Positions 1 to 64,000 of a stretch of DNA of 64,000 bases are shown piece by piece. The position numbers and the translations under genes were made by a program. Where the stretch lies: contig JAJFKB010000011.1 of assembly GCA_021773395.1 (NCBI GenBank), forward strand, positions 124,001 to 188,000. The letters are read 5' to 3'. Numbering within the stretch: position 1 is the first letter of the stretch; each line of letters starts with the position of its first letter. The notes beneath the pieces were generated by a model. That model made no database searches. It was not told the DNA's origin and was given only the letters and a program-made list of their open reading frames with translations. The DNA comes from Gammaproteobacteria bacterium (lineage in GTDB: Bacteria > Pseudomonadota > Gammaproteobacteria > Pseudomonadales > IMCC2047).

Positions 1-155
1 GCGACGGCAATACAAGGCAAAATTCGGCGAAAAAGCGCATGGATGCAGGAGTTAGAGCGACGCAGGAAGCCAAAGCCGAGTTTATACTTATAAATGAGCA
101 TTTTGAGCCGGGTTTTAACACAGTATTGCCTAGCGTAGTAGTTATGCAAAGGACT
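1..155. repeat. Family-B MITE-like palindromic repeat, left end cut by the window
   Basis: This stretch matches 20728-20842 almost base for base: AAGGCAAAATTCGGCGAAAA, then AAATGAGCATTTTGAGCCGG, then TTATGCAAAGG. It carries about 39 extra bases near positions 38-76 that the second copy lacks. The element is an imperfect palindrome, since AAAATTCGGCGAAAAAGC on the left mirrors AAAACCCGGCTCAAAATGC read from the right. The right end AGTCCTTTGCATAA (reverse complement) resembles the AGAYCTTTGCATAA terminal repeat of the other copy. The open frame at 39-224 lies mostly inside the repeat and is not a gene. Confidence 0.8.
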
Positions 156-207
156 CTTACAGCTAGCAGGAAACTGAATTACCCAGGGTTTTCAATAGAT
201 ACAAACG

Positions 208-597
208 ATGCAAGCACTTACTAAAAGAGCACCCTTAGTACGCTGTTCGGAACAACGTAAATACCGATGCTTTAATCTCGATGGAATGCATATTCGCGTC
301 AAACATAAAGGAATGCTGCGCGAATTTGTAAAAGGTGTGGCCGTTGAATGGCTAAACTTCAATCGTTGCGGCCTGTCATTTATGAGTAACAGGCACTTTG
401 AGATTCACGAGCGAATTGTTATTGATATAACAACATCCAACTGCGCAGTAAGGCAGCTGGTGGCAATCATCCACAATGCGCGCAAGCAGGCGGGCATATT
501 CCGATATGGCGCACAGTTTTATTTTGGCGCAAACAGCCACATGCAAACCAGAGAAATAATCGAAGCACTCCAGACTATTGAGCAATCACTAGCGTAG
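208..597 (+). CDS. PilZ-like domain protein
   Basis: A 129-residue cytoplasmic protein with no signal peptide or membrane segment. The N-terminal basic stretch with RKYR (about residues 17-20), followed by a beta-rich region with VEWLNFNRCGLSFMS near residues 47-61, resembles the RxxxR and (D/N)xSxxG signature of PilZ domains that bind cyclic di-GMP. The signature is imperfect, so ligand binding is uncertain. No strong Shine-Dalgarno precedes the ATG, and the start lies only about 50 bp downstream of the MITE, which may have replaced the native promoter. A diguanylate cyclase gene lies at 1149-2177, but on the other strand and not next to it. The assignment rests on pattern only. Confidence 0.6.
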   Translation: MQALTKRAPLVRCSEQRKYRCFNLDGMHIRVKHKGMLREFVKGVAVEWLNFNRCGLSFMSNRHFEIHERIVIDITTSNCAVRQLVAIIHNARKQAGIFRYGAQFYFGANSHMQTREIIEALQTIEQSLA

Positions 598-698
598 GTA
601 GCGTCAGCACTAAACCAGTCTGTAATTTCAAAAAACTTACCTCAAAGCAACTGCTCTTTGCTAGAATGGCCGCAGATTAACTACAGCGGTATTCCAAT

Positions 699-1133
699 TT
701 GCCATCTTCTCAAAATTTTAATAATGCTGGCCTGCTAAGAAGGCTGTTTGCAATATTTTATGACTCACTTCTCATAACAGCACTCTGGATGATGGTAGGC
801 GGACTAATGGTTTTTGCGAACGGCAACGAGGCCATCAAACTGCCTATTTTGCCCGTTCTACTCCCTCTGGTAATATTTGTTTTTTATATCAAGTTTTGGC
901 GCTCGAGCGGGCAGACGCTGGGCATGCAGACTTGGCGTATTAAAATTGTTAATCATGAAGGCGGGGCAATTAGTGTAAAACAGGGCCTGATCCGCTTCGT
1001 GGCCGCCGCGCTTTCGTGGCTTTGTTTGGGGTTTGGCTATTGGTGGATGTTGTGGGACAGTGAAAAATTAACCTGGCACGACCGCCTCTCAAAAAGCAGG
1101 ATAATTATTTTATCAAAAGAAAACGCCGACTAA
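699..1133 (+). CDS. RDD family membrane protein
   Basis: A 144-residue inner-membrane protein. The N-terminal GLLRRLFAIFYDSLL carries the Arg and Asp of the RDD signature, and the final Asp lies in the TWHDRLSKS motif near the C-terminus. There are three hydrophobic spans, at about residues 18-40, 48-66 and 100-120. RDD proteins are small integral membrane proteins whose role is mostly unknown, with some implicated in ion exchange. The start is TTG: it is the only usable initiator after the in-frame TAA at 678. The gene is convergent with the diguanylate cyclase, with only 15 bp between the stop codons. Confidence 0.88.
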   Translation: MPSSQNFNNAGLLRRLFAIFYDSLLITALWMMVGGLMVFANGNEAIKLPILPVLLPLVIFVFYIKFWRSSGQTLGMQTWRIKIVNHEGGAISVKQGLIRFVAAALSWLCLGFGYWWMLWDSEKLTWHDRLSKSRIIILSKENAD

Positions 1134-1148
1134 TGTTGTCCCTGCCGT

Positions 1149-2177
1149 TTAGGCCGGCTCAGGCGAGCTTGCCTCCGCCGATTGCACCTGATTACGCCCG
1201 TTTCCCTTGGCTCTATAAAGTGCTTTGTCTACCCGCTGGATTAAACTCTCCTTTGTTTCTCCAGGTCTGAGTTGGGCTACGCCAATTGAAGCGGATATTC
1301 CATCGATAATCCTATCCTGCTGCTTTATCTTTACCTTAGTCACCTTTTCTCTAATCGACTCAGCCAGATTAAGTGCTTGCTCAATAGTTCCTTTTGACAG
1401 CACTGCCGCGAACTCTTCTCCCCCATATCTGGCAACCTGAATATGATCCGCACCAAACGTCTGCAGCAATTTACCCAAGGCTGCCAGAATTCTGTCTCCT
1501 GTGAGATGACCATAGGTATCATTACATTTTTTAAAGAAATCCAAATCAATCAACAATAGAAACGGCCTGGCACCAGGCATAGCCATTGCACCTTCCAGCG
1601 CTCTATCAAAGGAGCGACGATTTCCGATTTTGGTAAGGCTGTCCACAAAAGCATTTTGCTCACTATCCTTTAACTGCCTTTTTAGTGACTCAATTTCCTC
1701 ATTCGCAGACCTTAATTCCTGATAAAACGCCTGATTCAGATCATCGGCAACTTCTGTTTCCCGCAACAATCCCTTTAAAGTTTCCTCAAGCTTTGCGGGA
1801 TCGGACTCATTCTGCATTTTCTGCATTCCCTGCTGCAGCGCCTGTCCATAGTCCTTTGCTCCTTCAGCGGTACGCAGTGCACTGCTCGACAGACCGTTTA
1901 GCAAAGAAACGACGGCCGCTTGAGCATCTTTATTGTCAGAGATGAATGGCTTCACAAAATAGTCGAAAAAAAGCTCTTCACTTTTCTCGGGAAAATAACT
2001 CTTACTAGAGGAAAAATCCCTATCAAGCTCCTTCTTAAGACCATGATCCCGCTCTGCCACATAGGCGTACCAGAGCGCAAAATTACAGGGATTGGTGGGA
2101 ATTTTTCTTTCCACCATTAGAGGAATAGCCTGCTTGAGCAGCTCAGCCGCGTGTTTGGGATCTTCTCGGAAATACAT
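1149..2177 (-). CDS. Diguanylate cyclase (GGDEF domain)
   Basis: A 342-residue soluble protein with a helical N-terminal region (residues 1-150), a coiled-coil linker (about 140-175) and a C-terminal GGDEF domain (about 178-335). The active-site signature is RYGGEEF, with GGEEF at residues 252-256. That intact form is expected to make cyclic di-GMP from two GTP. The inhibitory RxxD site normally found just upstream is not present: the aligned residues are GADH, so product inhibition at that site is unlikely. No membrane segment is visible. The N-terminal domain resembles the uncharacterised sensory part of many pseudomonad cyclases, and I do not know its signal. Confidence 0.93.
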   Translation of the reverse strand: MYFREDPKHAAELLKQAIPLMVERKIPTNPCNFALWYAYVAERDHGLKKELDRDFSSSKSYFPEKSEELFFDYFVKPFISDNKDAQAAVVSLLNGLSSSALRTAEGAKDYGQALQQGMQKMQNESDPAKLEETLKGLLRETEVADDLNQAFYQELRSANEEIESLKRQLKDSEQNAFVDSLTKIGNRRSFDRALEGAMAMPGARPFLLLIDLDFFKKCNDTYGHLTGDRILAALGKLLQTFGADHIQVARYGGEEFAAVLSKGTIEQALNLAESIREKVTKVKIKQQDRIIDGISASIGVAQLRPGETKESLIQRVDKALYRAKGNGRNQVQSAEASSPEPA

Positions 2178-2408
2178 ACTCTATTCTTATTTTATTTTAT
2201 TTAAATCTGCGTCAAGTATTCAAAATATATACTTTTCAGAGCGCTTATGTAAACTCTAATCACAGCGAGCGCAGGTATTGTTGTCAAACGCACACTAATA
2301 GCCAGCCTTAACCTGTAGGTTTACGCCACATTTCTCTGTAAGATATGTCGGAAACGCGGTCAACCAACAAAAATAAGTCATTCACCCACGAAATTCTGAC
2401 TAGCGTAG
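2178..2408. other. Intergenic region between the cyclase and lptG
   Basis: Both flanking genes run leftward, so this holds the promoter region of the diguanylate cyclase. It is AT-rich just upstream of that gene, at 2181-2235. I see no gene, no strong hairpin and no repeat here. Confidence 0.5.
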
Positions 2409-3470
2409 CTATCCTACTCTCCGCAAAAGCACTACTGCTAACAGAAAAAAAACGACGATTGGGATCAGGCTGGCATACAAAGGCTCAAAACCAAATACAA
2501 TGCTCGCAGGCCCGAGAAAATCTTCCGAGTACTTAAATAGCAACCCTAGTATGACGCCAGTAAAAACACGAAACCCCATAGTAACCGAACGTAAGGGTCC
2601 GAAAATACAGGAAAGGGCAACTAGAACCATCACCACGGTTGCGAGAGGTTGAAAAATTTTCTTCCAGTAAGCGAGCAGATATTTTTTTGCATTAAGTCCT
2701 TGAGCCACCAAATAGCGAGTGTAGGTATGCAGCCCCTCAATAGATAGATCTTCCGGCTTAACCACTACGACCTTTAGCACGTCGGGTGTCAACCGGGTAT
2801 CCCAGCGCAAGCTGGCAAACTCCTGTTTTACTGCCCGATCCGGATAAAGCCGCGTCACCTCGACCTCCTGCAAAATCCAATGATCCCCCTGATAAATCGC
2901 CTTGCGCGAAAATCGGGACTCAGTCAGTTTCCTTTGATTATCAAATTGGTACTGGGTTATCCCATAAAGTACACCGCCAGGCAGGACCGCGTTAAAGTGC
3001 ATATAGTCATCGCCTTCCCGGTGCCAATACCCGTGCCGTGACTTAAGGGCCTCGTTGCCACTTTGTGCCAATGCCCTCTGACTCTGCGCATAAGTTTCAG
3101 TATAAGGAACGACAAACTCTCCCATCAATAAACCGATGATAACGAAGAAGAAAGCAGGCTTAATGACTGCATAGGAAATCCGCGCGATTGACATGCCGGT
3201 CGCACGCATCACGGTTAATTCACTATGGTTCGCCAATACTCCCAGCCCTATCAGGCATCCGATCAGCACCGATAAAGAGATAAATTCATAGATTCGTTTC
3301 GGGATAGTCATTGCAAGATACTGAAAGGCCTCTGCCCGTTGATAACCTCCCTCCAGATCCTGCATTTCATCGATCAATGCAAAAATCAGGTCGAGTCCTA
3401 TCACCACGCTTAACACCAGGAAAATCGAGGCTATCACCAACTTTCCAATATATCTGTCGAGACGCCGCAC
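2409..3470 (-). CDS. lptG: LPS export ABC transporter permease LptG
   Basis: A 353-residue inner-membrane permease. With LptF and the ATPase LptB (here at 26120-26845) it forms the LptB2FG complex that extracts LPS from the inner membrane and passes it to LptC. Six membrane segments are visible: three in the first 125 residues and three in the last 90. They flank a large periplasmic beta domain (about residues 130-270). The N-terminus MRRLDRYIGKLV is typical of the family. The gene lies just downstream of lptF with a 19-bp gap, so the two are almost certainly co-transcribed. Length is normal. Confidence 0.95.
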   Translation of the reverse strand: MRRLDRYIGKLVIASIFLVLSVVIGLDLIFALIDEMQDLEGGYQRAEAFQYLAMTIPKRIYEFISLSVLIGCLIGLGVLANHSELTVMRATGMSIARISYAVIKPAFFFVIIGLLMGEFVVPYTETYAQSQRALAQSGNEALKSRHGYWHREGDDYMHFNAVLPGGVLYGITQYQFDNQRKLTESRFSRKAIYQGDHWILQEVEVTRLYPDRAVKQEFASLRWDTRLTPDVLKVVVVKPEDLSIEGLHTYTRYLVAQGLNAKKYLLAYWKKIFQPLATVVMVLVALSCIFGPLRSVTMGFRVFTGVILGLLFKYSEDFLGPASIVFGFEPLYASLIPIVVFFLLAVVLLRRVG

Positions 3471-3489
3471 CCGCTAGTTACTCACTCTA

Positions 3490-4584
3490 TTATTTCCGAA
3501 ACCAAAACAGTTTATGATGGAGATTGCCAATGAGCGCCAATCCAATACCAAGAAACAGCAAATGCACCGACAACATTCCGGGTAAAGGATCAAGTTTACC
3601 ATCCTCAATCCCGGTACGTGTTGTGGACAACAATATCAGATAACCCATATAAAGGAAGATAGCGGGCAGCAGTCGCAGATAACGCCCCTGCCGAGGGTTC
3701 ACCCTGCTTAATGGAATGGCTAAAAGAGTGATCACAGGTACCAAAAGTGGCAAAGAGATACGCCATTGCAGCTGCGCCATATCCTCCGGATCATCAGACC
3801 CCAGCAAATCCTGAGTTGGCTTCAATTCTGCCTTCACTCTGACCTGACGTTTTGTGGGCTTGGGAATTTTAACACCATATTTTTCATACTGGGTAACGCG
3901 ATACTCCGGGTCACCAGGATTGCCATCGTAACGATAACCATTTTCCAGAAGCAGAAAGTGACTTCCGGTATCCGCGTCAATGTACTGTGATCCTGATTCT
4001 GCAACCAACAGTATCAACTCAGGCTTATCGCCACCCTTTTTTTCCAACCGTTGAGAAATAAAGACATTCTCCATGCGCGTTCGCTTATCCATTAGCTTTT
4101 CGGTATAAGTCACACGCCCGCCACTTCCCAACTGCTGAAAACGCCCGGGAATGAGCGTATCAAATTCGGTACGTTCATCCTGTGCATTAAAGATATCCTC
4201 GACCTTCGCAGCACCCCAGGGGCTAACCTTTATGCTCAACACCGCCACCACTAGCGTGACCAGCAAAGCAGGCACCATGGTATAAAATACCAATTTTTTA
4301 TTACTCATACCACAGGCTGAAAGCACGGTCATTTCACTGTCCAGATAAAGCCTGCCGTATGACATTAGAATGGCTAAAAACAGACCCAGCGGTAGTATAA
4401 GCTCCAGGAATCCCGGCAACCGGTACCCCATAACACTAAACAATACATCAGCCGCTAATTCGCCCGTTGCGGCTTCGGCGAGATACTTGATGAACCGCCC
4501 ACTCATCACGATAAGTAGCAATATAGCGGTAACCGCTATTAGAGCAACCAGTATATTTTTTGCAAGATAGCGGAATATTATCAA
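3490..4584 (-). CDS. lptF: LPS export ABC transporter permease LptF
   Basis: A 364-residue permease partner of LptG, with N-terminal membrane helices, a periplasmic beta-jellyroll (about residues 120-255) and three C-terminal helices. The frame is open to an ATG at 4647, but I start at the TTG at 4584. That start gives (M)IIFRYLAKNILVAL, which aligns with the conserved MIxxRYL N-terminus of LptF; the extra 21 residues upstream are polar and unlike the family. No clear Shine-Dalgarno supports either start. The gene is divergent from pepA, as in E. coli and Pseudomonas. Confidence 0.92.
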   Translation of the reverse strand: MIIFRYLAKNILVALIAVTAILLLIVMSGRFIKYLAEAATGELAADVLFSVMGYRLPGFLELILPLGLFLAILMSYGRLYLDSEMTVLSACGMSNKKLVFYTMVPALLVTLVVAVLSIKVSPWGAAKVEDIFNAQDERTEFDTLIPGRFQQLGSGGRVTYTEKLMDKRTRMENVFISQRLEKKGGDKPELILLVAESGSQYIDADTGSHFLLLENGYRYDGNPGDPEYRVTQYEKYGVKIPKPTKRQVRVKAELKPTQDLLGSDDPEDMAQLQWRISLPLLVPVITLLAIPLSRVNPRQGRYLRLLPAIFLYMGYLILLSTTRTGIEDGKLDPLPGMLSVHLLFLGIGLALIGNLHHKLFWFRK

Positions 4585-4727
4585 AACAGAGTGAGCAACT
4601 TTTGTAGTTAGACGAGATGCGTGACATTTTATAACGCATCTTTTCATATTGAGAACTGGTAATCATTAAATAATTACGTAAACTGACAATTTTCGAAGTC
4701 GCAACACAGAAGCAGGTAAAGTAAATC

Positions 4728-6233
4728 ATGGATTATCAAATTAAGACCGGCAACCCTGAGAAACAGTCGAGCGGATGTCTGGTCGTATCCATAACAGATA
4801 AGACCAAACTCTCCCCTACTGCTAAACAGATCGATCAGGCGAGCGAAGGGCTGCTCAGCAAATTGATTCGACGCGGCGATCTTGAACGTAAAACAGGAAA
4901 AATTTTGCTACTGAACGCCGTGCCAAACATTAAGGCACAGCGGGTTCTCATGGTACATTGTGGTGACTCGAAAGAGTTAGATGAGGGCAAATTCATCAGT
5001 CTGATGCAGAATGTATTTAGCGTAATAAAAACCTGTGGAGCGAAAGATGCGCTTATCTTTCCAGATGAGTTTCAGTTACCGGAACATGAATTGGACTGGA
5101 ATATTGCTCAGATTATTTCGCAATGCGAAGATAGTCTTTATCAATTCAACCAATTAAAAAGCAAACAGGATAATCAGCCGACTAAATTCTCTCGCTTGAC
5201 TTTTGCCCTATCAAACCGTGACCAGCTAGAAGAGGCGCAAGCGGCAATATCGATTGCCCGGGCGATAGCCAGAGGTAAAAGCTTGGCCAAAACGCTTGGC
5301 AACCTGCCGGGAAACATCTGTACTCCCGGTTATCTCGCTGATCAGGCTAGAGAACTTGCCAAGACCCACAAGAAGCTCAGCACCAGCGTGATAGAAGAAA
5401 AGCAAATGACTGAACTTGGCATGGGCGCATTACTATCTGTGAGTGCCGGAAGCATTGAGCCTGCCAAACTTATTGTGATGAATTACAAAGGCGGAAAAAA
5501 AGACGCCGCGCCTCAAGTGCTGGTAGGCAAAGGTGTCACCTTTGATACCGGCGGCATCAGCCTGAAACCCGGCGCCGCAATGGACGAGATGAAGTTCGAT
5601 ATGTGCGGCGCAGCCAGCGTTTTTGGTACGATGGCCGCACTGGTAGCACTTGAACTGCCTATTAACGTTATCGGCATCGTAGCAGCTGCAGAAAACATGC
5701 CCGGCGGCGAAGCAACGAAACCGGGGGATATAGTGACCTCTCTCTCCGGACAAACAATTGAAATTCTGAATACGGACGCAGAAGGTCGATTGGTACTTTG
5801 CGACGCACTCACCTATGCAGAGATGTTCAACCCAGCTGCAATTATTGATATTGCGACCCTCACCGGCGCATGCGTGATAGCGCTTGGCAAGCATGCAACC
5901 GGGCTGTTTACAAATCAGGATAGTCTCGCCGTGGAACTGCTCAAAGCAGGAAATGAAGCTTACGATCGCGCCTGGCATATGCCACTGTGGCAAGACTATC
6001 AATCGCAACTGGATAGCAATTTTGCGGATATGGCCAATATCGGGGGTCGGGAAGGGGGCAGCATAACCGCTGCATGCTTCCTGGCACGCTATACCAAGGA
6101 GCAGCGCTGGGCACATCTGGACATTGCCGGCACAGCCTGGAATTCCGGGAAAGAAAAAGGTGCCACTGGACGTCCAGTCGCGCTGTTGACGCACTATCTA
6201 TTGGATAGAGCAGCAGAAATAGAAATCGATTAG
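4728..6233 (+). CDS. pepA: Leucyl aminopeptidase PepA (M17 family)
   Basis: A 501-residue cytosolic metallo-aminopeptidase that releases N-terminal residues from peptides. In enterobacteria the family also binds DNA in site-specific recombination and carAB control. The C-terminal catalytic half (about residues 170-495) has the two-metal site: K268 and D273 in VGKGVTFDTGG, and NTDAEGRL at 348-355, the family signature. ATLTGA follows the signature. The less conserved N-terminal domain spans residues 1-165. The gene is divergent from lptF and starts 31 bp ahead of holC, which makes a pepA-holC-valS arrangement typical of the group, here interrupted by an oppositely oriented HDOD gene. Confidence 0.96.
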   Translation: MDYQIKTGNPEKQSSGCLVVSITDKTKLSPTAKQIDQASEGLLSKLIRRGDLERKTGKILLLNAVPNIKAQRVLMVHCGDSKELDEGKFISLMQNVFSVIKTCGAKDALIFPDEFQLPEHELDWNIAQIISQCEDSLYQFNQLKSKQDNQPTKFSRLTFALSNRDQLEEAQAAISIARAIARGKSLAKTLGNLPGNICTPGYLADQARELAKTHKKLSTSVIEEKQMTELGMGALLSVSAGSIEPAKLIVMNYKGGKKDAAPQVLVGKGVTFDTGGISLKPGAAMDEMKFDMCGAASVFGTMAALVALELPINVIGIVAAAENMPGGEATKPGDIVTSLSGQTIEILNTDAEGRLVLCDALTYAEMFNPAAIIDIATLTGACVIALGKHATGLFTNQDSLAVELLKAGNEAYDRAWHMPLWQDYQSQLDSNFADMANIGGREGGSITAACFLARYTKEQRWAHLDIAGTAWNSGKEKGATGRPVALLTHYLLDRAAEIEID

Positions 6234-6264
6234 CCCGTTTAGCGCTACTGACCCAGATTTTCCG

Positions 6265-6693
6265 ATGACAAAAATTGACTTTTATATCTTGAACGCAAAA
6301 GCGGTAAAGGATCGTTTGCTTTTTGTCTGCCGATTAGTCGACAAAATCTATAAAAAAGGTCACCAGGTTTATATTCATACGGATGACGAAGCAACGACCG
6401 CATACCTGGATAAAGCACTGTGGGAATTTCGACGGGATAGTTTTATCCCTCACCGGCGCCTAGACCATCTATCAGAGCCGCCCTCGCCAGTTGAAATTGG
6501 CCATGATCAAGATCCAACCGAACACCAGGATATTCTTATCAATCTGGCAACTCAGCCACCCGATTTTTTTTCACGTTTCAGTCGCGTATCGGAAGTGGTT
6601 ATACAACAGCCTGAGTTGCTAAACGCTTCCCGCAATCGGTATTCTTTCTACCGTGACAGGGGTTATCCGATGCAGACTCACCCCATCGAATAA
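6265..6693 (+). CDS. holC: DNA polymerase III chi subunit HolC
   Basis: A 142-residue protein that matches the chi subunit, which with psi links the clamp loader to single-strand binding protein. Family features visible are the start TKIDFYIL, the VCRLVDKIYKKGHQVYIHT segment and the LWEFRRDSFIPH motif with its conserved Trp and His. It lies directly after pepA in the same direction and is probably co-transcribed with it. Its stop codon is 13 bp from that of the convergent HDOD gene. Confidence 0.93.
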   Translation: MTKIDFYILNAKAVKDRLLFVCRLVDKIYKKGHQVYIHTDDEATTAYLDKALWEFRRDSFIPHRRLDHLSEPPSPVEIGHDQDPTEHQDILINLATQPPDFFSRFSRVSEVVIQQPELLNASRNRYSFYRDRGYPMQTHPIE

Positions 6694-6706
6694 TACGCTG
6701 AAAAAC

Positions 6707-7582
6707 CTAACGATTCGGCAATATCATATCCAGAGTTTCAGATATTTTTTCTGCGACACCGGCCATAGTTTCCATGCAAATATCCACTGATAAGCCGGTC
6801 AAATTCCTAACATCGGGGTTAATCGCTGCAAAGGCCAGTCCCACCGCATCTTCATTATATGCAACGCCAGCAAGCTGTTTGGCAATATGAACCACAGCAA
6901 CTTCCCACTCCTGACTAGAGCCAATTTGTGGCTGATCCTGACTGGCTATTAGCTCACTAAATTGTTCGGGGAAATTCCAGGAATGTGCGAGCGCTGCACC
7001 CAACTCCGCAGCATTAAACCCAAGCAACTCCTTTTCAACCTGACTAAGCGGTTTTAATTGTTCCTGTGAAATCGCAATAGCCTGTTTCGCCTCATCGGCA
7101 CAATGTTCATAAATCACCAAATGACCTATATCCAAAAGCAGACCGGCTACAAACAGTCGCTCAACTTCCCTTAGGTGAAATGAAGTTGCCAGCAAACGGC
7201 AGATCAACGCGCGCTCAGTACTGGCCACCCAAAAGGCATCCATACTCATGACATCATTCGACATAGTGCCAAATGCTTTTGTAATACTGGTTGCAATGAC
7301 CAGATCATAAATATGCTTGTAGCCAATAATTTTTACCGCTCGGCTAATCGTGTCCACCTGGCTTTGCATTCCAAAAAAAGCACTGTTGGCCATTTTCAGC
7401 AAACGCGCGCTCAAACCCGGATCGTTACTCAACACATTACTGAGATCGCTTAGCTGGCTATCCGGGTCATTTACAATCCCCCTCACCTTGAAGTATATAT
7501 CTGGTAAGGAATAGAGCTGGGAAGCACTACTTACTAAGCGATCGAAGTCAATAGCAGGACCGGCTTTTATCTCTGCTTGCAT
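6707..7582 (-). CDS. HDOD domain protein
   Basis: A 291-residue cytoplasmic protein with a single HDOD domain (about residues 15-215). The domain shows the family pattern SNDPGLSARLLKMANSAFFG, ISRAVKIIGYKHIYDLVIAT and GLLLDIGHLV. HDOD proteins are HD-like but lack the full catalytic metal ligands. They act in signalling, often linked to cyclic di-GMP or chemotaxis. There is no receiver or output domain. It sits between holC and valS on the opposite strand, a local departure from the usual holC-valS adjacency. Confidence 0.87.
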   Translation of the reverse strand: MQAEIKAGPAIDFDRLVSSASQLYSLPDIYFKVRGIVNDPDSQLSDLSNVLSNDPGLSARLLKMANSAFFGMQSQVDTISRAVKIIGYKHIYDLVIATSITKAFGTMSNDVMSMDAFWVASTERALICRLLATSFHLREVERLFVAGLLLDIGHLVIYEHCADEAKQAIAISQEQLKPLSQVEKELLGFNAAELGAALAHSWNFPEQFSELIASQDQPQIGSSQEWEVAVVHIAKQLAGVAYNEDAVGLAFAAINPDVRNLTGLSVDICMETMAGVAEKISETLDMILPNR

Positions 7583-7754
7583 AAATGGTTAATTCCTGAA
7601 TTCATGTAACATGCTCTAAGTTTAGCAAAAATTTTCAAGTTCTCCCCTCTAATTACGGACAGTCATGGAACAGCAACATTTCCCCCTGACAAGAGTCATT
7701 GTATAATCTCCGGTCTTTTGCCCTATAAACCATCAATCGAGTTTTAAAATACTA

Positions 7755-10529
7755 ATGGAAAAAACCTACCAGCCTTCCCAGATAGAATCCAATTGGTACC
7801 AAACGTGGGAAACCAGGGGTTACTTTAAACCGTCAGGAAAAGGTACTCCCTACTGCATCATGATTCCGCCACCCAACGTCACTGGCAGCCTGCATATGGG
7901 GCATGGATTCCAGGAAGCCATCATGGATGGATTAATTCGCTATCACCGCATGAAAGGCGATAACACCCTGTGGCAGGTGGGAACGGATCATGCAGGTATA
8001 GCCACTCAAATGGTGGTTGAAAGACAGTTGGATGCAAAGGGTCTTTCAAGGCACGATCTGGGCAGAGAGAAATTTATAGAAAAGATTTGGGAGTGGAAGG
8101 AGGAGTCCGGAGGCACCATCACTGGACAACTGCGACGACTGGGTGCTTCACCAGACTGGTCACGCGAACGTTTCACAATGGATGAGGGCTTTTATACCGC
8201 AGTTCAGGAGGTGTTTGTTCAACTTTATGATCAGGGGCTCATCTACCGCGGCAACCGACTGGTGAACTGGGATCCAAAACTACATACGGCAATTTCTGAC
8301 CTGGAGGTCATTTCCGAAGAGGAGCAGGGCAGCCTTTGGCACTTTAAATATCCGCTGGCCGATGGGTCTGCGCACCTTACAGTCGCCACCACTCGTCCGG
8401 AAACCATGCTTGGTGATTCCGCCGTTGCGGTGCACCCGGACGACGAGAGATACCAGCATCTCATCGGTAAAACGATCATGCTGCCACTCGCAAATCGTGA
8501 AATCCCCATTATTGCCGATGATTATGTTGATAGGGACTTTGGTACAGGCTGCGTAAAAATAACTCCAGCGCATGATTTCAATGATTATGAGATGGGCGAA
8601 CGTCATGGACTCGAAAAAATAAATATTTTTAATGACGATGCTCAAATCAACGCGAATGCTCCAAAACCATACCAGGGGTTAGATCGCTTTGAAGCCCGTA
8701 AGCAGGTGGTTAAGGATCTGGAAAACCTGGGCTTGCTGGAAAAGATTGATGCGCATACCCTTAAGGTACCCCGCGGCGACCGCAGCGGAGTGGTTATCGA
8801 ACCCTATCTAACCAATCAATGGTATGTATCGACCAAGCCACTGGCTGATCAAGCCATCAAGGCAGTGGAAGATGGCGCCATTAAATTTGTACCACAACAA
8901 TACGAAAATATGTATTTCTCGTGGATGCGAGATATTCAGGACTGGTGTATTTCCCGCCAATTATGGTGGGGGCATCGTATTCCAGCCTGGTACGACGATC
9001 AGGGGCAGGTTTATGTGGGGCGATCGGAACAGGAGGTCAGAGAAAAATACAGCCTCCCTGCTGAACTGTCGCTAGCACAGGATGAAGATGTGCTGGACAC
9101 CTGGTTCTCTTCCGGCCTTTGGACTTTCGGCACACTCGGCTGGCCAGAGAAAACTCTTGAACTAGAAACCTTTCATCCCACTGATGTGTTGGTCACCGGT
9201 TTCGACATTATCTTTTTCTGGGTCGCACGAATGATCATGCTGACTTTGCACTTTATGGACGAAATCCCCTTTCACACCGTCTATGTGCACGGATTGGTCA
9301 GAGATAGTCACGGCCAAAAAATGTCCAAATCCAAAGGCAACGTACTGGATCCGATAGACTTGATAGACGGCATTGATCTTGAGTCTCTGGTAGAAAAACG
9401 AACTGCCGGAATGATGGTGCCTCACCTGCGCAAAAATATTGAGAAAATGACACGTGCTGACTTTCCAGACGGCATCAATGCTTATGGCACCGATGCGTTA
9501 CGATTCACCTATTATTCACTGGCCTCTACCGGTAGAGATATTAACTTTGATGTAGGGCGCATTGAAGGATTCAGGAATTTCTGCAATAAAATCTGGAATG
9601 CTGCGCGTTACGTTTTAATGAACACAGAACAGGAAGACTGTGGACAGGATAACGCTGAAGATTATCAATTATCGCTGGCGGACCGCTGGATTATTGCCAA
9701 ACTGCAACAGGCCGAACAGGCAGTGGCCGGAGGAATTGATAATTACCGCTTCGACCTGGCGTCGCAGGCACTGTACAACTTTATTTGGAACGAATACTGC
9801 GATTGGTACCTTGAGTTATCAAAACCGGTACTCTGGGATGAAAACGCCAGTTCCTCACAGAAAAAAGGAACCCGACGCACACTGATTAGAGTACTGGAAG
9901 CCACGCTTCGGCTGGCCCACCCGATGATGCCTTTTATCACCGAAGAAATTTGGCAAAAAATCAAAGGTCTCGCTGGCAAAACGGGTGAGACGATCTTGCA
10001 TCAACCCTATCCGGTGAGCGATGCAACGCTACTGGACGAGCAGGCTCTGAGCGATATTGAATGGGTAAAAGGCGTGGTGATGGCGATTCGCAATATTCGC
10101 GGCGAAATGAACATTTCACCGGCCTTACCCATACCGGTACTGCTAAAAAATGCATCCACCGAGGATCAGCGCCGTCTCGCCGAGAATCAACAGTTTCTTG
10201 TCAAGCTGGCAAAACTAGAGGGCATAACTCTCCTGGCAGACATGGAAGTACCACCATTGTCCGCTATTCAGCTAGTGGGAGACATGGAATTATTAGTGCC
10301 CATGAAAGGGTTGATTGACGTAGCTTCAGAACTTGTGCGATTACAGAAGGAATTCGATAAAATGAGTGGAGAGCTATCCAGAATAAACGGTAAGCTCAGT
10401 AATGAGAAATTCATTAGCAAGGCACCACAGACGGTAGTAGCTAAGGAACGCGAAAAGCTATCTGAGATAGAGGCCGCCATCGATAAGATTACGGCACAAA
10501 TCACTCAAATATCGGCACTAAAGGGATAA
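7755..10529 (+). CDS. valS: Valyl-tRNA synthetase
   Basis: A 924-residue class I aminoacyl-tRNA synthetase that charges tRNA-Val. It has the HIGH-type motif HMGH at residues 47-50, after PPPNVTGSL, and KMSKS at 522-526. The editing domain between them includes [15 protein letters not shown], which clears misactivated threonine. A C-terminal coiled coil (about residues 860-920, [20 protein letters not shown]) is characteristic of ValS. Length is normal for the family. A TATAAT at 7702-7707, about 50 bp upstream, is a plausible -10 element, but I see no good -35. Confidence 0.98.
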
Positions 10530-10581
10530 AATCATTTAAATTCAGGCTCGTACGATAACTACAATTCTTGAGCTATATCAG

Positions 10582-10609
10582 TTGTCACCCGCATTTCTAG
10601 TTATATAAT
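10582..10609 (+). promoter_or_regulatory. Sigma70-type promoter of the cold-shock gene
   Basis: TTGTCA at 10582-10587 and a perfect TATAAT at 10604-10609 are separated by 16 bp. Transcription from here would give an untranslated leader of about 80 nucleotides before the ATG at 10697. This is in keeping with the structured leaders of cold-shock mRNAs. Confidence 0.65.
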
Positions 10610-10696
10610 GCTCCACTGGCCAGGACTGAGACATGGATTTGGCTCGTAAGCTGGCGCTAAAAGATTAATATAATAAAAGTGTTAGAGGAAAAGAGC

Positions 10697-10909
10697 ATGT
10701 CAGAGCGTGAAAAAGGTACCGTAAAGTGGTTTAATAATGCTAAGGGGTATGGCTTTATAGAGCGAGAAGACGGTCAAGATGTCTTCGTCCATTATAGAGC
10801 CATTACAGGGGAAGGTTATCGTAAACTTCTCGATGGACAGCAAGTAGAATATACTGTTGTTGAAAGCCAGAAGGGTTTGCAGGCAGAGGACGTTTCCCCT
10901 GCAGTCTAG
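10697..10909 (+). CDS. Cold-shock domain protein (CspA family)
   Basis: A 70-residue single OB-fold protein that binds single-stranded RNA and DNA. RNP1 is KGYGFI and RNP2 is VFVHY, both intact; [15 protein letters not shown] is diagnostic. The frame extends upstream to a GTG at 10679, but AGAGGAAA lies just ahead of the ATG at 10697, so I start there. It is a single-gene unit between valS and zapG. Which Csp paralogue this is, and whether it is cold-induced, cannot be told from sequence. Confidence 0.94.
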
Positions 10910-10923
10910 CGCATAGCAAACTA

Positions 10924-10940
10924 GCCGCACTAGGTGCGGC
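10924..10940 (+). terminator. Short hairpin after the cold-shock gene
   Basis: A perfect 7-bp stem, GCCGCAC/GTGCGGC, with a TAG loop begins 15 bp after the stop codon. There is no run of T after it, so it may be a transcript-stabilising hairpin or a weak terminator rather than a strong intrinsic one. Confidence 0.45.
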
Positions 10941-10976
10941 AATCTGGCTGTAAACACATACCACTTTGGAGTTGTT

Positions 10977-11489
10977 GTGGATCTTTTTAGCTCAAGCTTG
11001 TTAGTAGCGATACTAGCTTTTGCCGCGGGTATCGCCGTGGGCCTTGCCATCTATAAATTTATGCATTCTGACGAAGCTCGTGCTCGAAAACTGCAGGACG
11101 AGCTGGATCAGGTAAAGCATGACTACGAGATATATAAGCAGGGGGTGACGCAACATTTCAGCAAAACCTCTGAACTTGTGAACAATCTTACCGAAGATTA
11201 TGTGAAAGTTTACAAGCATCTGGCGGAAAGTGCTGAATCGCTGACAGACGTTAGAATGACACCCCAATTGAGCCAGCAAGAATCCAGCCCCATGGGTTCC
11301 TTCATCAACGAAGTGGAGAAAAGCGCTGCAGAGAAGTCCGATAGCGCAACAGAGACAGTTGAGCCACCCAAGGACTATGCTCCCAAAAGCGAAGGTGAGG
11401 ATGAGGGTATGCTCTCAGAGTCCTTTAGTGTTGCTTCACAGAAACCAGATGATCTGGAAAAGGAATCGGCGACAAGCGGTAAAGCGTAG
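10977..11489 (+). CDS. zapG: DUF1043 inner-membrane protein ZapG (YhcB)
   Basis: A 170-residue protein with one N-terminal membrane segment (about residues 6-26, LLVAILAFAAGIAVGLAIY). A long coiled coil follows (about 32-85) with the family motif QHFSKTSELVNNLTEDYVKVYKHLAE, and the tail is acidic and disordered. Family members are linked to envelope growth and division. The start is GTG at 10977 with TTGGAG ahead of it. The gene is upstream of degS, as in E. coli (yhcB-degQ-degS), but here the NIF3-family gene on the opposite strand separates them. Confidence 0.92.
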   Translation: MDLFSSSLLVAILAFAAGIAVGLAIYKFMHSDEARARKLQDELDQVKHDYEIYKQGVTQHFSKTSELVNNLTEDYVKVYKHLAESAESLTDVRMTPQLSQQESSPMGSFINEVEKSAAEKSDSATETVEPPKDYAPKSEGEDEGMLSESFSVASQKPDDLEKESATSGKA

Positions 11490-11506
11490 CACTGGATTTT
11501 CTACTG

Positions 11507-12268
11507 CTATACCGGATTATCAATATCAATAAAGTGAGCCTCGATCCCGAGCTGTGTGGCCAAACGCTCACCTAAAGCTTGCACCCCATAACGCTCTGTC
11601 GCATGATGCCCGGCAGCATAAAAATGTAGCCCATATTCGCGTGCCAAATGAACAGTACGTTCAGACACTTCACCTGTCAGGTAGGCATCAACTCCGAGTT
11701 CCGCCGCTCTATCAATATAGTCTTGAGCGGCGCCGGTGCACCAGGCAATACGCTTAATCAACTTTGCTGCACCGGGCACATGCAACGGCATTCGATTCAA
11801 TTTATCATTGAGCAGTTGAGCAAATTGCTCACCCTGCATGGCAACTGAAAGTGATCCTGTCAACCCTAGCCCCGGCGTTTCAGTCGGATCCATACTCCCT
11901 GTCACATTAATATTTAGCAAATTAGCCAATTGCTGGTTGTTACCAAACTCAGGCTGAGCATCCAGGGGCAAATGATAGCCAATGAGATTGATATTCTGTT
12001 CGAGCAACAGCGCCAGGCGGTTACGCAGAATTCCTTTCACACAGGGATCATCACCACGCCAAAAATACCCGTGATGCACAATTATTGCCTGCGCCTTGTA
12101 TTCAATAGCCGCCTTTATCAACTCGACATTGGCAGTGACTCCGGTGACAACTCGGCTTATCTGATCACTCCCAGCAACCTGCAACCCATTAGGGCAATAG
12201 TCCTTAAAACGGGCCGGTTGTAACCACTCATCACACAATACAAGAACTTGGGAAAGTTGAACTGTCAT
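11507..12268 (-). CDS. NIF3-family (YbgI-type) metal-binding protein
   Basis: A 253-residue protein of the Nif3/YbgI family, often annotated as GTP cyclohydrolase 1 type 2 homologue, although the physiological reaction is unsettled. Metal-ligand motifs are visible: VHHGYFWRG near residues 64-72 and AGHHATERYGVQALGE near residues 216-231. The N-terminal CPNGLQVAG is also typical. In Pseudomonas a homologue sits next to algW. Here its start is 64 bp from the degS start on the opposite strand, so the promoters overlap. Confidence 0.9.
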   Translation of the reverse strand: MTVQLSQVLVLCDEWLQPARFKDYCPNGLQVAGSDQISRVVTGVTANVELIKAAIEYKAQAIIVHHGYFWRGDDPCVKGILRNRLALLLEQNINLIGYHLPLDAQPEFGNNQQLANLLNINVTGSMDPTETPGLGLTGSLSVAMQGEQFAQLLNDKLNRMPLHVPGAAKLIKRIAWCTGAAQDYIDRAAELGVDAYLTGEVSERTVHLAREYGLHFYAAGHHATERYGVQALGERLATQLGIEAHFIDIDNPV

Positions 12269-12332
12269 CTAATATTTCTCTCTCAGCCATGCCATAATAG
12301 CGGCTTCCAATAATGCTAAAACTGAAGAATTT

Positions 12333-13508
12333 ATGAAAGCTTTGCTCCGCCTTTTTCTTATGCCCGCGATTGTCGGCGTTTTAATTGCCATTATCATATT
12401 GCGTTTTTTTCCTGATCAGCTGGCTCAGTTTACCGACTCAAACAGGCAAGCCGCAACAGAATCTCAGCAACAGGCGGCAAGAACAAAGCAAAACGGTGTC
12501 TATGGCCCGGTATCCTACGCGAATGCAGTAGCAAAAGCACAGCCAGCCGTGGTTAATATTTACACGACAAAAATCGTAAAGCGAAAATTACACCCACTAT
12601 TTGATGACCCTTTTTTCAAGCAGTTTTTCCGCAAAGGCAATATTCCGAAAAGAGAACGCATGCAGTCCAGCTTAGGCTCTGGTGTAATTATCAGAGCAGA
12701 CGGCTATGTGGTGACCAACAATCATGTAATCGCAAATTCTGACGAAATAGTAGTCGCACTGCAGGATGGCCGGGAAAGTTTCGCTGAAGTGGTTGGCACC
12801 GATCCAGAGACCGATATTGCGGTACTTAAGGTGAACCTCAACAACCTGCCTGTTATTACCCTGGCCTCATCAGAAGAGATAGCCGTTGGCGATGTTGTGC
12901 TAGCGATTGGCAATCCCTTCGGCGTAGGACAAACTGTCACCATGGGTATTGTCAGTGCCACGGGACGTGATCAATTAGGGCTTACCACGTTCGAGGATTT
13001 TATCCAAACTGATGCTGCCATCAATCCGGGCAATTCCGGTGGAGCACTGGTTAATGCTCACGGCAATCTGATTGGGATTAACACTGCGATCTTCTCAAAA
13101 TCAGGTGGTTCTCAAGGCATCGGATTTGCGATCCCCTCCCAATTGGCACAACAAACAATGCACCAGATTATCAATTATGGTGGTGTCATTAGAGGCTGGC
13201 TGGGGATAGAGGTACAGGAATTAACGCCGGCATTGGCACAATCTTTTGGTCTTGAAAAACGTATCGGCGTGTTAGTCGCTGGCATAAACCATAACGGCCC
13301 CGCGCACCTTGCAGGAATACAGCCTGGAGATATCTTGGTCCAGGTTGACCAGCAGCCGGTTCTGGATGGCCGCCAGGTGATGACCCAAATTACCCAGACC
13401 AAACCCGGAAGCAAGATCAGCATCGACGTTTTACGTGATGGGGGGGTACAAAACCTCGAAGCCATAGTAGCCAAGCGAGTACCACAATCCCAGAACAAAA
13501 AACGTTAG
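12333..13508 (+). CDS. degS: DegS/AlgW-type periplasmic serine protease
   Basis: A 391-residue S1C protease anchored by an N-terminal membrane segment (about residues 8-24). The catalytic triad is H131 (NNHVIA), D161 (DIAVLK) and S235 (GNSGGA). A single PDZ domain (about residues 285-380) is what separates DegS/AlgW from the two-PDZ DegP/MucD group. DegS-type proteases sense misfolded outer-membrane proteins and make the first cut in the anti-sigma factor RseA/MucA, switching on the sigmaE response. The substrate is inferred from the family. The position next to the his-murA-mla block matches algW in Pseudomonas. Confidence 0.93.
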   Translation: MKALLRLFLMPAIVGVLIAIIILRFFPDQLAQFTDSNRQAATESQQQAARTKQNGVYGPVSYANAVAKAQPAVVNIYTTKIVKRKLHPLFDDPFFKQFFRKGNIPKRERMQSSLGSGVIIRADGYVVTNNHVIANSDEIVVALQDGRESFAEVVGTDPETDIAVLKVNLNNLPVITLASSEEIAVGDVVLAIGNPFGVGQTVTMGIVSATGRDQLGLTTFEDFIQTDAAINPGNSGGALVNAHGNLIGINTAIFSKSGGSQGIGFAIPSQLAQQTMHQIINYGGVIRGWLGIEVQELTPALAQSFGLEKRIGVLVAGINHNGPAHLAGIQPGDILVQVDQQPVLDGRQVMTQITQTKPGSKISIDVLRDGGVQNLEAIVAKRVPQSQNKKR

Positions 13509-13811
13509 AATCTGACCGATAAGTTAACCAACATCAGAAGACGTATTTCGTGACACTACCAATGACTAGATGCCTGTCGGGCTGCTGGCCCGGATTTTAA
13601 CGCGGGGTTGTGTTGAATTGAGTGTGTTCGCGACTGCAAGCGCAGTTATTCTGCGGTGTAGGGAATATGTGCATTCAATTCAGCACAAAACATGTTAAAA
13701 ACTTGCCGACCACATGCCGGTGACAATCCATCACCGAAGCGATTATAGATCAAAGCCAATATGCATAGGTGGTGACAGAGGTGTTTTCGGCGTATTGGTC
13801 AAATATTCGGT
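13509..13811. other. Structured 303-bp intergenic region between degS and hisD
   Basis: The two flanking genes converge, so no promoter is needed here. A 15-bp outer stem, 13610-13624 with 13672-13686 (GTGTTGAATTGAGTG against CATTCAATTCAGCAC, two G-U pairs), encloses an inner hairpin CGCAG-TTATT-CTGCG at 13641-13655. A second hairpin, CGGTGA/TCACCG, lies at 13718-13736. I see no credible reading frame. In Pseudomonas hisC would be expected about here and it is absent. Confidence 0.5.
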
Positions 13812-15122
13812 CTAGCCATTTTTAATTCGGTATTCCGCCGAGCGGGCATGCGCAATCAACCCTTCACTACGCGCCAATATTGATGCAGTTTTCCCCAGCA
13901 CCGAAGCAGCCTGTTCGGAACAGTTAATAATTGAAGATCGTTTTTGGAAGTCATAAACCCCCAGCGGAGAAGAAAACCGGGCTGTACCAGAAGTTGGCAA
14001 CACGTGATTGGGCCCCGCACAATAGTCACCTAACGCTTCAGCCGTATAGCGCCCCATAAAAATTGCCCCGGCATGTCGAATGCCTGGCAACAAATCCTCT
14101 GGGTCTTGAACAGAGAGCTCAAGGTGCTCCGGCGCAATACGATTGATCAAATCACAGGCTTCCGTTAGATTAGCCACTTTGATCAGCGCACCTCTACTTT
14201 CCAATGACTGCCGCATAATGTCAGCTCGCTGGGACGAGCGCAGCATATCTTCCATACGCTGTTTAACCGCATTCAAAAAATTTTCATCGGTTGACACAAG
14301 AATCGACTGGGCATTTTCATCATGCTCAGCCTGAGAAAACAGGTCCATCACAATCCAGTCAGGATCTGTCCTGCCGTCACAGACCACCAGAATTTCCGAA
14401 GGGCCTGCAATCATATCTATACCGACCGCCCCAAAGACTATTTTTTTAGCTGTTGCGACATAGATGTTCCCCGGCCCAACAATTTTATCAACCTTGGGTA
14501 CAGTTTCAGTACCGTAAGCGAGAGCCGCTATTGCCTGGGCGCCACCAATATTAAAAACCCTGTCAACACCCGCTATGGACGCTGCTGCCAACACCACTTC
14601 ACTGATTTCACCTCTCGCCGCAGGTACTACCATAATCACTTCATCGACGCCGGCCACTTTGGCGGGAATACTATTCATCAATACCGTCGATGGGTAGGCC
14701 GCTTTACCCCCGGGCACATAGACGCCCACCCGCTCCATCGCTGTTATTTTTTGTCCCAACAGGGTCCCGTCGGGCTCCTGATATTGCCAGGAACTTTGTA
14801 ATTGATGCCGGTGGTAGTCCCGAATTCGCTGCGCTGCGAGCTCTAACGCATTTTTCTGTTCGGGATCAATACTGGCTAGCGCGCTGTTAATTCGATCCGC
14901 GCTCACTTCCAAGTCCTTAACCATAGCTGCATCGAGGCTATCAAAACGATGCGTGTATTCAAGTAATGCCTGGTCACCTCTGTCTTTCACATCAGCAACT
15001 ATCTGTACAACTTTTTCTTGAATCTCTTGATTGGAAATTTCATCCCAGGACAACAGCTGATCTAACCGTTCTTTAAAATCAACCTGTTTTGAATCAAGCA
15101 CTTTAATATCTAATTGACTCAT
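13812..15122 (-). CDS. hisD: Histidinol dehydrogenase
   Basis: A 436-residue zinc enzyme catalysing the last two NAD-dependent oxidations of histidine synthesis, from histidinol to histidine. Signature stretches include [41 protein letters not shown] and SAEYRIKNG. The frame is open to 15221, but that extension would run through the end of hisG. I start at the ATG at 15122, two bases after the hisG stop, with GGCAGG ahead of it; the resulting length fits the family. It is translationally coupled to hisG. hisC does not follow it. Confidence 0.96.
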
Positions 15123-15124
15123 TT

Positions 15125-15775
15125 TCAGCCTGCCACTTGGGTAGATCGAGTAACCGCAGCTTCCAACCCGTTGATAATGGGTTTTATCAGTGCATGCTTC
15201 ATTTTCATAGATGCCTTGCACACTACCAGACGAGCGCTGACCTCAGTAATCAGCTCCAACGGTTCCAAACCATTTGCTTTTAAAGTTCGTCCGGTATCCA
15301 CGATATCGACAATCCGGTCTGCCAAATCCAAAATCGGCGCCAGCTCCATTGCCCCATAAAGTTTAATAATATCTACCTGTCTACCCTGATCAGCATAATA
15401 ACGCTTGGCGATATCCACAAATTTGGTCGCCACTCTTAAGCGCCCCTGTGGTTCCGGGATACCTACTCGACCTGCAGTCATCAGCCGGCACTGGGATATT
15501 TTCAGATCCAGCGGTTCGTAAAGTCCATGTCCACCGTATTCCAGCAGCACATCTTTACCTGAAACACCTAAGTCTGCAGCCCCGTGGGCCACATAGGTTG
15601 GCACATCAGTTGCCCTGATAACTACCAGTTTCACGTCGTCACGATTTGTATCAAATATCAATTTACGACTGGATTTAATATCCTCGGCAGGCTCAATACC
15701 AGCAGCCCGAAGCAGCGGTATGGTTTCTTCAAGAATGCGCCCTTTGGATAGCGCAATGGTCAGCTGTTGACTCAT
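15125..15775 (-). CDS. hisG: ATP phosphoribosyltransferase, short form
   Basis: A 216-residue catalytic subunit of the first committed enzyme of histidine synthesis, which joins ATP and PRPP. The start [14 protein letters not shown] and the PRPP-loop region [15 protein letters not shown] are clear. The length shows the short form, which lacks the C-terminal allosteric domain of the E. coli enzyme. Short-form HisG needs the regulatory subunit HisZ for activity and histidine feedback; no hisZ lies in this window, so it must be elsewhere. It is upstream of hisD and downstream of murA, all leftward. Confidence 0.95.
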
Positions 15776-15839
15776 AATTCGTGAGTTTCACTCTATTCTT
15801 TGACGACGCGCTCAACTTTTGCTGGCGCTATTCTCTACT

Positions 15840-17105
<1,266 letters not shown>

Positions 17106-17177
17106 TCATCTCTTATCAAGAAGGCCAAAATACTTTGGCAAAATGCAATATCAGAACCGGGGAGACTACCTGCTTCC

Positions 17178-17414
17178 TTATCTGGATTCCCATTCGGAAG
17201 GGGTATAGGTTTTTATGATCAGAGCATGGACGCTGCCATCCGCTATTTGAGCAGTCAATGCTCCGTAGACCAGCTGCTGTTTCTTAACCGCGTTCAGACC
17301 TTCAAACGCAACGCCTACTGCAGTCACTTCAAAATGACTACCATCTCCCTGCACATAAAATTCACAATCCGGCAACTGGGACTCCAGCTGCGCTTTAACA
17401 TCTTCAATCAGCAT
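17178..17414 (-). CDS. ibaG: BolA-family protein IbaG
   Basis: A 78-residue BolA-fold protein with the motif GDGSHFEVTAVG and the conserved VKKQQLVYGAL, plus the ending IKTYTPSEW. BolA/IbaG proteins pair with monothiol glutaredoxins and take part in iron-sulfur cluster handling and acid response. The frame is open to a GTG at 17432; I choose the ATG at 17414 because MLIEDVKAQL fits the family start better. Its place between mlaB and murA is conserved. Confidence 0.92.
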   Translation of the reverse strand: MLIEDVKAQLESQLPDCEFYVQGDGSHFEVTAVGVAFEGLNAVKKQQLVYGALTAQIADGSVHALIIKTYTPSEWESR

Positions 17415-17549
17415 AACGACACCCGATTTCACAAAAGGCGATACGTTACCAAATAAAGCCTAGTTTGGCGAATTTAAACATGGAAATCTCTTATATGAAA
17501 GCACCTGAAGCAGCTGAGAAACAGGAGCCTTAAAGCTCAAAAGGAACTG

Positions 17550-17849
17550 CTAACTTTTAAAAGGCAGAACAGAATCCAGCTCACTTACCTGAGCTACACC
17601 CAACAAGTTTTCAGGCACATGTAAAAAATCCAGACGAACATTCCTTCTTTCGGCGAAACGCAGCCAACTCAACAGCAAAGAAAGTGCAGCGCTGCCCGCT
17701 TGCCCTACCTTCGACAGATCAATTTCACATTTACCGGAGATCGTCGACAGCAATGATTCCCCCTGCTGTTTCAGTTGCACTACATTTTCGAAATCCAGGT
17801 CTCCTGAGACCTGCAGCTTTGTGGAAGAAAGCGCTTCTATCTGAGCCAT
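17550..17849 (-). CDS. mlaB: Mla pathway STAS-domain protein MlaB
   Basis: A 99-residue STAS protein that binds the MlaF ATPase and is needed for assembly and activity of MlaFEDB in the cytoplasm. The beta-alpha core and the segment CEIDLSKVGQAGSAALSLLLSWLRFAERR, with its conserved Ser-Ala and downstream helix, match the family. A TTG at 17861 is in frame, but an AGGG sits almost against it, so I use the ATG at 17849. It is the fifth gene of the leftward mlaFEDCB operon. Confidence 0.85.
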   Translation of the reverse strand: MAQIEALSSTKLQVSGDLDFENVVQLKQQGESLLSTISGKCEIDLSKVGQAGSAALSLLLSWLRFAERRNVRLDFLHVPENLLGVAQVSELDSVLPFKS

Positions 17850-17867
17850 AATATTCAGCAACCCTGG

Positions 17868-18500
17868 CTATTGATCAACATTTACCTGAGCATTCCAATC
17901 CGTGATCACCAGATCAATATCGTTTTTATTCAATTTCATTAGACGTGCGAACTGGTTACGGTAGGTCAACCCAATATTGATTCCGTTAACAATCACATTT
18001 TCCATCTTCCATTGCTCGGATTTATCCAGATACATAGAGTAACTGATCGGATACTTGGCGCCCTGATTATCGATTACCTCGATATCCACTTTTTGCTTTT
18101 TCACATTTTCCGAACTCTTGGCCGAAGGCTCTAGCACAACGACTTTCTGATCCTCAAATTCAAGCAACCCTTTGGCATAAATTTTAAGCAGACTCTGCCT
18201 GAACACCTGCTCGAATTTCTCTCTCTGGTCAATGGTCGCTTTTTTATAGTACTTCGCCATTACCCGCCGCGAAATACGCTTAAAATCAATAACTGGTTCC
18301 AGTAGATCTATTATCTCCGCAAAAAACAGCTGATCATCCTGTTGATACTGATCTCGCTTCTCCACGATGCGTTGTAATAATTGATCCGTCGTAGACTGCA
18401 CCAAATCAAAGGCGGGCTGATTGGACACCGCCGCAACAGCTATACCCGACAAAGCCCAACAAAGGGTTACAAAGCCGAATAGCCTTAACATTAAACGCAT
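17868..18500 (-). CDS. mlaC: Mla periplasmic phospholipid-binding protein MlaC
   Basis: A 210-residue exported protein with a signal peptide (cleavage likely after GIAVAA, about residue 24), followed by the MlaC domain (Pfam Tol_Tol_Ttg2). It ferries phospholipids between the outer-membrane MlaA lipoprotein and the inner-membrane MlaFEDB complex. Family motifs include YYKKATIDQREKFEQVF and the VIVNGINIGLTYRNQF ending. The start at 18500 is chosen because AGGAG lies five bases ahead; the frame itself is open to 18521. Confidence 0.94.
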   Translation of the reverse strand: MRLMLRLFGFVTLCWALSGIAVAAVSNQPAFDLVQSTTDQLLQRIVEKRDQYQQDDQLFFAEIIDLLEPVIDFKRISRRVMAKYYKKATIDQREKFEQVFRQSLLKIYAKGLLEFEDQKVVVLEPSAKSSENVKKQKVDIEVIDNQGAKYPISYSMYLDKSEQWKMENVIVNGINIGLTYRNQFARLMKLNKNDIDLVITDWNAQVNVDQ

Positions 18501-18566
18501 ATTATCTCCTTCATCACTCACTTCTCAGTTGATTTCGCAACGTATCTATTTAGTCCCGCGCCAGCC

Positions 18567-19025
18567 CTACTCGTTCACCTTATTGAACAGAAATTGTCCA
18601 ATCAGGTCTTCCAGCACCAATGCCGATTGCGTATCATCTATCCTTCCGCCATCCTGCAAAAACTCTTCGTCGGCCCCGGACACCAGACCAATATATTTCT
18701 CTCCCAACAACCCTGCCGTCAAGATCGCAGCAGCGGTATCCGTGGTGAAAGTGTTATAATCTTTATTGATGGACATCTCCACAATACCGGAGAAGCTATC
18801 CTTGTCCAGACTGATATTCACTACACGCCCGATAGTAACACCTGCTACCGTCACCTTAGATCGAGCCGTCAGGCCTCCTATATTCTCGAAGGAGGCATAA
18901 ATAGTGTAACTTCCTTTTTCCTGCGCAAGATTAAGGCCACTCACATTCAATGCCAGCACCGCCAAAGATATAAATCCAGCCAACATGAATAAGCCAACAC
19001 TGAGCTCTAACGTTTTCTTCCGCAT
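18567..19025 (-). CDS. mlaD: Mla MCE-domain protein MlaD
   Basis: A 152-residue protein with one N-terminal membrane helix (about residues 7-27) and a single MCE domain (about 38-118) that includes YASFENIGGLTARSKVTVAGV and LLGEKYIGLVSG. MlaD forms a periplasmic hexameric ring on the MlaFE transporter through which lipid passes. It begins two bases after the mlaE stop, so translation is probably coupled. Confidence 0.95.
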   Translation of the reverse strand: MRKKTLELSVGLFMLAGFISLAVLALNVSGLNLAQEKGSYTIYASFENIGGLTARSKVTVAGVTIGRVVNISLDKDSFSGIVEMSINKDYNTFTTDTAAAILTAGLLGEKYIGLVSGADEEFLQDGGRIDDTQSALVLEDLIGQFLFNKVNE

Positions 19026-19027
19026 GC

Positions 19028-19810
19028 TTAAAAGTCTCCAAACATCACAGCGGTTAAAATAAAATCCAGCCCCAATACAGCCAAAGACGAGTAAACTACA
19101 GTTTTAGTAGTTGCTCGACCAATTCCCTCAGAGGTTGGCACCAGGTCATAGCCTTGAAATACGGCAATCCACGACACGGTAAAAGCAAATGCAATGCTTT
19201 TAATAATCCCGTTCATTACATCATTTTTAAAATCGGTAGCATTCTGCATATTCGACCAGAAAGAACCGTCGTAAACCCCCAGCCAATCCACGGCAACCAG
19301 ATAACCGCCACCTATTCCCACCACGTTGAATATTAACGTCAGCATCGGCAGCGAAATAAAACCGGCCAGCAATCTTGGTGCGATTATATAGCGTAATGGA
19401 TCCACTCCAATCATTTCCAAACTGGTTATTTGCTCGGTTGCCTTCATCAAGCCTATTTCGGCAGTCAAGGATGAACCTGCTCGCCCTGCAAACAGCAATG
19501 CCGTCACAACCGGCCCCAGTTCCCGCACTAAACTCAGAGCCAGCATTTGTCCAACCGCTTGCTCGGAGCCATAGTCCACAAGAATGGTATATCCTTGCAA
19601 ACTCAACACCATACCAATAAACAGGCCGGAGACAATAATAATGGGCAAGGATAGCACACCGACCGCGTACAATTGCTGATTCAATAGCGGCAGCGCCTTG
19701 TTCAACTTGGGCACTCCGCACAGGGATTGGACCACAAATGTACCTGAGCGCCCCAGCACCTGCAGGGTACCTAAGCCGCTCCTACCAAGGCTTCTAATCC
19801 AGGCGATCAA
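19028..19810 (-). CDS. mlaE: Mla ABC permease MlaE
   Basis: A 260-residue inner-membrane permease of the MlaE family. Visible signatures are the amphipathic N-terminus, [13 protein letters not shown], the conserved segment [21 protein letters not shown], and [12 protein letters not shown] with its family Glu. The start codon is TTG at 19810, overlapping the mlaF stop as TTGA, which is the only arrangement giving the normal N-terminus. With MlaF it forms the lipid-transporting core. Confidence 0.95.
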
Positions 19811-20619
19811 GCATCACCCCCAAGCATATCGTCTCGGTAATCCTGCGCCGGATAATGAAAAGGTACCGGACCATCCGGCAACCCCTGCATAAACTGTCTC
19901 ACCAAGGGAGAGCTATCTTCCCTCAACTGAGCAGGCGACCCCTCGCCCATCACTTTTCCTTCTGAAATCAGATAGATTTTATCAGAAATACTTGCCGCCT
20001 CATGAATATCGTGAGAGACCACTACACTGGTCAGCCCCAGCGCTGTATTAAGCAGTTTAATTAGTTCCACCAAAACACCCATAGCGATCGGATCCTGACC
20101 AGTAAAGGGCTCATCGTACATCACCATTTCTGGATCCAGGACAATGGTTCTGGCTAATGCAGCCCTACGGGTCATGCCTCCTGATAGTTCGCTTGGCATC
20201 AAATCCCGGGCACCACGTAAACCCACAGCATGCAGTTTCATCAACACCAGGTCTCTGATCATTGATTCCGGGAGATCCGTGTGCTCGCGCAAAGGAAAAG
20301 CAACATTTTCGTAGACTGTCCGATCCGTAAATAAAGCACCACTTTGGAATAACATACCCATCTTACGACGTAACCGATAAAGGTCTTTTCGATTTAGCTT
20401 GGAAATTTCCTCACCATTCACCAGAATTGTACCCTTGTCAGCCTTGATCTGTCCCGTAATCAGCCTTAGTAGAGTAGTTTTTCCTGTACCGCTCGGCCCC
20501 ATAATCGAAGTAATCTTACCTCGGGGAATATCAAAGTCAGCGTTATCAAAAATAACTCGATCGCCACGCGAAAAACTCAGCCCGCGCACCGTTACTATAT
20601 TATTATCTTCCACTGTCAT
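19807..20619 (-). CDS. mlaF: Mla ABC transporter ATPase MlaF
   Basis: A 270-residue ABC ATPase driving phospholipid movement in the Mla system. It has Walker [10 protein letters not shown], signature LSGGM, Walker B MVMYDEPF and the H-loop SHD. The frame extends to 20685; I start at the ATG at 20619, preceded by AGGGA, which yields the usual length. It is the first gene of mlaFEDCB-ibaG-murA. A MITE sits 86 bp upstream of the start, within the likely promoter region. Confidence 0.95.
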
Positions 20620-20705
20620 AGATTTCCCTGACCCACCTAATCCGGCTCTGCCTACAGCAATAGCAGTCCAAAACTCCCTAACCATTTAAAAAAAGAAACA
20701 CTTTA

Positions 20706-20842
20706 AGATCTTTGCATAATGTAGCGAGCGACAGCAAAACAAGGCAAAATTCGGCGAAAAAGCGGAGTTTATACTTATAAATGAGCATTTTGAGCCGGGT
20801 TTTAACACAGTATTGCCTAGCGTAATAGTTATGCAAAGGTCT
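20706..20842. mobile_element. Family-B MITE, complete 137-bp copy
   Basis: It is bounded by terminal inverted repeats AGATCTTTGCATAA (left) and AGACCTTTGCATAA (right, reverse complement). Inside is the same imperfect palindrome seen at the left edge of the window. There is no open frame of its own. The terminal bases recall those I associate with IS5-type elements, but that link is from memory only. I could not identify a clear target duplication. It lies just upstream of mlaF. Confidence 0.8.
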
Positions 20843-20895
20843 CATTTTCCTACATGGCCGCGACTATACCATCTGAACCAGATGCTGTTAACTAG

Positions 20896-21090
20896 GGAGC
20901 CTCTGAATAATTCCTTAATCTTTCATTAAACATTAAAACAACTGGGCGCAAGATAGTAATTACTACTTGGTAGTTGATCTCTTGGTATTAGTACTTGATC
21001 TCCTGGCACAGCGCCTAAATCCGCAACCGAAATTTTAATGGGTCTCCCTGCGCACTTTGCCAAACATTAAGGCGTTATTCAGAGGCTCCT
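20896..21090. mobile_element. Family-A MITE, 195 bp, flanked by TA
   Basis: Terminal inverted repeats are GGGAGCCTCTGAATAATTCC on the left and AGGAGCCTCTGAATAACGCC on the right (reverse complement). The dinucleotide TA directly flanks both ends, at 20894-20895 and 21091-21092. There is no coding capacity. Inside are two imperfect direct repeats of TTGATCTCYTGG. The TA duplication is the hallmark of IS630/Tc1-mariner-type transposition, so a transposase of that kind elsewhere in the genome may move it. Confidence 0.8.
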
Positions 21091-21118
21091 TAATCAATCC
21101 ACATGACAGCGATTCCAG

Positions 21119-21889
21119 TCATTGAATGAAAGCATGCTCAATTACATAATTACCCAAAATGCCATTACGTGTTTCCTGAAAACCTTTGGTATCTAATATA
21201 GCGCAGAATTCTTTAAGCATGGCAGATCCTCCACATATCATAAATCGATCGTTTTCCACATCAAGGCTTGGCAGACCTACATGATCAGACAACTTACCGG
21301 TTTCTATAAGATCTGTCAGTCGCCCATTATTACAAAAGGGTTCGCGAGTGACGGATGGGTAATAAATTAACTTGTCCTTCACCATTTCACCGAAATACTC
21401 ATTATTGGGTAACTCCTCTTTAAAAATATCCTGATATGCCAGCTCTGCTGCATATCTAACACCATGTGTAAGAATGATCTTGTCATAATTTTCGTAAATC
21501 TCAGGATCTTTTACAATACTCAGAAACGGTGCGAGCCCGGTCCCCGTGCTGATCAGGTAAAGGTGCTTCCCAGGTAGCAGGTTGCTTTGCACAAGCGTTC
21601 CCGTCGGCTTTCTGCTTACATAAATTTGATCTCCTGGCTGAATGTTCTGCAATTTCGAAGTCAAAGGACCGTCCGATACCTTGATGCTAAAGAACTCCAA
21701 ATATTCTTCATAATTAGCACTGGCAATACTATAGGGCCGCAGCAACGGCCGCCCACCATCTTCAACGCCAATCATAGTGAAATGGCCATTATCGAAACGA
21801 AAACCAGAATTACGACTGGTCTTAAAACTAAATAATGTATCGGTCCAGTGGTGAATGCTCAGCACTTCTTCAATATTTAGTGTTGTCAT
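21119..21889 (-). CDS. fpr: Ferredoxin--NADP+ reductase
   Basis: A 256-residue flavoprotein with an N-terminal FAD-binding beta barrel (RPYSIAS near residues 52-58) and a C-terminal NADP domain (STGTGLAPF, then HGVR). It exchanges electrons between NADPH and ferredoxin or flavodoxin and serves oxidative-stress and iron-sulfur needs. The ending, with an aromatic-poor YVIEHAFIQ tail, resembles the bacterial Fpr subclass. It is a single gene inserted between the mla and kds/lpt blocks, with a MITE 28 bp beyond its stop and a large inverted repeat 90 bp before its start. Confidence 0.9.
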   Translation of the reverse strand: MTTLNIEEVLSIHHWTDTLFSFKTSRNSGFRFDNGHFTMIGVEDGGRPLLRPYSIASANYEEYLEFFSIKVSDGPLTSKLQNIQPGDQIYVSRKPTGTLVQSNLLPGKHLYLISTGTGLAPFLSIVKDPEIYENYDKIILTHGVRYAAELAYQDIFKEELPNNEYFGEMVKDKLIYYPSVTREPFCNNGRLTDLIETGKLSDHVGLPSLDVENDRFMICGGSAMLKEFCAILDTKGFQETRNGILGNYVIEHAFIQ

Positions 21890-21978
21890 AATATCCTTTC
21901 CTTTTATGTTATGTTCGGGATAAGGGCAACGTCGGCATTAAGTGCAAACGCCAGACATCATCTAATGAGCAGAAACAG

Positions 21979-22021
21979 CATAATTACAAACATGTATCTT
22001 TTATACTTGTTTGTAATTATG
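21979..22021. promoter_or_regulatory. Large inverted repeat upstream of fpr (candidate operator)
   Basis: Two 19-bp arms, CATAATTACAAACATGTAT and ATACTTGTTTGTAATTATG, match at 18 of 19 positions around a 5-bp CTTTT centre. The centre lies about 110 bp upstream of the fpr start and 225 bp upstream of yrbG. There is no T-run, and the location ahead of two divergent genes favours an operator for a dimeric regulator over a terminator. In pseudomonads fpr is controlled by FinR, but I do not recognise this as a known FinR or SoxR site. Confidence 0.6.
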
Positions 22022-22224
22022 CATACTATGTGCATGTTTTAGTCGTGTCAACTCTTTGTTAAATCCGGAAATACAACATAAACACAACGCCATTACGTGC
22101 ACATTGGCTGGAGGCCTTACGGTTACAACAACCATTAAGTTGCTTGTTAACAGCCCCAAGTCCTTGCAAAGAGACGCAATAGCCCTTTTAATAGCGCTCT
22201 CATCAACTAGCGTGGAATTACGAA

Positions 22225-23190
22225 TTGTTACTAGCTGGCATTTCGATCATATTAGGCACAGCACTTCTGGTCTGGAGTGCTGATAAATTTGTTGCCGGAG
22301 CCGCGTCGCTGGCGAGAAATATGGGGATGTCACCCTTACTGATCGGACTGACTGTGGTTTCCCTTGGGACCTCGGCACCCGAATTACTGGTATCCACAAC
22401 GGCCGCCATGGTGGGGGCTAGCGGGATCGCTATTGGTAATGCAGTAGGATCCAATATCGCCAACATTGGTCTGGTTCTTGGAGTAACCGCATTAATAGTA
22501 CCGCTGCCGATACGCTCCAAACTTTTGCGCAAGGAACTGCCCATTCTGGCAGTTGTAACCATTATTTCCGGATCCCTATTAATCGATTCCTCCCTGAGCC
22601 GAATCGATGGAATACTGCTCATCACGGCGCTTGTTGTCACACTTTATCTTTTTGCGAAATATCAGCCCGGCGTGGGTGACTCAACGCTATTTGTAGAGGA
22701 AGAGGAGGAGCTGCCTCACTTCTCCACAGGAGCCTCTTTGTTCTGGTTTACTTTGGGTCTGGTACTACTAATTGCAAGCTCTCGATTACTGGTATGGGCG
22801 GCCACCTTTATTGCCCAGCAACTGGGAGTCAGCGACCTGATCATCGGGCTGACCATTATCGCCATCGGCACAAGCCTTCCGGAATTAGCTGCATCTGTTG
22901 CCAGCGCGCTAAAGGGACATCATGATATCGCCATTGGTAACGTCATTGGTTCAAACATATTTAACCTGCTTGCGGTCATGTCTGTACCCGCAATGATCCA
23001 CCCCTATAGCTTCGAGCAGGAACTGGTTTGGCGGGACTACAGCCTAATGTCTGTTTTAACTGGCATGCTTGTCATATTCTGTTATAGCAGTATACGCAGC
23101 AACAAAAAGATCCAGATTGGCAGAGGCAAAGGAGCCTTTTTTATAGTAGCCTACTTGGGCTATCTTATACTGCTCTTCTTTCAATCATAG
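22225..23190 (+). CDS. Calcium/sodium antiporter family protein (YrbG-like)
   Basis: A 321-residue membrane protein with the two inverted Na_Ca_ex repeats. Each repeat has the alpha motif: AIGNAVGSNIANIG near residue 70 and AIGNVIGSNIFNL near residue 240. Each is preceded by SLGTSAPEL or AIGTSLPEL, with the conserved acidic residue. About ten membrane helices are visible. It probably exchanges cations across the inner membrane; the true ion is unproven. The start is TTG at 22225, with no clear Shine-Dalgarno. It heads the kdsD-kdsC-lptCAB block, as yrbG does in E. coli. Confidence 0.9.
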   Translation: MLLAGISIILGTALLVWSADKFVAGAASLARNMGMSPLLIGLTVVSLGTSAPELLVSTTAAMVGASGIAIGNAVGSNIANIGLVLGVTALIVPLPIRSKLLRKELPILAVVTIISGSLLIDSSLSRIDGILLITALVVTLYLFAKYQPGVGDSTLFVEEEEELPHFSTGASLFWFTLGLVLLIASSRLLVWAATFIAQQLGVSDLIIGLTIIAIGTSLPELAASVASALKGHHDIAIGNVIGSNIFNLLAVMSVPAMIHPYSFEQELVWRDYSLMSVLTGMLVIFCYSSIRSNKKIQIGRGKGAFFIVAYLGYLILLFFQS

Positions 23191-23295
23191 TGGGTAATCG
23201 CAGTGCTGCTATATGAAAGCACTCGTACTGTTCACCTAATAATTATTCAACTCGAGCGAGTCTCTCTGGTTAACAGTTTTTGAAATAATATGTCA

Positions 23296-23323
23296 CTGCA
23301 CGTGCAGACAAACAGAGTATAAT
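23296..23323 (+). promoter_or_regulatory. Candidate kdsD promoter with palindrome at the -35 position
   Basis: TATAAT at 23318-23323 lies 39 bp before the kdsD start. At the expected -35 position is a perfect 12-bp palindrome, CTGCACGTGCAG (23296-23307), instead of a recognisable -35 box. This would suit an activator- or repressor-controlled promoter, though no regulator can be named. Confidence 0.4.
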
Positions 23324-23362
23324 AGCGAACAATTTAGCAGCCACGTAATCCAGGATCATCAG

Positions 23363-24337
23363 GTGGATCAAGAAAAACCTTATATTGCCGCAGGCAAACG
23401 CACTATAGAAATGGAAACCAGAGCGGTAAGCGCACTTGCCAACCGACTGAGTGATAGTTTTATCAAGGCTTGCGAACTGATTCTGGCCTGTGAAGGGCGG
23501 GTCGTAGTCACCGGGATGGGAAAGTCCGGACATATTTGTAGTAAAATTGCCGCTACGCTTGCCAGCACTGGCACACCCGCTTTTTTTGTACACCCGGGAG
23601 AGGCCAGTCATGGCGACCTGGGAATGATCACCCATAAAGACGTAGTGCTGGCCGTTTCGAACTCTGGCACTACAGCAGAGTTAATTACCATTCTACCTCT
23701 GATTAAAAGGATGGGTGCACCGCTGATTAGCATGACAGGAGCGCCCAGATCAACTCTGGCAGAAGCGGCACTGGCACATTTAGATGTGAGTGTTGAACAG
23801 GAGGCCTGCCCGTTGGGTTTGGCGCCAACGTCCAGCACAACTGCCGCACTGGTGATGGGTGACGCACTGGCCATTGCCCTGCTCGAAGCACGCGGGTTCA
23901 GCGCAGATGACTTCGCCTTTTCACACCCTGGCGGCGCACTGGGCAGACGACTATTGCTCAAGGTCGAAGACATAATGCACCAGGGAGCGGACATCCCAGT
24001 GGTCACACAGAACACGATGACCGATCAAGCATTACTGGAAGTCACCGCAAAAAAACTGGGTATTACCTCTGTCATAGACCAGCAGGGAAAACTGATTGGT
24101 ATTTTTACTGATGGTGACCTGCGTCGAGCACTCGACCAAAGGATTAATATTCACCAGACTCCTATCGATCAAGTGATGACCAAAGGCTGCAAAACCATAC
24201 TATCAGGGCGGTTAGCGGCAGAAGCTTTAAACCTGATGCAGGAAAATAAAATAAACGCTCTGCTGGTGGTAGACCCAGAGCACCGCCCAGTAGGCGCACT
24301 CAATATGCATGACCTGCTGCGTGCGGGCGTTATTTAA
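23363..24337 (+). CDS. kdsD: Arabinose-5-phosphate isomerase KdsD
   Basis: A 324-residue SIS-domain isomerase that makes D-arabinose 5-phosphate from ribulose 5-phosphate, the first step to Kdo in LPS. The SIS domain (about residues 30-180) shows GMGKSGHICSKIAATLASTGTPAFFVHP and SNSGTT. Two CBS domains follow (about 200-320). The start is GTG at 23363. It is the first of the kdsD-kdsC-lptC-lptA-lptB run. Confidence 0.96.
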   Translation: MDQEKPYIAAGKRTIEMETRAVSALANRLSDSFIKACELILACEGRVVVTGMGKSGHICSKIAATLASTGTPAFFVHPGEASHGDLGMITHKDVVLAVSNSGTTAELITILPLIKRMGAPLISMTGAPRSTLAEAALAHLDVSVEQEACPLGLAPTSSTTAALVMGDALAIALLEARGFSADDFAFSHPGGALGRRLLLKVEDIMHQGADIPVVTQNTMTDQALLEVTAKKLGITSVIDQQGKLIGIFTDGDLRRALDQRINIHQTPIDQVMTKGCKTILSGRLAAEALNLMQENKINALLVVDPEHRPVGALNMHDLLRAGVI

Positions 24338-24373
24338 CGATCATCATCAAGCGAGTCTAGAATCTCGCCTACA

Positions 24374-24922
24374 GTGTATGAATATATGCAAAAAAACCTG
24401 ACACTAGCGCAAGAAAAGGCGCGACACATTAAATTACTGATTTTAGATGTTGATGGCGTAATGACTGATGGGCGCCTCTATTTTTCCGAGCAAGGTGAAA
24501 TATTTAAAGCCTTTAATATACTGGATGGGTTAGGCATTAAACTACTGCGCTCAAGCGGTGTCGAAGTGGCTATCATTACTGGAAGAAAATCCGGCGCGCT
24601 GGATAAGCGAGCTTCAGATCTTGGCATTAAGTACCTGTGGCAGGGACGGGAAGACAAGCGGGTGGCACTTGATGAATTGCTAGCAGAACTTTCGCTTGGC
24701 TATTCAGAGGCGGCCCATGTTGGCGATGACCTCCCGGATTTACCCGTGATGCAAACGGTTGGACTGGGAATTGCGGTGGCTAATGCCTATTCTTTTGTGA
24801 CCCGTCACGCCGACTGGTGCACCACATCCAAGGGGGGGGAAGGCGCGGTTAGGGAAGCCTGTGATTTCATAATGTCTGCGCAGGGAACATTGGAGAATCA
24901 GCTTAACAGGTATCTGACATAA
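24374..24922 (+). CDS. kdsC: Kdo-8-phosphate phosphatase KdsC
   Basis: A 182-residue HAD-superfamily phosphatase that removes phosphate from Kdo 8-phosphate. Motif I is LILDVDGVMTDG with both nucleophile-region Asp residues, motif II is IITGRKS, and motif III/IV includes HVGDDLPDLPVM. It lacks a cap domain, as usual for this tetrameric family. GTG at 24374 is taken as start; the ATG at 24386 is an equally possible one. It lies 36 bp after kdsD and 28 bp before lptC. Confidence 0.95.
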   Translation: MYEYMQKNLTLAQEKARHIKLLILDVDGVMTDGRLYFSEQGEIFKAFNILDGLGIKLLRSSGVEVAIITGRKSGALDKRASDLGIKYLWQGREDKRVALDELLAELSLGYSEAAHVGDDLPDLPVMQTVGLGIAVANAYSFVTRHADWCTTSKGGEGAVREACDFIMSAQGTLENQLNRYLT

Positions 24923-24950
24923 ACACTGACCCAAATAAAGAGAGCCAACC

Positions 24951-25523
24951 TTGTCTCGCTTAACATTTATCACATTGCTCAGCATCATTACGCTACTGGT
25001 GGCCATCAGCTTCGAGTATCGGCAACAGACCACACCAGCTCCTGCAGAAAAAAGGGCTACACAAAGTGCTGAACCGGATTTCTATTTAAGCAACACTTCC
25101 AGCGTTGAATTTGATAAATCCGGCAAACTGCGTTACCGTTTTAACGCCAAACTACTGGAACATTTTCCCATAGGTGACTACACACTGGTAGAATCTCCTG
25201 ACGTTACCCTCTTCCATGATGATGGTACACCTTGGTATATTAGTGCCAACCAGGGCCGTGCGGCGTCGGGTAATGAAAATATTAAACTTTGGGATAATGT
25301 CGTTATACTGAGAGATACGCCAAAAGATCCCCTGCAGATGAATACGAGAACGCTCACGATCGTCCCAAAACAGGATTTGGCTGAGACAGCGCAGGATGTG
25401 GTGATAAAAGGCCAAAACGGTAACGTCAAGGCGACCGGCATGAAAGCCTACATCAATGAGAATAGAATGGAACTGTTATCAAACGTCAGAGTTCTGCATG
25501 AACCTAATAAAAATAATGAGTGA
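24951..25523 (+). CDS. lptC: LPS export protein LptC
   Basis: A 190-residue bitopic protein with an N-terminal membrane anchor (about residues 4-20) and a periplasmic beta-jellyroll (about 40-185). It receives LPS from LptB2FG and passes it to LptA. The motif DVTLFHDDGTPWYISANQGRA is characteristic. The start is TTG at 24951 with GAGAG ahead. Its last codons overlap the start of lptA as ATGAGTGA. Confidence 0.93.
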   Translation: MSRLTFITLLSIITLLVAISFEYRQQTTPAPAEKRATQSAEPDFYLSNTSSVEFDKSGKLRYRFNAKLLEHFPIGDYTLVESPDVTLFHDDGTPWYISANQGRAASGNENIKLWDNVVILRDTPKDPLQMNTRTLTIVPKQDLAETAQDVVIKGQNGNVKATGMKAYINENRMELLSNVRVLHEPNKNNE

Positions 25524-26127
25524 ATTTTTGGCCAATCAATCAATCAATCGGACAAGTCGCCTGTTTTTACTGTCAATCTTAGGATTAGTCAGCCTGCTGG
25601 GGACAGCCCAATCAAGCTTTGCCCTGCCAAACGATAAAAACCAACCTATACATATCAAATCAGATACTGCTGAGATAGACGATGCCAAAGGTATTTCAAT
25701 TTATCGAGGGCATGTCAATATTGACCAGGGCAGCATTAATCTCAAGGCTGAAGTTGTCACCATTTACAATGATGATGACGGAATTTCAAAGGTCATTGCT
25801 ACAGGCAAACCAGCCCATTACCAGCAGCAGCACAAAACTGACGAAGCGCTGATGCACGCCTATGGCAATACCATTAATTATTTTTTAACCGACGAACGCA
25901 TCGAGTTAAGGAAAAATGCAAAATTGGAGCAGGAACAGAATACTTTTACCGGTGAACGAATTGACTACAACATGAAACTCAGGGTAGTTAACGCCTACAG
26001 CAGCAACACCGCAGCAAGCGAGAAAGGAACCCCCACCCCACCCAGCAACTCCAGAGTTGAAATGGTGATCCAGCCAAATAAGGGTAAAGCCAAAGATGAT
26101 TCTGGGGACTCCTCCGGTAATGAGTGA
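25516..26127 (+). CDS. lptA: LPS transport periplasmic protein LptA
   Basis: A 203-residue exported protein with a signal peptide ending near SSFA (about residue 34) and an OstA-type beta-jellyroll (about 45-165) that builds the periplasmic LPS bridge. Conserved stretches are [21 protein letters not shown] and [15 protein letters not shown]. The C-terminal tail is low-complexity, rich in Pro, Lys and Asp. The frame runs upstream to 25456, but the ATG at 25516 overlaps the lptC stop in the ATGAGTGA form repeated at the lptA-lptB junction, so I use it. Confidence 0.93.
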
Positions 26128-26845
26128 ACTTTCCGCGCTAAACCTGGCTAAGAGTTTTAAAGAGCGCACCGTGGTGGAGGATGTATCTCTATCCATCAAG
26201 GAAGGCCAGATAGTTGGCTTGCTTGGACCTAATGGCGCCGGGAAAACCACCTGTTTTTATATGATTGTCGGACTCATCAAAGGTGACTGCGGAAAGATCT
26301 TCATCGACAAACAGGAAATCACGCACTTACCAATGCATGGCCGGGCGCGCAGAGGCATTGGCTATTTGCCGCAAGAGTCTTCTATCTTTAGAAAATTAAG
26401 TGTTAAAGATAATATTTTAGCTATATTGGAGACGCGCAAAGATCTGAACCGCAAACAGCGCAACGAAAAACTACAGCAGCTGATGCAGGAATTTCACGTT
26501 ACTCATATCAGTGACAACCTGGGTATCAGCCTGTCAGGTGGAGAACGGCGCAGAGTTGAAATTGCTCGGGCCCTAGCTACAGAACCCTCTTATATTCTAC
26601 TTGACGAACCCTTTGCAGGCGTCGACCCCATTTCGGTTAACGATATCAAACAAATTATCCGACATCTAAAAAATCGCGGTATTGGAATTCTCATCACAGA
26701 TCACAATGTTCGAGAAACCCTGGATATCTGTGAAAAGGCCTATATTGTCAGCGACGGACACATCATTGCAGAAGGTGATGCACAAACCATTATGGCTAAC
26801 CAGCGCGTACGGGATGTTTATCTTGGCGAACAATTTCGCCTTTAA
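26120..26845 (+). CDS. lptB: LPS export ABC transporter ATPase LptB
   Basis: A 241-residue ABC ATPase that powers LPS extraction with LptF and LptG. It has Walker [10 protein letters not shown], signature LSGGE, Walker [14 protein letters not shown] and H-loop TDHNVRETL; the last two are close to the E. coli protein. It starts at the ATG at 26120, overlapping the lptA stop by 8 bp as ATGAGTGA. It is the last gene before a 316-bp gap ahead of rpoN, with a small hairpin (ACCCT/AGGGT, 26865-26879) just downstream. Confidence 0.97.
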
Positions 26846-27161
26846 CCTTCAGTCACTTGCGAAGACCCTCATTCAGGGTACAAAATCGCCCGCCACCACT
26901 ATCTAAATTACAATCGTTAAAAAAAACCCGCAATTTTCGTTCCAATTCTGCCACCTGCTACAAATTTGCGCTACTATTAACCATAGGCATCATAAAAATA
27001 TTTAAGACCATAAATCGCGACCAAATGTAATGGGGCATTTCAACTATAGCCAGTAACTCAAAATACAAATTCCATTTTTGCCAAGGTGAACCATACTCGT
27101 GCGCGGTTTTAGGCGAATGTAGTTAGTAGTTAGCAGGTACCCAGGAGTAGTAATAAAAAAT
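26846..27161. other. Intergenic region upstream of rpoN
   Basis: The region holds a 5-bp hairpin, ACCCT-CATTC-AGGGT, at 26865-26879 with no T-run. It then has an AT-rich stretch at 26900-27010 that probably contains the rpoN promoter. The Shine-Dalgarno AGGAG at 27142-27146 is spaced about 15 bases from the ATG, longer than usual. No gene or repeat was seen. Confidence 0.5.
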
Positions 27162-28694
27162 ATGAAGCCCTCTTTACAGCTAAAAATAGGCCAGCAGCTC
27201 ACCATGACGCCACAGCTGCAGCAGGCCATTCGTTTGTTACAGCTGTCCACACTAGACCTACAGCAGGAGATTCAAGAAACCGTAGAGTCTAATCCCATGC
27301 TGGAAGCATTAGATCATGTGGATCAGCAAGCCGAAGATACAAGAGACGCAGCGGAAAATTTAGATTCAGAGGGCAAGGTCGATAAAACTGACTTTAGCGA
27401 ACCCGGCAATCCCAATGAAGCAGAAAGCTATGAGAGGGATAAGGATGGCGATTGGTCGGACAACATCCCAAATGAACTTGCGGTCGACAGCGGCTGGGAA
27501 GATATCTATCAAAGCATGCCGAGCGCAAATTATTCGGCGCCAGACACAGCCTCCAGCTTCGAAACAAACGCCTCCGCCTCCGAATCCATACAGGATCATC
27601 TGCACTGGCAATTGAATTTAACACCCATGTCGGATACGGATCGTTTCATAGCAATCACCATCATAGACAGTGTTTCTAGCGATGGGTACCTCAATGAGTC
27701 TCTTGAAAGTATCATCGGAAGTGTTAATTCAGAAGCGGGCGGCAACGGAAATCCTGAAGATCGAATCATCGAACAGGATGAGGTCGAGGCAGTGCTGCGT
27801 CGATTACAGCATTTTGATCCGATAGGAGTTTGTGCACGCGATCTTGGGGAATGCCTGAGCATTCAACTCAATCAATTTCCAAAGGAAACCCCTGCATTAG
27901 AAAAAGCAAAATTGATTGTCGCCGATCATCTCGCCCTTTTGGGCAGCCGCGACTTTAGCCAACTCATGCGACGGGCAAAAATCAAGGAGAAAGAGCTGCA
28001 GGAAGTCATAGAACTCATCCAAAGTTTGAACCCAAAACCCGGCGATACTATCAGCAGCTCAGATCCAGAATACATTATTCCCGATGTGGTTGCTCGAAAG
28101 GTAAACGACCAGTGGTTGGTAGAACTTAATTCGGAAACCATGCCCAAGGTACGAATAAATTCTACCTACGCTGCACTAGTGCGCCGTGCTGATAACAGCA
28201 ATGATAATACTTACCTGCGTAACCATCTGCAGGAAGCGCGCTGGTTTTTGAAGAGCCTGCAAAGCCGTAATGAAACGCTGTTAAAAGTCGCCACAAAAAT
28301 TATTGATGTGCAGCGTGGTTTCCTGGATTACGGCGAAGAAGCTATGAAACCACTGGTTTTACATGATATTGCCAAGGCCGTTGACATGCATGAATCCACC
28401 ATATCTCGCGTCACGACACAAAAGTTTATACATACACCGGCAGGGGTATTCGAACTGAAGTACTTCTTCTCCAGCCAGGTAGATACGGATAGCGGAATGG
28501 GTTGTTCTTCGACAGCAATTCGTGCCATTATTAAGAAGCTGATTGCAGCAGAAAAACCACGAAAACCCCTGAGCGACAGTAAAATTGCCAATATTCTGGC
28601 GGAGCAAGGAATTCAAGTTGCCAGACGAACCATAGCTAAATACCGTGAATCATTAATGATACCACCATCAAATGAGCGAAAAAGATTAGTTTAA
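27162..28694 (+). CDS. rpoN: RNA polymerase sigma-54 factor RpoN
   Basis: A 510-residue alternative sigma factor. The Gln-rich region I ([20 protein letters not shown], residues 4-23) interacts with enhancer-binding activators. An acidic, variable region II follows (about 55-140), then the core-binding region (about 150-330). The helix-turn-helix (about 395-425) and the RpoN box [10 protein letters not shown] near residue 488 recognise the -24 element. It is followed by hpf, ptsN, rapZ and ptsO, the conserved rpoN cluster linking nitrogen control, PTS-Ntr and cell-envelope sensing. Confidence 0.98.
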
Positions 28695-28734
28695 GGAGTA
28701 TTGGGTGCAGAGCACCACTGCAGGTACCCGTGTT

Positions 28735-28763
28735 TTGACATCCAATCACAGTAAAAATACTTA
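28735..28763 (+). promoter_or_regulatory. Sigma70-type promoter ahead of hpf
   Basis: TTGACA at 28735-28740 and TACTTA at 28758-28763 are separated by 17 bp, giving a perfect -35 and a fair -10. They lie in the 204-bp gap between rpoN and hpf. A separate promoter would let hpf-ptsN-rapZ-ptsO be expressed independently of rpoN. Confidence 0.5.
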
Positions 28764-28898
28764 GAGGTTAATATGACTAATTCGGCTTAACCGGCACCTA
28801 TCTTAGGTTTCCTAAACCAGATTTTAAGCCGCGCTAAATCAGCGCAAGTACCATGAGCAATACCAAGAACCAAACCTTGAAATAGTAAGGAGCGATGT

Positions 28899-29207
28899 AT
28901 GCAAGTAACAATCAGTGGACACCACATAGATTTAACTACAGCGTTACGAGACTGTGTGAATAACAAACTGGAAAAACTGGAGCGACATTTTGACCATATC
29001 ACCAGTATCAATGTCGTGCTCAGTATTGAAAAGCAGAGGCAAATGGCAGATGCAACAATCCATATCGCTGGAGCTGATGTGGTGGCCAATGCAGCACACG
29101 ATGATATGTATGCCGCCATCGATTTATTGACCGATAAATTAGACCGACAACTCATTAAACATAAAGAAAAAACAATTGCCCGCATGCAGGGCAACAATTC
29201 AAGATAA
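28899..29207 (+). CDS. hpf: Ribosome hibernation promoting factor HPF (short form)
   Basis: A 102-residue protein of the HPF/RaiA family that binds the 30S subunit and promotes inactive 100S ribosomes in stationary phase. Conserved features include MQVTISGHHIDLTTALRDCV, DHITSINVVLSIEKQRQMADATI and the C-terminal DMYAAIDLLTDKLDRQL. Only the N-terminal domain is present, so this is the short form. AGGAG lies 9 bases before the ATG. Confidence 0.95.
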   Translation: MQVTISGHHIDLTTALRDCVNNKLEKLERHFDHITSINVVLSIEKQRQMADATIHIAGADVVANAAHDDMYAAIDLLTDKLDRQLIKHKEKTIARMQGNNSR

Positions 29208-29227
29208 CAGGCAAAACACTTTAAATC

Positions 29228-29698
29228 ATGCAATTAGATCAGTTCATTTCCCCCGAAAGCACCCTTACCGGTGTTGACGGGGGAAGCAAAAAACGACTCT
29301 TCGAAACTATCTCCCGGTGTGCTTCAGATCTACATCCGGAAATCGACTCTGAAACCACCTATGATGCACTCCTCGAACGAGAACGTCTGGGCAGCACCGG
29401 ATTGGGCGAAGGAATCGCTTTACCCCATTGTCGACTCGATAACTGTCACCAGATTATCGGAATGCTATTACAGCTCAAACAACCAATCGACTTTGATGCT
29501 ATTGATGGACAGTTTGTAGATCTGGTGTTTGTGCTGCTGGTACCTCAGGAGGCTGTAGACGAACACTTGCAGGCGCTAAAGGCAATTGCCGAACTCTGCG
29601 CAAACCAGGAGTACAGGGCGTCATTAAGAAGTGCTAAAAGTAATGCCGATCTGTTCGTCGCGGCCACGACCACCTCACCTCAAGCTGAAGGGATCTAA
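29228..29698 (+). CDS. ptsN: Nitrogen-PTS EIIA component PtsN
   Basis: A 156-residue PTS_EIIA type 2 domain. The phosphorylated histidine is H67 in GIALPHCRLDN. PtsN receives phosphate from NPr (ptsO, here at 30580) and regulates potassium transport, nitrogen and envelope functions rather than sugar import. It begins 20 bp after hpf; the next gene, rapZ, starts 13 bp after its stop. No membrane EIIB/EIIC partner is nearby, as expected. Confidence 0.95.
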   Translation: MQLDQFISPESTLTGVDGGSKKRLFETISRCASDLHPEIDSETTYDALLERERLGSTGLGEGIALPHCRLDNCHQIIGMLLQLKQPIDFDAIDGQFVDLVFVLLVPQEAVDEHLQALKAIAELCANQEYRASLRSAKSNADLFVAATTTSPQAEGI

Positions 29699-29711
29699 GG
29701 GTAACTCAGTC

Positions 29712-30569
29712 ATGAAACTTGTTATTATCAGCGGACGCTCTGGATCAGGAAAAAGCACAGCTTTGCACGTGCTTGAGGATTTAGGCTACTACTGTATAGA
29801 TAACATCCCTGGCGGTTTACTTCCTGCACTGATTACAGAAATGGAACACGATCAGGCTAGCGCCCGCAATGAGGTAGCGGTAAGTGTCGATGCGAGAAAC
29901 TTACCCGCCAATTTAAAGCGCTTTCCATCCATAGTATCGAGCATAGACCGGCAACGGATTGACTACCGGATCGTTTATCTGGATGCAGACGACCAAACTA
30001 TCCTAACCCGTTTTAGTGCTACACGAAGGAAACATCCGCTAAGCGATACCTCTACTTCGTTGGAAGAAGCCATGAGTATAGAAAGCGACTTGCTCGATCC
30101 AATTGCAACGCTCGCGGATCTTAAAATTGACACCACCAACCTCAATCTTCATCAACTCAGAGATATTGTAAAACAACAGGTCGCTGAACAAAGCTCTACT
30201 AACATGGCCCTAATGTTCGAGTCCTTTGGTTTTAAACGTGGTGTACCCTCTGATGCCGACCTGGTCTTTGATGTTCGATGCTTACCCAACCCCCATTGGG
30301 ATATTGCTTTGCGTGAACACACAGGACAGCACCCCAAAGTTGTCGATTTTTTTAGCCATCACCCGATTGTAGAGGAGATGTACTCTGATATATGCCAATT
30401 TCTTGAAAAGTGGCTGCCGCGCTTCCAGGAAAACAACCGCAGCTATATGACCGTTGCAATAGGATGCACCGGAGGACAGCACCGGTCAGTCTATTTGGCA
30501 GAACGACTCGCCAAGCAGTTCCGTGCACCTTCATCGAATGTGCAGGTTAGACATCGCGAACTAACCTAG
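29712..30569 (+). CDS. rapZ: RNase adapter / nucleotide-binding protein RapZ
   Basis: A 285-residue P-loop protein with Walker A GRSGSGKST at residues 8-16 and C-terminal motifs FGFKRGVPSDADLVFDVR and IGCTGGQHRSVYLAE. In E. coli RapZ controls glucosamine-6-phosphate synthase by guiding RNase E to small RNAs. Elsewhere the family is widespread, and its role may differ. The frame is open upstream to 29631 inside ptsN; I start at the ATG at 29712, which gives the standard MKLVIISGRSGSGKST N-terminus. Confidence 0.95.
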   Translation: MKLVIISGRSGSGKSTALHVLEDLGYYCIDNIPGGLLPALITEMEHDQASARNEVAVSVDARNLPANLKRFPSIVSSIDRQRIDYRIVYLDADDQTILTRFSATRRKHPLSDTSTSLEEAMSIESDLLDPIATLADLKIDTTNLNLHQLRDIVKQQVAEQSSTNMALMFESFGFKRGVPSDADLVFDVRCLPNPHWDIALREHTGQHPKVVDFFSHHPIVEEMYSDICQFLEKWLPRFQENNRSYMTVAIGCTGGQHRSVYLAERLAKQFRAPSSNVQVRHRELT

Positions 30570-30579
30570 GTAATAACAA

Positions 30580-30849
30580 ATGATTAAAAAAGAAATCAAA
30601 ATAATTAATAAGCTGGGGCTGCATGCGCGTGCTGCCGGAAAACTGGTGAGTGAAGCCTGTGCCTGGTCGAGCCAGATTAAACTGGGTAATGACAGCAAAA
30701 TGATCGATGCAAAAAGTATAATGTCAGTTATGATGCTAGCCGCCAGCTGCGGCACCAACCTTACCCTTGAAATCGAGGGTAGTGACGAAAATGAAGCCTT
30801 TGATTCGATTCAGTCGCTCATTAATAATCGTTTCGGAGAAGAGGAGTAA
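30580..30849 (+). CDS. ptsO: HPr-like phosphocarrier NPr (PtsO)
   Basis: An 89-residue HPr-fold protein with the phosphorylated His at residue 15 in NKLGLHARAAGKL and the regulatory-site region IDAKSIMSVMMLAA. It passes phosphate from EINtr (PtsP) to PtsN. It closes the rpoN-hpf-ptsN-rapZ-ptsO cluster, starting 10 bp after rapZ. Confidence 0.95.
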   Translation: MIKKEIKIINKLGLHARAAGKLVSEACAWSSQIKLGNDSKMIDAKSIMSVMMLAASCGTNLTLEIEGSDENEAFDSIQSLINNRFGEEE

Positions 30850-31110
30850 TACCTGAAGCAGACGGGTTTCCGGCGTTCCGTTCATTAAACACAAGCCCGG
30901 ATAAAGATTCCTGATAATTTGCAGCACCCTGCCCGATCAAAGATCATTCAAAACCAGACTGGCGATGATTATGTCTCTCACGATACCCGGGAATCACCGC
31001 AACATAACATAACGCTTCTCTGCGATAGTTGTTGAGCCGACCCAAGCTCACCTATACAATTACGCGGTCAATTAACAACCATTTTAACCATTCAGATTGT
31101 AAGGGAAAGC
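30850..31110. other. Intergenic region between ptsO and mgtE
   Basis: This is 261 bp without a credible reading frame. It must include the mgtE promoter. I looked for a magnesium M-box-like leader but could not recognise one by eye. No repeat matching the MITE families was found. Confidence 0.45.
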
Positions 31111-32469
31111 ATGTCACACAGAGACAGCACCTCCACCAAAGAGCAATTGCTCAATCTGAAAGAAGCACTGAACAGCGGCGCCTTTGTTCAGGTTCGTAGA
31201 ATACTCAACCACAGTCTACCCGCTGTGGAAGTGGCTCACCTGCTTGAATCCTCTCCACCCAAAGTCAGAAACATACTTTGGAGTCTTATCGACAAGGAAT
31301 CCGGAGGAGAGATTCTTCCGCACCTGAGCGACGAAATCAGCGTTGACTTTCTCAGCAAGATGGACCCGCAGGAAGTACTGGATGTCACCGCGGGGCTTGA
31401 TACCGACGACATCGCCGACCTGCTGCAGCAACTGCCGGATCAGCTGATTCAGGAAGTGCTGCGCTCAATGGACAGCCAAAACCGCCATCGACTGGAACAG
31501 GTACTATCCTATTCCGAAGATACTGCTGGCGGCTTGATGAATATTGACACCATAACGGTACGCCCCGACATCAGTGTCGATGTGGTGCTCCGTTATCTGC
31601 GTCTGCACCCAAAAATACCGGATATGACGGATAATCTCCCTGTCGTCAACCGAAACGACCAAGTCGTGGGTATACTCCCAATCAACAAAATACTGGTCAG
31701 TGATCCAAGCTCTTCCGTTCGGGAAATTATGAGTACCGATGTATTCACTATTCTCGCCGACACTCCGGAAATGGAGGTCGCACAGTTATTTGAGCGGCAC
31801 GATCTGATTTCCGCACCTGTAGTGGATGACAACCAGAAACTACTGGGACGAATCACAATTGATGATGTCGTCGATGTTATTCGTGAAGAGGCAGAGCACT
31901 CGTTTATGAGTATGGCCGGTCTGGATGAGGATGAAGATACCTTTGCGCCTGTTCTCAAATCGACCAAGCGCCGCTCGGTTTGGTTATTCGTCAACTTGAT
32001 TACAGCTTTCCTAGCATCTTATGTCATCGGTCTGTTTGAGGCGACCATTGAAAAGGTGGTCGCTCTGGCAATACTGATGCCAATTGTCGCGAGCATGGGA
32101 GGTGTTGCCGGCAGTCAGACTCTAACGCTGATGATCCGCGGTATAGCATTGGGACATGTTCAAAGTGCCAATGCCAATTGGCTATTGCAAAGAGAGATTA
32201 TCGTCGGGTTTATCAACGGGGTTATTTGGGCGCTGGTTGTCGCTCTGGTGGCGACTTGGTGGTTTAACGATACCACTATCGGTATTATCATAGCACTGGC
32301 CGTAATCATTAATCTGGTCGCGGCAGCAATTGCTGGCGCATCACTACCCATGATCTTAAAAAGAATGGGCATTGACCCAGCTATTGCTGGTAGCGTATTA
32401 CTGACAACAATAACCGATGTTATCGGTTTCATGGCGTTTCTTGGGCTCGCCACTTTCTTTTATGCATAA
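31111..32469 (+). CDS. mgtE: Magnesium transporter MgtE
   Basis: A 452-residue magnesium channel. It has the cytosolic N domain (about residues 35-135), two CBS domains (about 140-262, including EIMSTDVFTILADTPEMEVAQLF), a connecting helix and five C-terminal membrane helices (about 285-450). The pore region contains LMPIVASMGGVAGSQTLTLMIRG. The CBS and N domains close the pore when magnesium is high. GGGAAAG precedes the ATG. It is the first of a pair with darP, 21 bp apart. Confidence 0.95.
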   Translation: MSHRDSTSTKEQLLNLKEALNSGAFVQVRRILNHSLPAVEVAHLLESSPPKVRNILWSLIDKESGGEILPHLSDEISVDFLSKMDPQEVLDVTAGLDTDDIADLLQQLPDQLIQEVLRSMDSQNRHRLEQVLSYSEDTAGGLMNIDTITVRPDISVDVVLRYLRLHPKIPDMTDNLPVVNRNDQVVGILPINKILVSDPSSSVREIMSTDVFTILADTPEMEVAQLFERHDLISAPVVDDNQKLLGRITIDDVVDVIREEAEHSFMSMAGLDEDEDTFAPVLKSTKRRSVWLFVNLITAFLASYVIGLFEATIEKVVALAILMPIVASMGGVAGSQTLTLMIRGIALGHVQSANANWLLQREIIVGFINGVIWALVVALVATWWFNDTTIGIIIALAVIINLVAAAIAGASLPMILKRMGIDPAIAGSVLLTTITDVIGFMAFLGLATFFYA

Positions 32470-32490
32470 TAACCACTAACTTAAGGTCGC

Positions 32491-33021
32491 ATGAAAACCA
32501 AACACGAACACTCCGAAATGGAGCCTGATGAAAAAAGCAAAAGCCAGATTAAGCGCGAAATGGAAGAACTGCAAAATTTGGGGGAGAAGCTCACTCGTTT
32601 AAATAAAGAGCAACTGGCAACCATTCCCCTTGAAGAAATAATCCTTGCGGCAATAAAGGAGTACCAAAGACTTAAAAAAAATGAAGCCCGAAGACGTCAA
32701 ATGCAATATATAGGACGCTTAATGCGCGATTCAGAAGCAGAAAGCATTACTGAAGCATTGAACAAGCTCGATGCCAGCCAGGCGGAGCATACCAAACATT
32801 TCCACCAGATTGAGTTGTGGCGGGAGCGATTGATCAAGGATCCCCAGGCGCTCACCTCATTTATCAGCGAATATCCACAAATTGAGGTGCAAACACTCCG
32901 ACAGCTAATTCGCAGCACACTTAAAGAACAGAAACAGGGAAAAGACCTAGGCAGCTACCGCAAGCTTTTTCGATTCATTCGCGAATCAGCTGAGGCGCAC
33001 GATCGTGACCAGGATTTTTGA
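32491..33021 (+). CDS. darP: Ribosome biogenesis factor DarP (DUF615, YjgA)
   Basis: A 176-residue, highly charged, helical protein of the DUF615 family. Typical stretches are KSQIKREMEELQNLGEKL, the ARRRQMQYIGRLMR motif and GKDLGSYRKLFRFIRE near the C-terminus. DarP associates with late 50S precursors. It converges with the nitrilase gene, the stop codons being 3 bp apart. In Pseudomonas tldD and pmbA flank this gene; neither is present here. Confidence 0.93.
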   Translation: MKTKHEHSEMEPDEKSKSQIKREMEELQNLGEKLTRLNKEQLATIPLEEIILAAIKEYQRLKKNEARRRQMQYIGRLMRDSEAESITEALNKLDASQAEHTKHFHQIELWRERLIKDPQALTSFISEYPQIEVQTLRQLIRSTLKEQKQGKDLGSYRKLFRFIRESAEAHDRDQDF

Positions 33022-33024
33022 CTG

Positions 33025-33849
33025 TTAAAGACGACGGTGTGAAACGACAGGCATTTCGTGCCGAACTTTGCGCAGATAGGATAATTCAATTTCCGCAATC
33101 ACCACCCCTTCACCACCTTCCCTACCGGCAAGGACTCTCCCCCAGGGATCAATAATCATCGTATGACCATAACTGACTCTCGTTGCAGAATGACGATCAG
33201 TCTGATTAGCACCGATGATATAAGATAAATTTTCGATTGCGCGCGCACGTAGTAAAACTTCCCAATGTGCAGCACCTGTTACTGCTGTAAAAGCTGAAGG
33301 CACAGTAATGATTTCAGCTCCGCGTTCTAACAGTAGACGAAATAGCTCTGGAAATCTTAGATCATAGCAGATACTTAAACCAAGACGACCAAAGGGGGTG
33401 TCGAGCAGCTGGACCTGATCACCAGGCTCAATACTATCGGACTCTCTGTAACTACCAAATTCATCCGCGACATCCACATCAAAGAGATGAATTTTGTCAT
33501 AGCGGGCCCTTTCATTTCCTCGATCATCGTAGACAATGCATGCCGAACGCACACGATCACTTATGGCGATGCCATCTGGCCTAGCCGCGACAGGAATACT
33601 GCCCGCCACAATCCATACGCTGTAGTCTTTGGCCAGTCCCGCCACAAAACTGCGTATCGGACCGGATGGAGTCACTTCGAGAACACCCGCTTGCCGTAGC
33701 TTCGCCATCGAAAGCAATGCAAAGTTTTCGGGCAACACCACTAACTCAGCCCCTTGATCCACCGCCGCGTGTATCAGTCTTTTAATCTCACGTAGATTTT
33801 CTTCTACCAGATTTCCACTTGTCATTTGAATAGCTGCTACACGGGACAT
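33025..33849 (-). CDS. Carbon-nitrogen hydrolase (nitrilase superfamily, Nit-type)
   Basis: A 274-residue amidase of the nitrilase fold with the Glu-Lys-Cys triad: E in VVLPENFA, K in RYDKIHLFD and C in LSICYDLRFPELF. This branch, found downstream of yhdP in pseudomonads, resembles the Nit1/deaminated-glutathione amidase group, a metabolite-repair role, but substrate is not proven. The frame opens with a TTG at 33861; the ATG at 33849 gives the family start SRVAAIQMTSG. Confidence 0.9.
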   Translation of the reverse strand: MSRVAAIQMTSGNLVEENLREIKRLIHAAVDQGAELVVLPENFALLSMAKLRQAGVLEVTPSGPIRSFVAGLAKDYSVWIVAGSIPVAARPDGIAISDRVRSACIVYDDRGNERARYDKIHLFDVDVADEFGSYRESDSIEPGDQVQLLDTPFGRLGLSICYDLRFPELFRLLLERGAEIITVPSAFTAVTGAAHWEVLLRARAIENLSYIIGANQTDRHSATRVSYGHTMIIDPWGRVLAGREGGEGVVIAEIELSYLRKVRHEMPVVSHRRL

Positions 33850-33888
33850 AGTTCTTACCAATAATGAACAGATAGTTTGATCAGCATG

Positions 33889-36800
33889 TTAATTTTGATT
33901 GGTGTTAGATAACGGTTTTGCAAGGTCAGACTCTGTGTTAGCTTGAACTTTTTCGTCATCACCCGTTCGATTACCCCTCGATCTGTTTTCAAACATCTTG
34001 ACCAGCTCGATCTTGGGATCTTCCCAGGTTCCCGTCACTTTGTATCTTGCCGATGTAAAACGCTCGAACATATTACCAAATATTTTATTGATCAGATAAA
34101 GCGGTATACCCACCTGAGGCGCGCCGACAATAGTCGCTGCTATGGGAATGTTATCGGTAAGTGGCAATACTACTATCATTTCCTGATCTAACTCTTCCGT
34201 AAGCAGGTTTGTGCGGCCATCAATTTTAAATTTGGCGGATGGCCCATCAATAATTAAAGAATCAACAATCTCTACTTTACCCTGATTGAGCGCCAACTTA
34301 CCTCGAACCTTATCAAAACTATAACCTTTCATAAAAAGATCGGAAAAATCCAGCCGAAGACGCCGCGCCAGCGACGTGAAATTTAGTATCCCAAACAGCC
34401 GCAGCACATTGGTCGAGGATTCAATCTCAATAAAACGTCCTTCATCACCTCTAATGGTCAATTCACCCACGGAATCGACCAGCGAAAACATGGCTGGCGA
34501 TCCACTCCATTTGAGTTTGCCACTAATCTTGCCATCCTTACCCTCTATTGAGCGACTATACCCCCATGCCTCGACTGCATCTCCGGTATCTCTGGCTACT
34601 GCTAAACCTTCGAACTCAGACAAGTGACGCACGGAATGATAACGCCAGTTAATCGCTCCTGTGAGCCTCAATCCTCTCACATCAGCTACCAACCCTTCGA
34701 TCAGGGCACCTTTGTCGTCTGGTTTGATGCTAAAAGCCCAGGCACCAAAATCCTGATCACCCATGCTGAGCCGCTCGACTTTAAAATCCAGTAGCATCAA
34801 TTCCTGCGGAATGACGTCCTGCAAGGCATCGTTACTGGTCAGCTCGGGCTGCGGTAGTTTCAGATATTCCAATGCAATCTTCGTGGGTATGTCTGGATCG
34901 GTATAACTCGTAATCAGCCCCTTGATTTCTGGATTTTCCAACTGCACATGCCATGCATCTTGCTTTTGCTCCATCACCAACGCCAGCGAATCAAATATCT
35001 GATTTGCGAAAACAAACCGTCCAACCTGCAGATCAACCTGTTTCAAGCGCTGCATAAAACCAAATTCAGAAACCTTCTGCTCTGTCGCCGTCAGTGCCGT
35101 CTCGTTCACTACTGCCCCGTCTACTGCCGCCCCGTCCACTCTAACTAAAGTAGCTGGCGCTCGCTGGTATAGATCAAACAGCGACTGCCATTGCGTAAAA
35201 TCCAGCTCTGATAGCTTGCCTGATATTCCAATATTTTTCTCTTGCCCGACCACTGCGGACTCTGAGCCCAGTATTATTTCCCCCTGCCGATATCCACCTT
35301 GATCGAACAGGAGAGCATAGTTCAACTGATCTGCGTAACTCAGATAATGAATCTGGCGATCATCTGCTTTTATCAAGAAACTCAAATCTCTTTTTTCATC
35401 AGCTAATTTATGAAAGGGTTTCGGTAAATCTGACTGAACCCCAAACAAATCAGTCTTTATCTGTATTTGATTCTCTTGACCACCCCCAAATTTCAGATTG
35501 GCAGAGTATCCAGTTTTACCCTTAATAAGAGCTAAAGCTGGCAAGGGCAACCAATTATAAAAGGCTTCTGCGGTTATCTTTCCATCAATCTGAATTTGCG
35601 TTTGCAGCGACGCCTTTTGATTCCCCTCCCCGGTTTGTATACTGGATTTAATATCAGCTTGAACCGGTTCCCTAAACAGTGTTGCACTAACGCCACCGGC
35701 ATTCAGCCCGGTTTCATTGCCATAGCTGAATTCACCTTGAACTCGATCAAAATCCAAACCCATCGAAGGAATTTTGAATTCTGTATTTTGAGTTTTAACA
35801 CGAACCTTTGAAGTCACCCCTGTCTTCGCCTGCAAAGGAATCGACAATTCAAGCTCCGTCTGCAAATCACCCTCAACCTGAAAATCATCTACCAAATCAA
35901 ATAGTGCTTTTCTGATCGGTGTCTCTTGTAAAACGCGCAGGCCATCTCTAGAAGGCCCCGTCACACGGGCACCCACATTAACTACGCCACCGTCAGAGCC
36001 CGGCATAAAACTCGCCCTGGCATCGCTTACCTCGGACTCATATAGTCGAGCCGAATCGACCGCCACATTAACCTGAGTATCGGACAATACCAAATTGGCC
36101 TTTAGCTGCTCCAATGCAGGCCAGTCTTTTTGATACTGGAAACGATCCACCTCTGCATTAACGGTGAGTCGCAGTGATCGAGCAATTTGGCTCGCGCCTT
36201 TAACCGCAGACCCCGAATAGGCGAAAGCAGCCACATCAACTTCTCCCGTACCAATTGACTGATCCAGCCATTGCACTAAACCGGTGCTCAGTTTACGATC
36301 AGGCACAAAGGCAAGCGACTCGTGCAACCCGCCATCGCGCATGCCAATCAGCAAATTCAGACGAGGCTCAGTCCCATCCTTCGACGCATCCAGGTCAAAT
36401 TGCCCCTGGATCTTGCTTTGATTAAAGGACAACTGTAGATTCCTACCCTTCAGCCAAACTGATTTACCCTCATTGTGCCAGCTAACTTCACCTGATGCCT
36501 GCCCAAAATGCCATTCACGGCTATATAGTTTGGGGAAATGTAAACGGAAATCATCCGATACAAATTGCACCAGCCCATCCGTTGCAGAGAGATCCAGATA
36601 GCCATCCAGGCCGGAGCCAGCAGGTGCATGCTTCCAGGCCGAAACCGACAAGCCTTCTATATTGGCCTTTATGCTAAAACGAGGTAGTGCAGCGTTTTTC
36701 TGATCGGCGAGAGGATATTGGATAGATAAATTTTCCAGAGCGCCTCTTGGCTGTAAAGTAGCGACAATCTTTTTTGCCTTCTCGGGCAGCAGGCTGGTGT

Positions 36801-37890
36801 CCGCTAACAGTTTTGCAAGAAGCTCCAGATTAACGCTATCTACCCATCCCTGTAACAGTTTACCACCCCTCTCTTTAGACAGAGTCCACTGTTGATTATT
36901 CATAGGAAAGAGCGTTTCGCGCCAGACAAAGGATGCATCCGTGAGCTGCAGGTTCCAGATTGTTTGATTGGTGCTTTCACCTCTTTGCCAAAAGAAGTCA
37001 GACTGCAAGTTCATCAGCGTTTCAGTTTCGTTACCTGCTTTCGGCATTTCCAGCCGAGGCACCATCAAACGACCCTGCATACGATTTAAACGCCCCTTTT
37101 CAACCGACAACCAAAGTTCACCCCCTAATTCAATCGCTTCAGTATCAACTAACTGAGGTATTTCCAGCGCGGCTCTTTTTAACCAATCACCCACCGGCAA
37201 CGTCTGCCAACGAGCAAATGCCTGCAAATTAAAGTCCGGCTTACCCGGCCGGCTGCTTAGATTCATGGCAAAAGACAGCTGAGCATTAGACTCACCCGAC
37301 AAATTCGCCCGCCCCTCACTGGCACAAAGCTTTTTAAGGCAATGAAAACTCAAGGAAGGTATGGATAACTGCTTGGTTGCTCCATCGTTAAAGATCAGCA
37401 CTAGAGCAATATCCTCCAGCCGGATTCTACCCTGCGCTAAAAGCAACTCAAGCAAGTCAATCGGTTTATTCCGAGCACTGCTGACGCGATCAGCAAATTG
37501 CCATCTTCCTTGCTGATTTTGGCGAAGTACCAATTGGACTTTTTTAAGCAACAGGGAAGCAAACACCGGATTTGCCTCAAGCAGGCTCCCCAGAATATTC
37601 AGCCTAAGCTCAAGACTGCTTATACTAAGCGGCACGCCGACTTCAGTATCGCCTATTGTGAGCTGATCAACTGCGAGAATTGGCTGAAAATTACGCCAGT
37701 CCGCGGCCACCCCTCGCAAGGTGACAGGCGTAGCCAGCTGCGCAGAAAGGTAAGATTGAATTTCACTGCGATACTGATGCAACCGAGGCATAGTGACCTT
37801 TGCCAGGCTCACCAGAACCGCCACGGTCACCAGTCCCAGCACTGCAATCAGCCAAATAGTTCGAACAAATCGAGCGAGTATTAAATTCAT
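33889..37890 (-). CDS. yhdP: AsmA-like protein YhdP
   Basis: A 1333-residue protein with one N-terminal membrane helix (about residues 10-32), a very long periplasmic beta-rich body (DUF3971 region) and a C-terminal AsmA-like segment (about 1040-1300, SLARRLRLDFSDLFMKGYSFDKVRGKL). YhdP, TamB and YdbH are bridge-like proteins that move phospholipids to the outer membrane. The length fits the family. I take the ATG at 37890 rather than the TTG one codon upstream. Downstream of rng in the leftward mreBCD-maf-rng-yhdP block. Confidence 0.93.
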   Translation of the reverse strand: MNLILARFVRTIWLIAVLGLVTVAVLVSLAKVTMPRLHQYRSEIQSYLSAQLATPVTLRGVAADWRNFQPILAVDQLTIGDTEVGVPLSISSLELRLNILGSLLEANPVFASLLLKKVQLVLRQNQQGRWQFADRVSSARNKPIDLLELLLAQGRIRLEDIALVLIFNDGATKQLSIPSLSFHCLKKLCASEGRANLSGESNAQLSFAMNLSSRPGKPDFNLQAFARWQTLPVGDWLKRAALEIPQLVDTEAIELGGELWLSVEKGRLNRMQGRLMVPRLEMPKAGNETETLMNLQSDFFWQRGESTNQTIWNLQLTDASFVWRETLFPMNNQQWTLSKERGGKLLQGWVDSVNLELLAKLLADTSLLPEKAKKIVATLQPRGALENLSIQYPLADQKNAALPRFSIKANIEGLSVSAWKHAPAGSGLDGYLDLSATDGLVQFVSDDFRLHFPKLYSREWHFGQASGEVSWHNEGKSVWLKGRNLQLSFNQSKIQGQFDLDASKDGTEPRLNLLIGMRDGGLHESLAFVPDRKLSTGLVQWLDQSIGTGEVDVAAFAYSGSAVKGASQIARSLRLTVNAEVDRFQYQKDWPALEQLKANLVLSDTQVNVAVDSARLYESEVSDARASFMPGSDGGVVNVGARVTGPSRDGLRVLQETPIRKALFDLVDDFQVEGDLQTELELSIPLQAKTGVTSKVRVKTQNTEFKIPSMGLDFDRVQGEFSYGNETGLNAGGVSATLFREPVQADIKSSIQTGEGNQKASLQTQIQIDGKITAEAFYNWLPLPALALIKGKTGYSANLKFGGGQENQIQIKTDLFGVQSDLPKPFHKLADEKRDLSFLIKADDRQIHYLSYADQLNYALLFDQGGYRQGEIILGSESAVVGQEKNIGISGKLSELDFTQWQSLFDLYQRAPATLVRVDGAAVDGAVVNETALTATEQKVSEFGFMQRLKQVDLQVGRFVFANQIFDSLALVMEQKQDAWHVQLENPEIKGLITSYTDPDIPTKIALEYLKLPQPELTSNDALQDVIPQELMLLDFKVERLSMGDQDFGAWAFSIKPDDKGALIEGLVADVRGLRLTGAINWRYHSVRHLSEFEGLAVARDTGDAVEAWGYSRSIEGKDGKISGKLKWSGSPAMFSLVDSVGELTIRGDEGRFIEIESSTNVLRLFGILNFTSLARRLRLDFSDLFMKGYSFDKVRGKLALNQGKVEIVDSLIIDGPSAKFKIDGRTNLLTEELDQEMIVVLPLTDNIPIAATIVGAPQVGIPLYLINKIFGNMFERFTSARYKVTGTWEDPKIELVKMFENRSRGNRTGDDEKVQANTESDLAKPLSNTNQN

Positions 37891-37964
37891 CAAGCCTACA
37901 TCGCACCCTTAAGCGGGACACATTTAGTGACTTAACCGCATCTTAAAACAAGTACCGGCCAGAG

Positions 37965-39443
37965 TTATCGGAATACCACATCAAACTCTTCCTGAGAATA
38001 CATTGTCTCCACCTGGATTTTAACACTCCGGTTAATGAAAGATTCCAGGTCGGCCACACTGGACGATTCCTCGTCGAGTAATCTTTCAGCAACGGATTGA
38101 GAAGCCAGTACCAGAAAACTCTGTGAGCTATAGGCACGCGCCTGTCGCAGAATTTCGCGCAAGATTTCGTAGCAGACAGTTTCCGTCGTTTTTACGGTTC
38201 CCCGACCATCACATTCAGGACAGTTTTCACACAGCACCTGCTGCAAGCTTTCCCGAGTACGTTTTCTGGTCATCTCAATCAGCCCCAAATCAGACATACC
38301 CATAATATGGGTCTTGGCATGATCCCGCTCCAGAACCTTTTCCATCATACGCATCACCTGACGTTGGTGCTCCTGGTCCGTCATATCGATAAAATCGATG
38401 ATGATAATTCCGCCAATATTGCGCAGCCTCATTTGCCGCCCTATGGCACTGGTAGCCTCCAGATTGGTTTTAAATATGGTTTCTTCCAGATTTCTGTGAC
38501 CAACAAATGCTCCAGTATTTACATCAATCGTGGTCATTGCTTCCGTTTGATCAAAAATCAGATAGCCGCCACACTTAAGCGGTACTTTGCGACCCAGCGC
38601 CTTTTGAATTTCATCATCAACATTGTAGAGGTCAAAGATGGGCCGCTCCCCCTGATACAACTCTACCCTGCCACTGAGCTCGGGAACAAAGGACTCTACA
38701 AAAGACTGAATCTTTAAAAATGACTCTTGGGAATCAACTCGAACTTTCTCCAAGCCTGGCCGAATCAAATCTCTCATTGATCGCAAATACAGAGGCAGCT
38801 CTTCGTAAATCGGAGAAGGTGTTTGTGCCTTTTTAATCTTGATCTGGACAGAGTCCCAAAGGCGCTTTAAGAATCTTATATCGGATGCAATTTCTTCTTT
38901 GCCCACCCCTTCAGCAACCGTTCTAATAATGAAACCGGCATTATCCTCCAAACCTTCAGCCACAATACATTCTTTCACCAAACAATGTAGCCTTTCGCGT
39001 TCATCCTCATCTTCAATTCTTTGTGATATTCCAATATGCTTTGTTCTCGGCATATAAACCAGATAACGTGATGGTAATGACATGTGGGTTGTCAGCCTTG
39101 CGCCTTTGGTACCGATCGGATCCTTAATGACCTGCGCGATAATACTTTGCCCTTCCTTCAGCGCCTCTCGGATGTCATCGGTGCTTTTCTCCCTTTCCTC
39201 TACCCCATCATCATTGAGCGCAACGATGTCCGCAGAATGAATAAAAGCCGAGCGTTCCAGCCCCATCTCAACAAAGGCAGCCTGCATACCCGGCAACACT
39301 CGAACCACTTTGCCTTTATAGATATTGCCAACCAACCCTAACTTACTAGAACGCTCTACGTAGGCTTCCTGAAGCATGCCGTTTTCCAACACCCCTACAC
39401 GGGTTTCCATTGGAGACACATTGATCAAAATTTCTTCGCTCAA
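37965..39443 (-). CDS. rng: Ribonuclease G
   Basis: A 492-residue endoribonuclease of the RNase E/G family, which matures the 16S rRNA 5' end and helps mRNA decay. The S1 domain (about residues 38-125) starts at VGNIYKGKVVRVLPGMQAAFV. The catalytic Asp pair is D307 (TTIDVNTGAF) and D350 (IIIDFIDM). The zinc link CENCPECDGRGTV follows near residues 405-417. The RNase E C-terminal scaffold is absent, which identifies RNase G. The start codon is TTG at 39443, giving the expected SEEILINVSPMETRV. Confidence 0.96.
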   Translation of the reverse strand: MSEEILINVSPMETRVGVLENGMLQEAYVERSSKLGLVGNIYKGKVVRVLPGMQAAFVEMGLERSAFIHSADIVALNDDGVEEREKSTDDIREALKEGQSIIAQVIKDPIGTKGARLTTHMSLPSRYLVYMPRTKHIGISQRIEDEDERERLHCLVKECIVAEGLEDNAGFIIRTVAEGVGKEEIASDIRFLKRLWDSVQIKIKKAQTPSPIYEELPLYLRSMRDLIRPGLEKVRVDSQESFLKIQSFVESFVPELSGRVELYQGERPIFDLYNVDDEIQKALGRKVPLKCGGYLIFDQTEAMTTIDVNTGAFVGHRNLEETIFKTNLEATSAIGRQMRLRNIGGIIIIDFIDMTDQEHQRQVMRMMEKVLERDHAKTHIMGMSDLGLIEMTRKRTRESLQQVLCENCPECDGRGTVKTTETVCYEILREILRQARAYSSQSFLVLASQSVAERLLDEESSSVADLESFINRSVKIQVETMYSQEEFDVVFR

Positions 39444-39510
39444 AATACTATTCCCATAAGGATGCCAAGTCAGACCATAACAAACGCCAGGCTATTCTGG
39501 CTAATAAAAC

Positions 39511-40116
39511 TCAGACGATGTTGCGGTCCCATATTGGCACCTCAAAATCTTTTAATAACGTGGCTGTTTCCATAAGAGGCAAACCCACAACTGAAGAATA
39601 GCTGCCCTCAATCTTAGACACAAATACAGCAGCGTAGCCTTGAATCGCATAACTGCCGGCCTTATCAACAGGTTCTCCTGTACTCCAGTATTCTTCACAC
39701 TCTTCTAGCGACAAAACACAAAAACTGACTCTGCTACTGACCACCCGACTTTCCACTCGATCCTGATACGCCAAGGCCACCGCCGAGTAAACGCTATGTT
39801 CGTTACCCGACAGGCGTTGCAACATGGCAATCGCCTCTGAACGCCCCGAGGGCTTACCCATGATTTGACCATTCAAAACTACCGTGGTATCCGCGCCCAG
39901 CACCGGCAGCCGCTCCTGTGAACGAGATTTTAACCACCCAGCACATGCCTTGCTGCGAGCCAACCGCTCCACATAATCACTTGGAACCTCATTTGCGGCA
40001 GGGGTTTCATCAACTTCCACTGTTAGCAAGGAAAAGTTTACGCCAATCTGTCGCAATAATTCCCTGCGACGTGGCGAAGCAGAAGCCAGGTATAGATCAG
40101 ACTTTAACAAAGCCAC
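39511..40116 (-). CDS. maf: Maf family nucleotide pyrophosphatase
   Basis: A 201-residue Maf protein of the YhdE type, which hydrolyses dTTP/UTP and related modified nucleotides. Motifs are LASASPRRRELL, the VLGADTTVVLNG segment with the catalytic Asp, GKPSGRSEAIAMLQRLSG and DKAGSYAIQG. It lies between mreD and rng in the order seen across gammaproteobacteria. Maf proteins are linked to septum inhibition when overproduced. Confidence 0.95.
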   Translation of the reverse strand: MALLKSDLYLASASPRRRELLRQIGVNFSLLTVEVDETPAANEVPSDYVERLARSKACAGWLKSRSQERLPVLGADTTVVLNGQIMGKPSGRSEAIAMLQRLSGNEHSVYSAVALAYQDRVESRVVSSRVSFCVLSLEECEEYWSTGEPVDKAGSYAIQGYAAVFVSKIEGSYSSVVGLPLMETATLLKDFEVPIWDRNIV

Positions 40117-40150
40117 GCCTCATCGCTTATCCAACGCATTTCAAACATCA

Positions 40151-40633
40151 CTAGTTCACATTGAAGCTACGCCGCACGCCTCGCAGCAAAACGAACACCC
40201 AGGGCCACAACAATGCACTGATAATTGCTGGAAGGAGAAACATCAGTGTTTGTGTCGAAGAGCCCAGAATTCCTTTTACCCAGTGGCAAAGTATTTGATT
40301 CAGAGCAACCAGTGCAAATACGAACAGCGCCTGCTGCAACCAGCTAAACATCCTCACCCGTCGATAGAGTAGCAATGAGAAATAGGCGACCACGGTCAGA
40401 GCTAACGCATTGAGCCCCAACAAACTACCTTCCAAAACATCCAACATGATACCCATCAGCCACGCCACACCCATACCGATACGCTCCGGCAACGCTACAA
40501 TCCAGTAGAGCAACACCAACACAACCCACTCTGGCCGCCAGCCTTGCGCCACTTCGGGCAAAGGTAATGCGGACAGTATCAATGCCACCAGTAAGGACAG
40601 AAAAATTACACCTCCACCAGAGCGTCGTCGCAT
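40151..40633 (-). CDS. mreD: Rod shape-determining protein MreD
   Basis: A 160-residue inner-membrane protein with about five membrane helices that joins MreC, RodA and PBP2 in the elongation complex. The segment GWRPEWVVLVLLYWIVALPERIG is characteristic. Its ATG overlaps the mreC stop as TGATG, which shows translational coupling. Confidence 0.92.
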   Translation of the reverse strand: MRRRSGGGVIFLSLLVALILSALPLPEVAQGWRPEWVVLVLLYWIVALPERIGMGVAWLMGIMLDVLEGSLLGLNALALTVVAYFSLLLYRRVRMFSWLQQALFVFALVALNQILCHWVKGILGSSTQTLMFLLPAIISALLWPWVFVLLRGVRRSFNVN

Positions 40634-41493
40634 CAGTCAGTCTCCTCGGCATCTGCAGCTTGTTGAGTTTCCGGCTGCGGACTAAGCACCAGCATAACCT
40701 GTCGACTTCGAGCTAACTGTGCACTGGGTCTAGCCAATACCTCAGCGAAAGGTTCACCGGGATCATGTTCTACCTTTGTCACCACAGCCACCGGATAGCC
40801 AAAAGGAAACCTTCCCCCCAAACCTGAAGATACCAGTAAATCCCCAACCACAACGTCTTCTGTATCGTGTAAATTTAGCAACTCAAGCTCATCAAAACGA
40901 CCTTTCCCCGCTGCAATCGAGCGCAAACCATTGCGGTTCACCTGCACCGGAATTGCGTGACGGGCATCACTCAACAACAGCACACGACTGGAAAATCGGT
41001 CAGTTGATATTACCTGCCCCATCACACCATAGGCATCGAGCAATGTCTGCCCCACTCTGACGCGGTCACGATACCCCTTATTGATCAGCAATTCATGCGT
41101 AAAAGGATCCGGGTCAACGCCGATCACCTCAGCGACCATCACCGTCTCATCAATTAACTCTGATCCGTTTAATAACTCCCGAAGCCTGATATATTCCGCA
41201 GAGAGTGAAGCCATTTTTTGCACCTCTCTCTGCAATATAATTGCCTGCGCCTTCAGCTCCCGGTTTTCCTTATGCAGCTGTTCATAATCCGTACTCATCC
41301 GATCTACCCAACGCCAAACTTTGGAAGGCACGTCTGCAACAAATTGAATGGGGGCGGTCATGGAGCCTAATACGGAGCGAACCTGCGCCATTTGCTGGAA
41401 CCGATAGTCCGCAAACAATAGCAGCACTGAAAGAATGGACAGGACAAGCAGTTGCAAACCAATGTCCGTATCTTTTGAGAATATCGGCTTAAT
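40633..41493 (-). CDS. mreC: Rod shape-determining protein MreC, probably starting at ATT
   Basis: A 286-residue bitopic protein with a membrane helix (about residues 14-30), a periplasmic coiled coil (about 70-100) and two beta domains. It links MreB to the cell-wall synthases. The first conventional start, TTG at 41457, would remove the conserved N-terminus. Extending 12 codons to an ATT at 41493 gives (M)KPIFSKDTDIGLQL, close to E. coli MKPIFSRGPSLQIRL. An in-frame TAG lies two codons further up, and AAGAGG sits just ahead of the ATT. MreC proteins carry this KPIF motif, so ATT initiation is the best reading. The domains GYPVAVVTKVEHD and SRVLLLSDARHAIPVQV are normal. Confidence 0.9.
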   Translation of the reverse strand: MKPIFSKDTDIGLQLLVLSILSVLLLFADYRFQQMAQVRSVLGSMTAPIQFVADVPSKVWRWVDRMSTDYEQLHKENRELKAQAIILQREVQKMASLSAEYIRLRELLNGSELIDETVMVAEVIGVDPDPFTHELLINKGYRDRVRVGQTLLDAYGVMGQVISTDRFSSRVLLLSDARHAIPVQVNRNGLRSIAAGKGRFDELELLNLHDTEDVVVGDLLVSSGLGGRFPFGYPVAVVTKVEHDPGEPFAEVLARPSAQLARSRQVMLVLSPQPETQQAADAEETD

Positions 41494-41576
41494 ACTCTAA
41501 CCTCTTGTTATTTTTGTATTTAATAATCTTATGAGGCTATTATTCGGCAAAGGCAACAACAACACAATGCCCCTGC

Positions 41577-41616
41577 AAATAAAAAAACCGCATCCCCATA
41601 AAGAAGCGGTTTTTTT
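41577..41616 (-). terminator. Bidirectional intrinsic terminator between mreB and mreC
   Basis: An 11-bp perfect stem, AAAAAAACCGC (41581-41591) with GCGGTTTTTTT (41606-41616), surrounds a 14-base loop. On the minus strand, the strand of mreB, the stem is followed by T-rich sequence. It lies 47 bp past the mreB stop and 84 bp before the mreC start. It should reduce read-through from mreB into mreCD. Confidence 0.85.
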
Positions 41617-41662
41617 GGTTACCTATTGATATACCAGCGCATTAGACAGGTAGCTCTGCTGC

Positions 41663-42703
<1,041 letters not shown>

Positions 42704-42926
42704 TTATTGTTGCCCTAAAATTGGCTTTCTTTCACTAAATGCGCAAATGTATCAACGCTAGGGATTTAGAGCAAGGCAGAAATGTGATAAGTTCTGCTTC
42801 TTTTTTAGCAACAGATTCTTTTCTCGGTGCCAGCAATCTAAATAAGCGTTATGATTTACCCGATGAAAGCGAATATGCCTACCTCCCAGTAATCGGATAG
42901 CGCATTAATTATCAACAGGAAACAGC

Positions 42927-43214
42927 ATGACAATCGAACGAACCGACGTGCAAAACGCTGCTCATTTAGCGCGCATAGCGATCGACGAAAACAGCATTGA
43001 TGAATTCACCCAGGATCTGGCAAATATACTTGCTCTGGTCGATCAGATGCAGGCCGTTAACACAGACAATATAGAGCCAATGGCACATCCAACGGATGCA
43101 GTGCAGCGCCTGCGGCCGGATCAGGTTACCGAAGTAAACCAGCGAGAGCATTTCCAAGCGCTTGCACCCGCTACCGAAAATGGACTGTATCTGGTTCCGA
43201 AGGTTATTGAATAG
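42927..43214 (+). CDS. gatC: Asp-tRNA(Asn)/Glu-tRNA(Gln) amidotransferase subunit GatC
   Basis: A 95-residue subunit that wraps around and stabilises GatA-GatB. Typical stretches are [39 protein letters not shown] and [19 protein letters not shown]. It starts the gatCAB operon, with a 72-bp gap before gatA. Confidence 0.95.
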
Positions 43215-43286
43215 GTGGTATGGCTTGGATTGCTGCTTTTCGACTAGCCCAAGACTTACAAAAATGATTTTCAGGATATAAACCCA

Positions 43287-44738
43287 ATGCACAATAAAAC
43301 CATCGCCGAACTCAGTCAGGGTCTGAGTGCAGGTGAATACTCCAGCACCGAGCTCACCCAGGATTTTTTACGCCGCATCAGCACGCTGGATAAGAAATAC
43401 AATAGTTTTATTACACTCACGCCGGAGCAGGCGCTAGCCGCAGCTGAATTGGCTGATCAAAGCAGAGCAGCTGGAAATGCCGGCGCATTTGCCGGTATAC
43501 CAATGGCACACAAAGATATCTTCTGCACCAACGGTATAAAAACCACCTGCGCCTCGAAGATTCTTGATAATTTCATTGCACCTTATGATGCCACCGTCGT
43601 TGAGAAATTCAAACTTGCTGGAGCCGTCTGCCTGGGTAAAACCAATATGGACGAGTTCGCGATGGGTTCCTCCAATGAGACCAGCTTTTATGGGCCAGTC
43701 AGAAACCCATGGGATACCGATTGTGTACCCGGCGGTTCGTCCGGTGGGTCGGCGGCCGCAGTAGCAGCAAGACTCGCACCCGGAGCGACGGCTACCGATA
43801 CCGGCGGCTCTATCCGCCAGCCAGCCGCGCTATGTGGCGTCACTGGACTAAAACCCACCTATGGCCGCGTGTCACGCTGGGGAATGATTGCCTTTGCTTC
43901 CAGCTTGGATCAAGCCGGCCCGATCGCTCAAACAGCTGAAGATTGTGCCATGATGCTCAACGTAATGGCCGGGTTCGATGTCAAGGATTCAACCAGTATC
44001 GATAGGGCCGTACCAGATTATAGTCAGGACTTGAATAATAGCCTGGAGGGCCTGCGCATAGGGCTGCCCAAAGAGTTTTTCACTGACGGCCTGGATCCCG
44101 CGATAGCACAGTGCTTACAAGCAGCTGTCCGTGAATATGAAAAACTGGGCGCCACCGTCACAGAAATCAGCCTGCCGCATAGCGATCTTTCTGTACCTGT
44201 TTATTATGTGATTGCCCCGGCCGAGTGCTCATCGAACCTGTCCCGGTTTGACGCGGTACGTTACGGTTATCGCTGTGACGACCCACAAGATCTGGAAGAC
44301 CTGTACAAACGTTCACGTGGCGAAGGGTTCGGTCGCGAAGTAAAACGCCGCATACTGGTAGGCACGTACGCGCTGTCAGAAGGCTATTTTGATGCCTACT
44401 ATCTAAAAGCACAGAAACTGCGACGCCTGATTAAAGAGGACTTCGTCAAGGCTTACGATGAGGTGGACGTGATCATGGGGCCAACATCACCTTCGACCAC
44501 CTTTAAGCTTGGCGAAAAGACGACTGATCCCGTCAGCATGTACCTGGCGGACATATTCACTATCTCCACCAACCTGGCAGGATTACCCGGCATGTCGGTA
44601 CCCTGCGGTTTTGTAGACAACAAGCCGGTGGGACTGCATGTCATCGGTAATTATTTTGATGAAGCGAGGCTATTAAATGTGGCACACCGTTACCAGCAGG
44701 TGACGGACTGGCACCAGCAAACACCTGAGGGCATTTGA
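43287..44738 (+). CDS. gatA: Asp-tRNA(Asn)/Glu-tRNA(Gln) amidotransferase subunit GatA
   Basis: A 483-residue amidase-signature enzyme that releases ammonia from glutamine for the transamidation done by GatB. The Lys-Ser-Ser triad includes K76 (AHKDIF) and nucleophile S175 ([10 protein letters not shown]), with the middle Ser in [11 protein letters not shown] (about 149-159). Length is normal. In pseudomonads GatCAB mainly converts Asp-tRNA(Asn); the specificity here depends on whether the genome has AsnRS and GlnRS. Confidence 0.97.
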
Positions 44739-44874
44739 ATGAAGCTGCATACAAGAACTACGCTGCAGCTGCCCGATTAAAACCGAATCTATTTGGAAAA
44801 AAATTTGTAGTTGCGATATGAGTCGCAACATTCGGCAGCAGCCGGAACCAAGCATACAAAGAGGCTATAACACC

Positions 44875-46320
44875 ATGCAATGGGAAACCGTGATCGGGCT
44901 TGAAATTCATGTACAGCTCGCCACCCAATCAAAAATCTTTTCGGGCTCCAGCACCGCCTTTGGCGCCGAACCTAACACTCAGGCCAGTGTAATCGACCTG
45001 GGCTTTCCCGGCGTACTGCCCGTACTTAACGAAGAGGCCGTCAGAATGGCTGTTAAGTTTGGCCTAGCGATCGACGCTAATATTGATGAAAAATCGGTAT
45101 TTGCCCGTAAAAACTACTTTTACCCGGACCTGCCAAAAGGTTACCAGATCAGCCAGTTCGAACTACCCATTGTTGGCAAGGGTTATATTGAGATTACGCT
45201 TGAGGATGGTTCAACTCGCGTAATAGGTGTGACCCGGGCGCATTTGGAGGAAGATGCCGGCAAGTCACTGCATGAAGATTTCCACGGCATGACCGGGATT
45301 GATCTGAACCGCACTGGCACACCATTGCTGGAGATTGTGTCAGAGCCTGACCTGCGTTCTGCCAAAGAGGCCATCGCCTACCTAAAGCAGATTCACTCAC
45401 TGATTCGCTATCTGGGCATCTCGGACGGTAACATGGCAGAGGGCTCAATGCGCTGCGACGCTAACGTTTCGATGCGCCCCAAAGGACAGAAAGAGTTTGG
45501 CACCCGTGCTGAAATCAAGAACGTTAACTCCTTCCGCTTTGTTGAAAAAGCGATCAACTTTGAAGTCGAGCGCCAGATTGATCTGCTGGAAGCAGGAGGC
45601 AAAGTCGTTCAGGAAACACGCCTGTACGATTCCACCAAGGATGAAACACGCTCCATGCGCAGCAAGGAAGAGGCTAACGATTATCGTTACTTCCCTGACC
45701 CGGATCTTCTGCCGGTTGTGTTGGATCCGGCTTATATTCAATCTGTGCGCGATAGCCTTCCGGAACTGCCTCACCAAAAACGCCACCGCTTCGTGGAACA
45801 GTTCAACCTTAGTGCCTATGATGCAGACCTGCTTTCAACCGAGCGCGAAACCGCCGAATATTTTGAGACGGTCGCTACCGCTGCAGGTGACGCAAAACTG
45901 GCCGCCAACTGGGTCAATGGAGAATTGGCCGGGGCACTGAACCGGGATAATCTTGAATTAGCACAAAGCCCGGTTTCTGCCGAACAACTGGTTCAGCTAC
46001 TGAAACGTATTCAGGACGATACTATTTCCGGAAAAATTGCCAAAACGGTATTTGAAGCCATGTGGAACGGCGAAGGGGACGCTGACCAGATCATCGAAAC
46101 CAAGGGTCTGAAGCAGGTTTCCGATAGCGGTGCAATCGAAGCACTGGTAGACGAGGTCATCACTAACAGCCCTTCACAGGTGGAAAACTATCGTAATGCC
46201 GATGACGCCAAACGCCCAAAAATGCTCGGCTATTTTGTCGGTCAGGTGATGAAAGCCTCCAAAGGGCAAGCCAATCCCAAACAGGTTAACCAGATACTAT
46301 TAAGAAAATTGAACAGCTAG
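44875..46320 (+). CDS. gatB: Asp-tRNA(Asn)/Glu-tRNA(Gln) amidotransferase subunit GatB
   Basis: A 481-residue subunit that binds the mischarged tRNA, activates the acyl side chain with ATP and amidates it. It has the cradle domain (about residues 1-290) with [20 protein letters not shown] and [12 protein letters not shown], then the helical and YqeY-like tail (about 300-478). The frame is open to 44818, but GAGG before the ATG at 44875 and the [12 protein letters not shown] start decide this position. It lies 136 bp after gatA. Confidence 0.97.
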
Positions 46321-46328
46321 GAAAAAAC

Positions 46329-46628
46329 ATGTCACTCAAGAAAGACAAACAAAAAGTCATCGATGAAGTATTAGACGAATCTCACCTCAGATCTTTTTTT
46401 AGCCTGCGCCCGCCAGAGGGTGTCAACGCAGACTATAACATTCTCGAACGCGCGTACCGAGGCATGACCGCCGACTATTTCGCCGGTTTCCTGGAGTTGT
46501 TCGTGGCCGCAGGGCATGATATCAACGCGCAAAACCCCGACGGAAAAACCATTCTGATGGTAGTGTCTGGGCATCAACAGGCGGGTGAATATATTGAAGT
46601 ATTGAGACAGCACGGGGCTGTGGTCTGA
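46329..46628 (+). CDS. Small conserved protein, PA4642-like
   Basis: A 99-residue cytoplasmic protein beginning MSLKKDKQKVIDEVLDES. A central stretch, GVNADYNILERAYRGMTADYFAGFLE, is followed by FVAAGHDINAQNPDGKTILMVV, which reads like a single ankyrin-type hairpin. It resembles a family I recall as PA4642 in Pseudomonas, whose function is unknown. It follows gatB with an 8-bp gap and may be co-transcribed. Confidence 0.65.
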   Translation: MSLKKDKQKVIDEVLDESHLRSFFSLRPPEGVNADYNILERAYRGMTADYFAGFLELFVAAGHDINAQNPDGKTILMVVSGHQQAGEYIEVLRQHGAVV

Positions 46629-46819
46629 AGCTAACCACAAACAATAAATAAAAAGGAAGTTAAGCATCAACTGGCTCAGGCCTGCTAGAAAGACTTTGTA
46701 ACCGTAACTCTAAGAGGACTTTGGCAACCCCAAGTCAACAAAGGGCTATCCAGAAAATTTTTATGCGCAACTTCTAAAAACGGTAGTATTTGCTATCCGT
46801 TTATATAGTCTCACACCCC

Positions 46820-47379
46820 ATGGAAGCTACGATGGACTTAATCCAGGGTCTATTACTCATCACGTCGATACATCTGCTGGCGGCGGCTTCACCAGGGCCA
46901 GACTTTTTGTTGGTCTCCCAGCAAACACTCGCTAACGGCAAAAAGACCGGGCTGATGTGCAGCATTGGCATAGCACTAGGGCTCTCAGTGCACATTATCT
47001 AGTCTACCTCGGAATAAAGAGCATCAGATCTAAGCCAACGGATAGCTCCGAAAATCAACAGCCTACAATCCAACAGCCAAATTGGAAAACAAGTATTGCC
47101 ACAGGTTTTTTATGTAACGCTCTGAACCCTAAAGCGCCCATCTATTTTGTAGCGCTCTTCACCCTCGTTCTGTCTCCAGATATGCCGCTGTACCAGATCG
47201 GAATTTATGGTTTATGGATGATGTTTATTCAATTTGCCTGGTTTTCCACCCTGGTGATATTGCTGTCGAAGCCTTCCGTTAACAAACGATTCAAACAACT
47301 TGGGCATTGGATCAACCACCTTCTGGGCGGAGCGATGATTGCTCTGGGGCTAAAGGTAATGCTGTCCCGATCCAGCTGA
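46820..47379 (+). pseudogene. LysE/RhtB-family exporter, decayed by internal deletion and frameshift
   Basis: The N-terminal part, MDLIQGLLLITSIHLLAAASPGPDFLLVSQQTLANGKKTGL followed by GIALGLSVHI, is the classic start of LysE-type amino-acid exporters. It stops at 47000-47002. The C-terminal part continues in another frame from YLVYLGIKSIRSK (about 46997) to 47379 with the usual remaining helices. Between VHI and YLVYLG the family normally has about 30 residues, which are missing. A deletion whose length is not a multiple of three therefore explains both the gap and the shift. The gene is almost certainly non-functional unless the assembly is wrong at 46995-47003. Confidence 0.8.
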
Positions 47380-47429
47380 AAGTATCCAGGCAGATTTAAA
47401 ATTTTGCACTAAAATCAAAGTTTAATCTC

Positions 47430-47450
47430 ACGCCATAAATGGCGTTTTTA
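47430..47450 (+). terminator. Intrinsic terminator after the LysE remnant
   Basis: ACGCCA-TAAA-TGGCGT (47430-47445) is followed directly by a T-rich run at 47445-47449. It is short but of classical form, and it lies 50 bp past the LysE stop. Confidence 0.65.
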
Positions 47451-47472
47451 AATAAAGCAAAGGCTAAAGAAA

Positions 47473-48296
47473 ATGTTCGGCCGCAAAAGGATTTTCAAAA
47501 CCCGCACAGGTTCATCACCACCCTTTTGCATCGGCGTCGGTGTTTTTATCGCGGTACTTTTTTCGCTGACATTAACACCTATGTTTATCAGCGCGGCTGG
47601 CATCACCCAGGGAGCCGAATCGCTCTACATCCTGTCATTTCTGGGATTAACCGGTATGGGTTATCTGATCACTCGCTATTATTACGGTGTTCGTACATGG
47701 ATTATCGAACCGGATGGCAACCCCGAGAACCGCGAACTTTGGCTTCGCAGTGTCACTTATGACGCCAGCACAGTAATACTCTGTCGCACTATTACGCGGG
47801 TTGAACCATGCAATTACGACCGATCCTTTTTAGGTTCACTAGGGAACCTCTGAATAACTCCTTGATCCCTCTGGCGTACAGAGCGTTTGTAGATCAAGAC
47901 GGCTTTGTGCAGTGATGTCCAGACCTTGCAAACAAAGCCAACGCAGAACTACGAATGCCCTGTAAGCCCCGTAGGGCGAGGCCTGAAAGCTTCATCTGCG
48001 GCGTTAGAAACTTTGCTAAGGCAATAAGCATTAGCGGCAGTTCCTGCCTTGCAGCTAAAACTTTCAGGTCTCGCAGAGGCATTAAGGAGTTATTCAGAGA
48101 TTCCCTGGTACAGGGTGGATCGACCAGCGAAGATCACTGTTATAATTACAGGCAGGCGGGCTATCGCGGCCCAGGCCTTCGTATCAGTTACTTACTACCA
48201 GCCCAATACAAACAGGAGCCCATTGAAAAAACCTTTCAATTTCCCGTGAATCATGCAGAAAGGGTAGCTGAATTGATCGGAGAAAACGTCAGATAA
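47473..48296 (+). pseudogene. Membrane protein of unknown function, split by a MITE
   Basis: The first fragment, 47473-47853, encodes two hydrophobic spans (about residues 18-40 and 48-66). A hydrophilic beta-rich part follows (YYYGVRTWIIEPDGNPENREL, with CRTITRVEPCNYD further on). It ends in the left repeat of the MITE, which supplies the residues LGNL and a TGA. Past the MITE the frame resumes as VQGGSTSEDHCYNYRQAGYR to IGENVR and stops at 48296. Removing 47842-48107 (264-bp element plus one 2-bp target copy) joins the two parts in frame as ...FLGSLVQGGSTSED. The original would have been about 185 residues. The family is not recognised; the C-terminal part resembles a PH-like YdbT/bPH fold only loosely. 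Confidence 0.8.
47842..48105. mobile_element. Family-A MITE, 264 bp, inserted in a gene
   Basis: Terminal repeats are GGGAACCTCTGAATAACTCC on the left and GGGAATCTCTGAATAACTCC on the right (reverse complement). The flanks are TA at 47840-47841 and TG at 48106-48107, a TA duplication with one change. It has no complete coding sequence. The insertion length restores the host frame exactly when removed with one target copy. Confidence 0.85.
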
Positions 48297-48432
48297 TTTC
48301 AGAATATACGCACGACCCACACCAGTTGCTCATTGATAAAACCTCATAGATATAGTGCATTCGAAAAGTGATGCGCAGATAACCAGGAAGTTATACCATC
48401 TTTTCAAAGCAACCATGAAAAGGTGATTTCCT

Positions 48433-48654
48433 ATGAAAAAGGAAGAGAGAGATATCGAAAAGAGCTACCCTATTTCGGAATATGTAGCGAAGCTAAGAAG
48501 GCTTGCCGACTGCCTTGAGAGCGAAGAACCATTTGAAATTCAGATTGCCGGAGAGCGAATCTATGTTCCTGTACGAGCGGTGTATAACATCGAGCATGAA
48601 AGAGAGGAGGATAGTGAAGAGATTGAGTTCCAGATAAAGTGGGAGCACAGCTAG
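48433..48654 (+). CDS. amphi-Trp domain protein
   Basis: A 73-residue acidic protein. The helical first half (YVAKLRRLADCLESEEPFEI) leads into a beta part ending EEIEFQIKWEHS, the alternating pattern with a terminal Trp that marks amphi-Trp domain proteins. Their function is unknown. GGTGA lies 8 bases before the ATG. The gene lies 18 bp upstream of the PLA2-like gene in the same direction, so the two may form a small unit. Confidence 0.75.
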   Translation: MKKEERDIEKSYPISEYVAKLRRLADCLESEEPFEIQIAGERIYVPVRAVYNIEHEREEDSEEIEFQIKWEHS

Positions 48655-48672
48655 GGGAAGGCGTTTATAACA

Positions 48673-49074
48673 ATGCAATTTTTGCTGACATTCGCCCTCA
48701 CGATGGTGTCGTGGTTAACTCTTGCGGCTGATCTCAAGCCCTTTGCCAGTGATGGCTGCAGTGCATTTCCTGATGGCACTCTCGAGCAGAATGAGCTGTG
48801 GCTTAAATGCTGTACCGCTCATGATTATCAGTACTGGAAAGGGGGCACCTACAAACAAAGATTAGCCGCGGACAAAGCACTTAAACACTGTGTAGAGCAA
48901 GTCGGCCAACCCGAAATTGCCTTGCTGATGCTGGCGGGCGTCAGGGTTGGAGGCACGCCATATCTACCCACAACCTTTCGCTGGGGATACGGTTGGTTCT
49001 ACCCCAGATTCTACGGTGCATTAACGAGAGAGGAGCTATTACAGGTCAACCAAACCAGCCCACCCATTGAATAG
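48673..49074 (+). CDS. Secreted phospholipase-A2-like protein
   Basis: A 133-residue protein with a signal peptide (residues 1-18, ending WLTLAA). A cysteine-containing core follows: DGCSAFPDG (about 27-35), then LKCCTAHDYQYWKGGTYKQRLAADKALKHCV. The CCxxHDxxYW arrangement with a downstream D..L..C resembles the catalytic His-Asp motif of phospholipase A2. Two tryptophan/tyrosine-rich segments close the protein. If catalytic, it would act in the periplasm or outside the cell. The family is widespread but I know no experimental proof of activity, so the call is by motif only. GGGGAAGG precedes the start by 10 bases. Confidence 0.62.
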   Translation: MQFLLTFALTMVSWLTLAADLKPFASDGCSAFPDGTLEQNELWLKCCTAHDYQYWKGGTYKQRLAADKALKHCVEQVGQPEIALLMLAGVRVGGTPYLPTTFRWGYGWFYPRFYGALTREELLQVNQTSPPIE

Positions 49075-49146
49075 CCCCTTTTTGAAGATCCCTGAGTACT
49101 AAGGAGCCTCTGAATAACTCGACCACTTGCCCCAGTCTAAAAAATA

Positions 49147-49169
49147 ATTTGCCCCGGAATGGGGCAAAT
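49147..49169. repeat. Perfect 9-bp hairpin upstream of the dual-VWA gene
   Basis: ATTTGCCCC (49147-49155) and GGGGCAAAT (49161-49169) surround GGAAT. It lies 27 bp inside the left end of the putative cassette and 143 bp before the GTG start. There is no T-run, so an operator or an element-end structure is more likely than a terminator. Confidence 0.55.
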
Positions 49170-49311
49170 ACCCAGTCCCATCCTATACTGAATAAAACTC
49201 TCATTGCCTTTGATCTGAAAGAAGTCTTCGTAGAATCCAGGGGATCAGCATCAACCCCTGCGTAAGGCTCGCGCCAGACAGAGTCCCCATAACATAAGGA
49301 GAATATTTGCG

Positions 49312-51564
49312 GTGAGTTTGAATTTCTTCAAACCAAAAGCACTTAGTTTCTGTCTGGCATTTTCTGCTCTTTACAGCCTGACTGTACAAGCTGTTGAGAA
49401 GGACTCGACACCGACCGTCATACTGCTAGACCGTTCATTCAGTATGACTGACCACCTAAATGGCCAACCTAAATTTGAGATCGCCAAAGCGGCCTTTCGC
49501 GATTTGGCACACCGTTTTGAAGGGCAGTCGATCATCTCTGTTCGCTTCTTTGCTGGAGGTCGAGACAAACAGGATGACCAGGTTAATTGCAAAGCGAATG
49601 AACTCTCTCTGCCGATGGGTACACCTATCGAACCTGCGGCTATGGATAAGCTTATCTCCGGTATTCGACCGCTCGGACGCAAAACCAACATCAGCTTTGC
49701 CATTGAACAGGCGACACAGGATCTTGCCCCCTTTGATCGGGGTAAAATCATTCTCATTTCCGATGGAGAAGAGAACTGCGAACTGGATCCAATTGATCTT
49801 GCCCAGGCTCTAAACGCGAAAAACATCAATATCGATACCATCGGTATTGGGCAACCTGGCCAGTTCTCACAACTGGGTCGTATCGCTTTAGCCGGTGCAG
49901 GAGAATTCCAACTGGCAGACTCCGCCGAGCAGCTGGCCAACGCCATTGGTGCAGGCCTACCCCAGGCTCTTTCTCTACCCTCAACCAATCCTGCGCCCCT
50001 CCCGGCGGCAATGCCAGGTTCCATATCTTTGGCGGCGAGTCCGGCAGCTGAAGCTCCTCCAGCAGGCAAATTAGCTCCCGCTGCGGCGGCCCCAGCACCC
50101 AATATTGCGCCCATGACACTGGAAGTGGAGGTGGTCAATGAGAAACCCCAAGAGCCAGTGGCAATTGAGGTTATTCTGGATGTCAGCGGTTCCATGGCAG
50201 CCAGAATTCAGGGAAAACAAAAAATGGCACTGGCGCGTACAGCACTTCATGAAGCCATTCAAGGGTTGGATTCGGCAGCTTTTCTGGTCGGTTTCAGGGC
50301 TTATGGTTTCGATAACAGCGTACCGAAAACACCGGAAGCATCCTGCCCGAATACAGAATTGCTGGCTGATATCGCCGCCAATCAGATTTCGAGTATTCGC
50401 CAGCAGGTCGATCAGTTACAACCCTTCGGTTACACCCCTATTGCCAAAAGTCTGGAGCTGGCTGGACAGGATCTAAATAACACAGCATCCAGCAAACAGA
50501 TGATAATTCTGATTTCCGACGGCGAGGAAACATGCGGTGGTGACCCGATTGAAGTCGCAGCACAATTGCGCGCCATGGGTATTGATATTGAAACCCACGT
50601 TATTGGTTTCGACCTGGATAACGAACAGGCAAAACAGATGCACGCCATTGCCAATGCTGGCGGCGGCAGTTTTTATGATGCCAAGGATGCCACGGAGTTA
50701 AGAAGTGCTTTAGTGAGTGTCGTCGAGGTCGCCCAGGAAAAAATTGATCCTACCTGGCTGCGCACTATTCACCCCATCACCGGAGGAACCACTCCGGAAA
50801 AAGCGGTAAATCTGCTGCCAGGCACATACACTTTGTCGGACTTCCTGGAGAAGGGCGAACAGGCCTATTTTCGCGTCAACACTAAAAAAGGACAATACGG
50901 GATCGTGCGCGGCCTGATTCAGTCTAGGCGCTTGATCCGTGAGGGGGAGAAAATGGTCGAATCTTCCACCGGCTACGCGCAATATCGAATTTCGCTTTAC
51001 GAAATGCGCAACGGCAAAAACCGCGGGCGCTTTGTAAGATTGAGTGGTGAACCGGGAGATTTCGGGCATGTCGGTTTTAGCGACACTGCTGGAGAGGGAT
51101 TTGTTTTTACCATTAGCAGCAATTATGACCGGGTACACAGGGACGCGCTATTTAATATCGATGTGATCGAAGCAGGAGACCGACTTCAAGGTGAGGAGGC
51201 TCCGGATACAGCAGAGAGTGAGCCGATAGCACTAGCTGTCGATGAAACCATCACAGGACATCTGGGCGATGGGGATATGGCGGATATCTATCGTGTTTCA
51301 CTCGCCGATTCCGGCGCTGCTGCGCTGACACTGCACTTTGCAACCAAAGATGATCAGTTCAGATCGCGCATTATCATTAAAAGCGCGAATGGGAACCGTA
51401 TTATGACTACCACATCCAAAGGTGATCCGTTGAAACGCGCGTTTAGCCTCCCTGACAATTCTGGCAATCAGATCTATATCGAGATCAAAAACAGCAATCC
51501 ACAGCTGGCCTCACGTTTCACCTCCTACAGTCTCAGTCTGCAGGCAGCTCACAATGATGAATAG
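49312..51564 (+). CDS. Exported protein with two von Willebrand factor A domains
   Basis: A 750-residue protein with a signal peptide (about residues 1-27, ending VQA). VWA domain 1 (about 32-220) has the MIDAS motif DRSFS at D40 and LISDGEENCELDP. An Ala/Pro-rich linker follows (about 225-275). VWA domain 2 (about 282-470) has DVSGS at D290 and LISDGEETCGGDP. The C-terminal half (about 480-750) has two beta-sandwich segments, the last (about 635-748) like bacterial pre-peptidase/PPC domains. Both metal sites look intact, so protein or matrix binding is likely. The two VWA domains look like an internal duplication. GTG is the start, with AGGAG 11 bases ahead. The next gene overlaps its end by 11 bp. 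Confidence 0.85.
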   Translation: MSLNFFKPKALSFCLAFSALYSLTVQAVEKDSTPTVILLDRSFSMTDHLNGQPKFEIAKAAFRDLAHRFEGQSIISVRFFAGGRDKQDDQVNCKANELSLPMGTPIEPAAMDKLISGIRPLGRKTNISFAIEQATQDLAPFDRGKIILISDGEENCELDPIDLAQALNAKNINIDTIGIGQPGQFSQLGRIALAGAGEFQLADSAEQLANAIGAGLPQALSLPSTNPAPLPAAMPGSISLAASPAAEAPPAGKLAPAAAAPAPNIAPMTLEVEVVNEKPQEPVAIEVILDVSGSMAARIQGKQKMALARTALHEAIQGLDSAAFLVGFRAYGFDNSVPKTPEASCPNTELLADIAANQISSIRQQVDQLQPFGYTPIAKSLELAGQDLNNTASSKQMIILISDGEETCGGDPIEVAAQLRAMGIDIETHVIGFDLDNEQAKQMHAIANAGGGSFYDAKDATELRSALVSVVEVAQEKIDPTWLRTIHPITGGTTPEKAVNLLPGTYTLSDFLEKGEQAYFRVNTKKGQYGIVRGLIQSRRLIREGEKMVESSTGYAQYRISLYEMRNGKNRGRFVRLSGEPGDFGHVGFSDTAGEGFVFTISSNYDRVHRDALFNIDVIEAGDRLQGEEAPDTAESEPIALAVDETITGHLGDGDMADIYRVSLADSGAAALTLHFATKDDQFRSRIIIKSANGNRIMTTTSKGDPLKRAFSLPDNSGNQIYIEIKNSNPQLASRFTSYSLSLQAAHNDE

Positions 51565-52771
51565 AACACAATCTTGCTACTACCTGCTGTGGATACTGCT
51601 GGCCACAAAACCGGTATTTGCGACGACATCGGTGGACGCAAAGGAGATGCTTAACCGCTATTTTAATCACTTGCAAACCCGATTCATCCTGTTAGAGGAC
51701 GAAAATATTCCCCCTGCTGAACGCCTGGGAATTCGTACCGACCTGGTTAATGGCAAACAGTTCTGGTTACCTGTGAAAGGTAAGCCCGGTCGGGCCTTTA
51801 ATCTGATCAGTTTTTTTCAGCGCACCCCCCCCTCCTCTTGGGAGATCCGTCAGCTTACTGCTGAACCGGATCAGACCAGCATGGCAGTCGATTTCAGCGT
51901 TGACAGCTTCCCGGGGCATCCCTGGCGGACCCGCTTTGAGCTACTTAAACAGAATGGCCGCTGGTTAATTCTTTCTTTTAATGATCTGACCAAACGTCCC
52001 ATCCCGCCCGGTGCCGATATACAAAGTGTGCTTGAGCACTATCTGATTGCGGTGCAAAATGCCACCGCTCGTATCTATTCGGGAGAGCTCAGCCGGGAAG
52101 AGAAACAAAAACTGACCATGAAGTACGGCTTTGGAGCCGGGTATTGGGTGGGTCAGTCCTCGAGAAAAGATCTGCCTGCAGGCACCCTGTTCAGCTACCT
52201 GCTCTCGCGAAGGACTTTTAGCTGGGAGATCGAACCGGAAAAAATCGCTGGGGATTACGCAGAAGCGGTGGTACATATCCACTCAAAACCCAAATTTGCA
52301 GCGCCCATTAAGAAGACCTACACCATTGAACTTTCCCGACTGGATAAAGAGTGGTTTCTCGCCAATCACCGTAGCAAAAAACCACCGACCCCAGCGAAAC
52401 CAACGGTTAAAAAAGCCGATCCCAGCGGCCAGTCGCCAAGCGATATTGTTCATCTGCAATTACAACTGCTTCAGCAAGACAAAGCCCGGCTGACCGATCT
52501 GGCGGATGCATCCAAACCACTCTGGATTAAGACACGACAGGCACGCCAGGGAATGGGGCGCCTGTTCGGTATGGCTATGGGATCAAACGGAGGCAAGCTG
52601 CCGGAATGGGAAGTTATCAGCACCGAAGATCATGGCGACAAGCAACTTATTATGGTCAAGGCAATCTGGTCCGATCAGCAGACAATCAGACTGTTCCATC
52701 GGATTCAGTTTTCCCTGACAAAAACGGACAATGGCTGGCGATTATCAGATGCACAGCTATTACGAAATTAG
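51554..52771 (+). CDS. Exported protein of unknown function, two-repeat beta/alpha type
   Basis: A 405-residue protein with a signal peptide (about residues 1-23, ending VFA). Its body looks like three similar modules, each with a helix and a curved sheet. Motifs such as FELLKQNGRWLILSFNDL, YTIELSRLDKEWFLANHRS and FSLTKTDNGWRLSDAQLL all end with Trp-x-(I/L/F) after a basic turn, in the manner of DUF4878/NTF2-like lumazine-type folds. A Lys/Pro-rich linker lies near residues 270-295. I do not recognise the family. It overlaps the dual-VWA gene as ATGATGAATAG, so the two are translationally coupled and probably act together in the periplasm. Confidence 0.7.
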   Translation: MMNRTQSCYYLLWILLATKPVFATTSVDAKEMLNRYFNHLQTRFILLEDENIPPAERLGIRTDLVNGKQFWLPVKGKPGRAFNLISFFQRTPPSSWEIRQLTAEPDQTSMAVDFSVDSFPGHPWRTRFELLKQNGRWLILSFNDLTKRPIPPGADIQSVLEHYLIAVQNATARIYSGELSREEKQKLTMKYGFGAGYWVGQSSRKDLPAGTLFSYLLSRRTFSWEIEPEKIAGDYAEAVVHIHSKPKFAAPIKKTYTIELSRLDKEWFLANHRSKKPPTPAKPTVKKADPSGQSPSDIVHLQLQLLQQDKARLTDLADASKPLWIKTRQARQGMGRLFGMAMGSNGGKLPEWEVISTEDHGDKQLIMVKAIWSDQQTIRLFHRIQFSLTKTDNGWRLSDAQLLRN

Positions 52772-52796
52772 TGTATGCAACAAAAGGACAAAGAGT

Positions 52797-53363
52797 ATGA
52801 CTAAAATCGCTTTATGGGTATGGCTCTGCACGATGCCATGCCTGGTGGTGGCAGGTACTAAAAACATCTATCGTGATTTAGACCAGGATGTCACCGCGAA
52901 CGAAAAACAGGCGTTTCGACTAAAACTTAAAAAACAGCTAGGCGTCAAAATGGGCCGCATGGCAGGGGTCTGGGGTCTGGTCGGTGCAAGCGATAATGGA
53001 GACGCTTTCTTTCTGGGCAAAACACCAGACCGTGCACGATTACAATTTACCCTTTCTTCGCCGCAAGATCATGCGCCTGTCACGATGGTTATTACCGCCA
53101 AAGATGGCCAAAAGATCGACACCCATGAATTGCGCGTTCAACCAGGAGAAACCCGGGAACAATGGTTTGCACTGACCGGCAAGGTCACAGTATTAATCCG
53201 TTCAGCCAACAGCCAAGAGACGCCCTACGCCGCCTATTTCTGGTATCCGGGGGAGCGCCTCGATGGCCTGGAGAGTGATAAATTTCACAGACTAAAATCA
53301 GGCGATGCCGGGAAGGTGTCGTCGTTCGCTCGCCGCAAACAGGGAGACAGCAGCCATGACTAA
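52797..53363 (+). CDS. Exported protein of unknown function (beta-sandwich type)
   Basis: A 188-residue protein with a signal peptide (about residues 1-19, ending LVVA). A mainly beta region follows (about 60-150: ARLQFTLSSPQDHAPVTMVI, HELRVQPGETREQWFALTG) and then a basic, probably disordered tail. The segment GETREQWFALTGKVTVLIRS resembles PPC/CARDB-like modules that bind carbohydrate or peptidase partners, which is weak evidence. The frame opens at 52731 but overlaps the previous gene; AAAGGA before the ATG at 52797 fixes the start. Its stop overlaps the next start by 8 bp. Confidence 0.68.
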   Translation: MTKIALWVWLCTMPCLVVAGTKNIYRDLDQDVTANEKQAFRLKLKKQLGVKMGRMAGVWGLVGASDNGDAFFLGKTPDRARLQFTLSSPQDHAPVTMVITAKDGQKIDTHELRVQPGETREQWFALTGKVTVLIRSANSQETPYAAYFWYPGERLDGLESDKFHRLKSGDAGKVSSFARRKQGDSSHD

Positions 53364-53991
53364 TCGCAGCATTAAACCCCTTCTATTTATCCTGATTGGC
53401 TTGCATTTCAGCAACGTTTCGGCTGGAGATTACGACTGGGCCACCGATGGTTTCTTTAATCCAGGGTTTTCCAATATGGTCAACGGCGCAGCGCAGTTTG
53501 CCCAAGCCTATGCAGACTATTCCGCGGCAGAAACCTGTTGGGCTGACCCCCAGTGCGGCATGCCGGACGATCCCAACTCTGGCTTTGATCTGCCTGCCGG
53601 AGACTGCTGTGAAGGCAATAGCAGCTGCGTCGCAGAATTTGACAATCAGGTCTCAAAAATCGATAGCGCGCTTTACACCCTGTACAAAAACGAGAGAACT
53701 TACGAAATCATTATGCAGGTGCAAAAAGCAAGAATGACCGCGATGAAAGGCGCCGGTTCGATGAGCGCACCAGGAGGTGCAGTGGTGGCTCGCATGGAGG
53801 TCGATATTGCCAAAGCACAAAAAGGGTTTATTGATAAGTTCAACACCAAAACCCAGAGCAACATCAATCGCCTGAATGATTTCTTACTGGCTTTGGGTGG
53901 GGTGATCGATCAGCATTGCGGGGATTCAAACTGGTATCAGCGTAATGGATTACCGCTTTATCTGCATGCAAAGACCAAGTTTCCCAAATAA
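53356..53991 (+). CDS. Exported Cys-containing protein of unknown function
   Basis: A 211-residue protein with a signal peptide (about residues 1-23, ending NVSA). Six cysteines cluster in the first 90 residues (TCWADPQCGMPDD, GDCCEGNSSC), plus one near the C-terminus (DQHCGDSNW), so disulfides are likely outside the cytoplasm. The middle (about 95-180) is helical and coiled-coil-like. AGGGAG precedes the ATG at 53356. It is the last gene of the four and ends 55 bp before the right end of the cassette. No family is recognised. Confidence 0.68.
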   Translation: MTNRSIKPLLFILIGLHFSNVSAGDYDWATDGFFNPGFSNMVNGAAQFAQAYADYSAAETCWADPQCGMPDDPNSGFDLPAGDCCEGNSSCVAEFDNQVSKIDSALYTLYKNERTYEIIMQVQKARMTAMKGAGSMSAPGGAVVARMEVDIAKAQKGFIDKFNTKTQSNINRLNDFLLALGGVIDQHCGDSNWYQRNGLPLYLHAKTKFPK

Positions 53992-54034
53992 ACGGTCTGC
54001 GTTACGATCCATTAGTGGAAATCTAAGGAGTTAT

Positions 54035-55189
54035 TCAGCGGTTCCCTAACCTTTGGCCCAGCCTGATCAGTCGCATGACTCGCTCTGCCGCATCACTTAG
54101 ATTGGCCTCGGCATATTGGAGTTGCTGCTCCTCTGTGGTTATTTCAGTCACGCTGGCTTCCAATCCTGAGAAGCCCTGCTGAAACAGCTGCCGATTTTCA
54201 CGCGTCAGACTCCCACCAATGGCAACAACAGGCACCTTATGTCTTTGTGCGATTTCAGCAATTCCAATGGGGGCTTTTCCAAATGCGGTCTGTCCATCAA
54301 TTGTCCCCTCACCGGTAATCACCAGATCTGACTGCGCCATCTTCTTCTCCAGACCTGTCATCTCCGCGATCAAAGTGAATCCGGACCTCAGCTCGGCGCC
54401 GGCAAACTGGGCCAGCGCAAAGCCCAGACCACCCGCGGCGCCCGCTCCATTCATCTCCTTTGCACTTGCGTTCCGGCTCTGCTCGACAATTTGGCAAAAC
54501 TGGCCTAAACCGTGCTCCAGCTTCCGACACATCACTTCCGTCGCCCCTTTTTGCGGGCCATATACAGGTACTGCCCCCTGTTCACCCATTACCGGATTGC
54601 GTACATCGCAGGCGGCAATAAAAGAGCTTTCCATAACCCTGTGACTAACCGCAGTCACGTCGATTGCATGGACCTGATCCAGCAAGTCGCCACGACCTGG
54701 GGAGGATATTTCATTACCCTGAACATCCAGAAACCTATACCCCAAAGCCTGTGCCATACCCATCCCACCATCGATGGTCGCCGAACCTCCCAGCCCACAG
54801 ATAATATTTTTCGCGCCACTAGCAAGCGCTGCCATGATCAACTCCCCAAAACCAAAGCTGGTTGCCTGCATGGGATTCCTCCGCTCGCTGCTCACCAGGG
54901 TCAATCCGGACGAAGCCGCCACCTCCACAACAGCTGTTTCACCATCGCTCAACATGGCGTAGGAAGCGTTCACCCGTTCCCCCATCGGCCCGATCACGGT
55001 GCGGCAGCGACACTCACCACCCAGAACACTCATTAACGCATCAACCGTCCCTTCACCGCCATCAGCCACCGCAATCTTGCCACAGCTAATAGCACCATTA
55101 ACACGCCCTAAACCCCGCTCAATCGCCTCTGCTGCCTGCATTGAAGTGAGACTCCCTTTAAATGAATCTGTGGCGATTAGAATGTTCAT
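54035..55189 (-). CDS. Glycerate kinase (GarK/GlxK family)
   Basis: A 384-residue kinase of the bacterial glycerate kinase family, which phosphorylates D-glycerate to 2- or 3-phosphoglycerate. Motifs are the start MNILIATDSFKGSLTSMQAAEAI, the CGKIAVADGGEGTVDAL segment, ICGLGGSATIDGGMGMAQALG and VITGEGTIDGQTAFGKAP. The last four residues, LGNR, and the TGA stop come from the right terminal repeat of the neighbouring cassette, so the original 3' end was replaced. It is convergent with the cassette genes. Confidence 0.93.
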   Translation of the reverse strand: MNILIATDSFKGSLTSMQAAEAIERGLGRVNGAISCGKIAVADGGEGTVDALMSVLGGECRCRTVIGPMGERVNASYAMLSDGETAVVEVAASSGLTLVSSERRNPMQATSFGFGELIMAALASGAKNIICGLGGSATIDGGMGMAQALGYRFLDVQGNEISSPGRGDLLDQVHAIDVTAVSHRVMESSFIAACDVRNPVMGEQGAVPVYGPQKGATEVMCRKLEHGLGQFCQIVEQSRNASAKEMNGAGAAGGLGFALAQFAGAELRSGFTLIAEMTGLEKKMAQSDLVITGEGTIDGQTAFGKAPIGIAEIAQRHKVPVVAIGGSLTRENRQLFQQGFSGLEASVTEITTEEQQLQYAEANLSDAAERVMRLIRLGQRLGNR

Positions 55190-55363
55190 GTTATCCAGTT
55201 TTCCCGGAGGTTTTGAAGAAGTTCTCTTGAGTGGCAGGCCAGCATCATTCTCTGATCAGGGATAAGATAACCCATACGGAGTCGATAGTTCAGCTCATTT
55301 TTTGCATTATCCGTATCCCTTTCTAAACTTTATTTATCATCTCCTTCAATCGCGGGCATTTTT

Positions 55364-55813
55364 ATGAATAAAATACTCCTCTTCCTGTTTACTCTGATTA
55401 GCATGTTTCCCTTTATCCCGATCTCGGCCAACGCCTCAGCATTACAAACCCAAATGAGCCTGGATGCCAATTTTGAGATTGACGTGAAAAAGGCTCAGGT
55501 GATTGATAATGTGCTAACTGTCATATTAGTGTTTCGAAACACCTCCGGGGGGAAAGCTAAAATCAGTATGCCCCCCGGGCAGATACACTACATTGATGCC
55601 ACTCAAAACAAGAAGTACCACATTCTGAAAGACGAAAAAAATGCCTATATTCTGGCTCCCCCCCTGTACTACGGAAACCTGGAGTTTGAAGTGCCGGCTA
55701 ACGGCAAGAAACTGGCCTGGTTTAAAATGCCTGCACCCGATGAAGGTGTAGAAATGATCAATTTGAATCTACCCGGTTCAACACCCTTTGAACAACTTAA
55801 GATCAGTAAATGA
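55364..55813 (+). CDS. Small exported protein of unknown function
   Basis: A 149-residue protein with a signal peptide (about residues 1-24, ending ANA). The beta-rich body (VLTVILVFRNTSGGKAKISMPPG, then YYGNLEFEVPANGKKLAWFKM) resembles DUF4352-like immunoglobulin folds of exported proteins. It is translationally coupled to the following OmpA-like gene: its TGA overlaps that ATG as ATGA. Partner function with the OmpA protein is inferred from this coupling only. Confidence 0.7.
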   Translation: MNKILLFLFTLISMFPFIPISANASALQTQMSLDANFEIDVKKAQVIDNVLTVILVFRNTSGGKAKISMPPGQIHYIDATQNKKYHILKDEKNAYILAPPLYYGNLEFEVPANGKKLAWFKMPAPDEGVEMINLNLPGSTPFEQLKISK

Positions 55814-56442
55814 AATTTCTGAAATTTTTTGGAGCACTGGTTGTTTGCTGTTCGCAAAGTGCCTATGCCTGGGATACGGAAAACCCTTTCGACCCCCAGG
55901 CGGAACAGGCAGCCAGAAAAGCGATGTCAGCACTTGGCGAGAGCAAGGGCGCACTCAGCGTCGTAGTCCCAAAACCACTGGAAATCATCGGCTTGCCGGC
56001 CATTGCCCTCAAGGCAACGATACAGGATCTGAACCAGGCGATTGAAACGCTGAATGCCGAGGTCACCCAAACAAAAATCACCATCGACCTGTCCAGCGAT
56101 GTGCTGTTTGACTTTGACAGCGCCACGATTCGACCCAAAGCCGAACAGGCGCTAATGGCCGTAGTCACTATCGTTAAACAAAAAGCCACCAAAGTTGAAA
56201 TTTTTGGCCATACTGACTCGAAAGGCAGCAACAGGTACAACCAAAAGCTCTCCGAAAAAAGAGCACACAGCGTTAGGAGTTGGATTCTCCAACATACAGG
56301 GTTTAACCCGGATCTGATTACCACAGTTGGCCTGGGGGAAACCCAACCGGTGCATCCGAATCAACTGGAAGATGGCCGAGACAACCCCGATGGCAGAGCG
56401 AAAAACAGAAGGGTGGTGATACTGGTTTATACGCAACAGTAA
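55810..56442 (+). CDS. OmpA-family peptidoglycan-binding protein
   Basis: A 210-residue exported protein with a signal peptide (about residues 1-20, ending AYA), a helical segment (about 75-95) and a C-terminal OmpA-like domain (about 97-207). The domain has the peptidoglycan-binding signature FGHTDSKGSNRYNQKLSEKRA, with the conserved Asp and Arg, and ends GRAKNRRVVI. There is no beta barrel and no lipobox, so it is periplasmic. It starts inside the stop of the preceding gene. Confidence 0.88.
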   Translation: MKFLKFFGALVVCCSQSAYAWDTENPFDPQAEQAARKAMSALGESKGALSVVVPKPLEIIGLPAIALKATIQDLNQAIETLNAEVTQTKITIDLSSDVLFDFDSATIRPKAEQALMAVVTIVKQKATKVEIFGHTDSKGSNRYNQKLSEKRAHSVRSWILQHTGFNPDLITTVGLGETQPVHPNQLEDGRDNPDGRAKNRRVVILVYTQQ

Positions 56443-56682
56443 ATTCGATGCAAAGCCTATTTCAAACATACTGACTTTGATCCCAATTGACGGTTCCAGG
56501 TGTGGATTACAATTTTCATTGACCGTTTGTTAATTTCCTAAACGCACACATCGAACATTTAAGAACTCAGCGTGCTCTAAGGATAGTTGAAAGCCAGGAG
56601 CAGCCATAAAGGTGGGAGCCTTTGTTCCGATTTCACAGGAGGCTCAGCACACATCCAATTAGTTGTATTAGTCCTCCGGTTT
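56443..56682. other. Intergenic region between the OmpA-like gene and the DUF4197 gene
   Basis: This is 240 bp between convergent genes. A short hairpin, AAAGG-TGGGAG-CCTTT near 56608, is followed by GTT only. No gene or MITE end was found. Confidence 0.4.
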
Positions 56683-57435
56683 CTACCGCCCAAACACCTG
56701 CTTCAGGATATCCGTCGTACGTGCAATAGGATCCTTGCGAATCAACTGCTCCTGCTCAGCCAATTTTAGAAACAAACCATCCAACGCCCGTTTGGTTACG
56801 TATTGATCCAAATCCAGCGAATCCATATCCACATAGTCACCCAAAAAACCGACCTTTGAAACCATCCCTTTATAGGCTGACGTAACACCGGTTTCTTTGG
56901 TTGCATTTTGCACGATCGGCAGTATGGTTTCGCTCAGTTTACCGCTGCTTTTCTCTTTGAAATAATCCGTCGCAGCAGTATCGGAACCGTCGAGAATACC
57001 CTTGGCATCTTCCAGGCTCATCTGGCGAATCGAGTCACCAAAGATCGACAGTGTTTCCGGTACAGCCTTTTCAGCGGCACGATTTATGGTCTCTTCAAAC
57101 TGATCGACCAGCTCACCCTGGCCAATGGTTCGTAACCCACTGGCAACCTTCTCAAGACCGCTGGGCAGGGGAATTTTTACCTGGGCATCGTTTAAAAAAC
57201 CGCCCTCTTTACCCAGCAAGCCAACTGCTTTCTCTGTGCCTATACTAAGAGCTTCCTTCAAACCTTCAATAATCTGGTCATTCGATAAAACTGATGCCAC
57301 ATTAGTGGTTTGTTTCGAGTCTCCCAGCTTATCGGTGGCAGACTTCAACCAGTCGCCTAAACCCGCTTGAGCCACATCTACAGCGATAAGGCAAAGGGTC
57401 AGCAGTAATCCCGTCATTTTATATGTTGGTCGCAT
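56683..57435 (-). CDS. DUF4197 family exported protein
   Basis: A 250-residue protein with a signal peptide (about residues 1-24, ending VAQA) and a helical DUF4197 domain: LSNDQIIEGLKEALSIGTEKAV, VKIPLPSGLEKVASGLRTIGQ, and the C-terminal YVTKRALDGLFLKLAEQEQLIRKDP. The function is unknown; the family is common in marine gammaproteobacteria. The frame opens at 57465; I use the ATG at 57435, with AGGAG 6 bases upstream. Confidence 0.88.
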   Translation of the reverse strand: MRPTYKMTGLLLTLCLIAVDVAQAGLGDWLKSATDKLGDSKQTTNVASVLSNDQIIEGLKEALSIGTEKAVGLLGKEGGFLNDAQVKIPLPSGLEKVASGLRTIGQGELVDQFEETINRAAEKAVPETLSIFGDSIRQMSLEDAKGILDGSDTAATDYFKEKSSGKLSETILPIVQNATKETGVTSAYKGMVSKVGFLGDYVDMDSLDLDQYVTKRALDGLFLKLAEQEQLIRKDPIARTTDILKQVFGR

Positions 57436-57739
57436 GCCGTTCTCCTGTTGTGTCGACCAGAACATCGATACCTCATATCAGTATCAAGCCCTTTGAATCA
57501 GACTGACAGCATAAGCAGTCCACTGCGTTGAAGATAGGGGTGTATTGTAATATGTTGTAAAACTGTTACCAATGAAACCAGCACAAAAAGGAAAGTGGTA
57601 TAAAAAAACAGGCTGTTCTCAGCGTTTTCCATATATGCTTCTTTTAGGGCCATTGGCCTAAAAATTAGAAGTATGAAAAAAGCGATCTGCTATGTGACAG
57701 GGTAGACTGTTCACTTCCATAGAGGGGAGATCACAGACT
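57436..57739. other. Divergent intergenic region with a long stem-loop
   Basis: The 304-bp region serves the DUF4197 gene on the left and the flavin oxidoreductase on the right. At about 57635-57674 an imperfect stem-loop pairs ATGCTTCTTTTAGGGCC with GGCCTAAAAATTAGAAGTAT around ATT. It sits about 70 bp before the oxidoreductase start. No gene is visible. Confidence 0.5.
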
Positions 57740-58738
57740 ATGAAATTCGGGATTCGGTTTATTGATTATTTGGGCAGCATTCGGGAACGCGTCGAACTGA
57801 CGGTACTGGCAGAACAAGCCGGATTCGAATACGTCTGGTACCCTCACGATACATTTATGCACAACACCTGGGTGCTCACCAGCGCTGCCGCAGCAAGCAC
57901 CTCCAAAATAAAAATTGGCAGTGTTGGCACCAACCCCTTTACCACTAACCCCGCCGAGATAGCCACCTATATCGCTTCGCTTGATGAGCTGTCCAATGGG
58001 CGGGCAGTGCTTGGCCTGGGTTTACATACGCATAAAATGGTCGAGTGGACTGGGACTGATGCCAGCCATTCGATCCAGGCAACGCGTGAAGCTACAGAAA
58101 TCATCCGTGCGCTGCTGCGGGGTGAGGTGGTTGATTATCAGGGTGACCAGTTCCAATGGACCGACCAGTGCTATCTGCGATTTAAACCGCTGCGCTATGA
58201 AATCCCTGTCTATATCTGCGCATTTGGCCCGGAATACCTCGCTTTGAGCGGTGAAATTGGCGACGGCAGTCTGCCCATGATCACCCCGCCCGAATCCGCG
58301 TCCTATATGGTTCCCGCAATTAGCAAAGGCGCCATTGCCATTGGCCGCGACCCTAAAGAAGTTGATATCTCCGGTTGCGCCTGGCTATCGCTGTCGGCCG
58401 ACCCGGCCGCACCGACTGATATCCTGCGCCAGATGATTTCATATTTTGGCTGGGGGCTAGAAGCCGAGGCGCTAAAGACAATTGGTCTGACACCCCAGGA
58501 TTTCGCACCTATCAAGGCTCTAATTGATGCGGGAGAATACCAGCGCGCGAAGGATAGCGTCACGCAGGAGATGTGCCAACTGGCCCTTACCGGCACACCA
58601 AAGCAGGTGATTGCACAAATAGAAAGACTGGCTGACCAGGGTATTACCCAGGTTAATCTGGGCGGGCCAATCGGCCCGGACCCGAAGGAAGCGATTCGCC
58701 TGATGGGAGAACAGGTGATCCCCTATTTCCAGGGATAA
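57740..58738 (+). CDS. LLM-class flavin-dependent oxidoreductase
   Basis: A 332-residue TIM-barrel protein of the luciferase-like superfamily. Characteristic segments are LAEQAGFEYVWYPHDTFMHN, IGSVGTNPFTTNPAEIA and the flavin/F420 phosphate-binding part VLGLGLHTHKMVEW, with CAFGPEYLALSGEIGDGSLPM. Its relatives use FMN or coenzyme F420 with many substrates, so the substrate is unknown. It starts with GGGGAG nearby and is 45 bp ahead of the NSS transporter, suggesting a joint role with the aromatic-amino-acid genes. Confidence 0.85.
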   Translation: MKFGIRFIDYLGSIRERVELTVLAEQAGFEYVWYPHDTFMHNTWVLTSAAAASTSKIKIGSVGTNPFTTNPAEIATYIASLDELSNGRAVLGLGLHTHKMVEWTGTDASHSIQATREATEIIRALLRGEVVDYQGDQFQWTDQCYLRFKPLRYEIPVYICAFGPEYLALSGEIGDGSLPMITPPESASYMVPAISKGAIAIGRDPKEVDISGCAWLSLSADPAAPTDILRQMISYFGWGLEAEALKTIGLTPQDFAPIKALIDAGEYQRAKDSVTQEMCQLALTGTPKQVIAQIERLADQGITQVNLGGPIGPDPKEAIRLMGEQVIPYFQG

Positions 58739-58783
58739 ACATGGCTATATTCAGCGTAAGAACCAGTATTTTGCGAGCTATCG

Positions 58784-60151
58784 ATGAGCGATAACGTCCA
58801 GCGCGAGCACTGGTCTTCTCGCACTACCTTTTTGCTGGCTATTACAGGCGCATCCGTCGGCCTTGGCAACCTCTGGCGTTTCCCCTATATAGCGGGAGAA
58901 AACGGCGGCGGGGCTTTTGTGCTGTTGTATCTGGTTTTCATTCTTGTCATTGGCATTCCCTTGATAATGGCTGAATTGGCACTTGGCACAAAGAGCGGCA
59001 GCAACCCGGTCACGACGATAAAAAATATCTGCAACGAACAACAAACTGGTCAATACTGGCAATTCATCGGTTGGTTCAGCATCCTGGCACCGCTGCTGGC
59101 GACTACCTTTTACTCAGTGATTGCCGGCTGGTCCCTCTATTACTTGATTAAGTCTCTAGCTTTTGCCTTCATCGGGCTGAACGCCGAGCAAGCGGGCGTA
59201 ATATTTGACGCCCTACTCGCCAGCCCCGTCTTTATGGTGCTTTTACATACGATCTACCTGGGTGCTGTGATTATCGTCGTTGGTAAAGGTATTCGTACGG
59301 GGATCGAAATGGTTACAAAAATAATGATGCCAATGCTATTGGTGCTGCTTATTTTGCTGGCTATTTACGCGAACCTGGCAGGCGACGCAGCCGCGAGTTG
59401 GCGCTTTCTCTTTTATCCAGATTTTTCAGCCTTAACCGGGCAAGCTATTTTAATGGCTTTAGGTCAGGCACTGTTTTCCGTATCAGTCGGCACCGGCGCA
59501 ATACTGACTTATGGCTCTTATGTCTCTACCAGAATTTCCATTCCCAAGGCCGCCTGGACGATCGGACTGGTGGATACTGCGACCGCATTGCTCGCCGGAC
59601 TTGCCATATTCCCTATCCTTTTTGCCGCCAACATGCAGCCTGCTGAGGGTCCGGGGCTAATGTTTGTTACCCTGCCCATTGCATTGGGAAATATGCCCGG
59701 CGGGGCATTGCTGAGTATACTGTTCTTTCTTCTCTTGTTTCTTGCCGCCTTTACCTCCTCATTGGCAATGCTCGAACCCTTTGTCTCCTGGCTAACGGAA
59801 AACCGTGGCGTGAAAAGATTCAGTGCGGCATTCAGCACGGGATTTTTTGTTTGGCTGGTCGGTTTGACGACGGTTTTCTCCTTCAATCTGTTGCAGGACT
59901 TCAAGCCCTTAAATTGGCTTCCCCTGTTTGAGGGAAGAACCGTTTTTTCGATCATTGACTTTTTGGTATCGAACCTGATGCTACCCATCAATGCACTGAT
60001 GATTGCCCTGTTTGCGGGATGGGCATTGAACCGCCACTTTATGCTGGCTCGAATAGATCTGAATCAGCAATATTCACAGCATATTTGGATCTATACGACC
60101 CGCTATTTAGCGCCCGCTGCACTTGCTGCGGTTTTCTTCTTTAACCTTTAG
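58784..60151 (+). CDS. NSS-family sodium-dependent transporter
   Basis: A 455-residue LeuT-fold membrane protein with about eleven helices. The first helix has the sodium-site signature GASVGLGNLWRFPY, and the unwound helix-6 region is ALFSVSVGTGAILTYGSY. Bacterial members symport neutral or aromatic amino acids with sodium; MhsT and TnaT take up tryptophan. Here the neighbouring decarboxylase and aminotransferase suggest an aromatic amino acid, which is inference. The gene probably shares a transcript with the flavin oxidoreductase. Confidence 0.92.
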   Translation: MSDNVQREHWSSRTTFLLAITGASVGLGNLWRFPYIAGENGGGAFVLLYLVFILVIGIPLIMAELALGTKSGSNPVTTIKNICNEQQTGQYWQFIGWFSILAPLLATTFYSVIAGWSLYYLIKSLAFAFIGLNAEQAGVIFDALLASPVFMVLLHTIYLGAVIIVVGKGIRTGIEMVTKIMMPMLLVLLILLAIYANLAGDAAASWRFLFYPDFSALTGQAILMALGQALFSVSVGTGAILTYGSYVSTRISIPKAAWTIGLVDTATALLAGLAIFPILFAANMQPAEGPGLMFVTLPIALGNMPGGALLSILFFLLLFLAAFTSSLAMLEPFVSWLTENRGVKRFSAAFSTGFFVWLVGLTTVFSFNLLQDFKPLNWLPLFEGRTVFSIIDFLVSNLMLPINALMIALFAGWALNRHFMLARIDLNQQYSQHIWIYTTRYLAPAALAAVFFFNL

Positions 60152-60328
60152 CTGAATACTTTTAAAAACCCCGCATAAAAAGCTAAAAAAAGAATAATTT
60201 TCCATAATTTGATCTTATCGGTAACCATATTTCAAATAATTAGGTTTTTAGCGCAAATTAGCAACGTTATTCCTCAACAATCAAACTAGAATATCTGCCA
60301 GCAAAAGAACTCTTTAGAGGCAACAATA
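60152..60328. promoter_or_regulatory. AT-rich region likely holding the decarboxylase promoter
   Basis: These 177 bp between the NSS gene and the decarboxylase are strongly AT-rich (runs at 60176-60260). No hairpin terminator is evident. GAGG at 60317-60320 serves as the Shine-Dalgarno of the decarboxylase. A specific -10/-35 pair could not be chosen with confidence. Confidence 0.35.
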
Positions 60329-61963
60329 ATGACGCTTGCAGAATCACTTTTAATCGCTTGCAAAAACTACGGTGCGCAGGAAATATTCGGTATTCCCGGC
60401 GACTTTGCATTACCCTTTTTTAAGGTGGTAGAAGAAACAGAAATACTCCCGCTTTACACGCTTAGCCATGAACCGGCCGTCGGTTTTGCAGCAGACGCGG
60501 CTTCTCGCCTGCATTGTAAGCCATCCATTGCAGCCGTCACTTATGGCGCCGGAGCATTGAATATGGTTAATCCGATTGCCGCAGCCTACGCGGAAAAATC
60601 CCCGGTAATCGTGATATCAGGCGGGCCGGGTGCCAATGAAAAAACCGCTGGCTTGATGTTACACCACCAAGCAAAAACACTGGATTCACAACTTGAAGTC
60701 TTCAAAGAAATTACCTGTGACCAGGTGGTACTGGACGACCCAATACACGCCCCTGCAGCGATAGCACGAGTTTTAGCCAATTGCGTTTCGCAATCACGCC
60801 CCGTATACATCGAGATCCCAAGGGATACGGTAAACGCTCCCTGTGAACCGGTACCTGTGGTCAACCCAGAACTGCAAGTTGACCGGGAGGCGCTCGACGC
60901 CTGCGTCGAAGAGATCCTCAAGTCATTAAAAGGAGCGCAGTCCCCCGTGCTTCTAGCTGGCGTTGAAATTCGTCGTTTCGGTCTTGAACAGGATGTTTCC
61001 GATCTGGCCACCAGCCTGGGCATTCCCGTCGCCACAACCTTTATGGGAACCGGCCTGTTAGCCAACACCAACGCCCCCATGTGCGGCACTTATTTAGGTG
61101 CGGCCGGGGATCAAAAGGTCACTACGCTGGTAGAAAATTCAGATGCGCTGATTATGCTAGGCGTTATTTTGACGGACACTAACTTCGGCGTTTCGGTCAG
61201 CAAAATCAATACCCGCAAATCAATTCTGGCCTGCGACAACCGGGTTTCGATGAGTTATCACACCTACAATGATATTCCTCTGAGAGCGTTAGTCACGGAA
61301 CTAAAGAATAAAGGCAGCCATGACCGGATAACGGTGAAGGTTGAACGGGTGTTCCCTGGTAACTTGCCCACCGATGGTCAAAAAATCACTCCGACTGATA
61401 TCGCAGCGTCTGTCAACGACCTGTTCAGAGAGTATGGTGATATGCCCATCGCCTCAGACATGGGAGATTGCCTCTTTACTGCACTGGATATGAAACACAG
61501 CGGTCTGATTGCACCGGGCTATTATGCGACGATGGGATATGGGATACCCGCGGGCATTGGCACTCAGGTAGCAACCGGTCGACGTCCTTTAGTGTTGGTC
61601 GGTGATGGCGCATTCCAAATGACCGGCTGGGAACTGCTGAACTGCCCACGCTACGGCTGGAACCCGATTGTCTTGTTGTTCAACAATAGTAGCTGGGGCA
61701 TGCTCAGCGCATTTCAGGGTGAGTCCAAGTTTAACGATCTGATCGAGCTCAACTATGCCAATATTGCGGACAGCCTGGGCGGCAAAGGATATCGCGTAGC
61801 CACCAGAGCTGAACTGAAACAAGCGCTTAATCAGGCCATTAGTAAGCGTGGGCAATTTCAGCTGATTGATATCGTACTGGAGCGTACCGCGCTATCACAA
61901 ACACTGACTCAATTTACTACCAGTGTTAACGCAGCAAAACGCTCGCAATCCCAAGGGAAATAA
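60329..61963 (+). CDS. ipdC: Indolepyruvate/phenylpyruvate decarboxylase (ThDP-dependent)
   Basis: A 544-residue thiamine-diphosphate enzyme. It is close to the Azospirillum phenylpyruvate/indolepyruvate decarboxylase: both share GIPGDFALPFFKVxEET, LSHEPAVGFAADAA, VTYGAGAxNMVN and APGYYAxMGxGxPAGIG. The proton-relay Glu is E48 (SHEP), and the ThDP-metal motif starts with GDG at 425-427 (GDGAFQMTGWEL) and ends with FNN. It would convert indolepyruvate or phenylpyruvate to the corresponding aldehyde. The adjacent aminotransferase supplies the 2-oxo acid. The name is by sequence similarity from memory; benzoylformate or other 2-oxo acids remain possible. Confidence 0.85.
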   Translation: MTLAESLLIACKNYGAQEIFGIPGDFALPFFKVVEETEILPLYTLSHEPAVGFAADAASRLHCKPSIAAVTYGAGALNMVNPIAAAYAEKSPVIVISGGPGANEKTAGLMLHHQAKTLDSQLEVFKEITCDQVVLDDPIHAPAAIARVLANCVSQSRPVYIEIPRDTVNAPCEPVPVVNPELQVDREALDACVEEILKSLKGAQSPVLLAGVEIRRFGLEQDVSDLATSLGIPVATTFMGTGLLANTNAPMCGTYLGAAGDQKVTTLVENSDALIMLGVILTDTNFGVSVSKINTRKSILACDNRVSMSYHTYNDIPLRALVTELKNKGSHDRITVKVERVFPGNLPTDGQKITPTDIAASVNDLFREYGDMPIASDMGDCLFTALDMKHSGLIAPGYYATMGYGIPAGIGTQVATGRRPLVLVGDGAFQMTGWELLNCPRYGWNPIVLLFNNSSWGMLSAFQGESKFNDLIELNYANIADSLGGKGYRVATRAELKQALNQAISKRGQFQLIDIVLERTALSQTLTQFTTSVNAAKRSQSQGK

Positions 61964-62051
61964 GGTTAAATATTTTTTTGAAAAATGCCCTGAACTATAT
62001 CCTTAAATATACCCTGAACTATACCTTGAACACCGCTGCACGGAGAGAAAG

Positions 62052-63242
62052 ATGTTTGAAGAGCTGGAACTACTGCCGCCCGACCCGATTCTTGGATTAA
62101 TGGCTGCGCACCGCAACGACCCGAATCCTGATAAAATTGATCTCGGTGTTGGCGTTTATAAAGATGAGCAGGGTAATACACCTGTCTTAAGATCCGTAAA
62201 ACGTGCTGAAGAAATAATTCTCAGTGAAGAGAATACCAAGTCCTATATCGCCCCCACAGGACATCCGGAATTCAATCAGGGTGTACAGCAATTACTATTG
62301 GGTGTTTCACATCCGGCCTACAAAGATAACCGAATAGCGACCATTCAGTCTCCTGGAGGCTGCGGCGCATTGCGATTAGGCGCTGATTTCGCACTGCGTT
62401 GCAACCCGGAAGCCACTGTTTGGGTAAGTGACCCTACCTGGGCAAACCACATCCCTCTGTTAGGCAGTGCGGGTTTAAAACTCGCCAAATATCCCTATTA
62501 CGATGCGACCACTCACCAGATCCTTTTTGATCAAATGGTCGAAACCTTGAAGCAAGTCAAAAAGGGAGACCTGGTACTACTGCATGGTTGCTGCCATAAC
62601 CCCTGCGGCGCTGATCTAACCGAAGAGCAATGGCAGGTGGTCGCAACAATGGCCGAGCAGCAGGGCTTTGTTCCCTATATTGACATCGCTTATCAGGGTT
62701 TTGGATTAGGCCTTGATCAAGATGCCTATGGCGTTCGCCTGATGGCAGAGAGACTGCCAGAGGTCATTATTGCCAGCTCTTGCTCGAAAAATTTTGGCAT
62801 CTACCGCGAACGGGTCGGTGCGCTAAATATTGTGGGGGCCAACCAGCACAGCGCTGAAGCATGTGCCTCACAGGCAGCCAATATTGCACGCGGGATTTAC
62901 TCGATGCCTCCATCACACGGTGCAGCAGCAGTCGGCCTGGTATTGAATAATGAAAAACTAAGAGCCGACTGGAATGTGGAACTCACTGAGATGCGTGACC
63001 GAATCAACGCGCTACGCACGCAACTGGTGGAAAAGCTGGAGAGCAATAACGCTCCTCAGGATTTCTCCTTTATTGCGCGCCAACGAGGGATGTTCTCTTT
63101 TCTGGGAGTAACTCCGGAGCAGGTTCAGCGCTTGCGCAAGGAGTACAGCGTATACATGGTTGACTCCAGCCGTATTAGTATTGCCGGCATTAACAGTGGC
63201 AACATCGATTATTTGGCAGAATCGGTTGTTGCGGTATTATAA
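62052..63242 (+). CDS. Aromatic/aspartate aminotransferase (class I)
   Basis: A 396-residue pyridoxal-phosphate aminotransferase of the AspC/TyrB group. The PLP-binding lysine is K246 in SSCSKNFGIYRERVGAL, the cofactor Asp and Tyr lie in YIDIAYQGFG, and HNPCG in CCHNPCGADLTEEQW is intact. TyrB-like enzymes transaminate aromatic amino acids with 2-oxoglutarate. The position after ipdC favours an aromatic substrate, but sequence alone does not separate AspC from TyrB. GGAGAG precedes the ATG. Confidence 0.92.
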   Translation: MFEELELLPPDPILGLMAAHRNDPNPDKIDLGVGVYKDEQGNTPVLRSVKRAEEIILSEENTKSYIAPTGHPEFNQGVQQLLLGVSHPAYKDNRIATIQSPGGCGALRLGADFALRCNPEATVWVSDPTWANHIPLLGSAGLKLAKYPYYDATTHQILFDQMVETLKQVKKGDLVLLHGCCHNPCGADLTEEQWQVVATMAEQQGFVPYIDIAYQGFGLGLDQDAYGVRLMAERLPEVIIASSCSKNFGIYRERVGALNIVGANQHSAEACASQAANIARGIYSMPPSHGAAAVGLVLNNEKLRADWNVELTEMRDRINALRTQLVEKLESNNAPQDFSFIARQRGMFSFLGVTPEQVQRLRKEYSVYMVDSSRISIAGINSGNIDYLAESVVAVL

Positions 63243-63310
63243 CGGTTACTAGATAGGTCAGGCGGCGCATATGCAGCCAACCGACTACACATCGCGGCCT
63301 CATTTCAGAC

Positions 63311-63336
63311 AACGACGGACAGCAGAGTCCGTCGTT
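63311..63336 (+). terminator. Hairpin terminator after the aminotransferase
   Basis: A perfect 10-bp stem, AACGACGGAC with GTCCGTCGTT, and a 6-base loop AGCAGA lie 68 bp past the stop. The T-run is weak (TTATT), so termination efficiency is uncertain. Confidence 0.6.
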
Positions 63337-63448
63337 ATTCACCCCGCGCAATTATTCCCCAAGCTCTCTCTTCCATTTTCAAGTCTTCTCATCCTCTGCC
63401 GATAAACCAAATTACCAGCATCGAAAATTTAGGGTTTACGGGGTTTTC

Positions 63449-64000
63449 ATGATTATTTCCGGTTCAAGCATCCTAATGGCTTCCAACCAGGTACGCACCG
63501 AAAGACATGAACAAAAAGAGTCGCTGACCATTTGGCGCCAGAATGACCAGATACGACAGCTGGATCTTTCTCGCGATGCACCAACGACAGCAAGATTGGC
63601 CGCAGAAATGAGCGGAGAAGTTGCGCAGCCGGCCTTTTCGCAAACTGCTGTTTCGCTGCAACCTGCACCGGCGCTGCTGGATGTCGATAAAGAAGATCTA
63701 ATGGACGCCATTTCAGAACTCGAAATTTCACTATTCAAATTGCTCGTAGAAGCCCTGACCGGGGAAAAATTCAATGTTGTAAAACCTTCAGATCTGACCA
63801 TGGGCTCCCAATTGGCAACCGAGAGCATAACGACCGAACAATCTGTTGCCAACAGCAATCCTCCAGGTTTTGGCTTGATATATGACTATTACGAGTCACA
63901 TTTTGAATCCGAACAAACTACTTTTTCCGCAGCGGGGATCATACGAACCTCTGATGGCCAGGAAATTGCCATCAACCTTCAGCTAAGCATGAGCCGAGAG
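63449..64000 (+). CDS. Conserved hypothetical protein, truncated by the window edge
   Basis: An open frame of 184 codons runs from the ATG at 63449 to the window end with no stop. It has no signal peptide. The first half is polar (KESLTIWRQNDQIRQLD); a helix is likely near residues 80-105 (DLMDAISELEISLFKLLVEALTG). The part near the edge, YDYYESHFESEQTTFSAAGIIR then TSDGQEIAINLQLSMSRE, is a strongly patterned beta region that looks family-like. I do not recognise the function. The overlapping minus-strand frames at 63436-63858 are its shadows. Confidence 0.75.
   Translation, partial: MIISGSSILMASNQVRTERHEQKESLTIWRQNDQIRQLDLSRDAPTTARLAAEMSGEVAQPAFSQTAVSLQPAPALLDVDKEDLMDAISELEISLFKLLVEALTGEKFNVVKPSDLTMGSQLATESITTEQSVANSNPPGFGLIYDYYESHFESEQTTFSAAGIIRTSDGQEIAINLQLSMSRE

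Follow-up and report, generated by a model that had tools for sequence, protein, structure and literature searches.

Gene content and layout of the block

Within the 64,000-nucleotide stretch of DNA analysed here (the window), a 4.9-kb block contains four rightward open reading frames enclosed by two inward-facing terminal repeats, each with CTAA on its outer side (Table 1). The genes are tightly packed, ORF1 overlapping ORF2 and ORF3 overlapping ORF4, and they fit closely between the ends: 191 bp separate the left end from ORF1, and 36 bp separate ORF4 from the right end. All four products begin with a hydrophobic, signal-peptide-like stretch. A previous sequence-only reading had described a block free of transposase genes, with four overlapping or tightly packed rightward genes, signal peptides on all the products, matching inverted repeats and TA at both outer flanks. 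All these points agree with our data: the search that located the six ends of the window and the ORF list gave the same arrangement, neither the ORF list nor the Pfam scans of the four ORFs contained a transposase, and by the four-base rule of the repeat family (see below) the flank on each side reads CTAA.

Table 1 Features of the 4.9-kb block, of related elements in the window and of the related insertion sequence (IS) in another genome.
Feature	Position	Strand	Evidence
Short element, same ends, different body	20894..21091	.	ends 20894-20913/21072-21091
MITE of the same end family, neighbour outside the block	47841..48106	.	ends 47841-47860/48087-48106
Left flanking CTAA, candidate target-site duplication	49099..49102	.	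sequence; overlaps the 20-base match 49101-49120 by its last two bases
Left terminal repeat	49101..49120	+	2 mismatches to the 20-base search pattern
ORF1, predicted exported protein, two VWA domains	49312..51564	+	Pfam VWA 6.8e-21, 2 stretches; 750 aa
ORF2, predicted exported protein, three likely NTF2-like repeats	51554..52771	+	hhalign, AlphaFold2, Foldseek; 405 aa
ORF3, predicted exported protein	52797..53363	+	28% homolog adjoining the ORF4 homolog in L126
ORF4, predicted exported protein, cysteine-containing, no known family	53356..53991	+	49% homolog in L126
Right terminal repeat, contains the glycerate kinase stop codon	54028..54047	-	pattern search, ORF list
Glycerate kinase gene	54035-55189	-	stop codon inside the right terminal repeat
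Right flanking CTAA, candidate target-site duplication	54046..54049	.	sequence; first two bases within the 20-base match
IS5-type IS, same end consensus	L118 (genome G558) 3001-4149, 1149 bp		CTAG on each side

The window holds six ends of this family at up to 3 mismatches, compared to a mean of 0.09 in shuffled sequence. Two short elements had been described as MITEs (miniature inverted-repeat elements) bounded by the same repeats. The ends are indeed present at both, but the element at 20894-21091 matched the 47841 MITE query at its end only. The block is present as a single copy in its own genome, and the composition of its four genes is native (GC3 of 0.50-0.55, versus 0.49 with a standard deviation of 0.04 in the 37 other ORFs of the window).

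Several features were observed in and around the left side of the block. A leftward terminator-like hairpin (window 49147-49169; 9 pairs followed by a T-rich stretch) lies just inside the left end, where no leftward gene is evident inside the block; terminator-like sites number 9 overall, versus 6.3 expected. The small product of the left neighbour gene (window 48673-49074), predicted to be exported, contains a CCxxHDxxYW motif and is weakly similar to prokaryotic phospholipase A2 (Pfam E 0.063, below the cut-off). Two ORFs are overlapped by the MITE at 47841-48106, one (47473-47853) at its end, with its stop codon located in the left end of the MITE, and the other (47955-48296) in its start part; a small gene within 47473-48296 may have been split by this MITE.

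Predicted products of the four genes

The sequence-only reading had assigned two VWA metal sites to one of the products, and this holds for ORF1: both of its VWA domains carry the D-x-S-x-S and ISDGEE motifs. Among solved structures, ORF1 matched five VWA-type chains; the remaining matches of this protein were weak, including three in NCBIfam far below the cut-offs (the best at 37.5 versus 380 bits) and two in PHROGs (0.005 and 0.0068). The C-terminal half of ORF1 is strand-rich in a low-confidence AlphaFold2 model (mean pLDDT 66.1, pTM 0.35).

ORF2 is likely a triple NTF2-like protein. It matched no Pfam family and, among solved structures, nothing below E 0.6 in a search separate from the fold comparison given below; three repeats were detected by hhalign (probabilities of 98% for repeat 1 against 2, 90% for 1 against 3 and 52% for 2 against 3), and in the AlphaFold2 model (mean pLDDT 72.9, pTM 0.45) an arrangement of helices and then four strands occurs three times. 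The Foldseek search with this model retrieved many NTF2-like chains: the best E value was 3.1e-5 (3ub1, several domains, with low TM scores of 0.16 and 0.23), and single-domain matches reached a target TM of 0.63 (3gwr, E 0.035).

Neither NCBIfam nor PHROGs gave any match for ORF2, ORF3 or ORF4, and ORF4 was also without match in Pfam and PADLOC. ORF3 and the C-terminal end of ORF1 have a short motif in common, aligned over 47 columns (E 2.8e-4, probability 41%). The ATG of ORF4 is at 53356; some of the searches used ORF4 from 53359, one codon later. A search for defence systems with the four ORFs and the left neighbour gave no PADLOC match at 0.01. The function that we infer from the domains is that of a complex outside the cytoplasm, in which the metal-dependent VWA domains would bind a partner and the NTF2-like protein would be the scaffold or the ligand-binding part.

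Distribution of the genes in other genomes

Judged by sequence comparison, the predicted gene set is a rare exported system made up of a core module (ORF1-ORF2) and a second module (ORF3-ORF4). Among 57 relatives, ORF2 was found in its own genome only; whole ORF1 matched in 9 of the 57, its own included, and beyond its own locus these matches cover only the VWA-domain parts. The short loci around 11 ORF1 matches in the relatives contained none of ORF2 to ORF4. Among 369 genomes of the class, ORF2 was present in two (its own and G281), the C-terminus of ORF1 in three (its own, G281 and, weakly, G372 at 8.5e-4), and ORF3 with ORF4 in four (its own, G281 at 4.6e-50 and, weakly, G089 at 5.5e-4 and G067 at 8.9e-4). 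Among 370 genomes of the order, the search with the ORF1 C-terminus and ORF4 matched two, its own and G605, with the match in G605 limited to the ORF1 part. Across 84,980 species genomes, a pattern-based scan built on a two-sequence C-terminal alignment gave two loci, L068 in OFTM78 and L069, which coincides in position with the G281 locus.

The core pair is thus found in three other genomes, with neighbours different from those of the block. In OFTM78 (L068), ORF1 is 63% and ORF2 49% identical; in G605 (L130), a 42% identical ORF1 is followed by a 297-aa ORF2-like gene; in G281, the ORF1-ORF2 homologs (37% for ORF1) are located on one contig (L062) and the ORF3-ORF4 homologs on another (L126). 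A gene for a large HExxH protein follows the VWA-ORF2 pair in L068 (12047-14311) and L130 (10568-12382), replacing ORF3-ORF4; the two HExxH proteins have no Pfam match and are weakly alike (E 0.004). ORF4 was not found in G605, and neither ORF3 nor ORF4 was found in the OFTM78 genome in a search run without a positive control. Since the neighbours differ between genomes, ORF1-ORF2 can be considered the core, with a variable downstream part.

The sequence-only reading had proposed to look for the same four genes with the same ends elsewhere. Instead, the genes were split into two modules, and the homologs in three genomes lack the ends: none of the module loci (L062, L068, L126, L130) has a family end at up to 5 mismatches. 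As the genes fall into two modules that are found elsewhere, the gene set of the block is not defined by the repeats. The co-occurrence of both modules in one distant genome (G281, a single case) argues for a shared task. As to a plasmid or viral home, ORF2 and the ORF1 C-terminus had no match in 72,556 plasmid records, and viral contigs contained neither an exact 20-base end nor a relative of the ORF1 C-terminus.

The family of terminal repeats

The genome carrying the block (3.8 Mb, 26 contigs) has 66 ends at up to 3 mismatches; the reversed pattern has none. The MITE at 47841-48106 is present in 14 copies, itself included, with at least 246 of the 286 query bases aligned, and in further partial copies. 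The sample taken around the ends consisted of 30 short loci with elements and 10 longer regions. The flanks were compared in the 23 short loci with both ends at up to 4 mismatches (L025, L033, L041-L044 and L046, with one end missing or more diverged, were left out, and the block itself is not one of the 23): on the two sides, the 4-mers are the same in 9 and different in 14 (shuffled mean 3.5, P 0.0014), and all nine agreeing flanks are CTAA, CTAG or TTAG, i.e. YTAR.

Ten ends are solo (L047, L048, L050-L053, L055-L057), with no partner at up to 5 mismatches within about 5 kb inward, a count that leaves out the weak end C7:75196; an eleventh end, in L054, is paired with one about 140 bp from it. 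The inner TCCTTA is kept in 7 of the ten, and CTAA, a common flank, is also found beside several of them. At L051, L052, L102 and L117, the end begins at the last base of an ORF stop codon. Insertion at gene ends would do little harm, because YTAR contains TAA or TAG.

Elements of the IS5 group duplicate a 4-bp YTAR target and encode a DDE_Tnp_1 transposase with DUF772, whereas IS630-type elements show a 2-bp TA duplication and an IS630 transposase. Neither the YTAR flanks of 4 bp nor the IS5-type partner supports the IS630-type origin suggested by the sequence-only reading, and on these two grounds that origin was rejected. The end family is of the IS5 type, because of its YTAR flank duplications and because an IS with the same end consensus (L118; Table 1) encodes a transposase of 318 aa (ORF 3142-4098) matching PF01609 (DDE_Tnp_1, 6.2e-28) and PF05598 (DUF772, 5.3e-20). 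This IS, in which the right end differs from the 19-base pattern by 4 mismatches, is, on sequence grounds, a candidate autonomous partner of the family; it shares the end consensus of the block but carries its own transposase and is located in another genome.

Ends at up to 1 mismatch were present in 24 of 391 genomes and in 13 of the 142 genera of the order, its own included. No cognate transposase was found among the three DDE_Tnp_1 (PF01609) matches of the genome carrying the block. One of them (L058) encodes a DUF772-type transposase that shares 31% identity with the L118 enzyme, but its inverted repeat is different; the other two (L059 and the fragment L060) have no family end at up to 5 mismatches, and one each at 6. 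Among the matches listed for the other 23 genomes that have ends (ten or fewer per genome, each with no more than 1 mismatch), no cassette resembling the block was seen by eye; one pair of ends 3.3 kb apart (G532) corresponds to two separate short elements.

A mobile unit or ends flanking an older operon

The layout fits a mobile insertion cassette, and there is about an even chance that the block moved as one unit, a movement which we infer. The unit, devoid of a transposase, would consist of four passenger genes enclosed by two facing ends that belong to an IS5-type MITE family; a single move would have placed it in the 3' end of the glycerate kinase gene, duplicating CTAA, and the transposase would have come in trans from an element of the IS5 group that was not found in the genome carrying the block. 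The presence of the kinase stop codon in the right end is as expected after insertion there, and the matching CTAA flanks add only modestly, because CTAA is a common flank. Joining the two sides into an empty site gives a kinase of 398 aa, versus 384 aa at present; 398 aa is a little long for the glycerate kinase family. An empty site was searched for in the genus and family relatives G001-G003, where neither flanking gene had a match (the own genome matched; completeness 83% for G001 and 86% for G003). The proposal of a cargo mobilised by MITE ends thus keeps its inverted ends, its CTAA flanks, the stop codon in the right end and the lack of a transposase, but the ten solo ends and the homologous genes without ends elsewhere keep movement as a unit from being taken as proven.

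Almost as likely, the operon is older, was assembled or brought to this place otherwise, and lies by coincidence between two independent solo ends of the MITE family. This genome has ten solo ends, the composition of the block genes is native, and the homologous modules are found elsewhere without ends. Several ends sit right at a gene's stop codon: as YTAR contains TAA/TAG, ends could settle harmlessly at gene ends and would tend toward operon edges. With solo ends distributed randomly over the genome, a pair facing each other within 5 kb arose in 4.3%, 8.6% and 11.9% of the simulations with 12, 17 and 20 solo ends, respectively (the number 17 includes five short loci in which one end is retained), and a pair within 10 kb in 8.4%, 16.3% and 22.3%; clustering of elements on this contig would raise these figures. 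Against such a coincidence, chance pairing combined with a matching flank would come to about 1-2%, as estimated from the simulation, and no other two solo ends were seen by eye to face each other so closely among the 66 ends. Insertion of the four genes into a pre-existing MITE, which would have split it, is very improbable: the ends do belong to a MITE family with many two-ended copies, but no MITE body was found beside either end: the 286-base MITE query gave a single match in the block, 24 bases long, at its right end.

Relation to known systems and significance

As a mobile insertion cassette, the block would be comparable to MIC231 of Bacillus cereus and mic-qnrD of Proteeae, described in PMC3913671: passenger genes lie between two inverted repeats, with no transposase inside. 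In these cassettes, target duplication is usual and movement takes place in trans; the block, whose mobilisation in trans is putative, differs in having IS5-type ends and YTAR flanks rather than IS231 ends, and in its 4.9-kb length with four genes for predicted exported proteins. The Tn3-derived TIME-COMP structures, according to PMC4133298, mobilise the DNA between them, and share with the block the idea of miniature non-autonomous elements making the DNA between two copies mobile; there, in the Tn3 family, both ends are complete miniature copies and movement was shown experimentally, whereas each side of the block has a lone end, about 20 bp long, from an IS5-type family. Putative passenger genes are also mentioned for IS4-family elements in PMC2266710. 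Among the matches listed from the open-licence literature, none dealt with the end family or the operon by title or start of abstract, which is not proof of absence, and a text search for three pieces of the ends gave no paper on transposons, judged in the same way.

The broader reading, in which IS5-type MITE ends, present in 13 of the 142 sampled genera, built and moved a cassette of four genes joining two separately existing modules into a portable operon for exported proteins, is tentative and rather doubtful. The pair formed by the dual-VWA and the likely triple-NTF2 proteins is a rare module with, beyond VWA, no matching family in the libraries searched. A joint function of the two modules is testable, because the ORF3-ORF4 pair occurs in the same distant genome as the core pair, at another locus. 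Movement of the block as a unit, if it took place, would mean that an exported system of several genes can be transported whole by the ends of a common miniature transposon.
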